A program made the translations under genes and the position numbers. Shown in pieces: positions 1 to 64,000 of a DNA stretch of 64,000 bases. The number at the start of each line of letters is the position of its first letter. The stretch's first letter is position 1. Source of the stretch: Candidatus Krumholzibacteriota bacterium. Its GTDB lineage: Bacteria > Krumholzibacteriota > Krumholzibacteriia > JAJRXK01. The stretch lies in assembly GCA_024276305.1 (NCBI GenBank), contig JAJRXK010000108.1, forward strand, positions 72,172 to 136,171, given 5' to 3'. The notes beneath the pieces were generated by a model. That model ran no database searches. It was not told where the DNA came from and saw only the letters and a program-made list of their open reading frames with translations.

Positions 1-2
1 GG

Positions 3-641
3 GGCCCCATCGTCCTCGATGTGGGGACCATCGCGAGGGGACGGAAGAGCTTGGCCCAGATCCTGGGCCACGAGCTCTCCCATGTCTATCTCGGGCAGCG
101 CCTGGAGGGAATCCGGCCGCCGATGTGGTTCGTGGAGGGCGTCGCTCAGGCCCAATCCGGAGAGTGGCGCTTCTCGGATACCCTGGGCCTCGTAGGCGCG
201 GCTTCGACCCGCCGGCTTCCCGAGCTGAACGAGCTGCACGACCGATTTCCCCGAGGAGGTCAGAGTGCGGCCCTCGCCTATCGCATCGCAGTGCGTGCGG
301 TCCTCGAGCTCGAGCGTCGCTTCCCGGAACAAGGGGGGTGGAGGGCGGTGTTGGGGGCGGTCTCCCGGACCGGCCGATTCGACCTCGCCTTCGCACAGAC
401 CTATGGGCTGCGGGCTCCGGTCTTCGAGCGAGAGGTCGCCCTCCGCTTGCGCTACCGCTACGGCTGGATTGCAGCTCTGGCGGGGGCGGGGTCGCTCTTC
501 TCCGCCATGACTCTGCTCTTCCTGGTGGGCTATGGCCGCAAGCGTTTGCAGATCAGAAGGCGTTTGCGGGAAATGGAAGTGGAAGAGCGACACCTCGACG
601 AAGCGGAGCCATCGGCCACCGGAGGGCCACCGTCGGTCTAG
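3..641 (+). CDS. Zinc metalloprotease-like membrane protein (peptidase MA-like), 5' truncated by window edge
   Basis: The reading frame is open back to the first bases of the window, so the true start lies outside; a GTG at 21 is the first possible internal start. The visible part carries an HExxH zinc-protease motif (GHELSHVYLG) near residue 20, followed about 20 residues later by WFVEGVAQ, the E-G-[IV]-A type third-ligand region of peptidase MA/gluzincin-like families. A single hydrophobic segment near the C-terminus (around 475-530) is followed by a basic, charged tail, suggesting a membrane-anchored protease whose catalytic domain faces away from the cytoplasm. The substrate cannot be told. 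The stop TAG shares the palindrome CTAG with the stop of the convergent methyltransferase gene. Family assignment rests on the motif only. Confidence 0.65.
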   Translation, partial: GPIVLDVGTIARGRKSLAQILGHELSHVYLGQRLEGIRPPMWFVEGVAQAQSGEWRFSDTLGLVGAASTRRLPELNELHDRFPRGGQSAALAYRIAVRAVLELERRFPEQGGWRAVLGAVSRTGRFDLAFAQTYGLRAPVFEREVALRLRYRYGWIAALAGAGSLFSAMTLLFLVGYGRKRLQIRRRLREMEVEERHLDEAEPSATGGPPSV

Positions 642-1399
642 ACCTTGCGGAAGACCATGGTCTCGGTGGTTCCGGGGCGCATGGCCACGTGAAAGCTCCC
701 CCGCACTTCACATCCTCCTCGGGCGAAGAGGTCGACGACCCACTCTCGGGCGACCATGCTCTGCGGATAACGGATCCCGGAGTCCAACCAGGCTCGCAGC
801 CGCGACGCATCGAGGCACTCTTCGGTCAGCACGTCGCAGACGATATGCCCTCCGGGCCGGACCACTCGGATCATCTCTCGAAAATAGCGGCTGATGCTGA
901 GAATCCCGAGACCGGGGAATACCTTGTGCGCCTGCACGAGGTCCATCGAGGCGTCCTCGGTGAAGGCAAGACTTCGTCCGTCCGCCTCGTGGGCGATGAC
1001 GTCGTACTCGTCTTTCAGCCATTCGCGCCACTCGATCGCCGTCTCGTAGATCTCGTAGCGGTGGGGTCGGCACCGTCTCATGACTCGTGAGAGGTAGCGC
1101 CCGGAACCCGGGCCGATTTCGCAGACTCCGGTGACCGGCCGGTGGAAGACGCCGAGCTCCTCCATCCCGTCGAGGGTGGCCTGGGTCGCTCCATGGGCTC
1201 GGTAACGAAACTCGATGTAGTCCTCGAGGGACATCGCGGCGGCTTCGGCGGCTTGGCGAGTTTCTCGGAAGGGGATGAATTGGCTGAAGCGTTCGTCTTC
1301 CAGTTCCCAAGTTCGGACGAGCTCGAAGTGTTTCCAGTGCAGCGCCACATTCAGGGCGTGCAGAGCAGTTCGGACGACCGAGGATCGTCTCATGGGCAT
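638..1399 (-). CDS. SAM-dependent methyltransferase (class I)
   Basis: A protein of about 253 residues with a clear class I methyltransferase motif I (VCEIGPGSGRYL) and, further on, an acidic motif followed by 'DLVQAHKVFPGLG' and 'VRPGGHIVCDVL', the usual post-motif strand of Rossmann methyltransferases. The first 75 residues are helical and may bind the substrate. I chose the ATG at 1399 because an AGGA lies about 10 nt before it; a TTG at 1447 would add 16 residues of unlikely composition. It lies 72 nt downstream of the Cys-rich gene on the same strand and is probably co-transcribed with it. The neighbouring sugar epimerase suggests glycan or surface-metabolite methylation, but the substrate is unknown. 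Confidence 0.75.
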   Translation of the reverse strand: MPMRRSSVVRTALHALNVALHWKHFELVRTWELEDERFSQFIPFRETRQAAEAAAMSLEDYIEFRYRAHGATQATLDGMEELGVFHRPVTGVCEIGPGSGRYLSRVMRRCRPHRYEIYETAIEWREWLKDEYDVIAHEADGRSLAFTEDASMDLVQAHKVFPGLGILSISRYFREMIRVVRPGGHIVCDVLTEECLDASRLRAWLDSGIRYPQSMVAREWVVDLFARGGCEVRGSFHVAMRPGTTETMVFRKV

Positions 1400-1471
1400 T
1401 CGGCAATCCTGAGCAGGGAAGGATCTGGCCCCAGGAGCATAGCACAAATGCTCCTGGCCGGGGAAAGCGGC

Positions 1472-2074
1472 CTATCGGCGCCGGGTCGGCATCCAGCGTC
1501 GCCCCTGGCGACTCCACACTGGGATTCTCCGGCCCTTCTGGCCGAAGCTTCTGCGAAGAGTGGTGCTGTGATCGTGGTAGAAGTCGCGTTCGGTCTCGGA
1601 CCACGAGAAGGCGAGCTCCCACATCGAAATCGCCTGGTCGATGTAGTCCTGGCGGATGGGGTGGCGGCTCGCGACCAGAGGGCAGAGCCCTTCGAAGTCG
1701 AAGTTGTACACCAAACCCACCAATTCGTCGTCGTGATCGAGGTAGGGTTCGAAGGGGAAGGTGCGGCAGACGATCGATCGGTTTTCGCGTTCGCAGTGCT
1801 CGACGCCGCGACATTCGCACAGGCGGTCGCAGTTTCGAGTGTCCTGCATCAGCTCGCGTTGGTGGGCATTGGTGGGTCGGTAGGATCGCCAGAGTCGGGA
1901 CCGACGCCGCAGGAGCTTGTATTCGGTCTTGTAGAGCACGGGGACGATGGCCGCCTTGTCGCAACACAGGGGTATGCCGTCGTTGGTGGGAGCACAGAGG
2001 GTCCCACAGTCGAAGTCCGTGACCGGCGCATGCAGGATCTTCAGGAGTTCGGCGACCTGGGCTTCGGTGTACAT
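1472..2074 (-). CDS. Cysteine-rich protein, YkgJ-like (putative Zn/Fe-binding)
   Basis: About 200 residues with clustered cysteines: DCGTLC, LCC, CDRLCECRGVEHC, VCRTFPF and GLCPL. The arrangement (Cys cluster, then CR-[TI]-[FY]-PF, then a later Cys-Pro) resembles the YkgJ/CxxCxxCC metal-binding family, found in many bacteria with no firmly established function. The C-terminus is strongly basic. Start: ATG at 2074, with GGAG about 10 nt upstream; an in-frame GTG three bases earlier at 2077 is equally possible. It is divergent from the epimerase, with 254 nt between them, and leads into the methyltransferase gene. The family link is by cysteine pattern only. Confidence 0.6.
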   Translation of the reverse strand: MYTEAQVAELLKILHAPVTDFDCGTLCAPTNDGIPLCCDKAAIVPVLYKTEYKLLRRRSRLWRSYRPTNAHQRELMQDTRNCDRLCECRGVEHCERENRSIVCRTFPFEPYLDHDDELVGLVYNFDFEGLCPLVASRHPIRQDYIDQAISMWELAFSWSETERDFYHDHSTTLRRSFGQKGRRIPVWSRQGRRWMPTRRR

Positions 2075-2228
2075 CACTGAGCTTCTCCGGCGTCAGGAGT
2101 CTCGGGAGTCGACAGATTCCACAGATCTACCCCGATCGAGGCGAAGTGGCCAGTGGTCGTCGAAGTTGCGAGGGTGAAATGCCCGGACCCTGGCCGAATC
2201 GGAGGAACCGGCCGATCTCTTCCGAGTT

Positions 2229-2246
2229 CTGGGGAGCTCTCCCCAG
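2229..2246. promoter_or_regulatory. 18-bp inverted repeat upstream of the epimerase promoter
   Basis: CTGGGGAG and CTCCCCAG are perfect 8-bp arms around a 2-bp centre. The repeat ends 8 bp before the TTGACA box of the epimerase promoter and lies in the divergent intergenic region. A symmetrical site here is a natural operator or activator position. With a 2-nt centre it would make a poor RNA hairpin, and no T-run follows, so a terminator is less likely. Confidence 0.45.
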
Positions 2247-2254
2247 GCCCTTCT

Positions 2255-2282
2255 TTGACACCGGAGGATGCGCGCGTATTCT
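2255..2282 (+). promoter_or_regulatory. Sigma-70 type promoter of the epimerase gene
   Basis: TTGACA at 2255-2260, a 16-bp spacer, then TATTCT at 2277-2282. The -35 box is perfect and the -10 box matches 5 of 6 positions. The predicted transcript start near 2289 gives a leader of about 40 nt before the GAGGAG ribosome-binding site and ATG at 2329. Confidence 0.7.
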
Positions 2283-2328
2283 GGCAGGCCATTGTCATTC
2301 TTCCCACCGGACTCGAGGAGTGGATTCG

Positions 2329-3327
2329 ATGACCGATCCTCATGACGCCTACCGAGGCAAGAAGGTCTTGGTGACCGGTGGACTGGGCTGCCTGGGGAGT
2401 ACCCTCAGCCACGAACTGGTCCGGGCCGGAGCCGAGGTGACCATCGTCGACAGTCATCATCCGCTCTTCGGGGCGAATCGCGCGAACCTCGAGGGGATCG
2501 AGGATCGAGTGAGGGTGAATCTCTGCGACATTCGAGATGTCGATGCCATGAATCACTTGGTGAAAGATCAGGACTTCCTCTTTCACATCGGGATGCAGAC
2601 CAGTCACGTCGATTCGATGATCGACCCCTTCTGGGATATCGACATCAACTGTCGCGGAAACATGGTGGTCTACGAAGCGGTGCGTCACCATGCCCCCGAG
2701 TGCTATGTGATCTACGCCGGGACCCGGGGACAGTATGGAGTGCTCGATCGGGTCCCGGTCGACGAGAGCCACCGCATGCAGCCCACCGACGTCTACGGAG
2801 TGAACAAGGTCGCGGCCGAGGGTTATGGATTCGTCTACCATCGGGCCTACGACATGGCCTTCTGCAGCCTTCGGGTGAACAACTGTTATGGGCCGCGGCA
2901 CCAGATGCGCCACGCCAAGTACGGGATTCTCAACTGGTTCATCCGCCTCGCGATGGACGGCAAGACCATCCAGCTCTACGGTGACGGAGAGCAGAAGCGT
3001 GACTACAACTACGTCGAGGATGCGATCGAGGCCTTCCTTCTCGCTGGAGCACAGCGCGATCGCTGCAACGGCGAGGCCTTCAACCTGGGGAGCGGCCAGG
3101 CTCGCACCCTGCGCGAAGCCACGGAGCTCGTGGTGGAGTACGCGGGAAGCGGGGCCTACGAATTCGTCGAATGGCCTCCGGACCGGAAGGCGATCGAAAC
3201 CGGCGACTACTTCGCCGACTTCTCGAAATTCACGCGGGCCACGGGTTGGCAGCCGCGCACCGAAATGGAAGAAGGTCTTCGCCGGACGGTGACCTTTTAT
3301 CAGCAGCATCGGAAGGCCTATTGGTAG
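2329..3327 (+). CDS. NAD-dependent sugar epimerase/dehydratase (extended SDR)
   Basis: A protein of 332 residues of the extended short-chain dehydrogenase family that interconverts nucleotide sugars. Visible are the N-terminal NAD-binding glycine motif (VTGGLGCLGSTL), an acidic end to strand beta-2 (IVDSHHP), and the catalytic YGVNK (YxxxK) with an upstream GTRGQYG strand. The late RDYNYVEDAIEAFLLA segment is typical of UDP-glucose 4-epimerase and dTDP-glucose dehydratase relatives. Start: ATG at 2329 with GAGGAG 8 nt upstream, downstream of a strong promoter; in-frame codons further upstream would precede the promoter. It is followed after 37 nt by the Nudix gene. The exact sugar cannot be read from sequence; surface glycan synthesis is the likely setting. 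Confidence 0.85.
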   Translation: MTDPHDAYRGKKVLVTGGLGCLGSTLSHELVRAGAEVTIVDSHHPLFGANRANLEGIEDRVRVNLCDIRDVDAMNHLVKDQDFLFHIGMQTSHVDSMIDPFWDIDINCRGNMVVYEAVRHHAPECYVIYAGTRGQYGVLDRVPVDESHRMQPTDVYGVNKVAAEGYGFVYHRAYDMAFCSLRVNNCYGPRHQMRHAKYGILNWFIRLAMDGKTIQLYGDGEQKRDYNYVEDAIEAFLLAGAQRDRCNGEAFNLGSGQARTLREATELVVEYAGSGAYEFVEWPPDRKAIETGDYFADFSKFTRATGWQPRTEMEEGLRRTVTFYQQHRKAYW

Positions 3328-3364
3328 CGCCGCCGAATCGCCCTCGTCTTCTGGAGAACTCAGG

Positions 3365-4012
3365 ATGAAATTCGTTCTGGTCGTCGAACGCCACCACCTC
3401 TTTCCGGGTCTCTCTCCCCAGGGTTTCCTGCCTCTGGACGCAGTGGATCTGGGGGTGGTCGAGCAGCGGGGCTTCTTCGCCGAGCGGGAGTACATGGAGC
3501 GGTGCAGTCATTTCAAGCAACTGATTCCGTACATCGCTCTCCAGCTCGACGGCCAGGTGCTCTGCTATCAACGCAAGGTCCAACACAGCGAAGCCCGTTT
3601 GGGAGGGTTGTGGACTGTGGGCTTCGGGGGGCACATCGAGCCCTTCGATCGCAGCACGGATTCGGAGACCGGCGCGGGGATGTTGGAGGCGGCTGCGGGT
3701 CGAGAGCTGGAAGAGGAGACCGGTCTGGTGGTGAGTCCTGCGGCTCTGAGGGCCCGCGGCTGTATCAATAGCGAGGCCGAGGACGTGAGCAGTGTCCACG
3801 TGGGAGTGTTCTTCACCGTGGACCTGGCGGAACTCCACCTCGATCACGATGCGATTGCGGCGAAGGTCCAGGCCCAGGCCGAACCTCACCGCGTGGCCTG
3901 GAAGAGGGTGGAGGATCTGATCTCTGCGCCGACCTCGCTCCCGGCCGCCCCCCAGGACGGAGCCTGGGAGGACTGGACCGCGATCGTTCTGAAGTCGGGG
4001 GTCCTCCACTGA
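3365..4012 (+). CDS. Nudix hydrolase-like protein with an expanded Nudix loop
   Basis: A protein of 215 residues. The centre contains GGHIEPFD followed by AAAGRELEEETGL, clearly the two halves of a Nudix box (GX5EX7REUXEEXGU) that hydrolyses nucleoside-diphosphate-linked compounds using divalent metal bound by the REL-EE glutamates. About ten extra residues lie between the glycine end and the helix compared with the standard motif. The N-terminal 60 residues (phosphate- or substrate-recognition domain?) have no family I recognise. It lies 37 nt after the epimerase and is probably co-transcribed, which would fit a nucleotide-sugar or related substrate. Start: ATG at 3365; ribosome-binding site weak (GGAGA 8-12 nt upstream). 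Confidence 0.75.
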   Translation: MKFVLVVERHHLFPGLSPQGFLPLDAVDLGVVEQRGFFAEREYMERCSHFKQLIPYIALQLDGQVLCYQRKVQHSEARLGGLWTVGFGGHIEPFDRSTDSETGAGMLEAAAGRELEEETGLVVSPAALRARGCINSEAEDVSSVHVGVFFTVDLAELHLDHDAIAAKVQAQAEPHRVAWKRVEDLISAPTSLPAAPQDGAWEDWTAIVLKSGVLH

Positions 4013-4059
4013 GTTCCGGCCGGCTTCCGGAGGCCCCGCTTCGCAACCGCATCGAGCGT

Positions 4060-5388
4060 TTGCTCTCGGTCTTCACCGAGGTCCGAGCGGGTGAAGCGGC
4101 CACCGCATTGCTGCTGACCCTTGGGGTATTCTTGATCTTCACCTCTTACTACATCATCAAGCCGGTGCGGGAGGCCTTGATTCTCGCGGCCGAGAATGGC
4201 GCGGAGTACAAGAGCTACGCGGCCGCAGGCCAAGCCCTCCTGCTGCTCGTGGTGGTGGTGCCGATCTTCGGTTTTCTGGCCAGTCGACTTCCTCGTCGCC
4301 GCCTCATGCAGAGCGTCTTCCTCTTCTTCGTCGCCAATCTGGTACTGCTCTACTTCGCGGTGAAGTTCACCCCGGGGGCCAGCCTGGTGCTCGGGGTGGG
4401 ATTCTACATCTGGGTGGGAATCTTCAATCTCATGGTACCGGCGCTCTTCTGGTCCTTCGCCAACGACCTCTACTCGCCCGAAGAGGGCAAGCGCCTCTTC
4501 GTTCTGGTGGCATTCGGAGCGTCGGCCGGCGCGGTCTTCGGGGGGGGAGTGAGCTCTCGGCTCATCGGACCCTTGGGCTTGGACCAACTCTTGTTGGTGT
4601 CGGCGGCGTTGCTGGGAACGGCCCTGGCCATCTTGGTGCGGGCGGAAGGACGTCCGGTGGCGCGTTCGTCGTCGGAGTCGCAGAAGCAGGGCGAGGCGGA
4701 CTCCGCCATCGGAGGAGGATTGCTTCGCGCCTTCGCCTTGGTGCTGGAGGATCGCTACCTTCTGTCGATCGCCCTGTTGCTGCTGGTCGTGAATTGGGTG
4801 AACAGCACCGGTGAATTCGTCCTGGGAGACATCGTGCGGACCGCCATCTCGGAGCGGGGAGTCGATCTGGGCCTCGTGGGGGTGGCCCTCGACGACTATG
4901 TGGGGGAGAACATCGGGCGTTTCTACGCGGAGTTCTTCTTGGTGGTGAATGTGGTGGGAGCGGTGGTCCAACTCTTCTTGGTCTCTCGCATCCTCAAGTA
5001 CTTGAGTGTGCACCGGGCCCTGTTGATCCTGCCCGCGATCGCTTTCGTGGGCTATGGCATTCTGGCCTTCTTCCCCGTCCTGGCCGCGGTCCGATGGGCA
5101 AAGACCGCCGAGAACGCCACCGACTATTCTCTCCAGAACACGGTGCGGCAGGCGCTCTTCCTCCCCACCACTCGAGAGCAGAAGTACAACGCCAAGCAGG
5201 CCATCGACACCTTCTTCGTCCGCAGTGGAGATCTGCTCTCGGCCGGATTGGTCTTCGTGGGGATCCGTCAACTGGGCTGGGATGCCCAGGGCTTCGCCCT
5301 CTTCAACCTGGGACTCGTAGCCCTGTGGTTCGTCTTGGCCGCGGTCATCGGTCGCCGCTACCGACGGCTGGTGGCTCTGGCCAGCTGA
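4060..5388 (+). CDS. NTP/NDP-exchanger-like (TLC/MFS) membrane carrier
   Basis: A polytopic membrane protein with about 12 hydrophobic segments over 442 residues. The opening YYIIKPVREALIL and the later NDLYSPEEGKRLF segment are typical of the ATP/ADP translocase (TLC) family and its free-living relatives. In Chlamydia and Rickettsia the family imports host nucleotides; in free-living bacteria the substrate is generally not established. The TTG at 4060 is used here as the start, but the frame stays open upstream past the Nudix stop, so a start a few codons earlier (around 4009) is possible. It follows the Nudix gene closely, so a link to nucleotide or nucleotide-sugar traffic is tempting but unproven. 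Confidence 0.7.
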   Translation: MLSVFTEVRAGEAATALLLTLGVFLIFTSYYIIKPVREALILAAENGAEYKSYAAAGQALLLLVVVVPIFGFLASRLPRRRLMQSVFLFFVANLVLLYFAVKFTPGASLVLGVGFYIWVGIFNLMVPALFWSFANDLYSPEEGKRLFVLVAFGASAGAVFGGGVSSRLIGPLGLDQLLLVSAALLGTALAILVRAEGRPVARSSSESQKQGEADSAIGGGLLRAFALVLEDRYLLSIALLLLVVNWVNSTGEFVLGDIVRTAISERGVDLGLVGVALDDYVGENIGRFYAEFFLVVNVVGAVVQLFLVSRILKYLSVHRALLILPAIAFVGYGILAFFPVLAAVRWAKTAENATDYSLQNTVRQALFLPTTREQKYNAKQAIDTFFVRSGDLLSAGLVFVGIRQLGWDAQGFALFNLGLVALWFVLAAVIGRRYRRLVALAS

Positions 5389-5418
5389 GGGTCTGTCGCT
5401 GGCGGTCGCAGGAGAGAA

Positions 5419-5769
5419 TCAGACTCGGCCGGCTCGCAGTTCGTCGAGGAGCTGGGCTTCACTGATCACCCGGTCTGCACCGGCGAGGCTCGCGAGGATC
5501 GCCTGACGGCCCGCGGGTTGGTCGAGAAAGGCGATGACTTCGGCCTCGAGTCCTTGGCTCTGCTCGATGGCCTCGAGAGAGAACTCCGGAGGTTCGAGGT
5601 TGAGGTCGACCAGGATCCGCGAGGGCTCGAGTTGCAGGCCCTCCCGGAGGGTCCGGGCTTCGGTGGCCCAGTGGGTGGGTCGCTGGGCCGCGGCGGTTGC
5701 GTGGCGCAGTCGCTGACTCCTACTGACGACCAAGATCACGGTGGCCCTCCCATGGTTGCGATGGGGCAC
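5419..5769 (-). CDS. Small receiver-like protein, divergent
   Basis: A protein of 116 residues. Its alternating strands and helices resemble a response-regulator receiver: ILVVSRSQRLR as beta-1, ILVDLNLEPPEFS around the usual phospho-Asp position, EVIAFLDQ as beta-4 and GADRVISEAQLLDEL at the end. The acidic beta-1 pair is missing (SRS instead of DD) and no conserved lysine is evident, so phosphorylation is doubtful. GTG start at 5769. A TAGCCT element preceded by TGC lies 6 nt upstream (5776-5781 on the minus strand), hinting at a leaderless transcript. It lies between two plus-strand genes. Assignment is by shape only. Confidence 0.45.
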   Translation of the reverse strand: MPHRNHGRATVILVVSRSQRLRHATAAAQRPTHWATEARTLREGLQLEPSRILVDLNLEPPEFSLEAIEQSQGLEAEVIAFLDQPAGRQAILASLAGADRVISEAQLLDELRAGRV

Positions 5770-5811
5770 CCGCCGAGGCTAGCACAAAGAGGGCCTGGAG
5801 GTGAAATCCTG

Positions 5812-6552
5812 ATGCAAGGCGATCGTGATGTCGGCGAGAAATGGCTCCTCCTGGGAGGGATGGGCCGAGTGGGCCGGGCTCTGAGCCGAGCCCTCGTCGA
5901 GGGGGGAGACCGGGTGTTGGTCACCGGCCGCGACGAGGAGGAACGCGACTCCTGGGGCCGCGACTTCTCGTGGGCCGAAGGGGTCTCGGCCGAGGTGGTG
6001 GATTTCGGATCCGAAACCCAGGCCGAGTCCTTCGTCGCCGCGCTCCGATCCTTCGCTCCCGACCACGCGGTGCTGAGCTTCGGTCAGCCGGATTGCGAGG
6101 GTCGGTTGACCGAGATTCCGATGCGGGAATTCGATCGCTGTCTGCGCGATCAGCTTCGGGCCCAATTGGTGGCGGTGCGCACCGTCCTCCCTCGGCTTCC
6201 CGAGCACGGGCTCTTTCTCCTCATCAATGGCTCGACGGCGGTGGGCGCCGATGGCGGTCGGGGGTTGGTCCATGTGCCTGCGGCGGCGGCTCTGAGCCTG
6301 GCCCGGGTGCTCGCGGCCGAGCAGGAAGAGCCGGGCCCGCGGATCGCCACCCTCCTCCTCGAGGCGGCGGTCGAAGTCCCGGGACTGCCGTTGGAGCGGC
6401 AGCTCTCCGGAGAGACCTTGGCCGCGGCCCTTCGGATTCTGGCTCGACGGAGTCGGAGAGAACCCTGCGTCTTCGGCCTGGCTCCCGGAGCCGGGCTGCG
6501 GGCGGTCTCAACGACCGTGGAGGAATCGTCCGATCTCGAAGAGCTGGCCTGA
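5812..6552 (+). CDS. Short-chain dehydrogenase-like protein lacking the catalytic Tyr/Lys
   Basis: A protein of 246 residues with a classical SDR fold signature: a nucleotide-binding LGGMGRVGRAL loop at the N-terminus and INGST before the active-site helix. At the position of YxxxK (residues about 153-157) the sequence reads VPAAA, so both catalytic Tyr and Lys are gone, although the following ALSLARVLAAE helix is normal. It may bind a dinucleotide without classical oxidoreductase chemistry. Start: ATG at 5812 with GGAGGTG 8 nt upstream; earlier in-frame codons run antisense to the receiver-like gene. Its 3' end overlaps the convergent VOC gene by 45 nt. Confidence 0.7.
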   Translation: MQGDRDVGEKWLLLGGMGRVGRALSRALVEGGDRVLVTGRDEEERDSWGRDFSWAEGVSAEVVDFGSETQAESFVAALRSFAPDHAVLSFGQPDCEGRLTEIPMREFDRCLRDQLRAQLVAVRTVLPRLPEHGLFLLINGSTAVGADGGRGLVHVPAAAALSLARVLAAEQEEPGPRIATLLLEAAVEVPGLPLERQLSGETLAAALRILARRSRREPCVFGLAPGAGLRAVSTTVEESSDLEELA

Positions 6553-7005
6553 GGGATCGCGGAGCCAGCAGGAGCGCATGCCCCACTCGGTGTCATGAGG
6601 TTCCCGGACCACTCTTCCCCCAAGGGCCACCGCCGCCTCCACGCAGCGTTCCACATCCTCGACGAGGACGGTGAAGGTGCTGCGACTCTCCTCGACTCGG
6701 GGGAGGTGGTCGACTCCGCAGACTTCGAGGAGTTGGTGTTCTTCGGCCAGGGTCAGAATGAGGGCTCCGGCCTGCAACTCGATGGCACTGGGAGACTCGT
6801 AGCGTCGGTCGAAGCCGAAGGCGCCTTCGTAGAAATCGCAGAGTTCCTCGATGTCCGTGGCATAGATCGCCACGTAGGCCATGTGGGGCTGGCGCTGAAT
6901 GGCTTCGAGGTCACTGCCCGGCATGTCCGCCAACTCGGATTGGAGCTGGCGTTCGAGTTCGAGCATCTCCGCGTCGAGGTGATCCGAGGATTCATCGGAG
7001 TTCAC
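6508..7005 (-). CDS. VOC-superfamily (glyoxalase/bleomycin-resistance-like) protein
   Basis: A protein of 165 residues. After a charged N-terminal helix of about 40 residues comes a glyoxalase-type fold: HMAYVAIYATDIEELCDFYEGAFGF, a typical first half with F-Y at the helix, then FTVLVEDVERCVEAAVALGGRVVREPHDTEWGMRSCWLRDPSGQLFEIGRF, ending in the DP-x-G-x-x-[FI]-E metal-ligand strand. The family includes lyases, dioxygenases and binding proteins; substrate unknown. The start ATG overlaps the stop of the upstream phosphodiesterase-like gene (ATGA, 7002-7005), so the two are translationally coupled. Its 3' end overlaps the SDR gene tail-to-tail. Confidence 0.75.
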   Translation of the reverse strand: MNSDESSDHLDAEMLELERQLQSELADMPGSDLEAIQRQPHMAYVAIYATDIEELCDFYEGAFGFDRRYESPSAIELQAGALILTLAEEHQLLEVCGVDHLPRVEESRSTFTVLVEDVERCVEAAVALGGRVVREPHDTEWGMRSCWLRDPSGQLFEIGRFLHGR

Positions 7006-8399
7006 GGCTTGGTCTCCTGGGTGGGTGGAGCGGCCGCGGAGGAATCGGCGGCGTCGGTTCGGGGTTTGGCAACATCGGGGAAGCGGTGCTCCTGATCCCA
7101 GTCCTCATCCCAGCTCTCGACCGTACTGATGGGATGGGCTTCGACGAAGAGAGGATCGAGGAGAGAACGGAGGACGCTCCCGTCCATGTCGCCTCCCACA
7201 TCGAGGTCCAGGAGTGCCAGGAGGGTGGGGGTGAGGTCCGCGAGGTTCCCCGCGTCGGCCCTTCCACCGGGAACGACACCCTGGCCCCACATCCAGATGC
7301 CACCTTCGGCGGTGAGCACCGGGGCCGGGACCTCTTTGCCCTCGGGGTCCAATTTGGATCCGTCGCCGAATCCGGAGGGAGCCACCACCACCAGAGTGGA
7401 CCCCGAGGGGAGGATCTCCAGGAGAGCGCCGACCTGTTCGTCGACCCACCGGTAGACTTCCAGGACCGCGTGTCCCAGTCGACGTTGGCTGTCCCGGGGG
7501 GTGGAGTAGCGATCCGGTTCCATGAAGTACCAGAAGGTGGGCTCCACGGCGGCGGGGAGTTCGAGGTCGGTGATCACCAGCCGGGGCCGATAGCGCTCCG
7601 CCAGGCGACGGGCGACCGCGAGGTTGGTGCGATCGGCCTGGAGAGTCAGCGCAAAGTCTCGAGGGGGATTGTCTCGTTGGTGCAGGGAGCCCAGAGGGGA
7701 ATCGTAGAGCATCTCGAATTCCCGCTCGTTGAAGACGAAGAAGCGGGCGACGTCCTCTCGGGGGAGCTCGTCCACCCCGTGCACGAGATCCTGGATTTCG
7801 TCGGCCAGGTAGGGTGGATAGGTGGTCAGGCCCACGCTCTCGAGATCGAAGTCGTGCTCGGAGGCCTCGGTCCACCGGTGGGGTCGGTAGCCATTGGCCA
7901 CCACGAAACCATTGACGACTTCCGCCGGCCAGGTGCCCGGCAGCCCCACCGAGGCCACGGTGTGACCCTGGGATCCGACGATCTGCATCACCGTCTGCGT
8001 GGTACGGGCCGAACTCGGAGTGCGCGCGTGGGTGCCGTCGCGGGGGAGGACGATGTACTCTCCGACCACTCGGTGGGTGGCGGGCCCTTTGCCGGTGAGG
8101 GCGGTGGTCCAGAGCTGGCTGGGCTTGAGAGGGTCTTCGGCCCTCAGCGGGGCGAAGGCTCCCTCTTCGAGCAGACGGGCGAAGTGCGGGAGCTTTCCCT
8201 CTCCCGCCAGCTCCTGGACCAGCTCAGGACTGAAGGCATCGACTCCCAGAACGAAGATCTGAGACGGGAGCTGGGTCCGATCGACACTCCGGGAGCAAGC
8301 GGAGATGACCCCGATCAGCAGGACCAAGCCGACTCTGGGTAGAACTCGGGGCCAAGCGGGGAGCGCGAGTGAGAACTGTCGCGGAGATCGTTCGTTCAT
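7002..8399 (-). CDS. Alkaline-phosphatase-superfamily phosphodiesterase-like lipoprotein with metal ligands lost
   Basis: A protein of 465 residues. The N-terminus has a signal peptide ending in a lipobox (GVISAC), so it is probably a lipoprotein. The rest resembles type I phosphodiesterase/nucleotide pyrophosphatase: IFVLGVDAFSPELV supplies the first metal Asp, and LWTTALTGKGPATHRV the threonine nucleophile region. Two later metal-binding motifs are altered: the usual VDxxxHxFWxYMEP reads AAVEPTFWYFMEP, and the usual SDHGFG reads APSGFGDG. It may therefore be catalytically inactive or divergent. The gene is divergent from moxR, with its own promoter at 8499-8527, and coupled to the VOC gene downstream. 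The low-complexity C-terminal tail is rich in Ala/Pro/Thr. Confidence 0.75.
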   Translation of the reverse strand: MNERSPRQFSLALPAWPRVLPRVGLVLLIGVISACSRSVDRTQLPSQIFVLGVDAFSPELVQELAGEGKLPHFARLLEEGAFAPLRAEDPLKPSQLWTTALTGKGPATHRVVGEYIVLPRDGTHARTPSSARTTQTVMQIVGSQGHTVASVGLPGTWPAEVVNGFVVANGYRPHRWTEASEHDFDLESVGLTTYPPYLADEIQDLVHGVDELPREDVARFFVFNEREFEMLYDSPLGSLHQRDNPPRDFALTLQADRTNLAVARRLAERYRPRLVITDLELPAAVEPTFWYFMEPDRYSTPRDSQRRLGHAVLEVYRWVDEQVGALLEILPSGSTLVVVAPSGFGDGSKLDPEGKEVPAPVLTAEGGIWMWGQGVVPGGRADAGNLADLTPTLLALLDLDVGGDMDGSVLRSLLDPLFVEAHPISTVESWDEDWDQEHRFPDVAKPRTDAADSSAAAPPTQETKP

Positions 8400-8498
8400 G
8401 GAGCATCACTCACGTCGGCGCGGGAGATCGCGCAGAAGGGGGGAACAATCGTGGTCGGGCTCCCGTTCAACCCAGATCGGGTCGTGGGAGGACCCATG

Positions 8499-8527
8499 AG
8501 GATAGCAAAAGCATCGCAGCTCCTCAA
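8499..8527 (-). promoter_or_regulatory. Promoter of the phosphodiesterase-like lipoprotein gene (minus strand)
   Basis: Read on the minus strand: TTGAGG (8527-8522), a 17-bp spacer ending in TGC, then TATCCT (8504-8499), an extended -10 type promoter. The expected start near 8492 gives a leader of about 90 nt. It sits next to the plus-strand promoter at 8537-8565, so the divergent pair could be co-regulated. Confidence 0.55.
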
Positions 8528-8536
8528 TGCGCCGCC

Positions 8537-8565
8537 TTGTCCGAGCCCTCCGCCTCGGGTAGCTT
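8537..8565 (+). promoter_or_regulatory. Promoter of the MoxR-DUF58-BatA operon
   Basis: TTGTCC at 8537-8542, a 17-bp spacer and TAGCTT at 8560-8565. The transcript would begin near 8573, downstream of the ATG at 8496 but upstream of the TTG at 8604, which supports the TTG as the moxR start. Confidence 0.5.
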
Positions 8566-8603
8566 CCTCGGGATCAGAGGCCGCACCAACGAAGGGAATC
8601 CCA

Positions 8604-9593
8604 TTGAGCAGTGACATCGAAAGCCTGGGCCGGCTCGGAGAAGTCCGCCGGGCGCTGCGCGAGCAGATCTCGACGCGGATCGTGGGACAGGATCGGGTGG
8701 TCGAGGAATTGCTGATCGCGCTCTTCGCCGGAGGGCACGTCCTCCTCGAAGGGGTGCCGGGGTTGGCCAAGACCTTGCTCGTGTCCACGGTCTCTCAGGC
8801 CCTCTCCCTGGAATTCCATCGCATCCAATTCACGCCGGATCTCATGCCCAGCGACGTGACGGGTTCGGAGATCCTCGAAGAGGATTCGACTACCGGTCAC
8901 CGGGCCTTTCGTTTCGTGCGGGGTCCGATCTTCTCGAACATCGTACTGGCCGACGAGATCAATCGGACTCCTCCCAAGACCCAGGCCGCCCTCCTTCAGG
9001 CCATGCAGGAAGGTGAGGTGAGCATTCTGGGGGAGACCCACGAACTCCCCGCACCCTTCTTCGTATTGGCCACCCAGAATCCCATCGAGCAGGAGGGCAC
9101 CTACCCTCTTCCCGAGGCCCAACTCGATCGCTTCATGTTCAACATCCGCATCGACTACCCCGCCTTCGAAGAGGAGCTGCAGATCGTTCACCGCACCACC
9201 ACCACGGAGGTGGGGACGGTGGAGCCGGTGTTGGATGGGGCGGAGATCCTGCAGCTCCAGGCTCTGGTGCGAGCCGTTCCCGTCGCCGAGAATGTGGTCG
9301 AGCGGGCGGTGCGTCTGGCGAGACTCACCCGCGCGAACGAGGAGGGTGCCCACCCTCGGGCCCAGGAGTTCCTGAGTTGGGGGGCGGGGCCTCGGGCCGC
9401 GCAGTACCTGGTGATGGGAGCCAAGGCCCGGGCGGCTCTCGAGGGCCGGCCCACTCCGGACCTCGGAGATGTGGCGGCCGTGGCCCGTCCCGTTCTCCGC
9501 CACCGACTGGTGACGAATTTCCACGCCGAAGCCGAGGATGTCCGCGTCGACGAGCTGATCGGAGAACTCCTCCTCGCGGTCGAGAGCGGATGA
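8604..9593 (+). CDS. moxR: MoxR-family AAA+ ATPase
   Basis: A protein of 329 residues of the MoxR class of AAA+ ATPases, chaperone-like proteins that act with von Willebrand A domain partners. Visible are Walker A (GVPGLAKT, around residue 50), Walker B (VLADEINR), sensor 1 (ATQNP) and the PLPEAQLDRF segment, all diagnostic for MoxR. The start is taken as the TTG at 8604, because the protein then begins a few residues before the usual LxxLxEVRRAL helix and sits below the predicted promoter; ATG at 8496 would add 36 residues of unlikely composition. It overlaps the DUF58 gene by ATGA, so the operon is translationally coupled. Confidence 0.9.
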   Translation: MSSDIESLGRLGEVRRALREQISTRIVGQDRVVEELLIALFAGGHVLLEGVPGLAKTLLVSTVSQALSLEFHRIQFTPDLMPSDVTGSEILEEDSTTGHRAFRFVRGPIFSNIVLADEINRTPPKTQAALLQAMQEGEVSILGETHELPAPFFVLATQNPIEQEGTYPLPEAQLDRFMFNIRIDYPAFEEELQIVHRTTTTEVGTVEPVLDGAEILQLQALVRAVPVAENVVERAVRLARLTRANEEGAHPRAQEFLSWGAGPRAAQYLVMGAKARAALEGRPTPDLGDVAAVARPVLRHRLVTNFHAEAEDVRVDELIGELLLAVESG

Positions 9594-10510
9594 GTTCTGC
9601 GCCACCGGGACAGCTTCTCGATCCCCAGGTGATCAGCCGGCTGGGATCCATCGACTTCATCGCACGGGCCCTGGTCGAGGGCTTCCTGGTGGGTCTCCAC
9701 CGCAGTCCCTACCACGGCTTCTCGGTGGAGTTCGCCGAGTACCGTCAGTATCAGCCGGGGGAGTCCACCCAGTACGTGGACTGGAGGGTCTACGCCAAGA
9801 CCGACCGGCACTACGTGAAGGTCTTTCACGAAGAGACCAATCTCTCGGCTCGCATCCTTCTGGATGTGTCGGGCACGATGGCTGCCCACCCCGAACCCGA
9901 TGCTCCGACCCCGCGTTTGACCAAGCTCGACTATTCCAAGTTGTTGGCCGCTGCGCTGAGCTACCTCTTCATCAAACAGAACGATGCGGTGGGCCTGGCG
10001 ACCTTCGACCAAGAGGTTCTGGAGATCGTCCCCCCGCGCAGTCAGCGCCGCCAACTCCACCGTATTCTGAAGGTCTTGGACCGGGCCCGAGCGGGACGCA
10101 CCACGGATGTGGGCCGGGTACTCAACGAGATGGCTCGGCGGATGTGGCGCCGGGGATTGGTCGTGGTCATCAGCGATCTCATCGATGATGTCGAAGCGGT
10201 CCTGGCGGGGCTCAAGCATTTTCGTCATCGTCAGCACGAGGTCCTCGTCTTTCACGTCCTCGATCCCCGGGAGGTGGACCTGGCCTTCGATCGCCCCGCG
10301 GAATTCTTCGATCCCGAGGGGGAGGTCGAATCGGTCGAGACTCAACCCTGGCACCTGGGGCGGGACTACCAGGAGTCGGTGAAACGTTGGAGGCGGACCC
10401 TCTCCTTGGAGTGTGGGCAGCATCGGATCGATTACGTTCCTCTGACCACCGACACTCCCTTCGAGATGGCCTTGTTGGCCTATCTCAACCAGCGCAATCG
10501 GGTGAGGTAG
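9590..10510 (+). CDS. DUF58 protein with von Willebrand A-like domain
   Basis: A protein of 306 residues. The stretch GFSVEFAEYRQYQPGES, followed by VDWRVYAKTDRHYVKVFHEE, is the DUF58 signature. The MIDAS-like metal site DVSGT (ARILLDVSGTM) lies near residue 90, within a vWA fold ending in VVVISDLIDD. DUF58 proteins are the standard partner of MoxR ATPases. In several bacteria such loci affect envelope integrity, stress resistance or maturation of metal-dependent proteins, but the target here is unknown. The ATG overlaps the moxR stop, and BatA follows after 3 nt. Confidence 0.9.
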   Translation: MSSAPPGQLLDPQVISRLGSIDFIARALVEGFLVGLHRSPYHGFSVEFAEYRQYQPGESTQYVDWRVYAKTDRHYVKVFHEETNLSARILLDVSGTMAAHPEPDAPTPRLTKLDYSKLLAAALSYLFIKQNDAVGLATFDQEVLEIVPPRSQRRQLHRILKVLDRARAGRTTDVGRVLNEMARRMWRRGLVVVISDLIDDVEAVLAGLKHFRHRQHEVLVFHVLDPREVDLAFDRPAEFFDPEGEVESVETQPWHLGRDYQESVKRWRRTLSLECGQHRIDYVPLTTDTPFEMALLAYLNQRNRVR

Positions 10511-10513
10511 GAC

Positions 10514-12634
10514 GTGCAGTTCCTCGACCCCACCTTCCTGATCGGTCTTGCGGCGGCGGGGATCCCCATCCTCCTCCACTTCCTGCGGCGACGTCGTAGT
10601 CTGCGCATCGCCTTCGGCCCTCTGCGCTTCCTGCGTCCCACGCAGGAACGGCAGATGCGGCGGATGAACCTTCATCGTCTCCTGCTCCTCCTTCTCCGGA
10701 TCGCGATCATCGTGTGCGTGGTGCTGGCCTTGGCCCGGCCCACGCTCACCGGGGGGCTCGCGCGGCTCGTACGCAGCGGGGAGTCGTCGAGTGTGGTTCT
10801 TCTGGTCGACAGCAGTGCGAGCATGCTCGCGCAGACCGCGGAGGGGTCGGTCTTCGACCGGGCCAAGGTCGAGGCCCAGCGAATCCTCTCCCAGCTCGGA
10901 GAGGACGACGAGGTGAGCATTCTGCTCTTCGACTCCAGTCCGCGTCCCCTCTTCGAGGAATTCCTGCGACCGGGCGGTCTCCTCTCGGCCGAACTCGCCG
11001 GCGCGCAGGCCCGGCCTCGGAAGGGAGACCCTCTCGGGGGTCTCGATGCGGCCCTCGACCAGCTCGACCGGGGAACCATGGCCCACCGGGAGATCTACCT
11101 GCTGAGCGATCTGCAGAAGGTGGACCTCGACAGCACCGAACTGGATCGGGTGCAGAGGCGATTCGCCCAAGCCGAGGCCACCAATCTCTACCTGCGTCCC
11201 ATCGGGGTCGAAGCCTTCGTGAACCACCGAGTGGTCACCGTGCAGCTTCCCGCCACGCTCTTGCGCACCGGTCAGACCGCGGAGATCTCGGTGACCGTGG
11301 GTCAGGACGGCCGGAGCCCCGTCCGGGAGGCATTGTTGCTCCGTGTGGATGGCGCCAGCGTGGGAGAGACCGAAGTGAGCATCCCCCCCGAGGGGAGGGG
11401 GCGACACATCTTCCCGCTGACCCTGGGCGAGGCCCGGGACCTCGGCCTCGAGCTGCGATTGCGTCCCGATCGCTACGACCTCGACGATCGCTACTTCCAG
11501 GTGCTCTCGGTCACCGATCGGGTGCCCGTGCTGCTCTTGCGGGGCATGTTGGAGGCCGAGGGCGAACGCGACCCCGCGCTTTTCTTGACCACCGCCCTCG
11601 ATCCCCTCGGCGATGGGAGGGGGAGTTTTGCGGTCCGGGTGGCGCCGGCCCGGGCCTTCGACGTGATGGAGCTCCCTCTGCACCCGGTGGTGATCGGGAG
11701 CGATCTTCGCGACCTCGGGGCGGCCCGTCTCGCGGCCTTGAGGGACTATGTCGACGGGGGAGGAACTCTACTGCTCTTCGCCGGAGATCCTCGGGTCGGA
11801 CTCTACCTCAACCAGAAGCTCCTCGCCGGATGGACAGCCCTCCGACTGGGGGACTATCGGGGAGCGGAGCAGAGCTTCGAGCACCTGGAGATCGTCGCCG
11901 GAGATCATCCCATCTTCGAAGGCCTCGAGCCTGAGGCCTTGGAGACTCTGACCGAGGCGCGGCTGCAGGGCTTCTACCGCTTGGACGAATCGGAGGGCCG
12001 CACCCTTCTCCGCTTCGCGGGGGGAGGAGGGGCGATGGTGGAGCTGAGCGTGGGACGGGGACGAATCCTGGTCTGTGGTTTCGACACTTCGACCAGTGCT
12101 GGAGACCTTCCCTGGTCTCCCATGTTCCTGCCCCTGGTCCAACGGATGGTGGGATACCTGGCCACGGTGGGACAGGGACGGGGGCAACGCCAATTCGAAG
12201 TGGGGGAGACTCTCTCGGTCGAGGTTCCCATGAATCGTGCGGCGCCGGCGACGGTCCTCCTGCCCGACAGAACTCGGCGTCCGGCCACCCTCGACTCCGA
12301 CCGGCTGCCCCCGCGGGCGATCCTCGGAGAGGCCGATGTGCCGGGGCTCTACACTCTCGAACTGGGCCACGAAGACTTCGCCACCGTGGCGGTGAACCCG
12401 CCCCCCTCGGAATCGGAGCGAAGATTCCTCAGTCCGGAGGACTTTGCCGCCGGTCTGGGACTCGGCGATCGGGTGGCGGTGCGTGCGCTGGAGGGAGGTC
12501 GGGTGGAAGATTCGGTGCGACAGGCCCGTCGGGGACGTCCCATCCATTCCTGGTTCTTCGGCGCGGCCTTTCTGCTCCTTCTCGTGGAGGGTCTGGTCTC
12601 TAGGCGGGTGCTTCGGCCGCCCCCGACTGCCTAG
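10514..12634 (+). CDS. BatA-like membrane protein with vWA domain
   Basis: A protein of 706 residues. It opens with an N-terminal BatA domain (FLDPTFLIGLAAAGIPILLHFLRRRR, then a second hydrophobic helix around residues 55-75), followed by a vWA domain with MIDAS motif DSSAS (VLLVDSSASM). The middle resembles an immunoglobulin-like region and then a glutamine-amidotransferase-like domain (HPVVIGSDLRDL, LRDYVDGGGTLLLFAGD). A final hydrophobic segment lies near the C-terminus. This is the usual third member of MoxR-DUF58-BatA operons. GTG start at 10514, 3 nt after the DUF58 stop. Its 3' end overlaps the convergent phosphatase/EEP gene by 35 nt. Confidence 0.85.
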   Translation: MQFLDPTFLIGLAAAGIPILLHFLRRRRSLRIAFGPLRFLRPTQERQMRRMNLHRLLLLLLRIAIIVCVVLALARPTLTGGLARLVRSGESSSVVLLVDSSASMLAQTAEGSVFDRAKVEAQRILSQLGEDDEVSILLFDSSPRPLFEEFLRPGGLLSAELAGAQARPRKGDPLGGLDAALDQLDRGTMAHREIYLLSDLQKVDLDSTELDRVQRRFAQAEATNLYLRPIGVEAFVNHRVVTVQLPATLLRTGQTAEISVTVGQDGRSPVREALLLRVDGASVGETEVSIPPEGRGRHIFPLTLGEARDLGLELRLRPDRYDLDDRYFQVLSVTDRVPVLLLRGMLEAEGERDPALFLTTALDPLGDGRGSFAVRVAPARAFDVMELPLHPVVIGSDLRDLGAARLAALRDYVDGGGTLLLFAGDPRVGLYLNQKLLAGWTALRLGDYRGAEQSFEHLEIVAGDHPIFEGLEPEALETLTEARLQGFYRLDESEGRTLLRFAGGGGAMVELSVGRGRILVCGFDTSTSAGDLPWSPMFLPLVQRMVGYLATVGQGRGQRQFEVGETLSVEVPMNRAAPATVLLPDRTRRPATLDSDRLPPRAILGEADVPGLYTLELGHEDFATVAVNPPPSESERRFLSPEDFAAGLGLGDRVAVRALEGGRVEDSVRQARRGRPIHSWFFGAAFLLLLVEGLVSRRVLRPPPTA

Positions 12635-15113
12635 GCGAGGTCGAGGGCTGGTCTGGGGTCAGGAGCCGGAGATCGACCACCAGGGGCAGATGATCCGAGG
12701 CCACCTGGGTGAGTTGGGTGCGGGGCACGCGAACCTTCTCCACCGCGAGGTCTTCGCTCACGAAGACGTGGTCGATGCGCCGGAGCGCGATGCGGCTGCT
12801 CCAGGTCTTGAGCCGTCGAGCATCCGGCCAGCGTTGGTCGACACTGTCGAGGTATTCGGCGATGCGTCGACAGGCGAAGGACCGGGGCGAGGCGTTGAGA
12901 TCGCCGCAGAAGACCAGCGGACGGTCCGGAGACCCAAGGGGCCGGAGCCAGCCTCCGTCGATGAGAGCTCGGACCTGGTGTCGCCTCTCTCGCTCGAGGA
13001 TGCTCAGGTGAGTCACCACCACTTCGATCGGCGAGTCGCCCACGACGACCTCCACGCGCAGCACTCCACGGGGCTCGAGCCGGGCCAGACTGGAGATTTT
13101 CGGTAGGGAGCCGTGTTCGAGGTGGTGGAGGGGGTGAAGGCTCAAGACCGCATTGCCGAATTCTCCGTCGTCGACTTCGGCCACCGCATGAAAATCGTAG
13201 TCCGCCCGCAGGGCGGCGGAGATTTCCGCGACCTGCTGGCGGCGTTGCGATCGGGCTCGTCCCCGATCGAGTTCCTGGAGGCAGATCACGTCGGGCTCTT
13301 CTCTCGCCAGGACGCGGGCGATGCGTTGGGCGGAATACTTGCCGTCCATTCCGCGACAGCCGTGGACATTGTAGCTCACCAGTCGGAGCCGCGGCACCGA
13401 GTCGTCCTCGGCTTTGAGGGCCGCAGCTCGCCAGGCCGCAGCCCGGGGCGGGAGAGCCCCCGCGATGGCCTCTCGGGCTCGCTCTCGCAGCACGTCTGGG
13501 CGCAGAGTGCCCCGCACCGGCGCGACCGCGGCCACTTCTGGAGAGAAGACCACGAAGGCATGGGTCTCCCGGCGTCCGGGTCCTCCGTGACTGCCGTGTT
13601 CGAGCTGGAGGGAGAAGGGCTCCTGGGGATCATATCCCATCAGGACGAAATTTCCCGCCTCGTCGTGGTGAACCAAGCGCAGGAGATCTTCGATGATCTC
13701 TCGTCGGAAGTGATGGTCGGGGCCGAAGAGTTCCTTCGCCTCTTCGGGGAGGCGCAGACGCTGCCCCCGATGGGTGTAGGCGGTGGCTCGTCCGGCATCC
13801 TCGGCCAGGAGCACCAGGGGAATCTTGGCCCGGTCACAGAGGGCGCGGGCGATCTGGTGACGTCGCTCCTGGGAGAAGGGATGCTCGAGGTAGACCATTC
13901 CCACCGGGCCTTGGTGGACGACATCCATGGTTCCGAATTCTCGGCTCACGCTCTCGATGGCGGCTTCTTGGAGGTAGGGATGACGTCCCTTCAACCGGGC
14001 TTCGGGGTGAACGCCTCGCTGGGCCCACCGAGGGAGGTCTCGGGTGAACCACCGCGCGCGTTCGCTCCCGCTGGCCACGAAGGAGGGGGGAGGGGAAGTG
14101 GCGGAATGGGTCTCGGTCAGGACTTCTCGCACCGCCTCTCCCACGCTTCTTCCGTAGCGCAGGGGGTAGGGGACCACCGTTTCCTGACCGTGGTCGGAAT
14201 AGATCCAGACCTGGTAGTCGCGGGCCGAACTCCGGTGAGCCGCCAGCCAAACCCGGCGGATCGCGGCGTCGATTCCCCGGAGGGTCCAGAGGGCGAAGGT
14301 CGACCGAGGTCCCCGTCGGTGGGCGTGCTCGTCGTAGCCCAGGTAGTTGAGTTGGACCACCGGCAGCCCCCGCTCGAGGTCGACGCTCGCTCCGGCGGTC
14401 ACGATTTCCCGCATCACCGCCGAGACCAGCACGCGGGTGGGCACGAAGCGCAGCTCGGCTCCGATTTCCCGAGGGTCGAAACCCCGGCGCAGCACATCTC
14501 CGAGGGCGGCAGCGGTCTCGACCACCAAGTGCCCCGTCATCCGAACCAGGCTCCACCCGTACCAGAAGATCAGGCCGGCGATTCGCAGGGGGTTGAGGGC
14601 TTTCCACAGCATGTCCACGCCCACCGTGGCCGCGCAGAGATGAGGCTCCGACGCGCCGCCGGTGAACATATTGGACCAATTCGATCCGCCCTGGAGCAGA
14701 CCGTTGGCGTGAGCGGCGAAGCGGGCTTCGAGGGTGCGGGCCACACTGGGATCATTGGTGCTCACCACCCGGTCGAGTTCGGCATCGCGGTAGCCGAAGG
14801 CGGGCACCGCGCAGCGATGGCCGTAGAAGAGTTCCGCTTGGACCGCCGGGGTCGAACTGGGAAGTCCGGTGTACAGGTCGTGGAGGGAATAGTCTTCTCG
14901 GACCAGGAGTTCGGCGAGAAAGGGCATCCGGTCTTCGGCCAGGGCCTGTCGGAGGACGTCCATTCCCAGGCCGTCGATCTGGATCAGCAGGAGTCCGGCT
15001 TCCCGGTGGCTGCCTTCGGGAGCCGGGCGATATCCCATGAGTTTGGCCGCCCATCGGGTCCGACTGATCGTACGGCGCATTCGGGAGGCCAGGATTTCGA
15101 TGCGGTCCATCAT
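12600..15113 (-). CDS. Alkaline-phosphatase-superfamily domain fused to an endonuclease/exonuclease/phosphatase (EEP) domain
   Basis: About 837 residues joining two hydrolase domains. The N-terminal part keeps the alkaline-phosphatase-superfamily layout: IQIDGLGMDVL (first metal Asp), SSTPAVQAELFYG (nucleophile Thr/Ser), LNYLGYDEHAHRRG (Asp/His ligands), YSDHGQET (Asp-His) and LEHGSHGG. The C-terminal 240 residues are an EEP domain: LVSYNVHGCRG, CLQELDR, FCGDLNASP, RIDHVFVS and SDHLPLVVDL, the full catalytic set. No signal peptide is evident. I chose the ATG pair at 15113/15110; an in-frame GTG at 15176 would overlap the divergent gene. A two-headed phosphodiesterase/phosphatase acting on lipids, nucleotides or polyphosphoinositide-like compounds is plausible; the substrate is unknown. 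Confidence 0.8.
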   Translation of the reverse strand: MMDRIEILASRMRRTISRTRWAAKLMGYRPAPEGSHREAGLLLIQIDGLGMDVLRQALAEDRMPFLAELLVREDYSLHDLYTGLPSSTPAVQAELFYGHRCAVPAFGYRDAELDRVVSTNDPSVARTLEARFAAHANGLLQGGSNWSNMFTGGASEPHLCAATVGVDMLWKALNPLRIAGLIFWYGWSLVRMTGHLVVETAAALGDVLRRGFDPREIGAELRFVPTRVLVSAVMREIVTAGASVDLERGLPVVQLNYLGYDEHAHRRGPRSTFALWTLRGIDAAIRRVWLAAHRSSARDYQVWIYSDHGQETVVPYPLRYGRSVGEAVREVLTETHSATSPPPSFVASGSERARWFTRDLPRWAQRGVHPEARLKGRHPYLQEAAIESVSREFGTMDVVHQGPVGMVYLEHPFSQERRHQIARALCDRAKIPLVLLAEDAGRATAYTHRGQRLRLPEEAKELFGPDHHFRREIIEDLLRLVHHDEAGNFVLMGYDPQEPFSLQLEHGSHGGPGRRETHAFVVFSPEVAAVAPVRGTLRPDVLRERAREAIAGALPPRAAAWRAAALKAEDDSVPRLRLVSYNVHGCRGMDGKYSAQRIARVLAREEPDVICLQELDRGRARSQRRQQVAEISAALRADYDFHAVAEVDDGEFGNAVLSLHPLHHLEHGSLPKISSLARLEPRGVLRVEVVVGDSPIEVVVTHLSILERERRHQVRALIDGGWLRPLGSPDRPLVFCGDLNASPRSFACRRIAEYLDSVDQRWPDARRLKTWSSRIALRRIDHVFVSEDLAVEKVRVPRTQLTQVASDHLPLVVDLRLLTPDQPSTSPRQSGAAEAPA

Positions 15114-15162
15114 GGGTGTTTTCAGTCTGGCCCATCTGCCTGCCTCGGGCCACCATGAACCC

Positions 15163-16491
15163 ATGACCACTTCCACTTCACCCTCTTCGATCCCCCGATC
15201 CTCGCCGGGAGGGGCGCTGGCGCTCTGGTCCGCCGTGGTCCTGCTGCCGGCGGTGGGGATGGGCTATCTCCGAGACGATTGGCTTCTGCTGTGGAGTGCT
15301 CTCTCCCCGGAGACGGCGCCTGAGGGGGCCACGGGAGTCTTCCCCCGCCCCCTGGCGGCAGCGCAGTGGAAGATGGCCGTCGCCCTGGGCGGGGATGCTC
15401 CCTGGGCCATGCACCTCCTGGCCGGAGTCGGATGGGCGGTCCTGTTGGCGGGGGCCTGGATTTGGCTGGGGCAGCGGCGGGCCGTGCCCCCGGGTGCGCG
15501 GGCCCTCGGCCTGGCTTGGTTCGTGGGCCACGGGGCCCTGGTCGAGCCCCGACTCTGGGCGGCCGCCGCCAATGGGGTGTGGGCCGCGGCCCTGGCGGTG
15601 CTGGTGGTGAGCATGGGTCCCCTCCATCGGCGCAAGTGGCTGTTGGCCCTCCTTCTCTGGACCGGGGCCCTGTTCCACCGGGTGGACGCTCTGGCCCTGG
15701 CCGTTCTGCCCTTGGTGCCGATGCTCTCGGGGGCGACAGGTCGTCGTCGGACGCTGGTGGCCCTGAGCCTGGCGGGAGGGGGAGCCCTGGGTCTGGCCTG
15801 GATGATCTCCCGGGGTGGAGGATGGTCCTTCGATCTCATGGACGCCGGTCGGGCCCTGCGCTTGGTTCTGCTGCCCTACGGGCCGGTGGCTCCGCCGTGG
15901 GCCCGTCAGGCCCTGGGGGGGGTGGCGCTGGCCGGGCTTCTGCTTCTGAGCTGCCAACTGGTCCTTCGCGGTCCGAAACCAGGCCGAAGAGGGGATGGCG
16001 AGGGGTGGTTGGTCTGGGTGGCCGGCAGCATCGTTTTGGCCCAGGGCCTGGTCGATTGGGCGGTGGCCGGCCGCTACCTCCTGGTTCCCCTGTTGTTGGG
16101 GGCCTTGGTTCTGGCGATCCAATTGTCCCGGCATCCGCGGTGGCGGGGGGTGGTCCTGGTCTATCTGATGGTCGAGTTGGTCGCGGTCTACTTCGGCCAC
16201 AGCTCGTCGGAGTTGCGAAGCGTGGCCCAGGCCGAAACCTCTCTCTACCGGCAGGCACGGGCGATGGCTCCGGCCGAGAGCCTGGGAATCATCGACCCGC
16301 CTCGAATGGGTTGGCAGAGCAGTGCGGCGGATCTGGAGAACATCGTGTCGACTGCCTGGGGGCGGGAGGTCGGAGTTCGACTGGATCCCGGAGATGAAGC
16401 ATTTCCCTGGCCCCGGTTGCGGTGGGAGGGGGCGGTCCGACGGTGGACGGGGCCGGCGGAGCAGCCGGAATCCACTAATCTGAACCCATGA
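15163..16491 (+). CDS. Polytopic membrane protein, unknown function
   Basis: A protein of 442 residues with roughly ten hydrophobic segments from residue 17 to about 350 and a soluble C-terminal tail of about 80 residues. YLRDDWLLLWSAL near the N-terminus, followed by a His-rich loop, resembles the first periplasmic loop of GT-C fold glycosyltransferase-like and related proteins, but I see no diagnostic motif. ATG at 15163 follows the divergent region; ribosome-binding site weak. Its stop overlaps the ATG of the cysteine desulfurase gene, so the two are probably translated together. Function not assigned. Confidence 0.7.
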   Translation: MTTSTSPSSIPRSSPGGALALWSAVVLLPAVGMGYLRDDWLLLWSALSPETAPEGATGVFPRPLAAAQWKMAVALGGDAPWAMHLLAGVGWAVLLAGAWIWLGQRRAVPPGARALGLAWFVGHGALVEPRLWAAAANGVWAAALAVLVVSMGPLHRRKWLLALLLWTGALFHRVDALALAVLPLVPMLSGATGRRRTLVALSLAGGGALGLAWMISRGGGWSFDLMDAGRALRLVLLPYGPVAPPWARQALGGVALAGLLLLSCQLVLRGPKPGRRGDGEGWLVWVAGSIVLAQGLVDWAVAGRYLLVPLLLGALVLAIQLSRHPRWRGVVLVYLMVELVAVYFGHSSSELRSVAQAETSLYRQARAMAPAESLGIIDPPRMGWQSSAADLENIVSTAWGREVGVRLDPGDEAFPWPRLRWEGAVRRWTGPAEQPESTNLNP

Positions 16492-17645
16492 ACGCTTCGC
16501 CTGGAATCTACTTCGACAACGCGGCCACCACCCGTCCGGACGAAAGGGTGCTGGAGTCGATGTTGGCGGTGTGGCGGGAGGACTGGGGCAATCCGGCCAG
16601 TGGCCATCGGTGGGGACACCGGGCCCAACGTCACCTTCTCGGAGCTCGCCGGGAGGTCGCCGAGCTCTTCGGGCGTCGGCCGGCGGATGTGGTCTTCACT
16701 TCGGGAGCCACCGAATCCGACAACTTGGCCTTGAGGGGGGTGATGGCCCGGGCCGAAGCCGGGGAGTGCCTCCTGGTCAGCAGCGTGGAACACCCGGCGG
16801 TGGCCGAGGTGGCCGATGCCCTGGCCGAGGAGGGCAGAATTCGGGTCCGACGCATCGGGGTGGATGCGCAGGGCCGGCTGCGTCTCGACGATCTGGAGAG
16901 GGCTCTCGAGGCTGGGAGGGTGCGACTGGTCTCGGTGCTGGCGGTGAACAACGAGACCGGAGTGGTGCAGGACCTGCCCGCCATCGCCGAGCGGGTCCAC
17001 GCCGCGGGAGCTTGGCTCCACGTGGATGCGGTGCAGGCGGTGGGAAAGATCCCGCGGGCGTCCTACGCTCCGGTGGCGGATCTCCTTTCGGTCAGCGCAC
17101 ACAAGGTGCATGGCATCAAGGGAAGTGGGGCACTTCTTCTTCCCCGTCGCCTCCAGCTTCGCCCCTTGGTCCACGGCGGCGGGCACCAACGGGGTCGCCG
17201 GCCGGGGACGGAGAGTGCGGCGCAAGCGGTGGGACTGGCGACGGCTCTCCGCCTGGCGGTGGAGTCGCGGGCCGAGGCGGCACCGCGGATGGAGTCTCTG
17301 CGCCGACGGCTCGAAGCGGGCCTGCACGATCTCCCCGGTCTCAGGATCACCGCTGCCGACGCCCCCCGAGCTCCCCACATCCTCCATCTGACTCTGGCCG
17401 GGCTGGAGGCCGAGCCCCTGCAGATCCGCTTGGATCGCCAGGGGATTGCGGTGTCGGTGGGATCGGCCTGCAGCACCGGGGCGGTCAGCGCCAGCGCGGT
17501 GCTCCAAGCCATGGGAATCGAGGAGGATCGACTCCACGGGGCCCTGCGCATCTCCCTCTCGCGGGAGAGCACCGAGGCGGAAGTGGAGCGGATGCTGGAG
17601 CTCTTCCCCCGGGAACTCCAAGAACTGCGGGCCGCGACCGCCTGA
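16488..17645 (+). CDS. Cysteine desulfurase (NifS/IscS class)
   Basis: A PLP-dependent enzyme of 385 residues that removes sulfur from cysteine for iron-sulfur clusters, thio-tRNA or cofactors. It starts with IYFDNAATTRPD, carries SGATESDNLA, EHPAV, the PLP lysine in SAHKVHGIKG and the active-site cysteine in GSACSTG on the mobile loop. The Cys loop is of the IscS/NifS type with an SACSTG core. The start overlaps the upstream membrane-protein stop (ATGA); a TAATCT element lies 6 nt before the ATG and might drive a leaderless transcript. No iscU or tRNA thiolase lies next to it, so its acceptor is not clear from context. Confidence 0.9.
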   Translation: MNASPGIYFDNAATTRPDERVLESMLAVWREDWGNPASGHRWGHRAQRHLLGARREVAELFGRRPADVVFTSGATESDNLALRGVMARAEAGECLLVSSVEHPAVAEVADALAEEGRIRVRRIGVDAQGRLRLDDLERALEAGRVRLVSVLAVNNETGVVQDLPAIAERVHAAGAWLHVDAVQAVGKIPRASYAPVADLLSVSAHKVHGIKGSGALLLPRRLQLRPLVHGGGHQRGRRPGTESAAQAVGLATALRLAVESRAEAAPRMESLRRRLEAGLHDLPGLRITAADAPRAPHILHLTLAGLEAEPLQIRLDRQGIAVSVGSACSTGAVSASAVLQAMGIEEDRLHGALRISLSRESTEAEVERMLELFPRELQELRAATA

Positions 17646-17687
17646 TCGCTCGCGTTGGGGCGGTCCCATCCCTACACTGTGGCGGCC

Positions 17688-20600
17688 ATGCATTCCCGCA
17701 GCTCTCCTTCCCCGGCCGAAGTCGCATCGTCTGCTCTGGCGGCACCGGAACCCGACCACCTCCTGGACGGGGTGGTGGAGGTGGTGGGGGCCACCGCGCT
17801 GCGGGAGGGGAATCTGGCCCTCGGAGGTCTGCAGGGCGGCAGCCCCAGCGCGGTCCTCGCGGCGGGATTTCGGGAGGCTCCCGGGCATTGGCTGGTGGTG
17901 ACTGCGGACCTGGCTTCGGCGGAGGCCCTCTGCGACGATCTGGAGATGTGGGGAGTGGGGAAGGTCCATTACCTTCCCGAATTGGAAGTGCTGCCCTTCG
18001 ATCGGAAGTCTCCCACCCGGGAGATCCTCGCCAGTATCCAGGCCGGACTGCAATCGCTCGACCGCGGGGAACGCGGATTCTACGTCACCACGATCTATGG
18101 TCTGCGTCACAAGGTCATGGCCCCGTCGACGCTGCGCGCTCATCGCCTCCGCCTGCGGGTCGGAGATTCGATCGACACCGAAGAGATCGGAGCGCGGCTG
18201 GCGGCTCTGGGCTATCGCCCCGCGGGAGTGGTCGAAGTTCCCGGAGACATGGCGGTGCGAGGAGGGCTCCTCGACATCTACTCGCCGGCCGGGAATCTCC
18301 CGCTGAGAATCGAACTCTTCGCCGATGAGATCGAGTCCATTCGCACCTTCCAGCCCCACGATCAACGCAGCCGACAGAGCCTGGACGAGGCCCTGATCCT
18401 GCCCGCCGGACCCCTGGTGATCGATGACGACACTCTTCTCGAGGCCTTGGCCCGCATCGAATCCAACCGGGAAGTCAGCGAGGACGACCGCACCGAACTC
18501 ATCGAGCGCCTCCAGGACCGGCTGCACTTCTCGGGGCTCGAGGGATTGGCGCCGCTCTTCCATCCTCAGGCGACCTACCTCGACTACCTCGGGGCTTCCG
18601 CGGAGTCCTCGGTGGTGGTCTGGTACGGGCCCGACGACCTCGCCGATCGGGCCCAGGACCTGCAGACCGAGGCCGAGCGGGTGCGGCGGGAGCGGATCGG
18701 GCGTGGAGATCCCGTCCCTGCTCTCGACGAAGTGCTCGCGAGCGGTGAAGAGATCGCGGCCGCCGCGCGAGCGGCGCGGAATTGGTGGTTGGGATCGGTG
18801 GTGGTGGCCGGAACCGCCCCCCTGCCCTATGGCCCCGTTCCGGGCACTTCGGTCCAATCCGTGAGCACTTCCGCCCACCACCATGGACTGGGGGATGTGG
18901 GGGCGGTGGTTCAGGACGCCCGGAAGTGGAGCGCGGCCGGGATCGAAACCTGGATCGTCTGCGACAACCGGGGTCAGGCCAATCGGCTCTCGGAATTGGT
19001 GGAAGAGTTCTCCCCTGCCGAGGAGGCGGTGCGCCTGCGCATCGAAGTCGCTTCGTTGAGAGAGGGCTTCTTGTGGGAGGACGCGCGGATCGCGATCGTC
19101 ACCGATCGCGAGCTTTTCGAGCGCTACCAGCGGCGCAATCGTCGCAGCCGATTTCGGGGCACCGGAAGAGTGGCCGATCCCACCGCTCTCAAGCCGGGGG
19201 ACTACTGTGTCCATGTCGATCACGGCGTGGCGCGCTTCCTGGGTCTGCGTTCGATCACCGCCGATGGCATCGAGAGCGAATGCCTCTTGCTCGAGTATGC
19301 GGATCGTGACCGACTCTACGTGCCGACCGACCATCTCCTCCTCGTCGAGCGCTATGATGTGCCCGACGGGCACGAGATCAAGTTGCACAAACTCGGAGGC
19401 GTGAGCTGGGAGCGGGCCAAGAAGCGTGCGCGCAAGGCCATTCTGGCCATGGCCCAAGAACTCCTGTCGCTCTACGCCGCTCGCAGTGCTCTGCCGGGAT
19501 TCGCCTTCGCGCCGGACACCCACCTCCAGCGCGAGATGGAACACTCTTTTCTCCACGAGGAGACTCCCGACCAACTCACTGCGGTCGAGGCGGTGAAGGC
19601 CGACATGGAGAGGCCTCAGCCCATGGATCGACTCGTCTGCGGAGACGTGGGATTCGGCAAGACCGAGGTTGCGATGCGCGCGGCCTTCAAGGCGGTGCAG
19701 AACCACAAGCAAGTGGCGGTGCTCTGTCCCACCACCATCCTGGCCGAACAACACGGGGAGACCTTCGGTCAGCGCATGCGCGAGTTCCCGGTGCGCATCG
19801 AAGTCCTGAGTCGGTTCAAGTCCGCCAAGGAACAACGGGAGATCATCGCGCGGGTGAAGAAGGGGCAGGTGGACATCCTCATCGGAACCCATCGCCTCCT
19901 GGGCCGGGACGTCGTCTTCTCGGATCTGGGTCTGGTGGTGGTCGACGAAGAGCAGCGCTTCGGGGTGCGTCACAAGGAGCGCCTCAAACAGATGCGCAAG
20001 CAGGTCGACGTCCTCACTCTGAGTGCGACCCCCATCCCGAGGACTCTGCACTTGGCGCTGATGGGCGCGCGGGACCTCTCGATCATCGCGACCCCGCCTC
20101 GGGACCGCCTCCCCATTCTCACCGAAGTCGTGGGTTTCAGCGATGAGACCATGGCCGAAGCCATCCGTCGCGAGATGCATCGAGGCGGTCAGGTCTTCTT
20201 CGTCCACAATCGGGTCGAGACCATCGAAGCCATGGGAGCTCTGGTGGAGAGACTGGTCCCCGAGTGCTCGGTCCTCGTGGCTCACGGGCAGATGCCCGAA
20301 GCTCAACTCGAGACCATCATGCGCGATTTCAATGGGGGGGAGGCCGATGTTCTGGTCACGACCATGATCATCGAGAGCGGTTTGGACATGCCCAATGTGA
20401 ACACCATTCTCATCGACCGTGCGGACCGATTCGGCCTGGCCCAACTCCATCAGCTCCGCGGTCGCGTGGGGCGCAGCCGCCATCAGGCCTACGCCTATCT
20501 GATGGTACCTCCCGGCCAGACTCTCTCCCGGGATGCCCGGGCCCGTCTGGCGGCCATTCGAGAGTTCACCGACCTCGGGAGTGGGTATGGAGTCGCGCTT

Positions 20601-21215
20601 CGGGATCTGGAGATCCGCGGTTCGGGCAATGTGCTGGGAGAGGACCAGTCGGGACAGATCACCGCCATCGGATTCGACCTCTACTGCAGGATGCTCGAAG
20701 AGGAGATTCGTGAGCTCAAGGGCGAGGGTCTCCCCCGGCTGGCCGACGTGCGGGTGGACCTGCGCCTGTCGGCCTTCCTCCCCGACGAATACATGGCCGA
20801 TCCCGAAGTGAAGATCCGCTGGTATCGGGAGCTGGGCCGGGTGAGCGACGAGCGTCGCCTCGACTCCCTGCAGGCGGAATTGGAGGATCGCTTCGGAGCA
20901 TTGCCTCCGCCGACCCTCCATCTGGCGGATCTGACTCGGCTCAAACTCCGCTGTCTCGAGGCCGGAATCGTCGAAGTCAAAGGCCTTCGCCGGGGTGTTC
21001 GCTTTGTTTTCGCTGGCGACCGGTGCCCCCGACCGGCTATGATGGAACGTCTGGTCGCGGGAACTGGGCTCCCCTCTCTGACGTTTCATGCCGTGCAGGG
21101 GTTGCAGATCACCGCAGACATCCCTCGCGAACAGTGGTTGCCTGGCGCTCTGGTGGTGGCGGGCCGGTTGGCCGATGGGGTGCGAGCGACTGCGGAGTCC
21201 GCGACTCGATCTTGA
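17688..21215 (+). CDS. mfd: Transcription-repair coupling factor Mfd
   Basis: A protein of 1,175 residues, slightly longer than E. coli Mfd (1,148). Mfd removes stalled RNA polymerase at lesions and recruits UvrA. Order: UvrB-like N-terminal module with PELEVLPFDRKSPTREI; RNA-polymerase-interaction domain with GDYCVHVDHGVARFLGL (about residue 505); superfamily 2 translocase with Walker A GDVGFGKTEV (about 652), DEEQRFG and ATPIPRT; TRG-type motif region around GRVGRSRHQAYAYL; and a C-terminal domain. The ATG at 17688 is preceded by a TACACT element 9 nt upstream and has no ribosome-binding site, consistent with a leaderless message. It lies 42 nt after the cysteine desulfurase. Confidence 0.97.
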   Translation: MHSRSSPSPAEVASSALAAPEPDHLLDGVVEVVGATALREGNLALGGLQGGSPSAVLAAGFREAPGHWLVVTADLASAEALCDDLEMWGVGKVHYLPELEVLPFDRKSPTREILASIQAGLQSLDRGERGFYVTTIYGLRHKVMAPSTLRAHRLRLRVGDSIDTEEIGARLAALGYRPAGVVEVPGDMAVRGGLLDIYSPAGNLPLRIELFADEIESIRTFQPHDQRSRQSLDEALILPAGPLVIDDDTLLEALARIESNREVSEDDRTELIERLQDRLHFSGLEGLAPLFHPQATYLDYLGASAESSVVVWYGPDDLADRAQDLQTEAERVRRERIGRGDPVPALDEVLASGEEIAAAARAARNWWLGSVVVAGTAPLPYGPVPGTSVQSVSTSAHHHGLGDVGAVVQDARKWSAAGIETWIVCDNRGQANRLSELVEEFSPAEEAVRLRIEVASLREGFLWEDARIAIVTDRELFERYQRRNRRSRFRGTGRVADPTALKPGDYCVHVDHGVARFLGLRSITADGIESECLLLEYADRDRLYVPTDHLLLVERYDVPDGHEIKLHKLGGVSWERAKKRARKAILAMAQELLSLYAARSALPGFAFAPDTHLQREMEHSFLHEETPDQLTAVEAVKADMERPQPMDRLVCGDVGFGKTEVAMRAAFKAVQNHKQVAVLCPTTILAEQHGETFGQRMREFPVRIEVLSRFKSAKEQREIIARVKKGQVDILIGTHRLLGRDVVFSDLGLVVVDEEQRFGVRHKERLKQMRKQVDVLTLSATPIPRTLHLALMGARDLSIIATPPRDRLPILTEVVGFSDETMAEAIRREMHRGGQVFFVHNRVETIEAMGALVERLVPECSVLVAHGQMPEAQLETIMRDFNGGEADVLVTTMIIESGLDMPNVNTILIDRADRFGLAQLHQLRGRVGRSRHQAYAYLMVPPGQTLSRDARARLAAIREFTDLGSGYGVALRDLEIRGSGNVLGEDQSGQITAIGFDLYCRMLEEEIRELKGEGLPRLADVRVDLRLSAFLPDEYMADPEVKIRWYRELGRVSDERRLDSLQAELEDRFGALPPPTLHLADLTRLKLRCLEAGIVEVKGLRRGVRFVFAGDRCPRPAMMERLVAGTGLPSLTFHAVQGLQITADIPREQWLPGALVVAGRLADGVRATAESATRS

Positions 21216-21292
21216 GTTTCTCCGCCGACGCGCTGCGCGCCGGCGTTATTCATGAGGCGATGCCTCAAGCGTAGTTTCGAGGAAGATCCAAC

Positions 21293-23050
21293 ATGAGACG
21301 ATCCAACGTCAGAGGCCGCCTGGCCGCCTTCGTTCTCCTCAGCGCAATCCTGGTCGCGATGGGCTGCGGAGAAAAGGACAAGTCCAAGGTGGTGGTGGCC
21401 CGGGTAGGAGACCACGAGGTCACCCTCGACTATTTCGAGCGCAAGATGAACAAGTTTCCCAAGGGGGGCGCACCGGTCGACTTCCTGACCCGGGAGGGTC
21501 GCGAGGAATTCCTCGAGACCATCGTCAACAAAGAAGTCATGGCCATCAAGGCCGAAGAGTTGGGAATGGGAGCCGACGGCAAGGCGGATGAAGCCGCAGA
21601 GAAGCTGGCCGAGCTCCAAGCGGTCCAAACGATGTACGACGAGGTGGTGGCTCCGGCGCAGAATCCGACCGAAGACGAGCTCTACGACTACTACGAGAAC
21701 TTTGCTCGGGTGTTGAACGTGAGCTACATGCTCTTCGACGACCTCGAAGATGCGAAGAATGCCAAGGGCCTCGTCGAGGGGGGCGAGGATTGGTCCGAAG
21801 TCGCACGGCGTTTCGATGCTGGGGATCCGGGCCCGGGCGGAGACTGGAAAGTGGAAATGCGTTATGGCACCGTGGCCGACGAACTCGAGGCGCGAGTGTT
21901 CCGGCTCCCGGTGGGAGCGATCACCGATCCCATCGAGACGGTCTATGGATATTTCATCATCCGGGTCGAAGGTCAGCGGATCGAGAGGGTCGCGCCCTTC
22001 GACGAAATCCGTGACAAGGTTCGGGCGAGTGTCATCAAGCAGAACAGCAAGCTGGCCTTGGAGAAGTTCCGGAACGAGTGCTTCGAGGAATACAACGTCC
22101 AAGTCCATGAAGATGCGCTCCGCATCGTCTTCGACGCTCTGCCCGAGGACGTTCCTCTCACCGAGTCCATCCCCACCGAGGACCTGGCTCCTCTCGATGT
22201 CAAGCCCTCCGATCTGGACAAGGTGTTGCTGAGCTACGCCGATGTGGAGTGGACGATCCGGAGCTTCGCGGATCTCTACGATCAGTTGAATTATCTTGCC
22301 CGGCCTCGCCGCGAGAATCGACTGGGTGGATTGCGCAGCAAGTTGAAGAAGGACTGCATTCGCGAGTTGATGCCCATCGTGGCCCGTGACCGGGGCTACA
22401 TGGAACGGCCCGAAGCGCGCGACGAGTACAAGAACCGCCGGGAACAGCAGATGGTCAACCGGCTCTACGAGGAGACGGTGAAGGGCACGGTCAAGGTCAG
22501 CCGGGAAGAAGTCGAGGCCTATTGGGAGAAGCATCAAGACGAGTTCACCAAGCCCGAGCGCCGCGAGGCGTTGGCTCTGGTCGCTCCCAGCGAGGCCGAG
22601 GGCTTGGCCGCCATGGGGGAAGCCCAGAATGGCGGGGATTGGACCGAGTTGGTGGAGAAGTACTGCATCGACAGCGGACTCAAGCAGGAGAAGGGCAAGC
22701 TCCCGGTCTACACTCCGGAAAGCACCGGTCCCATCGCGGAGCAGGTCTTCCGCATGGGCAACGAGGGAGAGGTCTGCTATCCGGTGGAACTCGGTCCCGA
22801 TCAGTGGCTGGTGGTCAAGCTCCTGAAGATCACCGAGGAAGAGCATCCCTCTCTCGACGACCTTCGGGTCCGGATCGGGCAACTGACGCAGGCCGAGAAG
22901 GAAGAGGCGGCCTTCCAGGAGCGGGTCGCGGAGTGGAAGAGCGGTCTCGACATCGAGGTCTTCCCGGACCGCCTCATGGACGCGGTCTATGATCCGGCCG
23001 AAGCCCCGAATACCCGGGTCCCGGTGATGGCTCCGAACCAAGGGGGATGA
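21293..23050 (+). CDS. Periplasmic peptidyl-prolyl isomerase-type lipoprotein (parvulin/PpiD-like)
   Basis: A protein of 585 residues with a lipoprotein signal (AILVAMGC, mature Cys at about residue 25) and a SurA/PrsA-like N-terminal chaperone region (VGDHEVTLDYFERKM). Two rotamase-like stretches are recognisable: around residues 140-230 (LEDAKNAKGLVEGGEDWSEVARRFD..., PVGAITDPIETVYGYFIIRVE) and around 430-530 (NGGDWTELVEKYC..., GNEGEVCYPVELGPDQWLVVKLL). It probably folds or escorts outer-membrane and periplasmic proteins. ATG at 21293 with GAGGAAG about 8 nt upstream; a 6-bp hairpin (TGAGGC/GCCTCA) lies just upstream at 21253-21267. surA follows after 4 nt, suggesting a coupled chaperone operon. 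Confidence 0.8.
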   Translation: MRRSNVRGRLAAFVLLSAILVAMGCGEKDKSKVVVARVGDHEVTLDYFERKMNKFPKGGAPVDFLTREGREEFLETIVNKEVMAIKAEELGMGADGKADEAAEKLAELQAVQTMYDEVVAPAQNPTEDELYDYYENFARVLNVSYMLFDDLEDAKNAKGLVEGGEDWSEVARRFDAGDPGPGGDWKVEMRYGTVADELEARVFRLPVGAITDPIETVYGYFIIRVEGQRIERVAPFDEIRDKVRASVIKQNSKLALEKFRNECFEEYNVQVHEDALRIVFDALPEDVPLTESIPTEDLAPLDVKPSDLDKVLLSYADVEWTIRSFADLYDQLNYLARPRRENRLGGLRSKLKKDCIRELMPIVARDRGYMERPEARDEYKNRREQQMVNRLYEETVKGTVKVSREEVEAYWEKHQDEFTKPERREALALVAPSEAEGLAAMGEAQNGGDWTELVEKYCIDSGLKQEKGKLPVYTPESTGPIAEQVFRMGNEGEVCYPVELGPDQWLVVKLLKITEEEHPSLDDLRVRIGQLTQAEKEEAAFQERVAEWKSGLDIEVFPDRLMDAVYDPAEAPNTRVPVMAPNQGG

Positions 23051-23054
23051 CGCC

Positions 23055-24404
23055 TTGAACCGGCCACCGCTTTCGGGACTGGCTTCGTGGGTCCTCGCCG
23101 GAGCAATTCTCTGGGGAGGCGTGGTGGCGGTGGAGGCTCGAGAGGCAGGAGGTGCCGAGGATTCGGCCACCTCCAGTCCTCAGCTCGTGGACCGGATCGT
23201 GGCCATCGTGGATCAGGAGCCGATTCTGCAGAGCGATTTGGAGCTCGAGATTCAGAACTATGTTTTCGAGGCCCGCAGCGCGAAGCGCCCGCTCCCCGAG
23301 GACGAATCGGAGATCTACAAGGTGGTGATGGATCGTCTCGTGGAGTCGAAGCTCCTCGTCGCGAAGGCCAAGCGCGAGGGACTGGTGATCGGCGATGACG
23401 AGCTCGAGGCCGAAGTCGACCGCCGGATGGCCGAAGTGGCGAAACGCTTCGGCGGCGAAGAAGCCCTCCGCCGAGAGCTCGCCGGCTCGGGAATGACCAT
23501 GGAGGATCTGCGCCTGCGCAACCGAGAGGTGACCCGCAACCGTCTCTACTCGATGCGCATCGTCCAGGCCTTCATTCGACCCAAAGTCGAAGTGACGGAC
23601 AACGATGTGCTCGCCTACTACGAGTCGCATCGCGACGAACTCCCCACTCAGCCGACGACCATCGAACTCGCAGCGATTCTCTCGACTCCCCAGCCCGGAG
23701 CCGAGACCGCCGCGCAGATCCAGGCCCGCCTCGATGCTCTGCGCTCCGCACTGGCGGCGGGGGAGAGCTTCGAGGAGTTGGCTCGACGATTCTCCGACGG
23801 CCCCAACGCCGCCCGGGGCGGGTTGCTGGGGACCTTCTCTCGCGGCGATCTCTCCAACCGCATTCTGGAAGAGGCGGCGTGGAGTCTCCCGGTGGGGGAG
23901 ATCTCACCGCCCATCTACACCGATCTGGGCTTGCACTTGCTGCGGGTGGATGCTCGCGACGAGAATCAGGTCACGCTTCGGCACATCTTCTTTCGCATCG
24001 AGATCACCGACGCCGATCGGGAGGAGGCCCGGCGACGGGCTCAACGAGCGGCGGAGTTGGCGCGCAGTGGCCAGGATTTTGCCGAGCTGGTCCGGAAACT
24101 GTCGGATTCCCCGCAGGGTCGGGAAGACGGGGGGCGCCTGGGACGCTTCACTCTCGAGCAATTGAATCCTGACTTTCGGGCCGCGGTGGAGAATCTGGGG
24201 GTCGGAGAAATCTCCGATCCCACTCCGGGCAACGAGGGCTACTACGTCTTCAAGGTGCTCGACCGGCAGGACGGAGAGGTGTATTCCTTCGAGGAGATCG
24301 AAGATCGGTTGCGGAACCTGTTGCTGAACCAGAAGCTCGAGGCCCAGCTCCAGGTCTACCTCGACGAGTTGCGGCGGGAATTCTACATCGAAGTCAAAGC
24401 CTGA
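23055..24404 (+). CDS. surA: Periplasmic chaperone and prolyl isomerase SurA
   Basis: A protein of 449 residues with an N-terminal signal peptide (residues 1-30), a SurA N-domain opening VDRIVAIVDQEPILQSDLE, and two parvulin domains. The first (about 195-290) contains GESFEELARRFSDGPNAARGGLLG and the second (about 300-395) GQDFAELVRKLSDSPQGREDGGRLG, followed by the C-terminal helix LEAQLQVYLDELRREFYIEV. SurA carries unfolded outer-membrane proteins across the periplasm. TTG start at 23055 with GGGGGA about 8 nt upstream, 4 nt after the preceding isomerase gene. Two adjacent prolyl isomerases of this class fit an envelope-assembly operon. Confidence 0.9.
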   Translation: MNRPPLSGLASWVLAGAILWGGVVAVEAREAGGAEDSATSSPQLVDRIVAIVDQEPILQSDLELEIQNYVFEARSAKRPLPEDESEIYKVVMDRLVESKLLVAKAKREGLVIGDDELEAEVDRRMAEVAKRFGGEEALRRELAGSGMTMEDLRLRNREVTRNRLYSMRIVQAFIRPKVEVTDNDVLAYYESHRDELPTQPTTIELAAILSTPQPGAETAAQIQARLDALRSALAAGESFEELARRFSDGPNAARGGLLGTFSRGDLSNRILEEAAWSLPVGEISPPIYTDLGLHLLRVDARDENQVTLRHIFFRIEITDADREEARRRAQRAAELARSGQDFAELVRKLSDSPQGREDGGRLGRFTLEQLNPDFRAAVENLGVGEISDPTPGNEGYYVFKVLDRQDGEVYSFEEIEDRLRNLLLNQKLEAQLQVYLDELRREFYIEVKA

Positions 24405-24434
24405 GGCGAGCGATCGGCGCAGCTGGCCCCCGAG

Positions 24435-24463
24435 TTGCACCGGGCGGGACACCCGCCGAATCT
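24435..24463 (+). promoter_or_regulatory. Possible promoter overlapping a hairpin before ftsE
   Basis: TTGCAC (24435-24440), 17 bp, then GAATCT (24458-24463). A GGCGGG-ACA-CCCGCC hairpin (24443-24457) fills the spacer, so the same DNA may serve as a weak terminator for surA. Both readings are tentative; there is no T-run. Confidence 0.3.
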
Positions 24464-24489
24464 GTGGCGCGACCCGAGCCGAGGGAATC

Positions 24490-25380
24490 ATGAGCCAGCC
24501 TTCCCACGATCCGTCCGCTTCGTCGAATGTGGACGCGCGCACCGTCATCTCTCTCTACCACGCTTCGTTGCGCTACGACGAGAGCCTGGCCCTCGACGAT
24601 GTCTCCTTTCGGGTCGACAACGGGGAGTTCGTCTTTCTGGTCGGTCCTTCGGGGGCGGGCAAGAGCAGCGTCCTCCGATTGATCATGATGGAGGAAATGC
24701 CCAGCTCCGGAGAAGTGGTGGTGGGTCGCTTCCTCTCCACCCGGGTGCGTCGCCGGGACATTCCCCACCTTCGCCGGGAGGTGGGGGTGGTCTTCCAGGA
24801 CTTTCGGCTCCTCCTCGACCGCAGCGTCGAAGAGAATGTCGCCTTCGCGCAGATGGTGGTCGGAGTCCGTCGGTCGCAGATCAAGAAGAACGTGGCCCAG
24901 GTTCTCAATTGGGTCGGTCTCTACCACAAGCGCAAGCAATTGGCCCGGACCCTGAGCGGAGGCGAGCAGCAGCGCGTGGCCATCGCTCGGGCGATCATCA
25001 ATCGCCCCAAGATTCTGCTGGCCGACGAGCCCACCGGGAATCTCGACCCCGAAGTGAGCCAGGAGGTCATCGACCTGCTCTTCCGCATCAATGCGGCGGG
25101 CACCTCCGTGGTGATGAGCACCCATGACCACCTCATGGTCCGACAGTACGGCGAGCGCATCGTCTCTCTCGACTCCGGACGACTGGTGGGAGATGTCGAC
25201 CGCTTCCGGGTGCGAAAGTCTCATTCGAAACGGTCGGTTGCAGAACGAGTGGTGCGGACCGACGAGGCCGATGCGGTGCGTCGCGAGGTCGAGAGTTGGG
25301 AGCATGCGATCCTCGATTCCGCGAGGGCCCGCGAGTCTTCACTCTCCTCCGACTCGGAAGCCGGGAGGGAGGGTCCATGA
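24490..25380 (+). CDS. ftsE: Cell-division ABC transporter ATPase FtsE
   Basis: A protein of 296 residues, the ATPase half of the FtsEX complex that couples septal cell-wall hydrolysis to division. Walker A (GPSGAGKSS, about residue 55), Q-loop (VFQDFRLL), ABC signature (LSGGEQQR), Walker B (LLADEPTGNLD) and the switch His (STHDH) are all intact. FtsE is usually about 220-230 residues; here a charged, serine-rich C-terminal tail of about 60 residues is added. ATG at 24490 has GAGGGA 4 nt upstream. The stop overlaps the ftsX start (ATGA), giving a coupled ftsE-ftsX-envC operon. Confidence 0.92.
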   Translation: MSQPSHDPSASSNVDARTVISLYHASLRYDESLALDDVSFRVDNGEFVFLVGPSGAGKSSVLRLIMMEEMPSSGEVVVGRFLSTRVRRRDIPHLRREVGVVFQDFRLLLDRSVEENVAFAQMVVGVRRSQIKKNVAQVLNWVGLYHKRKQLARTLSGGEQQRVAIARAIINRPKILLADEPTGNLDPEVSQEVIDLLFRINAAGTSVVMSTHDHLMVRQYGERIVSLDSGRLVGDVDRFRVRKSHSKRSVAERVVRTDEADAVRREVESWEHAILDSARARESSLSSDSEAGREGP

Positions 25381-26249
25381 TGGGAGCGACCCAGCAACGA
25401 TATCTTCTCCGCGAGGGATGGATGCACCTCGTTCGACGGCGAATCAGCGGGACGGTGGCCATCCTCATCATGGCTTCGAGTCTCCTGACCCTGGCCATCT
25501 TCAGCCTGGTGACCATCAACCTCGACCGGGCTCTTCAGCTTCTGCGGGGCGACACCGACATTTCCATCTACTTGAGCGACACCATCCATCCCGCGGACCG
25601 CGACCTCCTCCACAAGGATCTGCTGAACACCCGCGGAGTGAAGGAGGTCCGCTACATCGATGCGCAGCAGGCATTGGAGGCCTTCCGGGCCGAACTCCAA
25701 GAAGATGCCGAGCTTCTCGACGCGCTCATCGCCAATCCCCTGCCCGCGAGCTTCGAAGTCACCCTCGATCCTCTCATGCAGGATTCCGCAGAGGTCGATG
25801 ATCTGGTGTCGACGCTGGGTCGTTATCCCGGAGTGGAGAGAGTGGTGGCTCAGCTCGACTGGCTTCGTCAACTCGATCGCATCACCCGAGGATTCGTGTG
25901 GGCGGATGTGGTGGTGGGGCTCCTGGTTCTGCTCTCTTCGCTCTTCGTGATCAGCAATACGGTTCGTCTGGCGGTCGAAGAGAGCAGCGAGACCGTCTAC
26001 GTCATGAAACTCGTCGGCGCCACCAATGCCTTCATTCGCACGCCCTTCGTATTGAGTGGCGCGTTGCAGGGCGCGGCGGCTGGGGCTCTGGCCATGGTTC
26101 TGCTTCTGTTGAGCAGTCGATTCCTGGGGGCGCGGATCAGCGGACTGGTCTTCTTCGACCCCCCGCAACTTCTGGGCTTCGTCATGCTCAGCACCTTCCT
26201 GGGCGCGGTGGGGTCCATGGTTGCCCTCCGTCGCCACTTGCGGATCTGA
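25377..26249 (+). CDS. ftsX: Cell-division membrane protein FtsX
   Basis: A protein of 290 residues with the FtsX layout: an N-terminal cytoplasmic arm, TM1 (about 25-48), a large extracytoplasmic domain containing SDTIHPADRDLLHKDLLNTRGVKEVRYIDAQQALEAF and NPLPASFEVTLDP, both hallmark FtsX stretches, and then three more TM helices in the FtsX/MacB permease block. FtsX transmits ATP-driven change from FtsE to the periplasmic amidase activator. ATG at 25377 overlaps the ftsE stop, with GGGAGGGAGGG just upstream; a second ATG follows at 25380. EnvC begins 3 nt after the stop. Confidence 0.92.
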   Translation: MMGATQQRYLLREGWMHLVRRRISGTVAILIMASSLLTLAIFSLVTINLDRALQLLRGDTDISIYLSDTIHPADRDLLHKDLLNTRGVKEVRYIDAQQALEAFRAELQEDAELLDALIANPLPASFEVTLDPLMQDSAEVDDLVSTLGRYPGVERVVAQLDWLRQLDRITRGFVWADVVVGLLVLLSSLFVISNTVRLAVEESSETVYVMKLVGATNAFIRTPFVLSGALQGAAAGALAMVLLLLSSRFLGARISGLVFFDPPQLLGFVMLSTFLGAVGSMVALRRHLRI

Positions 26250-26252
26250 ACC

Positions 26253-27458
26253 GTGTTCGCCCGTCGATTCCCAACCCCGTGCCTCTTCTTCGTCCTCGGG
26301 CTGTTCCTGGTGGTCCTGGGCGCGACCGGTGTGGACACTCGGGCCGAGGGAGCGGCGCAGGAGTCCGCTTCGGCCCTCGATGCCAAGGCCCAGGAGTTGG
26401 AAGACCTCCGCTATCGCATCCGTGCCAGCCGCCGCAAGGCCGAGGCCCTCGCCCAGGACGAGAAGCAACAAATGGCGCACCTGGCCGAACTCGACCACCA
26501 ACAACAGTTGACCGAGGAACTCCTGGCCTCTCTCGCGACCCGGTCCCAGCAGTTGCGAAGCCGGATGCAGGAGTTGGAGCAGGGCATCGAATCCCTCCAC
26601 GTACGAGCCCGCAGTCGAGAGGCCTCGTTGGCCGTGCGGTTGCGGGAGATGTACATGCGACCTCGTTATTCGTTGGTGTCCGCCGCCCTCGGAAGCTCGG
26701 ACCTGAATCGGCTGGGCGCGCGGCTGCGCGCGCTGCGTCACATCGCTTCCACCGAACGCAGGCTGGTGTCGATGGTCCTCAGCGAACAAGAGGAGTTGCG
26801 ACAGAAGCAAGCGGAACTCGAGTCCCGTGCGGCTGAGGTCGCATTGCACCAGAGTGAGACTCGGGACGAGCAAGCGCGTCTGGCGACACTGCGCTCCGAC
26901 CGCGCCCGAACTCTCCAGGAGATCCAGCGTCGCAAACGCTCCTACAAGAAATCGGCGGAGGAACTCGAGACCGCCGCCCGTGCCCTCGAAGAGCTCATCG
27001 CTCGCCTCGAGGACCAGCGCAAACGGCAGCAGCAGGAACATTCTTCGGGCTTCGCGGCTCTCAAGGGAAAGTTGCCCTGGCCGGTGGAGGGCCGGGTGAT
27101 CTCCCGATTCGGTCCTTCCACCCACCCTCAATTCCACACTCAGGTGGTGAACAAGGGGTGGAAGATCGCGGCCCCCCAGGGAACCCCGATTCAGGCCTTG
27201 GCCGAGGGGAAGGTGGATTTCGTGGACTGGTTGCCTGGCTACGGCCAGTGCATTATCGTCAACCACGGTGAGGGCTACTACAGTCTCTACGCCCACGCAT
27301 CAACGGTCTTTCCCCGAGTGGGAGCCCACGTTGCAGCCTCTGAGGTGATCGGCGAGGTCGGGGACACCGGCTCGGTCGAAGGGAGCCTGCTCTACCTGGA
27401 AGTTCGCCAGGGACGGACTCCTCTCGATCCCGCGCAGTGGCTCCGGCCCGGTCCCTAG
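26253..27458 (+). CDS. envC: Murein hydrolase activator EnvC (degenerate LytM domain)
   Basis: A protein of 401 residues with an N-terminal signal peptide, a long coiled coil (about residues 40-265) and a C-terminal M23/LytM domain (about 280-400). The first zinc-ligand site, normally HxGxD, reads NKGWKI before AAPQGTPI, and the HxH strand reads YLEVR, so zinc cannot be bound as in active endopeptidases. This is what E. coli EnvC shows; it activates the amidases AmiA/AmiB under FtsEX control. Position directly after ftsEX and the coiled coil make the assignment firm. GTG start at 26253. No amidase gene lies in the window. Confidence 0.9.
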   Translation: MFARRFPTPCLFFVLGLFLVVLGATGVDTRAEGAAQESASALDAKAQELEDLRYRIRASRRKAEALAQDEKQQMAHLAELDHQQQLTEELLASLATRSQQLRSRMQELEQGIESLHVRARSREASLAVRLREMYMRPRYSLVSAALGSSDLNRLGARLRALRHIASTERRLVSMVLSEQEELRQKQAELESRAAEVALHQSETRDEQARLATLRSDRARTLQEIQRRKRSYKKSAEELETAARALEELIARLEDQRKRQQQEHSSGFAALKGKLPWPVEGRVISRFGPSTHPQFHTQVVNKGWKIAAPQGTPIQALAEGKVDFVDWLPGYGQCIIVNHGEGYYSLYAHASTVFPRVGAHVAASEVIGEVGDTGSVEGSLLYLEVRQGRTPLDPAQWLRPGP

Positions 27459-27515
27459 AAGCCTCCCGATCTTCGCTCGGAGTTCTGCCCCCGGGCGGGT
27501 TCTTACCCTCCGCAG

Positions 27516-28670
27516 GTGATCATGGTCCCGTTTCTCGATCGTAGCTCAGTATTGCAACGCATGCGGGAGCTGGCTCGAGGCGATGCCATGCCGCAGAGTC
27601 TGCTCTTCGTCGGACCGGAGGGTTCGGGAAAAGAAGCCGTTGCCCTCGAGCTGGCGCGGCATGCGATCTGCACCCCCGAGAATTTCGCAGCTCCGGCCGG
27701 ACGCAAGGTGAGCGAGCTGCGCCATCCCGATCTCTACTACACCTGCCCGGTGGAACGAAGTCTGACCCGCGACGCCTACCGGCAGCTCCTCGATGCCAAG
27801 GCGCGCGAACCCCTCGGTCGGGTCCGCCAACCCAGCAGCGCCGTCCTGCCCATCGGGGACCGGGACGATCCAGGCCTGGTGAGTGTGCGCGCAATTCGGC
27901 GTTTCGTGCAGGCGCCGCCCTTCGAAGGGCGGCGCAAGGTGGTGGTGATCGGCGATGCGCACCGCATGAATCGGCAGGCGGCGAATGCCCTCCTCAAGAC
28001 TCTGGAAGAACCGCCTCGCGCGGTGCTCTTGATGCTCTGCACCCACCAACCGCATCTCTTGCCCTCGACCGTGCCTTCGCGATGCGCCAAGATTCCGGTG
28101 GCCGCCTTCACCGAGGCGGAACTCGCTCGGCATCTGCAGGAGCGGCACGAGGTCGGGGCGGCCGAAGCGGCGCGGATGGCCGCGGTGGCGGGTGGGAATG
28201 CGCGTCGAGCCCTGGACCTCATCGACGAGGCGTCACGCGAGATCGCGGCCTGGGCCGAGACCCTCCTCGCCCAACTCTGGACCGGACGGCGGGGCGAACT
28301 CTGTGCTTCGACCGAGCGCATCGCCAAGGGGCAGCCTCCGACCGGAGCCGCGAAGAAGAAGACTCGGACCAAGGGGTCGAGCGACGCCAGCCTCGCCGCC
28401 TCGCGGGATGTGGGCATGCGTCTCCTGGATTTTCTGGCGGCAGACCTGGTCCTCCTGCTCCGCCGTGACGCCGGAGTGGAGCTCGACGAATCCCTGGCGG
28501 CTCGTCTTCCCGATCCTCGAGGGGTGAACGCATCGGCTTTCCCTTTGGCGGTGCGGAGGCTGAGCGCGGCGCGGGCGGAACTCGGTCGGAATCTGAACGT
28601 GGGTCTGGTCCTCATGCATGCGGTGCTCGAGGTCCACGACCTCCTCCACGGGGCCGCCCTCAGGGCCTGA
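27516..28670 (+). CDS. holB: DNA polymerase III delta prime subunit (HolB/DnaX-like clamp-loader ATPase)
   Basis: A protein of 384 residues of the clamp-loader AAA+ family. The P-loop GPEGSGKEAV has Glu where an active ATPase has Thr/Ser, suggesting delta prime rather than tau/gamma. Other marks are HRMNRQAANALLKTLEEPP, LLPSTVPSRC with the conserved SRC arginine-finger motif, and a helical C-terminal domain. The zinc-binding four-cysteine module near the P-loop is absent, and a loop with many Lys/Thr (around residues 285-300) separates the domains. Start is either GTG 27516 or ATG 27522; a TACCCT lies 6 nt before the GTG. The TatD gene follows after 1 nt, an order (holB-tatD) seen in many bacteria. 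Confidence 0.85.
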   Translation: MIMVPFLDRSSVLQRMRELARGDAMPQSLLFVGPEGSGKEAVALELARHAICTPENFAAPAGRKVSELRHPDLYYTCPVERSLTRDAYRQLLDAKAREPLGRVRQPSSAVLPIGDRDDPGLVSVRAIRRFVQAPPFEGRRKVVVIGDAHRMNRQAANALLKTLEEPPRAVLLMLCTHQPHLLPSTVPSRCAKIPVAAFTEAELARHLQERHEVGAAEAARMAAVAGGNARRALDLIDEASREIAAWAETLLAQLWTGRRGELCASTERIAKGQPPTGAAKKKTRTKGSSDASLAASRDVGMRLLDFLAADLVLLLRRDAGVELDESLAARLPDPRGVNASAFPLAVRRLSAARAELGRNLNVGLVLMHAVLEVHDLLHGAALRA

Positions 28671-28671
28671 G

Positions 28672-29537
28672 ATGACCGCCCTCCTGGACAGCCATCTGCA
28701 TCTCTACCGCGAGGAATTCGGCGGCGATCGCGAAGCGGTCCTCGATCGCGCCTTCCGCGCCGGAGTGCGCGGCGCCCTGCACGTGGGCTACGACCTGGGG
28801 ACCAATCTCCAAGCCCAGGAGCAGCTGGAGCGGTCGTCCCCACCGGGATTCGAGTGCTTCGCGACGGCGGGCCTGCACCCCCACGATGCCCTGCGCTGGG
28901 ACAATGAAATCGAAGCGCAGCTGCGCTCCCTCGCGGGGTCGGGCCGGATCGTCGCGGTGGGAGAGTGTGGACTCGACTTCTTCCGGGACCTCAGTCCCCG
29001 CGAAGCCCAGGCCGATGCATTCCGCGCTCAGATTCGATTGGCCAAGGACCTCGATCTGCCCATGATCCACCACGTCCGAGATGCCTATCCCGAGACCCGA
29101 ACCCTGCTCGAGGAGGAGGGTCTGCCCCCTCGGCGGGGAATCTTCCATGCCTTTGCCGGCGACGAGGAATTCGCGCGGTGGGCGGTGGGCGAAGGATATC
29201 GTCTGGGAATCGGGGGACCGATCACTTATCGAAACTCTTCTCTGTCCCATTTCTGGCCACTTTGCCCGCCGAGAGTCTCCAACTCGAGACCGATGCACCC
29301 TGGTTGCCGCCCCAGCCCTGGCGCGGGCAGCGCAACGAACCGGCCTACGCCCGCTGCACTGCGGAGCACATCGCCGCCCTGCGGGGAGATTCTCTCGAGG
29401 CCCTGGCGGCGATCTGGGCGAAGGAATTCCAATCGCTCTTCGGAGTCACCCTGACCGAGGCCTTCTGGGCCACCGAGCTGCGAAGCTGCGACCCTCCCCT
29501 CGAAGCTCGGCGCGGACGGTCGCGGGCCCATGAGTGA
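28672..29537 (+). pseudogene. TatD-family metal-dependent hydrolase, frameshifted near 29250
   Basis: The first 190 codons encode a normal TatD hydrolase (a deoxyribonuclease/3'-5' exonuclease family): LLDSHLHLY, GLHPHDA, GECGLDFFRD, IHHVRDA and FHAFAG supply metal ligands. After GPITYRNSSLSH the frame runs into unrelated sequence ending at 29454. Reading in the frame one base back (-1), the family continues as FLATLPAESLQLETDAPWLPP, AYARCTAEHIA and onward to a stop at 29537, 8 nt into rsmA. One missing base around 29248-29252 (CATTTCTGG) explains this. No canonical slippery heptamer or long homopolymer is present, so either the gene is recently broken or the sequence has an error. Confidence 0.75.
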
Positions 29538-30369
29538 TCGGCCGCGGCAGGGCGAATTGCTGCGTCGATACGGTCTGCGTCTGGACAAACGCCGGGGGCA
29601 GCACTTTCTGGTCGACGAGCGCATCCGCCAACGCATCGTCGAAGCGGTGGCGGGACTGAATCCCTCCCACGTCGTGGAAATGGCTTCGGGGGCGGGTTCG
29701 CTCACCTTCGCCCTCGCGGAGCGGGGCTGGCCGGTTCAGGCCCTCGAAATCGATCCGCGGATGGTGGCGCTCCTCGAATCCGAGCGGGGAGATCGGGAGA
29801 TCTCGGTCGAGGTCTGCGATCTGGCCCGGACCGACCTCCGAGACTACCTCCGCCCTCCCCGCACCGCCTTCGTGGGGAACTTGCCATATCAGATCACGAG
29901 CCCCATTCTCTTCGCCTTGCTCGATGCCCTTCGTCGGCCCGGAGCCGCGGGTGCGGTGGTGATGATGCAGAACGAAGTGGCCCGGCGGATCGCGGCGAGG
30001 CCCGGAAGCCGGGAGAGCGGGATTCTGACCGTCCTGTTGCAGGCCGAATTGCGGGTCCGGAGGGTGTGTGGGGTGCGTCCGGGGTGTTTTCTGCCCCCGC
30101 CCGCCGTGGAGTCGGCCGTGGTCTTGCTGGAGCGCAGATCGGATGCGGTGGATCTGGGGGCGAGCGGTCGTGAATTGGTGAAGACCCTGTTCGGGGAGCG
30201 GCGAAAGCAGATCGGCGGGATGCTGCGGCGCCACTACGGATTGGATGCGATGAGTCTGGACACGCTCGAAGAGAGAACCCAGCTGAGGCCGCAGGCCCGG
30301 CCCGAAGAACTCGGGATCGAAGATTTTCAGCGCCTCGACCGCTGGGTACAGGAGCAGCGCACTCCGTGA
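29530..30369 (+). CDS. rsmA: 16S rRNA (adenine1518/1519-N6) dimethyltransferase RsmA/KsgA
   Basis: A protein of 279 residues that dimethylates two adenines in helix 45 of 16S rRNA. The family entry motif KRRGQHFLVDERI, motif I (MASGAGSLTFALAERG), the acidic LEIDPRM and the catalytic NLPYQITSPIL are all present, with a C-terminal helical domain ending in LQIEDF-type residues (LGIEDFQRLDRW). Motif I has ASGAGS where most members have GPGxGx, a mild divergence. ATG at 29530 overlaps the shifted tatD reading frame; the 3' end overlaps the next gene as GTGA. Confidence 0.93.
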   Translation: MSDRPRQGELLRRYGLRLDKRRGQHFLVDERIRQRIVEAVAGLNPSHVVEMASGAGSLTFALAERGWPVQALEIDPRMVALLESERGDREISVEVCDLARTDLRDYLRPPRTAFVGNLPYQITSPILFALLDALRRPGAAGAVVMMQNEVARRIAARPGSRESGILTVLLQAELRVRRVCGVRPGCFLPPPAVESAVVLLERRSDAVDLGASGRELVKTLFGERRKQIGGMLRRHYGLDAMSLDTLEERTQLRPQARPEELGIEDFQRLDRWVQEQRTP

Positions 30370-32420
30370 ATGGTCCGTCGACCCCGAGTCCGAGCGTCCA
30401 GATGCGGTGGATCTTCTGTGTGCTCGTGTTGTTCTCCGCTTCGGCTGGAGCGCAGACCGAGGAGAGCGACTCGACCGCGGCCACCTTTCCCGGCCTCGCG
30501 GGGATCTCCCGCCTGGCGCGGGGAGACTCGCTCTCCACCTCCCTGGCGGAGTCCCTCGCCGCCGCCCGGGCGGCCCTGGTCCTCCCGAGTGGCTTCGACT
30601 GGTTCACCTCCCTCTCGCCGACGGCGAGAGCGGGCTTTCGGGCCGACGTCACCAAGACCACTCTCAACGGAAATCTGCAGGCAGATGCCGTGTGGCTCGA
30701 CGGCGCCGAAACGAGCTCGAGTCTGTCGCGGACGGTGACCGGTTACCGTCAGCAGGACCGCGACCAGGTCCAAACCGACTTCGACGCCTCCTTCCGCGGG
30801 GATCTGGGTTCGCTGGTCGATCTGGACTTCAGCCTCGGCACCGGGCGCAGCGAATACGAGAACCGTCTGACCAATGGGAATCGGATCACCCTCGCCCGCG
30901 CCAATGAGCGGGCCCGCCTCCAACTGAAGGGTGGCACATCGGTGGTCGAGGGGATTCGCCAGTCCTGGGCGGTGCAGGGGCAGTACGAGAATTCACGCCA
31001 GGACAATCGAGGTACCGACAACAACCGGAGCCTCTTCAAGGGCGGGCTCTCGAGCCGCTGGGTGAAGGATGCGCGGGAGTGGAAACTCACCGGCAAGCTC
31101 GGCGTGCTCAGTGAACGTGGGAATCGCCAGCTCCTGTCCAACCGGGCCCCTGCTCAGGCCCGAGTGGATACTCTGGGTGCGAATCTGGATGTCGATCTGG
31201 GCAACAGCCTGAAGGTCAATGTGATCGCCGAGAGGGTCCGATTCGTCGAGGAACGCCTCGAGCTGCGGCGGAATTCGAGCGGTCTCATCGACACCACCGG
31301 ATTCGATCCGAAACAGCAGGTGGGTCAAGAGCGGGAGAGTCGAGACAGCCGCCGCCTCAGCCTCGATCTCAAGAGCCGTCCCTACCCCTCGCTGGCATTC
31401 GATACCAGCCTGGGCCACGAGTTCACCCAGACCCAGTATGTCTTCAGTCCCCAGGGAATCGTGCAGACCGGTCAGAACAGCATCTCCGGATCCTCGACCT
31501 TTCGTTACGCGCAGAGTGGGAGCCTCCAGACCCAACTGAAGTTCAGTGATCGTTACAACGACCGGCGGACTCAGGACAGTTCCGCCTTCCGCGGACGCGA
31601 GAGCCGCCAGGTCACGGAGTTCCGAGTCGACCTGGGGCAGCACCTCTTTCGGGCCACCGACCTCAACATGAATGTGCGCAAGACCCTGACCCAGAGCATC
31701 AACGACGATCCCACCAACAAGAACGACCGTGATCTCCTGGTCACGCGGGCCAGTGCAGAGCTGACCTCGCAGGCGATCGGCGCGGTCGAACTGAGTGCGG
31801 GGGCGACCTACAGCACCAGCGACGAGATCAACATCGATGCGGAGCGGGTGGGTGACAACAAGAGGGACACGCTCCTCGAAGTTCGGGGGGGATATACCTA
31901 CCATCCCAATGGTTCCCTGCAGATCCTGCAGAACTATCGCCTGCAGATCGTCTTCGTCGACATCTTCCTCTCCAACGACCGGGATCAATTCAACAAGCAA
32001 GGTCAGTTGCGCAACGAGATCAGTTACCTCTTCACCTCGGGGGCGAGCTTTCGCCTGGAGTACCTCGTCGATTTCCGCAAGAATGGCCGAAGAGTGGACG
32101 AAGAGATCTATCGAGAGATCTACCGGTCGGAATTGCGGCGCTTCGACCACCAATTCAAGGCCCGGCTCAAGTTGCCCTGGAAGGACTTCAGCCTGGAGAC
32201 TTGGGCAGTGAGGGGATTTCTGCGGGAGACCCGCGGATTCATCGACAATGCCGAAGATCGGGGGGAGTTCCACTTGCGGGTGGGTGGGAATCGTCAGTTC
32301 TTGGAGAGGAAAGTTCGTCTTTCTCTGGATCTGGAGCGAATCCTGCAGTTCGGACCGCGAGTACGGGAAGAGGCGGAGGACTACTGGCGAGCAGACACCT
32401 CGATCTCGGTGGTGTTCTGA
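30366..32420 (+). CDS. Large exported protein, predicted outer-membrane beta-barrel, unknown family
   Basis: A protein of 684 residues. A signal peptide lies at residues 13-30 (MRWIFCVLVLFSASAGAQ), so the true start could be the ATG at 30402 rather than the overlapping GTG at 30366. The remainder is a series of alternating amphipathic strands with many Arg/Asp/Asn/Ser/Gln residues and charged turns (for example RNEISYLFTSGASFRLEYLVDFRKN) and ends with a C-terminal phenylalanine (SISVVF). This is the pattern expected of a beta-barrel delivered by SurA and BAM. No TonB box or plug domain is visible. It is translationally coupled to rsmA, and a lipoprotein gene follows with a 1-nt overlap. I do not recognise the family. 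Confidence 0.65.
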   Translation: MNGPSTPSPSVQMRWIFCVLVLFSASAGAQTEESDSTAATFPGLAGISRLARGDSLSTSLAESLAAARAALVLPSGFDWFTSLSPTARAGFRADVTKTTLNGNLQADAVWLDGAETSSSLSRTVTGYRQQDRDQVQTDFDASFRGDLGSLVDLDFSLGTGRSEYENRLTNGNRITLARANERARLQLKGGTSVVEGIRQSWAVQGQYENSRQDNRGTDNNRSLFKGGLSSRWVKDAREWKLTGKLGVLSERGNRQLLSNRAPAQARVDTLGANLDVDLGNSLKVNVIAERVRFVEERLELRRNSSGLIDTTGFDPKQQVGQERESRDSRRLSLDLKSRPYPSLAFDTSLGHEFTQTQYVFSPQGIVQTGQNSISGSSTFRYAQSGSLQTQLKFSDRYNDRRTQDSSAFRGRESRQVTEFRVDLGQHLFRATDLNMNVRKTLTQSINDDPTNKNDRDLLVTRASAELTSQAIGAVELSAGATYSTSDEINIDAERVGDNKRDTLLEVRGGYTYHPNGSLQILQNYRLQIVFVDIFLSNDRDQFNKQGQLRNEISYLFTSGASFRLEYLVDFRKNGRRVDEEIYREIYRSELRRFDHQFKARLKLPWKDFSLETWAVRGFLRETRGFIDNAEDRGEFHLRVGGNRQFLERKVRLSLDLERILQFGPRVREEAEDYWRADTSISVVF

Positions 32421-32992
32421 TGGTACGAAGTCTTCGAATCTCTTTCACGACAACGGTTTGCATTGCCCTTGGGATCTGGTTGGGCGGCTGTCTCTTCGAC
32501 ACCCGCCAGCCGGAGACCGGCGGGGGGCAAGTGTGTTTTGAGTCGGTCCCGTCCTCAGATGTAGAATTCGTGTTCGGGAATCTGGACGGTTCGCTCGAAT
32601 GCCTGCAGGCGGCGAGCTATCTGGACCAGATTTCCGAGGACTTCGTCTTCGTGGCCTCTTCCGGAGTGCAAGCTCAGTTCCCCACGGTCTTTCCCGACGA
32701 AACGGCCTGGGGTCGGAGTCAGGAGGAGGCCTTTCTGGACCGTCTGTTCGCGGATGCGGATTCGGTGCAGTCGCGGCTCCTGCTGCGGGAGCTCGATCGC
32801 AACGGCTCGGGTCCGGTGGTCATCGACGGCGAATACGAGGTCCGGGTGGTGACCGGCAGCAGTGCGATCACCTACAGTGGGGAAGCATTCTACACTTTGA
32901 GGCAGGTTTCGACGAATTGGCAGATGACGCGTTGGGAGGAGAAGGCCTCGGACAGTCCGATGGGCACTCTCCGGGGAAGTCTGGCGCAGTAG
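32420..32992 (+). CDS. Predicted lipoprotein, possible NTF2-like fold
   Basis: A protein of 190 residues with a signal peptide and lipobox (WLGGC; mature Cys at about residue 24). The mature part begins with an extended polar linker, then a helix (LECLQAASYLDQISEDFVFV) and strands ending in AFYTLRQVSTNWQMTRWEEK. The pattern of a helix, then '...DFxF', and a final W-x-[LM]-x-x-W strand is compatible with a cone-shaped NTF2-like domain, but that is inference. The ATG overlaps the barrel gene stop (TGATG), so the two are probably co-expressed and may act together at the outer membrane. Confidence 0.65.
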   Translation: MVRSLRISFTTTVCIALGIWLGGCLFDTRQPETGGGQVCFESVPSSDVEFVFGNLDGSLECLQAASYLDQISEDFVFVASSGVQAQFPTVFPDETAWGRSQEEAFLDRLFADADSVQSRLLLRELDRNGSGPVVIDGEYEVRVVTGSSAITYSGEAFYTLRQVSTNWQMTRWEEKASDSPMGTLRGSLAQ

Positions 32993-33060
32993 GGCTCATA
33001 AGGGGGGGTGGCCCGGCGAAGGATTGTTAGCCCCCGGCTCGGGCCGGAAGCGTTTCCCTC

Positions 33061-33096
33061 GGGACGTTTGGATCGTCCCCTGTCTTCTGTTATGAT
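33061..33096 (+). promoter_or_regulatory. Promoter with inverted repeat over the -35 box
   Basis: TTGGAT (33068-33073), 17 bp, TATGAT (33091-33096). The -35 box lies between the arms of GGGACG-N7-CGTCCC (33061-33079), a natural repressor-site geometry. A second repeat, CCCGG-N7-CCGGG, covers the predicted start (33099-33115). It drives the lipoprotein gene at 33143. Confidence 0.5.
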
Positions 33097-33142
33097 CACC
33101 CGGTAGGATTCCGGGGGGATTGAACTTCGGAGGTTGACCAAC

Positions 33143-33817
33143 ATGTCGAACCCATCCCTTCAACTTTGTCGGAGCTGGTCGCGTGCGGTTCTGCACGCGA
33201 CGGTGTTGGCCATGGTCCTGAGCATGGCCGCGGGTTGTGGAGTTTTCTCGCCCGACGAGGGCGGCGGTGACGGCGGCGGTGGCGGCGGACCGGTCGCGTA
33301 TCCTCTGGCCGTGACCCCAGACCAACTGATCGCGAATTTCGTCCAGGCGCACATCGACCGGGAATTCAACGAGTACGACAATCTGCTCGGGGAGGAGTTC
33401 CAGTTCTGGTTCGCGCCGGAGGATCTGAATCTGGCCCCCAACGGCTTCTTCTGGGACCGCGCCGCGGATGTGGCCTCGACCCGACGCATGTTCAACGGGT
33501 CGGAGGGGCAGAAGCCCGACGGCTCGGTACAGCCGGCGGTGCAGAAGATCGAGCTGCGGCTCAATCCGGTCGAGCCGGCGTGGACCGATGCCGGGGGCGA
33601 GGTGGTCGGTGGTCTGACCACCGTGCCGGCCGGGGGGAAGAAGCGGCGCTACTCGGTGTCGATGGTGGTCAACTACACCGCCGGAGACATCGTGTCGCAG
33701 GTGAATGGGGAGCAGCTCTTCTACGTTCTGCCCACTCAGAAGAACCTGGGTGACGGAACCACCGTGACCGAGTGGAAGCTCTTCATCTGGCGGGATTTCG
33801 GAGCCACGACCTTCTGA
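33143..33817 (+). CDS. Predicted lipoprotein, glycine-rich linker, possible NTF2-like fold
   Basis: A protein of 224 residues. Lipobox MAAGC near residue 32 is followed by a Gly/Asp-rich tether and a globular part: PDQLIANFVQAHIDREFNEYDNLLGEEFQFWF, then strands, ending with TEWKLFIWRDFG. The helix-plus-DFxF start and the Trp-rich final strand resemble the lipoprotein at 32420, suggesting a distant paralogue. ATG at 33143 with GGAGG 9 nt upstream; a TTG at 33134 is possible but unnecessary. It has its own promoter and is closed by a strong terminator at 33841, so it is a single-gene transcript. Function unknown; surface tethering is likely. Confidence 0.7.
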   Translation: MSNPSLQLCRSWSRAVLHATVLAMVLSMAAGCGVFSPDEGGGDGGGGGGPVAYPLAVTPDQLIANFVQAHIDREFNEYDNLLGEEFQFWFAPEDLNLAPNGFFWDRAADVASTRRMFNGSEGQKPDGSVQPAVQKIELRLNPVEPAWTDAGGEVVGGLTTVPAGGKKRRYSVSMVVNYTAGDIVSQVNGEQLFYVLPTQKNLGDGTTVTEWKLFIWRDFGATTF

Positions 33818-33840
33818 TTTCCAGGTGGAGCCGATTCTGG

Positions 33841-33868
33841 GGCCCCCGCCATTCGGCGGGGGCCTTTT
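33841..33868 (+). terminator. Rho-independent terminator after the lipoprotein gene
   Basis: A perfect 10-bp stem GGCCCCCGCC/GGCGGGGGCC around the tetraloop ATTC, followed by TTTT. It lies 24 nt after the stop at 33817 and before the promoter of the next gene. Confidence 0.9.
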
Positions 33869-33894
33869 CGTTGGAGCCCCTCCTCGGGCCTCCC

Positions 33895-33923
33895 TTGCCG
33901 CCCGCGACCGGGACGGCTATAAA
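33895..33923 (+). promoter_or_regulatory. Promoter of the divergent polysaccharide deacetylase gene
   Basis: TTGCCG (33895-33900), 17-bp spacer, TATAAA (33918-33923). It lies just downstream of the terminator and would give a leader of about 75 nt before the ATG at 34005. Confidence 0.6.
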
Positions 33924-34004
33924 CAATCGCGGAATCGCATCTCACCTCGGCCGCCGGAAGCTCCTCCGCGCCGGGTCACCGGTTGCAGAAAGCTTCGCAG
34001 AGTC

Positions 34005-35192
34005 ATGGCCCCTCGCCGATCTCCTCGTCGCCCAGCGACTCCGAAGAACTCCCTCGGCCCGTCCGCTCTCTTCGGCTTCGGTCTGGCCTTCGTGGCCCTG
34101 GGACTGGGAATCCTGGGAGTGAAATGGCTGCAGACCGACGCCGGGCGGCTCTTCTTGGCCGACCATGGCGTGGCGGCGGGGCAACAGTGGGTACGCCCCC
34201 GGATCGAAACCGCGATTCGAGACGGGCTGCGGGCGGCGGGAGCGAGTCCGGACAGTCTGGAGCGATTGCGCAACCGCCTCGACGGACCGGTGGTGCTGCG
34301 TCTGGCCACCGATGTCGATCTGTTGCGCATCAATTGGAAGGTGTCGGAGGCCGTGCGCGCGGTGGGCGGAAGGGTCCACCGGGGACATCGTTGGCGAAGC
34401 GATGCGGGGCAGGTTCTCGAACTCCAACTCGGCACTTCGCACCAACTCACGCACCGACTCTTGGTGCAGCGAGGGAAGGTCCTCCCCGAGGCTCCGCCCC
34501 TGCCCCAGGGTCGGCTCGCCCTGGTCATCGATGACCTCGGTCACAACCTGGGACCCCTGGTCCAGCGCCTGCTCCTCCTTCCCCAGCCTCTGACTCTGGC
34601 GGTTCTGCCCGATCGTTCCCACAGCCTCGAGGTCCTGCGGGAGATCCAACGGGCCGGCCAGCAGGCCTTGCTCCACCTGCCCATGGAGCCCGATCCGGGA
34701 GGGGCGATGTCGCCGGGTCCGAGGGCGGTGGAGATGGGGATGTCGAGCCCCGAGATCGAGGCCCTGGTCCGGGATTGTCTGGACGGCCTGCCCGGAGTGC
34801 AGGGAGTCAACAATCACATGGGAAGCCGGGTGACTCGATCACGGCCCGAAATGGAGGCTGTGATGCGGGTCTTGGCCGAACGCGGTCTGATCTTCCTGGA
34901 CAGCCTGACCACGCCGCGGAGCGTGGCCTACAAGGCAGCGAGAGAGACGGGAGTGCCCGAACTGAAGAACGATCTCTTCGTGGACCGGGAGACCCAGGAC
35001 CCCGAAGTGGTCCTGGCCCGGCTGGAGGAGCTGGCCGCCCTGGCCCGCGACCGAGGTTGGGCGGTGGGCATCGGGCATGTCAACGAGGCCACGGTGACCG
35101 CGTTGGAGACCTTCCTGCCCCGCCAACGGCCCACCGACATCGAGATGGTCTTCCTGGCCGACCTCGTTCACGAGAGAGCGGCGTCTAGATGA
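34005..35192 (+). CDS. Divergent polysaccharide deacetylase (YibQ-like)
   Basis: A protein of 395 residues. A single N-terminal TM helix (about residues 20-42) is followed by an extracytoplasmic linker region and a C-terminal domain starting RLALVIDDLGHN, the hallmark of the divergent polysaccharide deacetylase family (YibQ). Other conserved stretches are ALLHLPMEP, VNNHMGSR and FLDSLTTPRSVAYKAA. Family members are often beside envC; here the two are 7 kb apart. The role may be in cell-wall or surface glycan modification, but enzymatic activity is unproven for most of the family. ATG at 34005 lacks a clear ribosome-binding site. It is flanked by a terminator upstream and the secD promoter downstream. 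Confidence 0.85.
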   Translation: MAPRRSPRRPATPKNSLGPSALFGFGLAFVALGLGILGVKWLQTDAGRLFLADHGVAAGQQWVRPRIETAIRDGLRAAGASPDSLERLRNRLDGPVVLRLATDVDLLRINWKVSEAVRAVGGRVHRGHRWRSDAGQVLELQLGTSHQLTHRLLVQRGKVLPEAPPLPQGRLALVIDDLGHNLGPLVQRLLLLPQPLTLAVLPDRSHSLEVLREIQRAGQQALLHLPMEPDPGGAMSPGPRAVEMGMSSPEIEALVRDCLDGLPGVQGVNNHMGSRVTRSRPEMEAVMRVLAERGLIFLDSLTTPRSVAYKAARETGVPELKNDLFVDRETQDPEVVLARLEELAALARDRGWAVGIGHVNEATVTALETFLPRQRPTDIEMVFLADLVHERAASR

Positions 35193-35223
35193 GCCCTTCG
35201 GGCACGAAAGCGGGCCGGGCGGA

Positions 35224-35251
35224 TTGACACCGTCCGGGGCCCGGCTATAAT
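35224..35251 (+). promoter_or_regulatory. Near-consensus promoter of secDF
   Basis: Perfect TTGACA (35224-35229) and perfect TATAAT (35246-35251) with a 16-bp spacer. The transcript is expected to start at about 35258, only a few bases before the hairpin at 35262, and to carry a leader of about 110 nt before secD. Confidence 0.85.
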
Positions 35252-35261
35252 TGATGGGTTT

Positions 35262-35288
35262 CCGGCGGGACCCGTTCCCGCCGGTTTT
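35262..35288 (+). promoter_or_regulatory. Hairpin with T-run at the 5' end of the secD leader (attenuator or 5' stabiliser)
   Basis: CCGGCGGGA (35262-35270), loop CCCGT, TCCCGCCGG (35276-35284) form a perfect 9-bp stem followed by TTTTG. By shape it is an intrinsic terminator, but it begins about 4 nt after the predicted start of its own promoter. It could make a very short RNA, attenuate secDF, or act as a 5' protective stem. An alternative is that it ends readthrough from the deacetylase gene. Confidence 0.6.
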
Positions 35289-35303
35289 GTCCGAGTGCCA
35301 GCG

Positions 35304-35357
35304 ATGAACGAGGCCAGGTCAATCACGACCGGCGCCAGGAATCCATCATCGCCATGA
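35304..35357 (+). CDS. Candidate 17-codon leader peptide upstream of secD (uORF1)
   Basis: ATG at 35304 opens a 17-codon frame, MNEARSITTGARNPSSP, inside the secD leader. Its stop TGA overlaps the ATG of the next short frame (ATGA, 35354-35357). GAG lies about 8 nt upstream as a weak ribosome-binding site. Peptides ahead of sec genes can sense export (SecM, VemP), but this one is too short to follow those models. Expression is unproven. Confidence 0.35.
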   Translation: MNEARSITTGARNPSSP

Positions 35358-35371
35358 GTAGGAATCTCTGA
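35354..35371 (+). CDS. Candidate 5-codon leader ORF overlapping secD start (uORF2)
   Basis: ATG at 35354 encodes MSRNL and stops at TGA 35369-35371, whose final A is the first base of the secD ATG (TGATG). Together with uORF1 it makes a chain of three overlapping start/stop junctions, so secD translation may depend on ribosomes finishing the short frames. Confidence 0.3.
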   Translation: MSRNL

Positions 35372-37008
35372 TGAATCGTTCGGTCCAGATCAAGCTCGCG
35401 ATCATCGTCGTGGCGGTGTTGTGGTCCGTCTACAGTCTCTGGCCGACCATCCGGTTGGCCCAGGGGACCGACGGTCTCGATGCAGCCCAGATCGAGAGTC
35501 TCCAGAGCCGCGCCATCAAGCGAGGACTCGATCTCGAAGGCGGCATGTACCTCGTGCTCGAGGTCGACAAGACTCAGGTCGAAGGGGATACCCTCGACGA
35601 CGCCGTGAATCGCACCATCGAAGTGTTGCGCAATCGCGTGGACGAATTCGGGGTCTCCGAGCCGGTGATCCAGAAGGAAGGCGGCGCGCGCATCGTGGTG
35701 CAGCTTCCGGGACTTCAGGACGTCGAGCGGGCGAAGCGCCTCATCGGGAGCACCGCACGATTGGATTTCCGCTTGGTGCGCAACGACAACAGCGTGCGCA
35801 ATCTCATCGGGCGCATCGACAAGGTCCTGGCCGGCGAGAGCGTGGGCGACAGCACTTCTGCGGACCGCGCCGCGGAGGATGCGGCAGCGGAAGTCGCGGC
35901 CGACTCCACCGCCGACGATCTCTTCGCCTCCGCCGAAGAAGTGGACGAGACGCCGACTCTGTCGGGACTCATCGGTCCTCTTTGGGATGACTTCGGTGGC
36001 TTCCCGGTGGTGGTGGCCAATGTCGACAAAGTGACCGCGATTCTTCAGCGAGAGCAGGTCCAGCGGGTGATGCCCCGCGATGCCGAGTTCCTGTGGGGGG
36101 TGGAAGATCTGAACCTGCAGGGCGGGGCGAAGGCCAAAGTGCTCTACCTCGTCGAGAAGGCGGTGAGCCTGGCGGGTGAGGAGATTTCGCGGGCGGTGGT
36201 CACTCCCGATCCCGATCGGCCGCCGGGATTGATGGTCTCGCTGACCCTCACGCGCCGGGGAGGACTGCGTTTCGCGAACGTGACCGGTGAAAACGTGGGT
36301 CGCAAGCTGGCCATCGTTCTCGACGGAAAGGTCCGGAGCGCTCCCAACATCAATTCGCGGATTCCCGGGGGGCGCGCCAGCATCTCCGGCGGCTTCGCCA
36401 ACGATCAGGAGGCGCGCGACCTTGCGGTGATGCTGCGGGCGGGTGCGTGGCCCGCTGACGTGCGGATCGCCGAAGAACGCACCGTGGGGCCGAGTCTCGG
36501 CGCCGAGTCCATCCGGCAGGGAGTGCGTTCGGTGGTCCTCGGCGGCGCCTTGGTCGTTCTCTTCATCATCATCTACTATCGGGCGGCAGGAGTCCTGGCC
36601 ACCGCCGGTTTGGTGATGACTCTCCTCACTCTGATGGCGATTCTGGCCCAGTTGCACCTCACCCTGACCCTGCCGGGCCTCGCCGGGATCATTCTGACGG
36701 TGGGAATGGCGGTCGATGCCAATGTGCTCATCTTCGAGCGCATTCGAGAGGAGATGCGCCGGGGCAAGACTCCCCGGGCCGCGATCGACGTGGGATATGG
36801 TCAGGCGACTCGGGCCATCGTGGACGCGAATATCACCACCTTCATTGCCGCCGTGATCCTGTTCTACTTCGGCACCGGACCCATCAAGGGTTTCGCGGTG
36901 ACCTTGAGCGTCGGGATCCTCACGAGCATGTTCAGCGCGCTAGTGTTCACGCGTACGGTCTACGACCTCTGGCTCGGTGGGCGTCAGCCCAAGAGCCTGA
37001 GCATCTAG
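35371..37008 (+). CDS. secD: Protein translocase subunit SecD
   Basis: A protein of 545 residues. It has an N-terminal TM helix (about 8-26), the P1 head/base with RGLDLEGGMYLVLEV, RNRVDEFGVSEP and IVVQLPG, and a low-complexity Ala/Asp/Glu insertion (about residues 165-200) in the periplasmic domain. The conserved LAIVLDGKVRSAP and ISGGF precede a six-TM-type membrane block containing GMAVDANVLIFERIREE. SecDF uses the proton gradient to pull exported proteins through SecYEG. AGGA lies 7 nt before the ATG at 35371. secF follows after 27 nt. Expression is probably controlled by the strong promoter and leader described separately. Confidence 0.96.
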   Translation: MNRSVQIKLAIIVVAVLWSVYSLWPTIRLAQGTDGLDAAQIESLQSRAIKRGLDLEGGMYLVLEVDKTQVEGDTLDDAVNRTIEVLRNRVDEFGVSEPVIQKEGGARIVVQLPGLQDVERAKRLIGSTARLDFRLVRNDNSVRNLIGRIDKVLAGESVGDSTSADRAAEDAAAEVAADSTADDLFASAEEVDETPTLSGLIGPLWDDFGGFPVVVANVDKVTAILQREQVQRVMPRDAEFLWGVEDLNLQGGAKAKVLYLVEKAVSLAGEEISRAVVTPDPDRPPGLMVSLTLTRRGGLRFANVTGENVGRKLAIVLDGKVRSAPNINSRIPGGRASISGGFANDQEARDLAVMLRAGAWPADVRIAEERTVGPSLGAESIRQGVRSVVLGGALVVLFIIIYYRAAGVLATAGLVMTLLTLMAILAQLHLTLTLPGLAGIILTVGMAVDANVLIFERIREEMRRGKTPRAAIDVGYGQATRAIVDANITTFIAAVILFYFGTGPIKGFAVTLSVGILTSMFSALVFTRTVYDLWLGGRQPKSLSI

Positions 37009-37035
37009 CCAGGACCAGAGGTCGAGGAGAGTTCC

Positions 37036-37962
37036 ATGCAGTTTTTGACCAATACCAATTTCGACATCATCGGAAAGCGGCGCTATGCCTTCGTGTTCTC
37101 GGCGACCTTGATCCTGGCGGGGATCATCTCGCTCATCATCCACGGGGGGCCGGCTCTGTCGATCGACTTCCGCGGAGGACAGATCGCCGAAGTCCACGTG
37201 ACCCCGGCCATCGGGACTTCCGAAGCGCGGTCTGCACTCGAAGCCGCGGGCATCGCAGTGGACCAAGTGCAGCGCTTCGGGAGTCCGGAAGAACTCTTGA
37301 TCTACATGGGAGATGAGTCGGACAAGGTCGTCGAGGAAGACCATCCGACGGTGCAGGGAGCCCTCGCCGCGGCCTTCCCGGGCAGTGAGGTCGAGCTGCG
37401 CCGCGAGGAAAGGGTCGGGCCCAAGATCGGCAACGAGCTCCGGGAAGCCGCGCTCAACGCCATCGTGGTCTCGCTGTTGCTGATCGTTCTCTATATTTCT
37501 CTTCGCTTCGTCTTCCAATTCGGCATCGCGGCGGTGGCGGCCTTGGTGCACGATGTGCTGATCACTCTCGGAGTGTTCTCCCTGATGGGCAAGGAAATGA
37601 GCCTGGTGGTCCTGGCCGCCTTCCTCACCATCATTGGTTACTCTCTCAACGACACCATCGTGGTCTTCGATCGCATTCGTGAGAACATGGGAATGCGGCG
37701 CAAGGAGAGCTACGAGTCGGTGGTGAACAAGAGTATCAACGAGACTCTCAGCCGAACCATCATCACCTCGATCACCACCCTCTTCACGGCCTTCATCCTC
37801 TTCCTCACCGGGGGGGCGGTGATCCATGACTTCGCCTTTGCCCTGGTCATGGGCGTGCTCGTGGGGACCTATTCGTCCATCTTCGTGGCCAGTCCGGTTC
37901 TCATCGCCTGGTATCACTGGAGGACTTCGGGTCAGAAGCGTCTGCGAAGCGCCAAGGTCTGA
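37036..37962 (+). CDS. secF: Protein translocase subunit SecF
   Basis: A protein of 308 residues. N-terminal NFDIIGKRRYAFVFSATLI leads into TM1, then SIDFRGG at the start of the periplasmic domain, and VGPKIGNELREAALNAI before the five remaining TM helices with YSLNDTIVVFDRIREN, the SecF signature. It partners SecD in the translocon-associated motor. ATG at 37036 with GAGGAGAG 7-14 nt upstream. It is the last gene of the secDF operon, followed by a terminator hairpin. Confidence 0.96.
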   Translation: MQFLTNTNFDIIGKRRYAFVFSATLILAGIISLIIHGGPALSIDFRGGQIAEVHVTPAIGTSEARSALEAAGIAVDQVQRFGSPEELLIYMGDESDKVVEEDHPTVQGALAAAFPGSEVELRREERVGPKIGNELREAALNAIVVSLLLIVLYISLRFVFQFGIAAVAALVHDVLITLGVFSLMGKEMSLVVLAAFLTIIGYSLNDTIVVFDRIRENMGMRRKESYESVVNKSINETLSRTIITSITTLFTAFILFLTGGAVIHDFAFALVMGVLVGTYSSIFVASPVLIAWYHWRTSGQKRLRSAKV

Positions 37963-37994
37963 GCGGACCGTCGCTCGAGTCTTCTTGGAATGGG

Positions 37995-38022
37995 AAGGGC
38001 CCCGTCGTTGCGGGGCCCTTCT
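37995..38022 (+). terminator. Terminator-like hairpin after secF
   Basis: GAAGGGCCCCG and CGGGGCCCTTC form a perfect 11-bp stem with a 6-nt loop TCGTTG. The T-run is poor (TCGTT). The 3' half also holds the possible -35 box of the next gene. Confidence 0.75.
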
Positions 38023-38038
38023 CGTTGCGAGTATGGTA
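38009..38038 (+). promoter_or_regulatory. Possible promoter of the large histidine kinase, leaderless type
   Basis: TATGGT (38033-38038) lies 5 nt before the ATG at 38044, and TTGCGG (38009-38014) 18 bp further upstream overlaps the secF terminator. If used, the message would begin at or next to the AUG. Confidence 0.35.
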
Positions 38039-38043
38039 GGGCC

Positions 38044-41000
38044 ATGTCTTCCCGATGGTCTCTGCTCTTGGACCTGATGCGCTCGCCCGGAGTGGCGAGC
38101 CTGGGGTCGCTCTTCGCCCTCCTGACCTTGCTCGGCACCCCTGGCCTGGGACCGGCCATCGTTGCGGTCTTGGCCCAACTGTGGGTGGTGTGGACCTACT
38201 CCAGATCCTCCTTCACGCGGACCGACCGATTCCTCTTGGCGGCGATGCTCCTGGGCTTGGCCGCGGCGACCGCCTTCGGTTTGGCCAACCTCCGTCTGCA
38301 ACATCGCAGCGAGGCCTATTGGGCCGACCGCGTCGACTCGAGGATGGAGCGCGCGCAGCAGGCCTGCGTCGATGCGCTGGACGAGCTGGTGGCTCAGGCT
38401 CGACAGCGGGCCGAGGAGGCTCTCCTGCCGGAAGCCCGACTCGAGGAGATCGCCCGCCCGCTGGTCTTCCTGGGAAAGCCGCTCGAGGTCGGCATCTCTC
38501 GGTGGCAAGGCGACGAACTGATGGATTGGGTCGGTTCGGTGACCGGTCCCCAGAGACTCCCGGCCCAGTCTCGGCCCCTCCTGGTCGACCACAACTTTCG
38601 TCGCTACCTCACCGTTTCGGCCGTGGCCGACAGTGTGAACGTCGCGAGGGTCGATGTGTCGATGGGCTTGCGGGGCGATTTCTTCGCCGATGTGGGGGTG
38701 TGGCCCGATCCGGCCGCTCCCCTGCGGGAGTCCACCGGAGTCGACGTGGAGATCGTGGCTCAGGGCACCGAGGCTGCCGGCGACTACGACCAACTCATCG
38801 GGGTGCCGGAGGAAGCCCCCTGGGTGTGGGTGGGATTGCGCCGCAGTCGCATCGACAGCGAACGCGAGCGCATCGGCCGGGGTTGGACCCAGCGCATGGC
38901 CTGGGCCCTGGTACTGGCCATGGGGGCCGGACTCCTCCGCCTCTGGCGGTGGTGGCCGCGAGGATTGGTGGGGAGCCAAGGCCTGGCCTTCTCTCTGGGG
39001 ACGGTGGCCTTGCTCTTGGCCCTGCGGTGGACCGCGGAGGCCAGCGGCCTGGCCGACCGGCTCCTCGTCGGCCAACCCTATCCCTTCTCACTCCTGCAGG
39101 ACGAGGCCTACTTCACCACCCTTCGCTATGGAGGATGGTTGCGCAGCACGGTGGACTTCTCGCTGAGTGCGCTGACCCTCGCTCTGGCCGCCCTGGTCCT
39201 GCTGCCCTCGTGGTTGCGTTTCGTGGGAAGTACGGATTCGCGGTGGCGGAGTGTCCTCGCCGGTCTCGGTCTCTCGGTGTTGCCCCCCCTCCTGATCCAG
39301 ACCATCTGGTCGGTGCAGGCGGTGGTGGCTCAAGGGGCGAATCCCACTCTGGTGGGGGTTCGCGCGCCCTTCTTCAGCCTCCCCTTCCTCACCCTGCACT
39401 TGGCCATGATGCTCTCCCTTCTGCCCTGGGCCATCTGGATCCTGGTGGGTTGGCAGCGATGGTTGCGGCAGCGTGGGTTGGGAGCTCAGCTCTTCTGCGG
39501 GTTGGCCTGTCTCTTCACTTTCGTCGTGCTGCGAGAGAGTGGAGCTTCCCCCGTCCGTGCGGGATGGGCCGCCCTGTTGCCCCTGTTGGGCGGGGTGCTC
39601 CAGCCGGCCCTCCGGGAACCCGGGCTCTCGCGGCGGTTGGTGGTTCTGCTCTTCACCATGCTCTGGTTCGCCGGAGTCCAGAGCCAGGGCTTGCAGGCTT
39701 TCTATACTCTCGATCGTCAGCAAGTGGCCGAGGAGCGGGCCGTGGGACGGCTTCGTCCCGACGATCCGTGGCGACCCTATCTCCTCGAAGATGTGCTTCG
39801 CCGTCTTTCCACCGATCGTGGGGCCATCGATCGCCTCGCCGATCCGAAGCATCCGCGCGACAACTTGGCCTTCGAGATCTGGCTCACCACCGAGCTGAGC
39901 CGGCAGGGTTCGCCCTCCTGTTCGATCACCGTCACCGGGGTCGGGGGAAGCGTCCTGAGCCATTTCGACTTCGGCCTTCCCTACGAATCGCCGAATCAGC
40001 GATCCGTGGGCGACGACCCTCTCCCCCGATCCGGAACCCTGCGGATGGGGACTCTGGAGATCGGAACGGATCGCGGGCGCTTCTTGGTGTACCGGGGGAT
40101 CCTCGACCTCCAGCAATTCGCGCCCGACAGCGAATTGCACGAGCTGACCATCGACTTGCCCTACGCGGCCCTCGACCCCACCTCGGCCGACGGGGATTTT
40201 CGCGGGGTGGTGGAGAGCCTGGGTCTGCCCGACGCCCGGCCCTTCTTGCCCCGCCAGGCCTTCGAGGAGGGAGAGCTCGTCTTCGCCACCGTGGACTCCA
40301 ATGGAGTGGTCGCCGCTTCGGTCCCCGAATTCCTGGGGCTGCTCCCCGAAGAGCTTCCGAGTTCGGAGGGTTGGGAATCGCTGCGGGTGGGCGACCGGGT
40401 CTACCGGGTGGGGCGGGTACAGTGGGGCAATCGCTCCCTGGTGGTGGGCTTCGCCCAGCCCAGTGCGACCGAGAGGGTTCTCGACGCCAGCCGTTTGGCC
40501 ATGCTCTACCTGATCAGCGGGGCGCTGGGATGGTTGGGTCTGGCCTTGGTCGCCGCCCTCGGAGTGACCCCCGGGGGACGCCGGACTCCACTCCTGGGAC
40601 CGATCGGATTCCAGGAGCGCCTGCTGGGGGCGATCCTCCTCGTGGTGCTGCTCCCGGTCCTGGTTCTTGGAGTGGTGCAGGAACGCCGGGTCGCTCAGAC
40701 CTCCACCCGGGAGGGGCTGCGCGAAGTCCACACCCGCCTGCAGACCGCCCTCAACCTCCTGGGAAGCGATCTCGACCGAATGACCCAGGCCCTGCTCCGA
40801 GGAGACTATGTCCAGCAATTGCTCACCACCGGTGAGATCTCGAGGTGGCGGGATGTGGGCCCCTTCGGACGACTCGAATTGATGATCTTCGATCCCGAGG
40901 GTCAACTCCTCCTCGACGAGTCTCTCCGAGACCTCGATCCGGAGGGAGCGAAGGACTTTCTCGCCCAGGTGGAGGGGGGACAACTCTATCTGGAGAGCTT

Positions 41001-42645
41001 TTCGAATACCTGGTTCGTGGGCCGGCTCTACCAGCTTCCTCGCGACCAGGGAGAGCCCTATCCGGTCTTCGCCCGTCGACAGGTGACCGACGAGGACCTC
41101 GCGCGTCTGGCTCGGGTGGTGGGGGCCGACCTCACCCTCTTCGATGGCCCCTGGGCCGTGGTGAGCAGTCAGGACTACCTCCTGGAGGCGGGGCTGACGG
41201 TCCCCATTCTTCCGGCCGCGGCCGCTCGGGCCATCTTCGGTCATGGGGGACACGAGCTGGTGCAGGCGCAGCGGCAACGGGGATTGGTCGTGGCGCGGGG
41301 ATATGTCGGAATCGATGGCCCGGGAACCCCACGGCGCGGGGTACTCCAGGCCCGGCTCTTCGCTCAGGCCACCGAATCGGCGCAGGAACAGCGGCGCGCC
41401 CGGCTCTTTCTGCTGGGGCTGAGCTCGCTGGCGCTGGTGATGGCGGTGGCGGTCGGGCTCCTCCTCGCGGCGCGGATCGTGGATCCCCTTCGCGCCCTGG
41501 TCTCGGCCACCCGCCGGATCGGAAGGGGGGAACTCGATCTCCGGCTGCCGGCCAAGGGCGATGACGAGATCGCGGAGCTTCTGCGATCCTTCAATCGCAT
41601 GACCGCAGACCTTCGGGCCAGCCAGGAGCAACTCGCTGCTCGCCGCAGCTTCCTCGAAGACATGCTGGGGACCTTGAGCGTGGGGGTGCTGGTCCTCGAT
41701 GGTCGGGGTCGGCCCATGGAAGACAATGCCGCGGCCCGGGACATCCTCCAGGGAGCTCGGGACAAGCTTCTCCAACAGGTCGAGGAACTCGGACCTCCGG
41801 ATACCCTCGAGGAATTCGAGGTGGTGGTGCAGGGAGAAGAGGGACCCCGAACCCTGCGCACGGTGGTCACTCCCACTCGATTGGAATCGGGAGAGAGTGG
41901 GTGGCTGATCCTGGTCGACGACGTCACCGAACTTCTCGCGAGCCGGCGACTCTCGCTCTACGCGCAGATGGCGCGGCAGGTCGCCCACGAGGTGAAGAAT
42001 CCGCTGACTCCCATCCAGCTCTCGGCCCAGATGGTGCGGCAGGCCTGCGAGGACTCCCACCCCGAACTCCCTCGGATCGTCGAGGAGAACGTGTCGAGGA
42101 TCGAAGTCCAGGTGGAACGCCTGCGGCAGATCGCATCGGAGTTCAGCCTTCTCGGTCGCAGCGAACTCGACGACGTCCAGCCCCGCGCGATTCGTCCCCT
42201 TCTCGAGGAGGTGGCCCAGTCCTATCCCACCCCGGACGGAGAGTCTCGGGTCCGACTCGAAGCTCCCGAGGAGCTGGTAGCGGTGGCTTCGCGCACCGGA
42301 TTGCTGAAGATCCTGACCAACCTGGTGCAGAATGGACTGCAGGCGACGGGCGAGGAGAGTGTGGTCCGGATCCTCGCCCGTGCGACTTCGAAGGGAGTGG
42401 TCATCGATGTCGTGGACGAAGGGCCGGGCATCGGGGCCGAGGTCGCGGACCGACTCTTCGAGCCCTACTTCAGCACCAAGAGCACGGGTACCGGGTTGGG
42501 ACTGGTGATCAGCCGCAGCTTGGCCGAGAAAATGGGAGGTCGCCTGAGCCTGGGCAACCGGGAAGATGGACGGGGAGCCCGAGCCCGGTTGGAACTGGCC
42601 GGACCGCGGGAGAAAACGGGAACGAATCCCGCAAGCATGGCGTAA
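38044..42645 (+). CDS. Very large NtrY-like sensor histidine kinase
   Basis: A protein of 1,533 residues. The first part contains several TM blocks (about residues 15-80, 290-580) separated by extracytoplasmic sensory regions, and two further TM segments near 820-890 flank another sensor domain up to about 1120. Then come HAMP (RIVDPLRALVSATRRIGRGELDLRL, about 1140-1190), a PAS-like region, HisKA (RQVAHEVKNPLTPIQLS; His about 1315) and an HATPase domain with NLVQNGLQA and DEGPGIG. The HEVKNPLTPIQLS core is typical of NtrY. No response regulator is adjacent, so it is an orphan. ATG at 38044. DUF4159 follows after 50 nt. Confidence 0.85.
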   Translation: MSSRWSLLLDLMRSPGVASLGSLFALLTLLGTPGLGPAIVAVLAQLWVVWTYSRSSFTRTDRFLLAAMLLGLAAATAFGLANLRLQHRSEAYWADRVDSRMERAQQACVDALDELVAQARQRAEEALLPEARLEEIARPLVFLGKPLEVGISRWQGDELMDWVGSVTGPQRLPAQSRPLLVDHNFRRYLTVSAVADSVNVARVDVSMGLRGDFFADVGVWPDPAAPLRESTGVDVEIVAQGTEAAGDYDQLIGVPEEAPWVWVGLRRSRIDSERERIGRGWTQRMAWALVLAMGAGLLRLWRWWPRGLVGSQGLAFSLGTVALLLALRWTAEASGLADRLLVGQPYPFSLLQDEAYFTTLRYGGWLRSTVDFSLSALTLALAALVLLPSWLRFVGSTDSRWRSVLAGLGLSVLPPLLIQTIWSVQAVVAQGANPTLVGVRAPFFSLPFLTLHLAMMLSLLPWAIWILVGWQRWLRQRGLGAQLFCGLACLFTFVVLRESGASPVRAGWAALLPLLGGVLQPALREPGLSRRLVVLLFTMLWFAGVQSQGLQAFYTLDRQQVAEERAVGRLRPDDPWRPYLLEDVLRRLSTDRGAIDRLADPKHPRDNLAFEIWLTTELSRQGSPSCSITVTGVGGSVLSHFDFGLPYESPNQRSVGDDPLPRSGTLRMGTLEIGTDRGRFLVYRGILDLQQFAPDSELHELTIDLPYAALDPTSADGDFRGVVESLGLPDARPFLPRQAFEEGELVFATVDSNGVVAASVPEFLGLLPEELPSSEGWESLRVGDRVYRVGRVQWGNRSLVVGFAQPSATERVLDASRLAMLYLISGALGWLGLALVAALGVTPGGRRTPLLGPIGFQERLLGAILLVVLLPVLVLGVVQERRVAQTSTREGLREVHTRLQTALNLLGSDLDRMTQALLRGDYVQQLLTTGEISRWRDVGPFGRLELMIFDPEGQLLLDESLRDLDPEGAKDFLAQVEGGQLYLESFSNTWFVGRLYQLPRDQGEPYPVFARRQVTDEDLARLARVVGADLTLFDGPWAVVSSQDYLLEAGLTVPILPAAAARAIFGHGGHELVQAQRQRGLVVARGYVGIDGPGTPRRGVLQARLFAQATESAQEQRRARLFLLGLSSLALVMAVAVGLLLAARIVDPLRALVSATRRIGRGELDLRLPAKGDDEIAELLRSFNRMTADLRASQEQLAARRSFLEDMLGTLSVGVLVLDGRGRPMEDNAAARDILQGARDKLLQQVEELGPPDTLEEFEVVVQGEEGPRTLRTVVTPTRLESGESGWLILVDDVTELLASRRLSLYAQMARQVAHEVKNPLTPIQLSAQMVRQACEDSHPELPRIVEENVSRIEVQVERLRQIASEFSLLGRSELDDVQPRAIRPLLEEVAQSYPTPDGESRVRLEAPEELVAVASRTGLLKILTNLVQNGLQATGEESVVRILARATSKGVVIDVVDEGPGIGAEVADRLFEPYFSTKSTGTGLGLVISRSLAEKMGGRLSLGNREDGRGARARLELAGPREKTGTNPASMA

Positions 42646-42695
42646 AGTCGGCACACGATCTCCCCCGGTCGTGCCCGGGTCTCCGAAGGAGTTGC

Positions 42696-43394
42696 ATGCA
42701 GCAGATTCGTCGATCCTTGCGGCGGTGGTGGTGGGCCGTCGCGCTCACCTCGTTGTGGGTCGGTTCCGCTGCTGCGCAGCGAGACCGCGGCGGGGACCGC
42801 TCCCAGTGGCAACTGGCTCGGCTCCACTACGCGGGGGGTGGGGATTGGTACGCCAACCCGAGCAGCCTGCCCAATCTCCACCGCGAGTTGGCCCGGCGGG
42901 TGGGGATGAAGGTGGCTCCGAGGGAGGCGGTGGTGACTCTCGATGACGAGCGACTCTTCAACTATCCCATGCTCTACGTCACCGGCCACGGGACCTTTCG
43001 GCCCTCGCGCTCCGATCTGGATCGGCTGCGTCGCTACCTCGATGCGGGGGGCTTTCTGTGGGTCGACGACAATTATGGAATCGACTCCTCCTTTCGAGCG
43101 GCGATGCGCGAGCTCTACCCCGACCGACCTCTCCTCGCTCTGGGATCGGATCATCCGATCTACTCCGCCTACTACGATCTTCCGGCTTTGCCGAAGATTC
43201 ACGAACACGATGGCGATCCGGCCCAAGGATTCGGCATCATGGATGGGAGCCACCTCGCGGTCTACTACACTTGGAGCAGTGACATCGGAGATGGTCTCGA
43301 AGATGCAGAAGTCCACGGAGATCCCGCCGAGGTGAGGGAGGCGGCCATGAAGATGGCCATCAACGTCTGCCTCTTCGCCCTCACCCAACCCTGA
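42696..43394 (+). CDS. DUF4159 exported protein
   Basis: A protein of 232 residues with a signal peptide (about residues 1-28) and a DUF4159 domain: LARLHYAGGGDWYANPSSLPNL near the N-terminus, then MLYVTGHGTFRPS, LRRYLDAGGFLWVDDNYG and a long His-containing centre (YSAYYDLPALPKIHEHDG). DUF4159 proteins commonly lie in MoxR/BatA-type loci and resemble class I glutamine-amidotransferase-like folds. Function unknown. ATG at 42696 with AAGGAG 4 nt upstream. The DUF4175-like gene follows after 21 nt. Confidence 0.85.
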   Translation: MQQIRRSLRRWWWAVALTSLWVGSAAAQRDRGGDRSQWQLARLHYAGGGDWYANPSSLPNLHRELARRVGMKVAPREAVVTLDDERLFNYPMLYVTGHGTFRPSRSDLDRLRRYLDAGGFLWVDDNYGIDSSFRAAMRELYPDRPLLALGSDHPIYSAYYDLPALPKIHEHDGDPAQGFGIMDGSHLAVYYTWSSDIGDGLEDAEVHGDPAEVREAAMKMAINVCLFALTQP

Positions 43395-43415
43395 TCGGAG
43401 TTCGCGAGAACCACC

Positions 43416-46400
43416 ATGCAGCCGACGACCTCCAACACCCCCGCGGCTCGTCAGCTCGAGGCGCGCCTGCGCAGTGAGCTGCGGTGGCTGCGTCTGCGTC
43501 TCTGGGGCCACGGCCTGTTGGTGGGATTCGTCTCCGCGGGCTTGATCCTGTTGGCGGCGGTGCTGAGCTATCCGGGGTGGAGTTCCTGGGGCCCGGGCGC
43601 CGCACGTGCGATTCTCGCGGCGGTGGGTCTGAGTCTGGCCTGGAATCTCTACTTCGAAGTCTGGCGACCGCTGCGGCGGGTGGCCAATCTCGAGGGATTC
43701 AGTCGCGAGCTCGAGAAGCACGGCGACTATCGCAACCTCCTGGAAGCGGCGACCCAATTCACCTCCCGGCGGCAAGAGGACCCTCTCCAACGGGGGGCTT
43801 CCCCCGAACTCGTCGAAGAGATTCTGCGTCGTGCGACCGAGGTGGTGCGGTCGATGCGCTTGGCTCCCCGGATTCCGCTGTCGGATGTGGTCCATCTGGT
43901 CCCCGCCGCCCTGCTCCTGGTCTTGGTCTGGCTCTGGGCGGGGGTCGCGTCTCCCGGCCGTGTGCACCAGAGTCTGGCCGCATTGGCCCAACCCAGCCGT
44001 CTCCAAGCGCCGCATCCGACCACCGGCCTCTTCGCGGTGAGCGGAGATCTGCGAGTGCCGGTGGGCAGCAGGGTGGAGCTGCGAGCACGAGACTTCGTGG
44101 GGGGCGAAGAAGAGGTCTTCCTCGAAGTGGATCGCACCGGCGGATTCTGGCAGCAGCAGCCGGTCGAGATGCGAGCGGGCGAAGGGCACCCCCCCCAGTA
44201 CTACATCGCTCGAGCCGAATTGGAAGGGATCCAGGATCCCTTTCGCTATCGATTCCGCAAGGGAACCTTGGTTTCGGCCGAGCACCGGGTCGACATCCGC
44301 CAGCGGCCGGTGCTCCGGGAATTGCGTCTCCGGCTGATCCCGCCGTCCTACTCCGGACTCGCTCCCGAAGAGCGGATCGATCCCAGTGGGACCCTGGACT
44401 TGCTCGAGGGAAGCCAGGTGGAACTTTCGGGCCGAGCCTCGTCCCCGCTCTCCCGTGCCCTGCGTCGCGAGGTGAAGGGGATCGAGACCGAACTCGAGGT
44501 GGACAGCACTCGCTTCCGGGACCACTTCGTCCTCGAGGAGGACATGCGTTTTCACCTCGACCTCGTCGACGACGAAGGACTCGAGAGCGAGACCAATACG
44601 CTCTATGTCTTCTTGGCCCGGGAGGACCGGGCTCCCACCGTCGAGATCACCGCTCCGGGAGAGGATCGTCACCTCGACCGTAGCCTCCGGGTGGGGGTGG
44701 CGGGCCTGGCCACGGATGATCTCGGGCTCGAAAGCCTCACTCTCCTCACCCGAGTCGAGACTCGGAGCGAGTGGCGTCGCATTCCCCTCTACGTTGCCGG
44801 AGACTCGTTGGCCTTGGCCGAGGAGATCCTCGACTGGAAGGTGGAGCCCACGCAGAAGGAGGTGGCCATCGCCTTCACCTGGGATCTGGGAGAGGTCGAA
44901 CTCCTTCCGGGCGATGCGGTGCTCTACGCCCTGGAAGCCGCCGACAACGATGCCCTCGACGGGCCGAACCTGAGTCGCACCCCCATCTATCGCTTGCGCT
45001 TGCCCACCATCGCCGAGGTCTTCGATCTCGATCGCGACGAGCGGGCGGAGAATCAGGCGGAGTTGAGTCAGCTTCGCGAGCAGGGGCGCGAAATCGCTCA
45101 GGACCTCCAACGTCTCGACCGAGAACTGAAGAAAGACCCGAATCCCAGCTGGGAGAAGCAACAGGAGATCAAGGAAGTCCTCGAACGCCAGCAGGAATTG
45201 CGTCAGCAGCTCCAGGAACTGGCCGACGATCTCCAGCGCCGACAGGAAGATTTCGAACGGGAGAATGCGGGCAGTGTGGAAATGCTGCAGAAGATGGAGA
45301 TGGTCCAAGAGCTCCTCCAGGACCTGAAGGACGACCAGTCCTTGCAAGCCTACCTCGATGCGATGGAAGAGGCGATGGAGCGTCTGGGGCCGCAGGAAGT
45401 GCAACGCCACATGGAGGATGCGGTCACGGATCAGGAGGAGCTCAATCGCCGGCTCGACCGCACTCTCGAATTGCTGCGTCAGCTCGAACGCGAACGGGCC
45501 ATGAGCGACCTTCGCGAAGAGGTGGCCGACCATCTGCAGCGGCAGGAAGAGATCGCAGACCAGACCCTCCCGTCCCCGTCGGAGGAATCGGATTCCGACT
45601 CCGAGGAGCCCCTCAGCGATGAGGAACTGACCCGGGCCCAGGAACAGCTGCGGCAGGAGGCCGAGCAGCTCGAGGAGAAACTCCGTCGACAGATCGAAGC
45701 GCTCCGCGAGCAGATGGAGAAGGAGGGCTCCGATCCCGTGGCCGACCAGATGGAGCAGTCCCTCGAAGAGGCCCTGGACCAACTCCAGAAGGAGGGGAAG
45801 CCTTCCGAGGCGATGGAGGACGCCGGCCAGGAGCTGCAGGAGGGAGAGCGAGAACAGGCTCGGGACTCCCAGGACGAGGCCCTCTCGCGTCTGCTTCACC
45901 TCTACAAGGTCCTCTCCGATGGCATGCAGGGAATGCAGCAGGCGTCGGGGAAGGCTGCCTTCGAAAAGCTTCAGCAGACCGCCTTCGACCTGCTCGACCT
46001 GAGTCACGGCGAGGAGAAAGTGGTCGATGCGCTGCGCGGAGGGATCCGCGGTCAGCAGATCCGACCCATCGCCCGCCAGCATGCCCGGGTCACCCGCGGA
46101 GCCACTCGGCTCTCGGAGGGACTGCACGACCTGGCGCAGAAGAACTTCCTCATCCCCGAACGCCTGTTGTCGGAGATGCGATCCCTTCTCGACCTGCTCG
46201 AGGACGGAGATTCCGAGCTGAAGCTCTCCCGCGCTCGGCGGAGCCGGGACGTCGCAGTGGAATCCATGGCCAAGATGAATCGCATCGTCATCGGTCTGCT
46301 CACCGCCGCCGAGAACGCGCAGGGCCAGGGGGGAGGGAGTGGGCAGCCGAGTCCCTCCCAGCAGATGCAGCAGATGTCCGAGGAGCAGTCACGCCTCAAT

Positions 46401-46898
46401 GGGATGACCCAGGAATTGCGCAAGAAGATGGAGGAGGGTTTCAGTCCCGAAGAACGCCGACAACTCGCCCAGATGCAGGCCCGGCAGCGGGCCCTGCGCG
46501 AGCAGTTGCAATCGCTGCGCGACCAACTCGAAGACGAACGCCGAGTGCTGGGGGATCTCGATGAACTCCAGCGTTCCATGGAGGAAGTCGCGGAGGATCT
46601 CGGAGCGGGCCGGCTCACCGAGGACACCCAGCGTCAGCAGGACCAGATTCTCTCTCGCCTTCTCGACGCTCAGCGGTCGGTGCGCGAAAGGGATTTCTCC
46701 AAACGCCGGCAGGCCCGGGGGGCGGACCAGCTCTTTCGGCCCCAGGTGGGGGCGGAGTTGCCGAACCTCACCGAAGACGACCGGGGCCGTCTGCGGAGGT
46801 GGCAGGCTCCGGACGTGGTGCCTCGGGACTATCGGGACGAGGTCCGTCGTTACTTCCGGTCCCTCGACCGAAAACTCGATGGGCGGCAGGAGCGATGA
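43416..46898 (+). CDS. DUF4175-like membrane protein with long coiled coil
   Basis: A protein of 1,160 residues. Two hydrophobic segments at about 28-70 and one near 165-185 are followed by an extracytoplasmic immunoglobulin-like region (residues about 200-530, with repeated strands such as DRAPTVEITAPGEDRHLDRSLRVGVAGLATDDLGLESL). The last 600 residues are very rich in Gln/Glu/Arg/Leu and read as extended coiled coil (LQQLQELADDLQRRQEDFE and many similar). The layout matches DUF4175-type proteins of the MoxR/BatA neighbourhoods. Likely a periplasmic structural or tethering protein. The TPR gene start overlaps its stop (ATGATG). Confidence 0.75.
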   Translation: MQPTTSNTPAARQLEARLRSELRWLRLRLWGHGLLVGFVSAGLILLAAVLSYPGWSSWGPGAARAILAAVGLSLAWNLYFEVWRPLRRVANLEGFSRELEKHGDYRNLLEAATQFTSRRQEDPLQRGASPELVEEILRRATEVVRSMRLAPRIPLSDVVHLVPAALLLVLVWLWAGVASPGRVHQSLAALAQPSRLQAPHPTTGLFAVSGDLRVPVGSRVELRARDFVGGEEEVFLEVDRTGGFWQQQPVEMRAGEGHPPQYYIARAELEGIQDPFRYRFRKGTLVSAEHRVDIRQRPVLRELRLRLIPPSYSGLAPEERIDPSGTLDLLEGSQVELSGRASSPLSRALRREVKGIETELEVDSTRFRDHFVLEEDMRFHLDLVDDEGLESETNTLYVFLAREDRAPTVEITAPGEDRHLDRSLRVGVAGLATDDLGLESLTLLTRVETRSEWRRIPLYVAGDSLALAEEILDWKVEPTQKEVAIAFTWDLGEVELLPGDAVLYALEAADNDALDGPNLSRTPIYRLRLPTIAEVFDLDRDERAENQAELSQLREQGREIAQDLQRLDRELKKDPNPSWEKQQEIKEVLERQQELRQQLQELADDLQRRQEDFERENAGSVEMLQKMEMVQELLQDLKDDQSLQAYLDAMEEAMERLGPQEVQRHMEDAVTDQEELNRRLDRTLELLRQLERERAMSDLREEVADHLQRQEEIADQTLPSPSEESDSDSEEPLSDEELTRAQEQLRQEAEQLEEKLRRQIEALREQMEKEGSDPVADQMEQSLEEALDQLQKEGKPSEAMEDAGQELQEGEREQARDSQDEALSRLLHLYKVLSDGMQGMQQASGKAAFEKLQQTAFDLLDLSHGEEKVVDALRGGIRGQQIRPIARQHARVTRGATRLSEGLHDLAQKNFLIPERLLSEMRSLLDLLEDGDSELKLSRARRSRDVAVESMAKMNRIVIGLLTAAENAQGQGGGSGQPSPSQQMQQMSEEQSRLNGMTQELRKKMEEGFSPEERRQLAQMQARQRALREQLQSLRDQLEDERRVLGDLDELQRSMEEVAEDLGAGRLTEDTQRQQDQILSRLLDAQRSVRERDFSKRRQARGADQLFRPQVGAELPNLTEDDRGRLRRWQAPDVVPRDYRDEVRRYFRSLDRKLDGRQER

Positions 46899-48862
46899 TG
46901 AGAACTCGGTGGAGTCTGGGAATGGCGGTGGTCCTCGCTCTCGCCTCGCCCCTCGGGGCGAGGGCTCAGAGCCCGCCCCGAAGTCCGGCGCCGCCCACGG
47001 GGCAGCCCCAGGATGCCGAGCTGCTGAAGTTGCGCCAGCAAGTGGAGATGTGGATTCGCAGCGGGCAACCCGACCGGGCCATCGAAGTCCTGGAGCGGCG
47101 CCGCAAGGAGGAAGGGCTGGATCTCGGTCTCCGCCGCCGTCTGGCGAGCCTCTACCGCGAGGCCGGACGCTATGCCGACCTCGAGGCCCTGGTCCTGGAG
47201 CAGAGCCAGGGCGATCTCTCCCGGGCCGATCTGGGGGAGTTGCGGTTGTTGGCGGAGGCCCGCTACCGCCAGGGACGGGACGAGGCGGCGTGGGAAGCCC
47301 TGGAGGCCGTATTGGCCGGCGACCCTCACGATGCCGGCCGATTGCGGATGGTGGCCTCGGTGCTCGCCCAGAATCGCCACCCCGGTCAGGCCATCGAAGT
47401 TCTCGAAGACGCCCGGGCCGCGGCCTCCGACCCCACCCTCTTCGCGCAGATGCTGGCGCGAATCCACACCCAATTGGACCAGCCGGTGAGGGCGGTCGAG
47501 GAATATGCGAAGATGATCGTGGGCAACCCGCTCAACATCAGCCTCGTCCGCAATCAGGTCCTGCAGCTGGCGGATCGGTGGCCCGAGTCCCTGGAGGAGT
47601 TCATCGATGCCATGGGTTCCGCCCAGGCCTCCCATCCCCAGGTGGGGCAGCTGAGTCTCATCGTAGCGGAATTGCAGCTGCGGGCGGGCCACCCGGAAGA
47701 GGCTTGGCAATCCCTCGAAGTCCATCTCTCGGATCCGAACATGGCTCAGGACCTCTTGCGTCTGGCGCTGGCGGGTCTGGCGGACGGACGCAGCGGGGCC
47801 GAGGACGACGAGACCGCCCTCCAGGGTCTGCGCCTTTCGGCGCGGATCGCCCGAGGCCTCCTCGACCGGGGAGCGTTGCCGCGGAGCCTGCAACCTCGGG
47901 CCTGGGATACCCTCACCCGGACCCTGATGGCCCTTCTGGAGAACCCCGCCTTCGCCCAACAGGATTCCCGGCGGCAGTTGGAGATGCTGGAGAAGACTCG
48001 CGAAGCCATTCTCACCATGCAACGCGAGTTCTCGGGGAATCGGCTCAGTGCGGTCGCGCTCCTCCGTCTGGCCGAACTCTACTCGACCTCTCTGCACCGG
48101 CCTCGTCGTGCCATCGAGATCTACCGCAGCGTCCGCGATGATCCGAACTCCACCCGCGAGAATCTCCAAGTGGCCCGCATGGGCTTGGCGCAGAGCTACG
48201 TGGCGCTCGGGGACACCGCGACTGCACGGGGGCTCTTCGAGGAGATGGGACAGGACATGGGCTTCGTCGAGGGTCAGGGAAGAGCGCACTACTACCTGGG
48301 ACAGCTCGACTTCATGGCCGGGGACTTCGCACGGGCCGAAGATCGTCTCAAGGCGGTGGCCGCTGAGTCTCCCCGCGCGGACTATGCGAACGACGCCTTG
48401 GATCTGGCCCTGGTCCTGGCCGAGGAGAAGATGTCGGGGGCCACCGACGAGGCGGCATTGGGGCACTACGGGGCGATGCTCTACCACCGCAGTGTGGCCG
48501 ATCGTCGCGCCATGCGGGAGGACCTCGAGGCCATCCTGAATGGCGAAGGGCGGACCCCTCTCCGGATGAGGGCTCGCCTGGACTTGGCCCGGCTCGAATT
48601 CGACGACGGGGATGCGGAGGCGGCCCTCGCGGAGCTCGACCTCCTGCTCCGGGAGGCTCCCTCGAGCCGACGAGTGCCCGAGGCGCTGGAGTGGAAGGGT
48701 GAGGTGTTGGAGAGTTTGGGCCGCGAGGGGGAAGCCATGAAGGTCTACGAGCAGCTGCTCGTCGATCACGGGGACTACGTCCAACTCGATCGGATTCGCG
48801 ATCGGATCCGGGATCTGGAGAGCCGGGGCATCGGGTTGGCGACGGAGGAGGAGCTGCCTTGA
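46895..48862 (+). CDS. Exported tetratricopeptide-repeat protein
   Basis: A protein of 655 residues with a signal peptide (about 1-26, ending AR-AQ) and helical repeats of TPR type over most of the length: GQPDRAIEVLERRRKEEG, GRDEAAWEALEAVLAGDP, LHRPRRAIEIYRSVRDDP, GDTATARGLFEEMGQDMG and GREGEAMKVYEQLLVDHGDYV. Such proteins act as periplasmic scaffolds. AGGAG lies just before the ATG at 46895, which overlaps the upstream stop. The next gene starts within the stop codon (TTGA). Together with its neighbours it forms a tightly coupled four-gene unit. Confidence 0.8.
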   Translation: MMRTRWSLGMAVVLALASPLGARAQSPPRSPAPPTGQPQDAELLKLRQQVEMWIRSGQPDRAIEVLERRRKEEGLDLGLRRRLASLYREAGRYADLEALVLEQSQGDLSRADLGELRLLAEARYRQGRDEAAWEALEAVLAGDPHDAGRLRMVASVLAQNRHPGQAIEVLEDARAAASDPTLFAQMLARIHTQLDQPVRAVEEYAKMIVGNPLNISLVRNQVLQLADRWPESLEEFIDAMGSAQASHPQVGQLSLIVAELQLRAGHPEEAWQSLEVHLSDPNMAQDLLRLALAGLADGRSGAEDDETALQGLRLSARIARGLLDRGALPRSLQPRAWDTLTRTLMALLENPAFAQQDSRRQLEMLEKTREAILTMQREFSGNRLSAVALLRLAELYSTSLHRPRRAIEIYRSVRDDPNSTRENLQVARMGLAQSYVALGDTATARGLFEEMGQDMGFVEGQGRAHYYLGQLDFMAGDFARAEDRLKAVAAESPRADYANDALDLALVLAEEKMSGATDEAALGHYGAMLYHRSVADRRAMREDLEAILNGEGRTPLRMRARLDLARLEFDDGDAEAALAELDLLLREAPSSRRVPEALEWKGEVLESLGREGEAMKVYEQLLVDHGDYVQLDRIRDRIRDLESRGIGLATEEELP

Positions 48863-50139
48863 GCGCATTGTCCCCCCGCGGGGTGATCATCGTCCTGCTC
48901 ATCGCCGGACTCTTCATTGCCGTCCTCCCCGTGCACGCGGGCACCGTGCTCGTGCCCATGGACGACAGCCAAACCAATCATCTCAAGGCCTACGGTCTCG
49001 CCTTCAAGATTCTGCAGAAGGGCCGGAGTGTGAGCTGGCTGCTCAACTATCGGGGGGGGAGTTTTCTCTACCAGTCCTCTCCCTACGCCGACCTCCAGGC
49101 CCGACTCATGGGGGTGTCCACCGAGAGCTTGAGCCCGGGTGCGGTGGCTTCCATCCGTCGTACGGTCGCCGAAGAGAACATGGACGAGGTGCTGCTGGAG
49201 GTTCCCCCTCGGATCGCGATCTACGCACCGCCGAATTTCCAACCCTGGGACGATGCCGTGACGCTGGCTCTGACCTACGCGGAGATCGAATTCGACACCA
49301 TCTTCGACACCGAAGTTCTGGCCGGAGGCTTGGCCGACTACGACTGGGTTCATTTGCACCACGAGGATTTCACCGGGCAGTACGGGAAGTTCTACGCCAA
49401 CTTCGGTCACATGCAGTGGTACAAGGATCAGCAGGCCTTCTTCGAGAGGACCGCGGCGGCCTTGGGATACGGCACGGTTCGCGAACTCAAGGGCGCAGTG
49501 GCCCTGACCCTCAAGGACTACATCGCCAATGGGGGCTTCCTCTTCGCGATGTGCAGCGCGACGGACACGTTCGACATCGCCCTGGCCGGATTGGGCGTCG
49601 ACTTCGTGGCCGCAGTCTTCGACGGGACCCCGGTCGAAGCGGGGTGCTGCCGCACTTACATGCACTACGAGAACTGTCTGGCCTTCCAGGGATTCCAGGT
49701 GATCACCGATCCTGCGATCTACGAGTTCAGCGACATCGACACCAGCAATTACGCCGCGATTCGCAGCGCCGAGGCGGACTACTTCACTCTCTTCGAATTC
49801 AGTGCCAAGCACGATCCCGTGCCCACCATGCTGACTCAGTGCCACCGATCGGTGATCAACGGCTTCATGGGTCAAACCACTGGCTTCCAACGGAAGGTCC
49901 TGAAGAACCACGTGGTGGTCCTGGCCGAGGTGGAGGGGAGCGATGAAGTGAAATACATCCACGGCAATCTCGGCCGGGGAACCTTCACCTTCTACGGGGG
50001 CCACGACCCCGAGGACTACACCCATCAGGTGGGAGATCCGCCCACCGACCTCGATCTCTACCCCCACAGCTCGGGCTACCGACTCATCCTCAACAACGTC
50101 CTCTTTCCGGCCGCGAAGAAGAAGGAGCAGAAGACCTGA
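48859..50139 (+). CDS. Conserved exported protein, often mis-named asparagine synthetase B
   Basis: A protein of 426 residues with a signal peptide (about 1-28), then VLVPMDDSQTNHLKAYGLAFKILQKGRSVSWLLNYRGGSF, a stretch I recognise from proteins of Bacteroidota and relatives that databases often label asparagine synthetase B although no synthetase motifs are present. The middle holds DYDWVHLHHEDFTGQYGKFY and a glutamine-amidotransferase-like NGGFLFAMCSATDT; the end has YGGHDPEDYTHQVG. The fold may be a DUF4159/GATase-like module. TTG start at 48859 preceded by a GGAGGAGGAG stretch. Function unknown; context suggests the envelope. Confidence 0.75.
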   Translation: MSALSPRGVIIVLLIAGLFIAVLPVHAGTVLVPMDDSQTNHLKAYGLAFKILQKGRSVSWLLNYRGGSFLYQSSPYADLQARLMGVSTESLSPGAVASIRRTVAEENMDEVLLEVPPRIAIYAPPNFQPWDDAVTLALTYAEIEFDTIFDTEVLAGGLADYDWVHLHHEDFTGQYGKFYANFGHMQWYKDQQAFFERTAAALGYGTVRELKGAVALTLKDYIANGGFLFAMCSATDTFDIALAGLGVDFVAAVFDGTPVEAGCCRTYMHYENCLAFQGFQVITDPAIYEFSDIDTSNYAAIRSAEADYFTLFEFSAKHDPVPTMLTQCHRSVINGFMGQTTGFQRKVLKNHVVVLAEVEGSDEVKYIHGNLGRGTFTFYGGHDPEDYTHQVGDPPTDLDLYPHSSGYRLILNNVLFPAAKKKEQKT

Positions 50140-50172
50140 GCGGGGTGGCCATTCCCGCGGATGGGATCCCGC

Positions 50173-50202
50173 TTGACACCGCTTCCCTTCGCTCGGGATA
50201 AT
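50173..50202 (+). promoter_or_regulatory. Promoter of the zinc-ribbon gene
   Basis: TTGACA (50173-50178) and GATAAT (50197-50202) with an 18-bp spacer. The expected start near 50209 gives a leader of about 70 nt that contains the strong ribosome-binding site and hairpin. Confidence 0.65.
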
Positions 50203-50239
50203 CGGCGCACACGACCGCTCCACTCTGCTCGGGCCTGGG

Positions 50240-50280
50240 AGGAGGTGACGATCCGGGTTCTCGAATCCGGATCCACGATG
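50240..50280 (+). promoter_or_regulatory. Strong Shine-Dalgarno separated from AUG by a 10-bp hairpin
   Basis: AGGAGGTGA (50240-50248) is a perfect match to the 16S rRNA tail, yet the next ATG is 30 nt away. GATCCGGGTT (50250-50259) and AATCCGGATC (50264-50273) form a 10-bp stem (one G-U pair) with loop CTCG. Folding leaves 5 nt between Shine-Dalgarno and the ATG at 50278. An in-frame GTG at 50245 inside the AGGAGGTGA is the rival start. Confidence 0.6.
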
Positions 50281-50472
50281 ACGATGGAAGCTTTCCCGAA
50301 ATGTCAGAAGTGCAACTCAGGGGTACTTCTCCCCCTCTCCGACTACGGACGCGATGGCGCGCCCATCCAGTACAAGGCCTGGGTCTGCAGTCGGCCCGAA
50401 TGCGGATTCAACATCCGCATCGACAATGGCGAGATCAGTCTGGGCCGGGAGATCTCTTCGTCCTCCAAGTGA
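50278..50472 (+). CDS. Small zinc-ribbon-like protein
   Basis: A protein of 64 residues from ATG 50278, with CQKC and, after 25 residues, CSRPEC, a CxxC...CxxxxC arrangement typical of small zinc ribbons. After it comes GFNIRIDNGEISLGRE. It could be a nucleic-acid-binding or structural protein. A longer form starting at GTG 50245 would add 11 residues. The gene has its own promoter and a notable ribosome-binding hairpin. Its 3' end overlaps the convergent protease gene by 38 nt. Family unknown. Confidence 0.65.
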   Translation: MTMEAFPKCQKCNSGVLLPLSDYGRDGAPIQYKAWVCSRPECGFNIRIDNGEISLGREISSSSK

Positions 50473-51256
50473 GGCGATGCAGGCGTTCCAGAGCCCAGAC
50501 CATCAACCCTGCGCTCGCGAGAGTGAGCCAGGGCCCGGCGCCCGGGATGGACTGCTGCCCCGCGAAGATCCACAGTGAGAGGACCGTGGTGTTGTAGGTC
50601 ACGTGCAGCAGCATGGGGGCGACCAGAGTGCCGGTGAATTCGTAGACCAATCCCAGGATCACGCCGGTCAACACCAGAGGAGCCAGGGCCCAGCTCTGGA
50701 AGTGGACCACTCCGAAGATCAGACCGGTGGCGAGAGAGGCGGAGAAGAGGCCGAGCCGATGTCTCAGGGCCGCTTGGAGGATCCCCCGGAACAGGATTTC
50801 CTCGCCGATGGGGACCACCAACCCCAGTCCCAAGTAGGTCAGAAGCAGATCGATCCTGCCCTGAGGCAAGAGGCTTTGCTGCCACTCCAAGAAGGTATCG
50901 GGCGGCGGAGTGAGGCCTTCGTTCCAGGCTCCCAGTTGATCGAGGGGCAAGAGGATGGCCAGGGCCAAGAGGGCGATCCACCCGGTCTCCGGCCCCCGCA
51001 GATGCAGAATCTGCAGGTCCTCCTCGAAGGGGCCGCCTCTGCCCGAAGCGGCGAGCCACTTCCAGATCCAGGCCGGCACCAACACGAAACTCAGGAGTGC
51101 GGCCAGCGAGATCGCCGCCACCGGGCTGTCGTGGATGGCCACGAAGGTCGATTGGAGGAGGAAATCCAGGGAGAGGAGGAGGACCGCCAACGAGGCCAGG
51201 GTCGATGCGGGGACCCGATCGCTGAGTTTCGAGGGTGTGCTTCGGCGCGGATCCAT
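50435..51256 (-). CDS. CPBP-family intramembrane metalloprotease
   Basis: A protein of 273 residues with about six to eight TM helices and the CAAX-protease/bacteriocin-processing motifs: GEEILFRG (EExxxR), IFGVVHFQSW (FxxxH) and HVTYNTTV (HxxxN/B). These place catalytic residues within the membrane. Members act in peptide maturation, immunity or regulated proteolysis; the substrate cannot be predicted here. The start ATG at 51256 has no clear ribosome-binding site. It lies convergent to the zinc-ribbon gene and divergent from nnrED, with 46 nt between. Confidence 0.85.
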   Translation of the reverse strand: MDPRRSTPSKLSDRVPASTLASLAVLLLSLDFLLQSTFVAIHDSPVAAISLAALLSFVLVPAWIWKWLAASGRGGPFEEDLQILHLRGPETGWIALLALAILLPLDQLGAWNEGLTPPPDTFLEWQQSLLPQGRIDLLLTYLGLGLVVPIGEEILFRGILQAALRHRLGLFSASLATGLIFGVVHFQSWALAPLVLTGVILGLVYEFTGTLVAPMLLHVTYNTTVLSLWIFAGQQSIPGAGPWLTLASAGLMVWALERLHRLTWRTKRSPGPD

Positions 51257-51302
51257 GAGTAGACTCTAACTCCGACCTCCAATCTTGGCCCGGGAGAACC
51301 CG

Positions 51303-52862
51303 ATGTACGTCGTCGACAATTCCACCATGCGCGAAATCGATCGGCGTACCATCGCCGCCGGGATTTCCGGCCTCGAGCTCATGGAGAGAGCGGGAGCGGG
51401 CATCGCGGAGTGGTTGACGGCGCGTCCCGACTGGCTGCAGGGCTGCACCCTCCTGCTCTGCGGAAGGGGCAACAACGGGGGAGACGGGCTGGTCGTGGCC
51501 CGCCACCTCCACGAGGGAGGCCATCGGGTCTGCGCGATCTGCGTGGCCGGTCAGAGGTCGGAAGAGGCTGCGGTCCAATTCGGCCGGGCCGTCGCGGCGG
51601 GGGTCGAGGTGGTGGAAGTCGGCGAAGACCAAGCTTCCCGACTTCTGGAACTCTGTCGGGATCGCGGAGGTCGTCTGGTGGTCGATGCGCTCCTCGGCAC
51701 CGGTTTTCGCCCCCCCCTGCGCGAGGGTCTGGGGCAATGGTGCGAGGTTCTCGGAGGCCTGGGCCGAGATGTGGTGGCGGTGGATGGACCCACCGGCCTG
51801 AGCGGCGATGACGGCTCTCACGACCGTCGATGCCCCCGGGCTCGGTGGACCCTGAGCCTCGGAGCTCCCAAGTGGGGGCTGATCTCCCCTCTCGGACGCG
51901 ACCGCTGCGGTCGCCTCGAGATCCTCGACCTGGGTTTTCCCCCCGAGATCGTGGAGGAGGTGGGACGGAGTCAGGAGCGGGTGGCGGAGTGGGTCGATGC
52001 CGAGTGGGTCTGGCGCCGGCTGGGACGGATTCGGATGGACGCCCACAAGTACTCGGTGGGCACGGTGGCCGTTTGCGGGGCGAGCGTCGGCATGTCCGGA
52101 GCGGTCACCCTGGCTTGCCACGGGGCGTTGCGAGCCGGGGCCGGTCTGGTCGAGGCCCTCGTACCCCGATCGGTGCAGCCGGTGGTGGATGCCCAGTGTG
52201 TGGAGACTCTGGTCCGGGCGGCGGCCGAGGATTCCCAGGGAGGGTTGGCCCTCGAGTCGGCCGGGGCGCTGATGGAGCTGGCCCGGCGGCGGGATGCGCT
52301 GGTCCTGGGACCGGGGGCGGGACGCAGTCCGGAGACTCGATCTCTGTTCCGGGACTTTCTCACCCTCCACTGCGCTTCGCTTCCCATGGTCGTCGATGCG
52401 GATGCGCTGCATGCACTGGCCGCCGACGAGCTCGAGCTGAGCCCCTCCTGCATCTTGACCCCGCACAGTGGAGAGCTGCGCCGACTCGAGCAGGTCTCGC
52501 AGGAAGAGATCGCCGACCGGCGAGTGGAGATCGTGGGCGCGGCGGCGCGACGTCGGAACGCGGTTCTGTTGCACAAGGGAGCGCCCACCCTGGTGGCGGC
52601 TCCCGAGGGGAGGCTCGCGGTGATCGGTGCCGGAGGGCCGGGCCTGGCCACCGCCGGCAGTGGGGATGTTCTGGCCGGGGTTTGCGCGGCCTTCCTGGCC
52701 GCGGGTCTGCCCTCCTTCGAGGCGGCGGCCGCTGGAGCCTGGGTCCACGGTGCGGCCGGAGATCGGGCCGAGGCGCTGCGGGGAACGCTGGGAGTGGTGG
52801 CCACGGACCTTCCGGCTGCGGTGGCCCTCGTTCTGCGCGAAATCGAAGGTCTTCCCCAGTGA
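51303..52862 (+). CDS. nnr: Bifunctional NAD(P)H-hydrate epimerase / ADP-dependent dehydratase
   Basis: A protein of 519 residues that repairs hydrated NAD(P)H. The N-terminal NnrE part (about 1-215) has NSTMREIDR, LMERAGAGIA, GRGNNGGDGLVVAR and the conserved VDALLGTGF and AVDGPTGL. The C-terminal NnrD part (about 225-515) has DAHKYSVGTVAV, LVLGPGAGRS, VVDADALHAL, LTPHSGELRRL and AGSGDVLAG, the last matching the usual TGTGDVLAG with Ser. ATG at 51303 with GGGAGA about 6 nt upstream; a TTG at 51285 is possible. The stop overlaps the tsaD GTG start. Confidence 0.95.
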   Translation: MYVVDNSTMREIDRRTIAAGISGLELMERAGAGIAEWLTARPDWLQGCTLLLCGRGNNGGDGLVVARHLHEGGHRVCAICVAGQRSEEAAVQFGRAVAAGVEVVEVGEDQASRLLELCRDRGGRLVVDALLGTGFRPPLREGLGQWCEVLGGLGRDVVAVDGPTGLSGDDGSHDRRCPRARWTLSLGAPKWGLISPLGRDRCGRLEILDLGFPPEIVEEVGRSQERVAEWVDAEWVWRRLGRIRMDAHKYSVGTVAVCGASVGMSGAVTLACHGALRAGAGLVEALVPRSVQPVVDAQCVETLVRAAAEDSQGGLALESAGALMELARRRDALVLGPGAGRSPETRSLFRDFLTLHCASLPMVVDADALHALAADELELSPSCILTPHSGELRRLEQVSQEEIADRRVEIVGAAARRRNAVLLHKGAPTLVAAPEGRLAVIGAGGPGLATAGSGDVLAGVCAAFLAAGLPSFEAAAAGAWVHGAAGDRAEALRGTLGVVATDLPAAVALVLREIEGLPQ

Positions 52863-53884
52863 GAGTCCTGGGAATCGAGAGCAGCTGCGACGAGACCAGC
52901 GTGGCCTGTGCCGACGCCGAGGGGATCCGCTCGAATCTGGTGAGCAGTCAGGTGGACCTCCACGCCCCCTTCGGCGGAGTGGTTCCGGAGATTGCCTCGC
53001 GGGCTCATCTCACCAATGCCATCCCCGTTCTCGACGCCGCTCTGGCCGAGGCAGGATGGGAGCTGAAGGAGATCGATGCCGTCGCCGCCACTGCGGGGCC
53101 AGGTCTCATCGGTGCGGTGTTGGCGGGACTCTGCTGCGCCAAGGCCCTGGCCTGGAGCCTCGATCGCCCCTTCGTGGGAGTCCACCACATCGAGGGGCAC
53201 ATTCTGGCCAACGACATCGAAGAGCCGATGCACCTTCCCGCAGTGGTGCTCGTCGTCAGCGGAGGGCACACCGAGACCCTGCTCGTCGAGGAGGTCGGAA
53301 CCTACTACCGCCTCGGCTGCACTCGGGACGACGCGGCGGGCGAGACCTTCGACAAGTCGGCCCAGCTCCTGGGTTTGGGCTATCCCGGAGGCCCCCAGAT
53401 CCAGAGGGTGGCCAAGGGGGGGGATCCTCTCCGCTTCCCCTTGCCCCGAGCGTTGATGGCCGCCGGAGATCTCGACTTCAGTTTCAGTGGGCTCAAGACC
53501 GCGGTACGGCTTACGGCGGAGAAATTGCCCCGGCCTCTTCTCGAGGCGGATGTCGCAGATCTGGCCGCTGCCCTGGAAGAGGCGGTGGTGGAGGTGCTGC
53601 TTCGCAAGACCGAGCGGGCGATCGAAGCGATGAGAGAGCGGAGATTGCGAGGGCTCTACCTCGCGGGTGGGGTCGCGGCCAATGCATCTCTTCGCCGGGG
53701 CTTCCTCGATCTTGCCGCCCGGACCGGATTGCATTTCCGCCCGCCCTCCTTGGCGTACTGCACGGACAATGCGGCGATGATCGCCTGGGCCGGACGCCAC
53801 CGCCTCCTCCTGCGAGGCGGAGATCCTCTCGATCTGAGGGCCTTTGCCCGAGCTCCTCTGGAGAGCTGGACCGCTCGACCCTGA
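52859..53884 (+). CDS. tsaD: tRNA N6-threonylcarbamoyltransferase TsaD
   Basis: A protein of 341 residues, the catalytic ASKHA-fold subunit that transfers threonylcarbamoyl to A37 of ANN-decoding tRNAs. It begins VLGIESSCDETSVA, has the iron-binding HHIEGH (HxExH) motif, VSGGHT, DAAGETFDK and GLGYPGG, and ends with AGGVAANASLR and the Asp in CTDNAAMIAW. Length is typical. GTG start at 52859 overlapping the preceding stop (GTGA), so it is coupled to the NAD(P)H-repair gene. tsaB, tsaC and tsaE are not in the window. Confidence 0.95.
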   Translation: MRVLGIESSCDETSVACADAEGIRSNLVSSQVDLHAPFGGVVPEIASRAHLTNAIPVLDAALAEAGWELKEIDAVAATAGPGLIGAVLAGLCCAKALAWSLDRPFVGVHHIEGHILANDIEEPMHLPAVVLVVSGGHTETLLVEEVGTYYRLGCTRDDAAGETFDKSAQLLGLGYPGGPQIQRVAKGGDPLRFPLPRALMAAGDLDFSFSGLKTAVRLTAEKLPRPLLEADVADLAAALEEAVVEVLLRKTERAIEAMRERRLRGLYLAGGVAANASLRRGFLDLAARTGLHFRPPSLAYCTDNAAMIAWAGRHRLLLRGGDPLDLRAFARAPLESWTARP

Positions 53885-53965
53885 GCGTCCTCGACCCTTC
53901 CTTCGATTCCCCCTGGTGGCGCCATCCTCTCGGCGCGGCCTCGTGGTGGGCCATCCTGCCCCGGG

Positions 53966-54121
53966 GTGTCGACCCTGCGGATCGGGATCAGAGATTTCGC
54001 GGGGGTCCTTCTCCTGGCTCGTATTCTGCTTCTGAGCCTCGCAGCAGGGGTTGGATTTCCGGTACCGCAGGAGCCTCGCCAGGGCACCGGCGCTGATCGG
54101 AGCCCGCAAGCGGCTCTGTAG
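53966..54121 (+). CDS. Candidate 51-residue small membrane/exported protein
   Basis: A short open frame with GTG start: a basic N-terminus (STLRIGIRD), then a clear hydrophobic helix (FAGVLLLARILLLSLAAGVGF) and a Pro/Gln/Gly-rich polar tail. It reads like a signal peptide with a short mature part, or a single-pass microprotein. There is no good ribosome-binding site. It occupies much of an otherwise empty 360-nt gap between tsaD and the receiver-GGDEF gene, and its stop lies inside a strong hairpin (54118-54144). Expression is unproven. Confidence 0.35.
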   Translation: MSTLRIGIRDFAGVLLLARILLLSLAAGVGFPVPQEPRQGTGADRSPQAAL

Positions 54122-54216
54122 GTGATTGTGTTGCAGTCACTTACCGGATTTCATGCGCATTGGTCCCGCGGCACTCCATCCCCTGGAGCCACCCCCCGCA
54201 CGATCGGACCGTGCGG
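54118..54216 (+). promoter_or_regulatory. Structured leader with three hairpins before the signalling cassette
   Basis: An 11-bp stem with two G-U pairs (54118-54144, loop TGTTG), a 5-bp stem CTCCA/TGGAG (54173-54187) and a perfect 7-bp stem CCGCACG/CGTGCGG with a 7-nt loop (54196-54216) follow in order, ahead of GAGG at 54233 and the GTG at 54244. No T-run follows any of them. I could not match them to a c-di-GMP (GEMM) riboswitch. Confidence 0.4.
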
Positions 54217-54243
54217 CAAGTTGCGGAAGTACGAGGCAGCAAC

Positions 54244-55215
54244 GTGGAAGATCGCATCCTCATCGTCGACGACGAGCCCCACATCCGCCGCATCCTCCGC
54301 TATCTGCTCGAGCAGCAGGGCTATACCGTCGAAGAGGCCGGCAATGGACAGGAGGCCATCGACCTCCTCGAACAGGGCATCAATCCCGACCTCATGCTTC
54401 TCGACCTGATGATGCCCCGGATGGATGGCTTTCAGGTCTGCGAGCGCGTGCGGCAGAATCCCGCCACCGCCCAGCTCCCGGTGATCATGGTCACCGCCAA
54501 GGGCGAGGTCAGCGACCGCATCCGCGGTCTCCAGGGCGGCGCCAACGACTATCTGACCAAGCCCTACGACAACAAGGAACTCCTCGCGCGGGTCCACAAC
54601 CTCCTGCAGTGGAGCCGATCCCAGCGGGACGCGAATCCTCTGACCGGCTTGCCCGGCAATCAGGCCATCGAGAGCGCGCTCCAACAGTGCATCGCGGAGC
54701 GGCGCTCCTTCGCATTCATGTATGTGGACATCGATCACTTCAAAGCCTTCAACGACTGCTATGGCTACCAGCGGGGGGACGAGCTCATTCGTTTCACCGC
54801 ACGGATCCTGCGAGAGTGCACCGAAGAATTCGGCGAGGGTGATGACTTCGTGGGTCACATCGGCGGGGACGATTTCTGCGTGATCACCTCGGTGGAGCGA
54901 GGGGAACAGATCGGCGAATGCATTGCTCTGCGATTCGAGAAGGAATCGATCCAGTTCATCGACGAAGAGCATCTCCGGGCCGGTCGTATTCCGGCCCGGA
55001 GTCGTCAGGGCGACTCCGGGGTGTCGGATTTGCCGTCGGTCACCGTGGCCCTGGTCCTCGACGAGGGAGGCGAATTCGAGCACTGGGCTCGAGTGAGCGA
55101 CGCCGCGGCCGAACTCAAGAGCTACGGCAAGAGTCTCACCGGGAACTCCGTGGTGCGGGAGCGACGTCGTCCGGCGACCGTGGATCCGGTGAATTCCCAG
55201 GAATCGCTCGAGTGA
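54244..55215 (+). CDS. Receiver-GGDEF response regulator (GGDDF variant)
   Basis: A protein of 323 residues. The receiver (1-120) has VDDE, phospho-Asp in MLLDLMMPRMDG, the VTAK Thr/Ala and KPY lysine, all intact. The GGDEF domain follows after a short linker: NPLTGLPGN, YVDIDHFKAFND and IGGDDF. The fourth position is Asp instead of Glu, and no RxxD inhibitory site precedes it. Diguanylate cyclase activity is possible but cannot be assumed. GTG at 54244 is chosen because it begins right at EDRILIVDDE with GAGG 7 nt upstream. It is the first gene of a five-gene signalling run; the next kinase starts 31 nt downstream. Confidence 0.85.
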   Translation: MEDRILIVDDEPHIRRILRYLLEQQGYTVEEAGNGQEAIDLLEQGINPDLMLLDLMMPRMDGFQVCERVRQNPATAQLPVIMVTAKGEVSDRIRGLQGGANDYLTKPYDNKELLARVHNLLQWSRSQRDANPLTGLPGNQAIESALQQCIAERRSFAFMYVDIDHFKAFNDCYGYQRGDELIRFTARILRECTEEFGEGDDFVGHIGGDDFCVITSVERGEQIGECIALRFEKESIQFIDEEHLRAGRIPARSRQGDSGVSDLPSVTVALVLDEGGEFEHWARVSDAAAELKSYGKSLTGNSVVRERRRPATVDPVNSQESLE

Positions 55216-55246
55216 TCGGCCGACGGATCAGGGGCGGGGACGGTCC

Positions 55247-58200
55247 ATGACGGCAGTGGTACAGAGCTATCGCAATTTTCGCTTCCTGGTGCGCGGTGTG
55301 CGCTGGGTGGAGTTGGCGATCTGTGCCTTCATCGTGATCTTCGCCCGCGAGGTGGCCCAGCTCGAGTTCGACCGCGAACCGGTATTGATCGTCTTCGGCC
55401 TGGGAATCGTCTGGAACACGGCCTTCTGGTACGCCGGTCGGAGGCATCTCCTCCGAGAGAGGGGGCCCGCCGGGGCTCGATTGCTGGTTTGGTGTTGGGT
55501 GGTCGCCGATGTGGTGACCAACCTCCTGGTGATTCTCTTCACCGGCGGAGTCGCTAGCCCCTTCCTCTTCTCTCTCGCCCTGCCAGTCATCCTCAGCACC
55601 ATCGCCCTCGGCCGGGCCCGCGTCTGCTATGGAGTCGCGGTGGGATCGGCTCTGGGGGTGGGGGCGATCTGGGCCATGCAGGACGCCGGATCCTTGCCGG
55701 TCTTCGCGGCCTATGCTCCGGTGACCCAACAGCGGTTGACCACCCCCGAGGCAGCGGCTGCGATTCTGGCCATCCTGGCCACGGTCCTCTCGCTCTTCGT
55801 CTACATGGTGTTTCGCTTCCGCCCGAATTTCTTCGTCTTTCAGGAGTCGCTGAAGGACGGGCGCTTCCGCATCCGAAACTTTCGCGCCGGGCACCTGCGG
55901 GAACTCCAGCTCGACCGAGTGGAGAGCGTGGGTCCGGAGGACCTGCTCGAGGAGGCGGTCCAGGGCCTGACCCTGGCCCGGGACATCTCCTTCGGAGCCG
56001 CGGTGATCCTGCCCAGCGGGTCGGAGACCCTGGGCGGCGAGGCAGGGAAGGCTTGGCACCGCGGACTCACCCCGCAGCGCGCAGTGAGCACCACGCGCAG
56101 GCAGGTCATTCCCACTTGGAGCGAGTGCGACACCGAGAGCCGCACTCTCTTCGAGCAGCTCCGCATCGGGGAGAGCGATGATCTCTTCGAGGGGCCCTTC
56201 ACCGTACTTCAAGAGGCGGGTCTCTTCACTTCGGTCGATTCTGCGGACAGCTATCTGGCGACAGCGATCGGTGAGTTGGGACGCCCCGAGGTTCTGCTCA
56301 TCGCGGGAGTGAGTCATCCCATCGAGGACCGCAGCGCGGTGGTGATGCACCTCTTCCATGTGGCGGCCCAACTTCGCCCCCTCTTGGCCGCCGAATCACG
56401 GATGTGCCAGATGCGCGGTGAGTTGAGTGCCCTGCATTCGGAGAACCAGAGTCTGAGTCGGGTGAACAAATTGCAGTCGGACTTCGTGAGCATCGCCAGC
56501 CATGAGCTCAAGACTCCCCTGACTGCGATCGGAGCCTATACCGATGCACTGCTCATGAACGCCGAGAATTCCGACTTTCCCGAGCGTCGAGAGTTTCTCA
56601 CCGTGATCCGCCACGAGAACGACCGCCTGTTGCGGATGATCAACCGCATCCTCGACTTCTCGCAGATCGAGTTCGGACATCGGGCGCTCAACCGGAGAAG
56701 GACCGATCTGCGGTCGATCGTCGAGGAGAGCCTCCTCACCCTGCGCCCGCTCATCGAGGAGAAGGACATCGAGGTTCGGATCGAGGCAGATCCCACTCTG
56801 AGCGAAATCGCAGTGGATCCTGACCTCACCAAGCAGGTGTTCCTGAATCTCATCGGCAATGCGGCGAAGTTCAGTCCCGCCCACACCTCGATCACGGTGG
56901 GGATCGACGAGGAAGCCACTCGGTTGGTGGCCTGGGTGCGAGACCAGGGTCCGGGCATTCCTCCCGACGAGATCGAACATGTCTTCAAGCAGTTCTATCG
57001 GGTGCGGGGAGATGGGCGGGAAGTGCCGGAGGGAAGTGGTCTCGGACTGGCGATCGTCAAGAATATCCTCGACATGCACGGTGGAAGCATCGACGTCGAG
57101 AGCGAGGAGGGAGAGGGGGCCTGCTTCCGCTTCGTGCTGCCCAAGCAGAAGTACACCAATCACGAGGTGCCGACGGTGCTCGGTGAGGTCTCGCTCCGCC
57201 CGGAATTCAAACATCTGATGAGTTTGCTCGTGCAGATGCTCGCCGACTACATGAACTGCAAGATCGTCTCGGTGATGCTCCTGACCGCCGATCGAGAGAG
57301 TCTGCGGGTCCAGGTGGCCTACGGACTCGACGAAGAAGTCGTCCAGAATGCTCGGGTCGAAGTCGGCGACGGAATCGCCGGACGGGTGGCGGCGAGCGGC
57401 CGGCCCCTCCTCGTGGAGGATCTTCGACACGAGGATCACTACGAGGGCCAATATCCGTCGCAGTACGAAACCCACTCCTTGGTGAGTGTTCCCATGCGCC
57501 TCGACACTGAGGTCATCGGGGTCATCAATTGCAACAACAAGGTCACCGGCGAACCCTTCAATGCGGACGATCTCGGATTGCTGATCACTCTGGCCGAAAA
57601 AGTCACTCGTGCGTTGAGCCGGGCGATGCGTTTCGAGGATGTCCGCGACGAGCTAGAGCGCACCATCGGAGCCATCGAGGCGCTCATCGAGATGGAAAGT
57701 GCCGAGGTCGGAACTTCTCGGTTGGCGGTGCGCTTGGCCATGGATCTGGCCCGGCGGATGGGCTTGACCCGTCACCAGATTCTGGCTCTGCAGTATGCCT
57801 GTCTGGTGCACGACGTGGGAATGACCTCGGTCGGGGCGGAGATCGTGGGCAAGCGCGGACCGCTCACCGACGACGAATTCGATCGAGTGCGGGCCCATCC
57901 CAACCAAGGGGTGAGCCTGATCGAGCCCTTCCTTTCCGCCGACGAAGTGGATGAGATCATTCGCTATCACCACGAACGGGTCGATGGCGGAGGCTATCCG
58001 AGCGGACTCACTGGGGAACACATTCCGTTGCCGGCGCGCATTCTGGCGGTGATCGATGCCTATGATTCGATGACTTCGAACCGGCCCTACCGCGCGTCGA
58101 GGACCCCGGCCGAGGCGGCGGCCGAGCTGGTGACCAACGCCGGAAAACAATTCGACATCGAAGTCGTACGCGCCTTTCTCGACGTGCTCGCGGAGAACGC

Positions 58201-58267
58201 TGAACTCTCGCGGAGCGAATACCTGGCCCTCAAGGAAGAACAACCATGGCTTCACCTCGTATCTTGA
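55247..58267 (+). CDS. Sensor histidine kinase fused to GAF and HD-GYP domains
   Basis: A protein of 1,006 residues. Order: an N-terminal membrane region with about six TM helices (15-190), a sensory linker, HisKA (SIASHELKTPL; His about 418), HATPase (NLIGNAAKFSP, DQGPGIPPDE, GSGLGLAIVKN), a GAF domain (about 650-800, with VGDGIAGRVAASGRPLLVEDL) and an HD-GYP domain (about 820-985). The HD-GYP part has HDVG (Met follows instead of the usual Lys), HPNQG and YHHERVDGGGYPSGL, so metal ligands look intact and c-di-GMP phosphodiesterase activity is plausible. Combining kinase and HD-GYP in one chain is unusual. It overlaps the following receiver gene by 22 nt. Confidence 0.88.
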   Translation: MTAVVQSYRNFRFLVRGVRWVELAICAFIVIFAREVAQLEFDREPVLIVFGLGIVWNTAFWYAGRRHLLRERGPAGARLLVWCWVVADVVTNLLVILFTGGVASPFLFSLALPVILSTIALGRARVCYGVAVGSALGVGAIWAMQDAGSLPVFAAYAPVTQQRLTTPEAAAAILAILATVLSLFVYMVFRFRPNFFVFQESLKDGRFRIRNFRAGHLRELQLDRVESVGPEDLLEEAVQGLTLARDISFGAAVILPSGSETLGGEAGKAWHRGLTPQRAVSTTRRQVIPTWSECDTESRTLFEQLRIGESDDLFEGPFTVLQEAGLFTSVDSADSYLATAIGELGRPEVLLIAGVSHPIEDRSAVVMHLFHVAAQLRPLLAAESRMCQMRGELSALHSENQSLSRVNKLQSDFVSIASHELKTPLTAIGAYTDALLMNAENSDFPERREFLTVIRHENDRLLRMINRILDFSQIEFGHRALNRRRTDLRSIVEESLLTLRPLIEEKDIEVRIEADPTLSEIAVDPDLTKQVFLNLIGNAAKFSPAHTSITVGIDEEATRLVAWVRDQGPGIPPDEIEHVFKQFYRVRGDGREVPEGSGLGLAIVKNILDMHGGSIDVESEEGEGACFRFVLPKQKYTNHEVPTVLGEVSLRPEFKHLMSLLVQMLADYMNCKIVSVMLLTADRESLRVQVAYGLDEEVVQNARVEVGDGIAGRVAASGRPLLVEDLRHEDHYEGQYPSQYETHSLVSVPMRLDTEVIGVINCNNKVTGEPFNADDLGLLITLAEKVTRALSRAMRFEDVRDELERTIGAIEALIEMESAEVGTSRLAVRLAMDLARRMGLTRHQILALQYACLVHDVGMTSVGAEIVGKRGPLTDDEFDRVRAHPNQGVSLIEPFLSADEVDEIIRYHHERVDGGGYPSGLTGEHIPLPARILAVIDAYDSMTSNRPYRASRTPAEAAAELVTNAGKQFDIEVVRAFLDVLAENAELSRSEYLALKEEQPWLHLVS

Positions 58268-58635
58268 TCGTTGATGACGAGCAGACCCTGGCACGGGTGC
58301 TCTCCTTCGCTTTCACCAACGAAGCGTACCGCGTCGAAGTCGCTTCCGATGGCATCGACTGCATGAACAAGATCTCCACCTTCGAGCCCGATGCAGTGTT
58401 GATGGACATCATGATGCCCAAGCTCGACGGTCTCGAGACCATTCGACTCCTGCGGCAGCATCGGCTTCACCGGGGCCTGCTCATCGTGGCCATGAGTGCG
58501 AAAGCGCTGCCGTCGGATGAACAGGCGGCCCTCGATGCGGGAGCCGACTTCTTCGTGAAGAAGCCCTTCCAGGTGGCGAAGGTGCTCGAGACGGTCCTCC
58601 AACGCCTCGCCGTTTCCCGGGGAAGCAGGGAGTAG
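58246..58635 (+). CDS. Stand-alone receiver protein (CheY-like)
   Basis: A protein of 129 residues consisting only of a receiver: ILIVDDEQ, phospho-Asp in VLMDIMMPKLDG, MSAK, and the KKPF lysine. No output domain, so it may pass phosphate between the two flanking kinases or control a partner by direct binding. ATG at 58246 lies inside the end of the upstream kinase gene (22-nt overlap); the downstream kinase begins 4 nt after its stop. Confidence 0.9.
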   Translation: MASPRILIVDDEQTLARVLSFAFTNEAYRVEVASDGIDCMNKISTFEPDAVLMDIMMPKLDGLETIRLLRQHRLHRGLLIVAMSAKALPSDEQAALDAGADFFVKKPFQVAKVLETVLQRLAVSRGSRE

Positions 58636-58639
58636 AATC

Positions 58640-61387
58640 TTGGTCTGGCGCGCACTGCATCTCGCGGAGCTCTTCTCCGACCCCCGATGGGGTTGGGTGG
58701 TGGCGCTCTGCGCGTTGGTGGCGCTCTTTCTGGTCGCCAATGGCTTCGTGCGTCAGCGATGGAAAGCCATGGGACTCGGATCTCGAATTCACGCCCGGGA
58801 GCGAGCCCTCCAACGGGCGCAGCGTTCGGCCCGGGAACTGCGGGAGGTGCAGGCCGCTCGGGCGGCGGAGGAAGCCTCCGCCGAAGCGCCTCCGCGGCGC
58901 AGTGCTCGGGGCGACGTCCCCTCTCCCGTGGACGGACTCGATCGGCACCGCACCTTCGAAGTCCTGGGCCGGCTGGGTCAGTTCGAACAGCTTCCGGAGC
59001 TCTTTCGCGAGATCGTGCGGTCGGTGGGTGAGGAATTCGGTTTCGAGAGAGCGATTCTGCGGGTCTACAATCCCCAGACCCGGCTCTTCGAGGCGAGGGC
59101 CTTTCATGGTTGCGACGACGAACTCGTGAGCCGGATCTCCACCACCGATGTGACCCTCGACTGCTACGCGGGGATGGCCCGACGGGCGTTGAGAGTGGGG
59201 AGCAGCTACCGGGTGAGCGCGGCTGACGATCTCTGGCCGGATCGACTGCGACCGCCCCGGTCGGCAGATCCGAGGGACTGGCGCCCCGAGGACTTCGGCG
59301 AGGCCCGGCTCGAAGCCCAAGGAAATGACGACTACCTCGTGGTGCCGATGCTCGGTGAAGAGGATCGGGTGGTGGGCTATTTCTGCGTCTCGATGCCCGA
59401 AGACCAGGACCTTCCCGGCGAGAACACCCTGATGTTCCTGGAGATCCTGGCCCACTACGCGGTGAACGCTCTGAACCAGGCTCGCTTGCGCAATCGTCTC
59501 CAACGCCGCGACATCGAGTATTCCATCGTGAGCGAACAGCTGCGCGAATGGCAGAGCACCAGGGACAATTTCGTGGCGAATGTGAGCCACGAGCTGCGGA
59601 CGCCGCTGACGTCCATCCGGGCCTACGCCGAGACCCTCCAGCGCGGACGCGACGCGATGGATCCGGCGACGCTCAACGAATTCGTCGACGTCATTCTCCA
59701 CGAATCGGAGCGTTTGGCGCGGTCCTTCGACGACCTCCTCGACCTCTCTCAGTATCAGGGCGGCAGTCGGGTTCAGGTGGTGAGCGAATTCGATCTGGCG
59801 GTGGTGATCAGCGCGCAGGCTAACGCTGCACAGCAGCGAGTCAAGGAGTTGGGCCTCGAATTCGAATTCGACGTGCCCACCGAGGCGATCCTGATTCAGG
59901 GCGACGAGAACGGCATTCGTCAGGTGGTGGCGAATCTCCTCGACAACTCGATCAAGTTCACCCCGCCCCCGGGGAAGGTCACCCTGCGTTTGAGGGTGCA
60001 GGGGGGAGTGGCCCGCATCGAGGTGGAAGATTCCGGAATCGGCATGGAGGAGCATGAGCTCTCCAAGATCTTCGAGCGATTCTACCAGGTCGACGATTCG
60101 TCCACTCGAAGCTACGGGGGACAGGGACTGGGGCTGGCCATCTGCCGGGAGATCGTCTCTTGGCACCACGGTCGAATCTGGGCCGAGCGCCGGCGTTCGG
60201 GGGGATCGCGCTTCGTCCTCACTCTTCCCGTGCGCGGACTGGTGATTCGCCGTTCGAGCGCCGATCTTCCGGCCGACGTGAGCGAACGTCAGCAGTGGGA
60301 GGCCTTCCTGCAGCTCTCGATCTCGTTGATCTCGGAACTCCTCGAGGCTCAGGTGGCTTCGATCCTGCTCGTGGATCCGGTCCATGATGTGCTGCGCATC
60401 GAAGCGGCGATCGGATTGCCTCAGGATGTCGTCGAGAGTGTGTTGGTCGATCGTGGTGAGGGCGTGGCGGGTCAGGTGTGGAAGACCGGACAGTCTCTGC
60501 TGGTCGAGAATCTCGACGAGGACGACCGTTTCCGGGGCCTTCACAACGACGTGGCCTACGACCACCGCAGTTTCCTCAGCGTTCCGCTGATCTGGCAGGG
60601 ACGGGTGGTGGGAGTGGTGAACGTGAACAACCACCCCGAGGGTCGTGCCTTCTCCGATGACGATCGCTTGCTCCTGGAAGCCCTGGCCGAGCGCATCTCG
60701 GGCGCCCTCGAGAGTTTCGAGCGCTACCGTGCGGGATACCGCCGTCTCGCCTCGGTGGAAGCCGGAGTCCGGGCCATGCTCGATGTGGGGCGCGAACGGC
60801 ATACGGCCATGCGGGATCTGCTCATCTCGATCGGACTGGAGACCGCCCGCAGACTCTCCCTCGAGGAAGAGCACCTTCGTGCCCTGGCCTATGCTCTGCG
60901 CACCTACGACTTGGGGCTCGCCCAGGTGAGCGAGCAGATCCTGCGCAAGATCTCCCCGCTGACCAGCGAAGAGCGTCATCACATCGAGAACCACGTCCAT
61001 CTCGGAGCCGAGCTGGTGGCGGAGCTCGAACCATCGGCCCAGGTCCGCAACATCATTCTCCACCACCACGAGAACTATGATGGGAGCGGATACCCCGAGG
61101 GTCTGCGGGGGGAGGCCATTCCGGTGGGGGCGCGCATCGTGAGGATGGTGGATGCCCTCTCGGCGCTGCTCCATGATCGACCCTTCCGGGCCGCGATGTC
61201 CCTCGACGAAGCGGTTGCCCTGCTGAGGGAGGGGATCGGCCGACGCTTCTGTCCCCGAGTCGCCCCCGTCTTTCTGGAGCTCGTGGCCGATCGCCAATAC
61301 GAGATTCTGGCCGCCCATGTGCGACGAGGTGCACGCGCCCTCGACGACGAACTCGAACTCATCGACGCGCATCCCACGCTGCACTGA
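58640..61387 (+). CDS. Sensor histidine kinase with two GAF domains and a degenerate HD-GYP domain
   Basis: A protein of 915 residues, a paralogue of the kinase at 55247 with a different front end. One TM helix (about 16-38), a helical linker, GAF 1 (about 105-280), HisKA (VANVSHELRTPL; His about 316), HATPase (NLLDNSIKFTP, DSGIGM, GQGLGLAICRE), GAF 2 (about 550-690) and an HD-GYP-like domain. In the latter the HD pair reads YD (ALRTYDLGL, near residue 755), while NHVHLG and HHHENYDGSGYPEGL persist. Phosphodiesterase activity is therefore doubtful; it may be a c-di-GMP-binding or purely structural module. TTG start at 58640, GGGAG upstream. Confidence 0.85.
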   Translation: MVWRALHLAELFSDPRWGWVVALCALVALFLVANGFVRQRWKAMGLGSRIHARERALQRAQRSARELREVQAARAAEEASAEAPPRRSARGDVPSPVDGLDRHRTFEVLGRLGQFEQLPELFREIVRSVGEEFGFERAILRVYNPQTRLFEARAFHGCDDELVSRISTTDVTLDCYAGMARRALRVGSSYRVSAADDLWPDRLRPPRSADPRDWRPEDFGEARLEAQGNDDYLVVPMLGEEDRVVGYFCVSMPEDQDLPGENTLMFLEILAHYAVNALNQARLRNRLQRRDIEYSIVSEQLREWQSTRDNFVANVSHELRTPLTSIRAYAETLQRGRDAMDPATLNEFVDVILHESERLARSFDDLLDLSQYQGGSRVQVVSEFDLAVVISAQANAAQQRVKELGLEFEFDVPTEAILIQGDENGIRQVVANLLDNSIKFTPPPGKVTLRLRVQGGVARIEVEDSGIGMEEHELSKIFERFYQVDDSSTRSYGGQGLGLAICREIVSWHHGRIWAERRRSGGSRFVLTLPVRGLVIRRSSADLPADVSERQQWEAFLQLSISLISELLEAQVASILLVDPVHDVLRIEAAIGLPQDVVESVLVDRGEGVAGQVWKTGQSLLVENLDEDDRFRGLHNDVAYDHRSFLSVPLIWQGRVVGVVNVNNHPEGRAFSDDDRLLLEALAERISGALESFERYRAGYRRLASVEAGVRAMLDVGRERHTAMRDLLISIGLETARRLSLEEEHLRALAYALRTYDLGLAQVSEQILRKISPLTSEERHHIENHVHLGAELVAELEPSAQVRNIILHHHENYDGSGYPEGLRGEAIPVGARIVRMVDALSALLHDRPFRAAMSLDEAVALLREGIGRRFCPRVAPVFLELVADRQYEILAAHVRRGARALDDELELIDAHPTLH

Positions 61388-61401
61388 GAAAGGACCGGTC
61401 C

Positions 61402-61779
61402 ATGACCAAGAGCATCCTCGTGGTCGACGACGAGTTGTACATAGTGAACATCCTCGACTTCTCTCTCGAGAGCGAGGGCTTCCGCGTGCGCAGTGCCGCC
61501 AACGGCGAAGAAGCCCTTCGGATGGCCGTCGACGAGATTCCCGATCTCATCATTCTCGATGTGATGATGCCCAAGATCGACGGCTTCGAAGTCTGTCGCG
61601 CGCTGAAGGCCAAGGCCGAGACCAAGCAGGTTCCCATCGTCCTGCTCACCGCCAAGGATCGCGATGCCGACCGGAAGAAGGGCGAGGAAGCCGGCTGCGA
61701 CGCCTACATCACCAAGCCGTTCAGCCCCAGCCGTCTCATCGACAAGGTTCGCGAATTGCTCGGGGCTCCTTCCCGCTGA
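61402..61779 (+). CDS. Stand-alone receiver protein (CheY-like)
   Basis: A protein of 125 residues, a lone receiver with VVDDE, phospho-Asp in IILDVMMPKIDG, LTAKD and TKPFSP. It is close in plan to the receiver at 58246 and to the N-terminal receiver at 54244. ATG at 61402 with AAAGGA about 8 nt upstream, 14 nt after the preceding kinase, so it is the last gene of the signalling cassette. A 43-nt gap separates it from priA. Confidence 0.92.
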   Translation: MTKSILVVDDELYIVNILDFSLESEGFRVRSAANGEEALRMAVDEIPDLIILDVMMPKIDGFEVCRALKAKAETKQVPIVLLTAKDRDADRKKGEEAGCDAYITKPFSPSRLIDKVRELLGAPSR

Positions 61780-61810
61780 CCGGGGTCGGGCCAGGCCGTG
61801 GAGGATCGGC

Positions 61811-61816
61811 TATACT
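61811..61816 (+). promoter_or_regulatory. Possible -10 element of a leaderless priA transcript
   Basis: TATACT lies 6 nt before the ATG at 61823, so transcription would begin at about the AUG. There is no convincing -35 box and no Shine-Dalgarno sequence in the 43-nt gap. Confidence 0.4.
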
Positions 61817-61822
61817 GCCGAC

Positions 61823-63859
61823 ATGAACGCTCCGCACCCTCAGGCCCACGCCCCCTCCGAACTCTGCGGCTATGTGGAGGTCGCCCTGCCCCGGCCCCTC
61901 CGTCAGACCTTCACCTACCGCATCGAAGAGGTGCGAGCTCGGGAGGATCTCATCGGGCAGGCGGTGGAAGTGCCCCTGCGCGGACGCAAGATGGTGGGGG
62001 TGGTGGTCGAGGCCCATCCCCGTACCGAACGCCAACGCTTGGTTGGGGTGGGGCGGTGGCTGCCCCCGGAATACCGCCTCGATGCCCACCGCCTCGATTT
62101 GGCCACTTGGATCGCCGAGTACTACGGTTGCGCCCTCGGAGAAGCTCTGGCCCTCTTTCTGCCGCCCCAACCCGGGACCCAGCGCCGCTCTTCTCGCCCT
62201 CCGGACTCCCCTTCCGAGGAGGGCGGGGGCGAAGTTCCCCCGGAACTCACGTCGGAGCAGGCCGCCGCGGTCGCCGCGGTGCAGATGGCCCTGGAGTCCG
62301 GAGGCTACGAGAGCTTCCTCCTCCACGGCATCACCGGGAGTGGCAAGACCGAGGTCTACCTCCGTCTCATCCGGACGGCTCTGGACCGAGGGAGAAGCGT
62401 TCTCTTCCTCCTCCCGGAGATCGCGCTCACTCCTCAGACCTTGGCCCGGTTGGAGGCCCGCTTTCCGGGACAGGTGGAGGCCTACCACAGCCGTTTGAGC
62501 CACGGCGAGCGCTGCGCGGTGTGGGAAGCCGCGGCCCGGGGGGAAGTGCCGATCGTAGTGGGGCCCCGAAGTGCGGGCTTCGTTCCCCGCCCGGATCTGG
62601 GACTCATCGTGGTCGACGAGGAGCACGACGGGAGCTACAAGGCGGAGGATCGGCCTCGTTACCACGCGCGGGATCTCGCTCTCCTGCGGGCGCGACGCCA
62701 GCAGATTCCGGTGGTCCTGGGTTCGGCCACTCCGAGTCTGGAGAGTTGGCAAAATGCCCTTGCCGGCAAGCACCGTCGTCTCCATCTCTCTCGCCGAGTG
62801 GGAGGGGAGGGCGGCCTGCCCGAAGTGGAAGTGATCGACCGGCGGCGGGATGACGACCGTGGGAGTCCTCTCTCCCCCCGCCTCGCCGATGCCATCGGCG
62901 CATGCATCGAGAGCGGGGACCAGGCCATCATCTTCCACAACCGACGCGGATTCGCCCGGTGGTTGCAATGCCACGACTGCGGGGGAGTGGTGGAGTGCCC
63001 TCGTTGCGACATCAGCCTCACCTATCACCTGAAGGGGGAAAGGCTGCACTGCCACTATTGTGGATACGAGAAGCCCGCGCCGGCGGACTGTCCCGACTGT
63101 GGAGCGGGAGGTCTGCGCCAGCACGGTGCGGGGACTCAGAGGGTGGAGGTGGCCCTGGAGACCCTCTTTCCCCAGGCTCGGATTCTGCGCTTGGACCAGG
63201 ACAGCACGGGCCGGAAGCATTCGCATCAGGAGATTCTCGAGGCCTTCCGTCGGGGGGGAGCCGACCTGCTGGTGGGGACCCAGATGGTGGCCAAGGGACT
63301 GCACTTTCCCCGGGTGACCCTGGTCGGGGTGGTGGATGCCGACGTGGGTCTGCACTTTCCCGACTTCCGGGCCCACGAGCGCTCCTTCGCTCTGCTCACC
63401 CAAGTGGCGGGGCGCAGCGGGCGCCTGCGTCCGGGGAGGGTCCTGGTGCAGACCTTCGATCCCGACCATCGGGTCCTCGAGGCCGCCCAGCGCCATGATG
63501 TGGAGGGTTTCCTGAGATCGGAGCTCGAAGAGAGAAGGCCTCTGGCCTATCCCCCCTTCGGTCGGTTGACCGCGCTCACGGTCACCGCCCCCACCGCGGA
63601 CCTGCTGGACGCGGCCTTGGACTGGTTGGCCGCGGCCTTGCGCTCGCTGTTGCGTCAGACCGAAGTCTCGGTCCTGGGTCCGGCCCACGCGATGTTGCCG
63701 CGGATCAACCGTCGCCACCGTGGTCAGATTCTCCTCAAAGGGGGGCTCAGTCCCGCCGCCAAAGCCGGAATCCTGGAGCTCTTCGATCGACTTCGAACCA
63801 AGCCACGCGCGGGTCGCCTGGACCTGCACCTCGATGTCGATCCCCAGCACCTCCTCTGA
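61823..63859 (+). CDS. priA: Primosomal replication restart helicase PriA
   Basis: A protein of 678 residues (E. coli PriA is 732). The N-terminal DNA-binding part opens with YVEVALPRPLRQTFTYRI; the helicase core has Walker A GITGSGKTEVY (about residue 170), DEEHDGSYK and GSATPSLES; and the zinc region holds eight Cys in CHDCGGVVECPRC and CHYCG/CPDCG (about 381-433). GTQMVAKGLHFP and VAGRSGR follow, and a C-terminal domain closes the protein. PriA reloads the replisome at stalled forks. ATG at 61823 is supported by its position beside the N-terminal motif; no ribosome-binding site is visible, and a TATACT lies 6 nt upstream. Confidence 0.95.
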   Translation: MNAPHPQAHAPSELCGYVEVALPRPLRQTFTYRIEEVRAREDLIGQAVEVPLRGRKMVGVVVEAHPRTERQRLVGVGRWLPPEYRLDAHRLDLATWIAEYYGCALGEALALFLPPQPGTQRRSSRPPDSPSEEGGGEVPPELTSEQAAAVAAVQMALESGGYESFLLHGITGSGKTEVYLRLIRTALDRGRSVLFLLPEIALTPQTLARLEARFPGQVEAYHSRLSHGERCAVWEAAARGEVPIVVGPRSAGFVPRPDLGLIVVDEEHDGSYKAEDRPRYHARDLALLRARRQQIPVVLGSATPSLESWQNALAGKHRRLHLSRRVGGEGGLPEVEVIDRRRDDDRGSPLSPRLADAIGACIESGDQAIIFHNRRGFARWLQCHDCGGVVECPRCDISLTYHLKGERLHCHYCGYEKPAPADCPDCGAGGLRQHGAGTQRVEVALETLFPQARILRLDQDSTGRKHSHQEILEAFRRGGADLLVGTQMVAKGLHFPRVTLVGVVDADVGLHFPDFRAHERSFALLTQVAGRSGRLRPGRVLVQTFDPDHRVLEAAQRHDVEGFLRSELEERRPLAYPPFGRLTALTVTAPTADLLDAALDWLAAALRSLLRQTEVSVLGPAHAMLPRINRRHRGQILLKGGLSPAAKAGILELFDRLRTKPRAGRLDLHLDVDPQHLL

Positions 63860-63906
63860 ACCGGCCTCTGGGGCTGCGGATGCGTGATCCCACCGGGGTC
63901 CGACGG

Positions 63907-63935
63907 TTGACAGCCCCGGGGGGGGCGGCTATACA
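63907..63935 (+). promoter_or_regulatory. Strong promoter reading out of the window
   Basis: TTGACA (63907-63912), 17-bp G-rich spacer, TATACA (63930-63935). It lies 48 nt after priA and would start transcription near 63942. No gene start is visible before position 64000, so the leader is at least 58 nt. Confidence 0.7.
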
Positions 63936-64000
63936 TTGCCCTTGGATCGCATCCGTCCCCGCGAGGGGTGGAATGGGCTGAGCGTTGTCCTCTGCGGACC

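Follow-up and report, generated by a model that had tools for sequence, protein, structure and literature searches.

A priA-linked cassette of response regulators and kinase-HD-GYP fusions shared by Krumholzibacteriota and Eiseniibacteriota

This work reports that a response regulator of the receiver-GGD(D/E)F type and a receiver adjoining priA are the constant unit of a regulatory locus in Krumholzibacteriota and its sister phylum Eiseniibacteriota (older name, Candidatus Eisenbacteria), and that histidine kinases fused to an HD-GYP domain belong to this locus since long ago and in many genomes, though not in all. Based on the residues that these proteins keep and lose, we propose, with a probability of about one half, that the locus encodes a conserved two-component module, in which kinases carrying pseudo-HD-GYP domains would bind c-di-GMP and control the regulator and the receivers encoded beside them. 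The component parts of the cassette are of kinds already known, and what appears to be new is that kinase and HD-GYP are fused, with residue changes that recur consistently, at a fixed location in two phyla.

The cassette and its occurrence in two phyla

The window, namely the whole 64,000-nucleotide stretch analysed here, belongs to an assembly of 3.5 Mb and carries the five cassette genes, hereafter A to E, between tsaD (52859..53884, + strand; Pfam TsaD, 3.3e-88) as the upstream boundary gene and priA (61823..63859, +; NCBIfam PriA and Pfam PriA domains) as the downstream one. A (54244..55215, +) encodes a receiver-GGDEF response regulator with the variant motif GHIGGDDF (Pfam Response_reg, 3.1e-35; GGDEF, 8.3e-18), and is followed after 31 nt by B (55247..58267, +), a membrane histidine kinase-GAF-HD-GYP protein with the motif HDVGM (Pfam HisKA, HATPase_c, GAF and HD_5). 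The stand-alone receiver C (58246..58635, +; Response_reg, 6.5e-26) overlaps B by 22 nt, and 4 nt separate it from D (58640..61387, +), a GAF-histidine kinase-GAF-HD-GYP protein (Pfam GAF, HisKA, HATPase_c, GAF and HD_5). After a further 14 nt comes E (61402..61779, +; Response_reg, 2.4e-30), a second stand-alone receiver directly before priA, which starts 43 nt after it. ORFs and Pfam confirm the five same-strand genes in the order and spacing of the original prediction; its domain order also stands, except that the extra N-terminal GAF of D had been missed, and the GGDEF domain on the regulator and the HD-GYP domains on both kinases are recognised by Pfam, although the motif of the former is actually GGDDF and D carries YD in place of 'HD'.

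Some five hydrophobic segments lie within residues 13-189 of B, and D has one close to its start, where the N-terminus is uncertain because the start codon is TTG. The membrane region of B (window 55247-55900) contains a GGVASPF stretch resembling the RegB quinone motif GGXXNPF; a quinone-sensing role for this part was dropped, as Pfam 6TM_PilS gave no match to B. Upstream of the cassette, an ORF of 426 aa (48859-50139) has no Pfam match, and an RNA family search across the window returned no match.

The B protein finds matches at E <= 1e-20 in all 80 Krumholzibacteriota genomes searched, some of these matches being other kinases. Among the Krumholzibacteriota loci examined (40 stretches and the window), the exact five-gene order before priA occurs in 14, a small extra kinase stands between A and B without the middle receiver in 13, B is missing in four, and two have A, one kinase and the last receiver only, the remainder being interrupted by contig ends or single cases. 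In Eiseniibacteriota the B profile matches 32 of 47 genomes at E <= 1e-100, and the 21 loci examined there run from A through one or two fusion kinases and a receiver to priA, contig ends aside. Throughout the loci examined, A is the first cassette gene wherever the contig reaches it and priA comes after the last receiver unless the contig ends before it, and tsaD lies beside the cassette in 57 of the related loci searched, in both phyla and with minimal cores included. With 14 loci sharing one gene order, and most of the others as well as a second phylum showing variants of it, the recurrence is far above chance and the cassette is not a local oddity. The view that the genes form a functional unit is therefore upheld by an order and a position kept across genera, families and two phyla, while the opposite picture, with most relatives lacking HD-GYP on the kinase and the genes scattered, was not found overall and holds in a few lineages. 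At a similar threshold, no fusion kinase was found in 200 Gemmatimonadota, 199 Acidobacteriota and 193 Myxococcota genomes, an absence that is provisional because these genomes are samples.

The lineages without fusions delimit the core. A, the last receiver and priA occur together with no fusion kinase in six genomes (G004, G081, G087, G088, G091 and G098), the last of which shows a weak kinase match between A and the receiver; no kinase at all lies at the locus in the other five and in G001, whereas the locus kinase of G002 lacks HD-GYP and in G097 priA alone was recognised. E thus stays beside priA in loci devoid of fusion kinases as well, and it is strongly conserved between both phyla in an alignment of 59 last-position receivers. 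Because genomes without fusions still hold both proteins by priA, the receiver-GGD(D/E)F regulator and the receiver constitute the core, and for the same reason the core function does not include feedback through HD-GYP. C is present in f1 and f6 genomes and absent in f4, f5, f7 and f8, where the small kinase precedes B. This kinase (for example L040, 3538-4404) has about 285 aa and no recognised sensor domain, and its His is kept except in G033, which has Ser.

In a tree of 104 kinases, covering the histidine kinase to the HD-GYP domain, the second kinases of both phyla group together (SH-aLRT 98), opposite the first kinases; the tree is unrooted and comes from a quick search with SH-aLRT support only. 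As it separates first and second kinases of both phyla, a single duplication giving B and D appears to predate the split of the two phyla.

The receiver-GGDDF regulator

GGDDF is found in 56/56 aligned A orthologues. In PleD numbering, the phospho-accepting Asp and the Lys of the receiver, D327, N335, D344 and the GGD residues are kept in all of them, E371 is Asp in all, and R366 is His in 55; K442 is kept in 55 of 56 and R446 is mostly Gly, both positions having been placed by eye, as the PleD piece in the alignment ended before them. The orthologues accordingly have D327, N335 and D344 of a diguanylate cyclase and lack the fourth-position Glu of GG(D/E)EF. A Hypr (cGAMP) enzyme was rejected, with D344 being Asp and not Ser in 56/56.

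Among GGDDF proteins, GSU1937 is active and PA3258, a GGDDF-EAL protein, is reported inactive (PMC8835794). GSU1937 shares the motif with A but, being a Hypr enzyme, has Ser at its specificity site, where A has Asp; A also has a receiver domain. For the proposed c-di-GMP module, the retention of the GTP-type D344 and the one GGDDF enzyme known to be active speak in favour, while the loss of R366, that of R446 in most copies and the inactive PA3258 speak against. The A orthologue of G001 (L227, 2055-3149), which adjoins two receivers and priA with no fusion kinase, reads AHLGGDEF with the canonical Glu, and is useful for judging whether the GGDDF forms are active.

Receiver-GGDDF proteins were also found in Gemmatimonadetes, Omnitrophota, Elusimicrobia, Myxococcales and Nitrospira genomes, with no priA within the 1.5-kb flanks of their genes, so that the motif is not special to the priA locus. 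A GH(I/V/L)GGDDF receiver-GGDEF subfamily extends over several phyla (L233-L262), and at some Myxococcota loci a kinase lies on the same ORF; being widespread, this subfamily is a natural set for the question of GGDDF activity. GGDEF proteins occur in all genomes searched, nearly all of which have more than one, and therefore a c-di-GMP ligand of the kinases need not come from A.

Kinase motifs and altered HD-GYP halves of B and D

Of the 104 kinases aligned, 102 retain the phospho-accepting His of the H-box, the exceptions being L210, where T replaces H, and the second copy in L206, which is broken; the N, G1 and G2 boxes are mostly intact, as in sensor histidine kinases; because of the retained His, the B- and D-type fusions are expected to be real kinases. 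Their C-terminal halves have the HD-GYP fold according to both Pfam HD_5 and Foldseek. With AlphaFold models of the two halves (mean pLDDT 86), the top Foldseek match was PmGH (PDB 4mcw), at E 9.5e-19 with the half of D and at E 1.3e-15 with that of B, and the next best for both was DvhD, an inactive c-di-GMP receptor. The superposition of the two domains is loose (TM 0.4), as a different hinge would lead one to expect.

We scored 105 HD-GYP domains in PmGH numbering, bridged via a canonical HD-GYP of the same genome. K225 is replaced in 105/105 (Met 81, Leu 21, and Val, Ile and Ala once each) and is Met in 34/34 B-type copies. D183 is kept in six and replaced in 99, and H189 is replaced in 104 as aligned; the alignment is gapped at the H189 helix, with eight rows having a His within four columns, so that D183, E185 and H189 are assigned with less certainty than the other positions. 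Tyr stands for H221 in 36/36 Krumholzibacteriota D-type copies, whereas the His is kept in 34/34 B-type copies and in 33/35 Eiseniibacteriota copies. The other positions are kept nearly throughout (D222 and H250 in 104 each, H276 in 103, H277 and D305 in 105 each, Y285 in 101), and in the 36 Krumholzibacteriota D-type copies D222, H250, H277, Y285 and D305 are invariant and H276 is kept in 35. The mean column identity of the alignment is 38-48%, against near-invariance of these pocket residues. Both the full metal-ligand set of an active c-di-GMP phosphodiesterase (H189, H221, D222, H250, H276, H277 and D305) and its catalytic pair D183/K225 are thus incomplete. Elsewhere in the genome that holds the window, another altered HD-GYP protein, with STAS, GAF and HD_5, (L003, 1423-3480; G000:C103) has RDIGM for HDxGK.

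Alanine substitution of H221, H189, K225 or D183 renders PmGH inactive, and its c-di-GMP-bound crystal contains the G-site iron only (PMC4159591). Since both HD-GYP domains lack residues essential in PmGH (PMC4159591), the degradation of c-di-GMP by the kinases, which the original prediction had put forward beside sensing, is disfavoured. Of the two, sensing is favoured; on the active-site residues, the conventional phosphodiesterase reading is rejected for D and unlikely for B. RpfG is without E185 and H189 (PMC4159591), yet is described as active (PMC4159591, PMC3774798), so that the loss of H189 alone is not decisive and B could still be a phosphodiesterase. Were B and the Eiseniibacteriota copies working two-metal phosphodiesterases, the cassette would both make and degrade c-di-GMP. 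B does keep the HD pair, H250, HH, GYP and D305; however, every B-type copy has Met for the catalytic Lys and K225A is inactive in PmGH, D183 is mostly gone too, and the Krumholzibacteriota D-type copies have no HD histidine, and we regard this reading as very improbable.

The main rival to c-di-GMP sensing is a docking function, in which the exposed GYP loop of the HD-GYP domain would bind the GGDEF domain of A and hold the regulator by its kinase, with no nucleotide binding. It would fit the near-invariance of GYP despite the loss of catalysis-linked residues, the constant place of A at the head of the cluster, and the contacts of the RpfG HD-GYP domain with GGDEF domains via the GYP region, reported in work cited in PMC3774798. 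However, the buried metal-site residues H250, H276, H277 and D305 are conserved although docking does not need them, and the A-E pair occurs without the fusions; docking is considered unlikely. A third reading, which we judge distinctly unlikely, gives the altered GGDEF and HD-GYP domains a ligand or product different from c-di-GMP, or takes them as structural remnants; the module would then be a two-component system of the usual kind, linked to a housekeeping signal. Nearly all members do deviate from consensus at identical positions in each c-di-GMP domain of the cassette, and the site beside priA and tsaD suggests a housekeeping link, but D344 of the GTP type is retained along with most of the pocket, the same genomes hold other GGDEF proteins, PilZ proteins are present in 59/78 genomes, and the pocket residues of a mere remnant would not stay conserved over such divergence.

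Proposed mechanism and relation to known systems

For c-di-GMP sensing, the favoured and the most economical reading, we propose the following sequence. First, B, in the membrane, and D, probably with a single span, would phosphorylate and dephosphorylate A, C and E. Second, their GAF-HD-GYP halves would be pseudo-phosphodiesterases, no longer efficient at c-di-GMP hydrolysis, in which the nucleotide pocket and probably one of the metal sites are preserved. Upon binding of c-di-GMP, made by A or elsewhere, to the pseudo-HD-GYP domain, the kinase/phosphatase balance could then shift. We infer the c-di-GMP binding, its allosteric effect, the activity of A as a cyclase and the phosphotransfer partners; sensing by the fusion kinases is plausible by analogy with the systems below.

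In the Caulobacter DivJ/PleC-DivK-PleD system, as the cassette layout would imply here, kinases act on a single-domain receiver and a receiver-GGDEF regulator. PleD is also the best NCBIfam match of A, at a score of 178, below the cut-off of 474; PleD has REC-REC-GGDEF with GGEEF, whereas A has one REC with GGDDF. To our knowledge, none of DivJ, PleC, CckA and ShkA has an HD-GYP domain, and the genes of this pathway, from an unrelated phylum, are not in a single cassette. In Caulobacter, c-di-GMP acts back directly on the kinases CckA and ShkA (PMC7010744). PmGH resembles the C-terminal halves of B and D in its GAF-HD-GYP arrangement, but these halves are fused behind a histidine kinase and are without K225, H189, mostly D183 and, in D, H221. 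DvhD (PDB 9rbz) has the HD-GYP fold with a broken active site, like B and D, and is a c-di-GMP receptor or switch (PMC13090378), although it has wholly lost HD and HH and is not a kinase, whereas B and D keep HH and a partial metal site. PA2572, a YN-GYP protein inactive in c-di-GMP hydrolysis (PMC3774798), carries YN where D carries YD. RpfC/RpfG is likewise a two-component system with HD-GYP and c-di-GMP, but has its HD-GYP on the response regulator RpfG and not on the kinase. A literature search of partial coverage, which is weak evidence of novelty, found no work joining Krumholzibacteriota with c-di-GMP and, on kinase-HD-GYP fusions, only two Leptospira papers mentioning GAF-HD-GYP.

In conclusion, we tentatively suggest, as a possibility clearly below even odds, that the fusions form a kinase class of two phyla, in which the fused GAF-HD-GYP phosphodiesterase has turned into an allosteric c-di-GMP sensor. 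This sensor would decide whether the enzyme acts as kinase or phosphatase on the PleD-like regulator and the DivK-like receivers linked to it, in a core circuit tied to replication restart through priA. The residue pattern makes the sensing idea testable on two protein halves. If true, a second messenger would have another route directly onto histidine kinases, via an HD-GYP pseudoenzyme, and the cassette would represent a core regulatory locus common to two phyla that are mostly uncultured and have almost no experimental biology.
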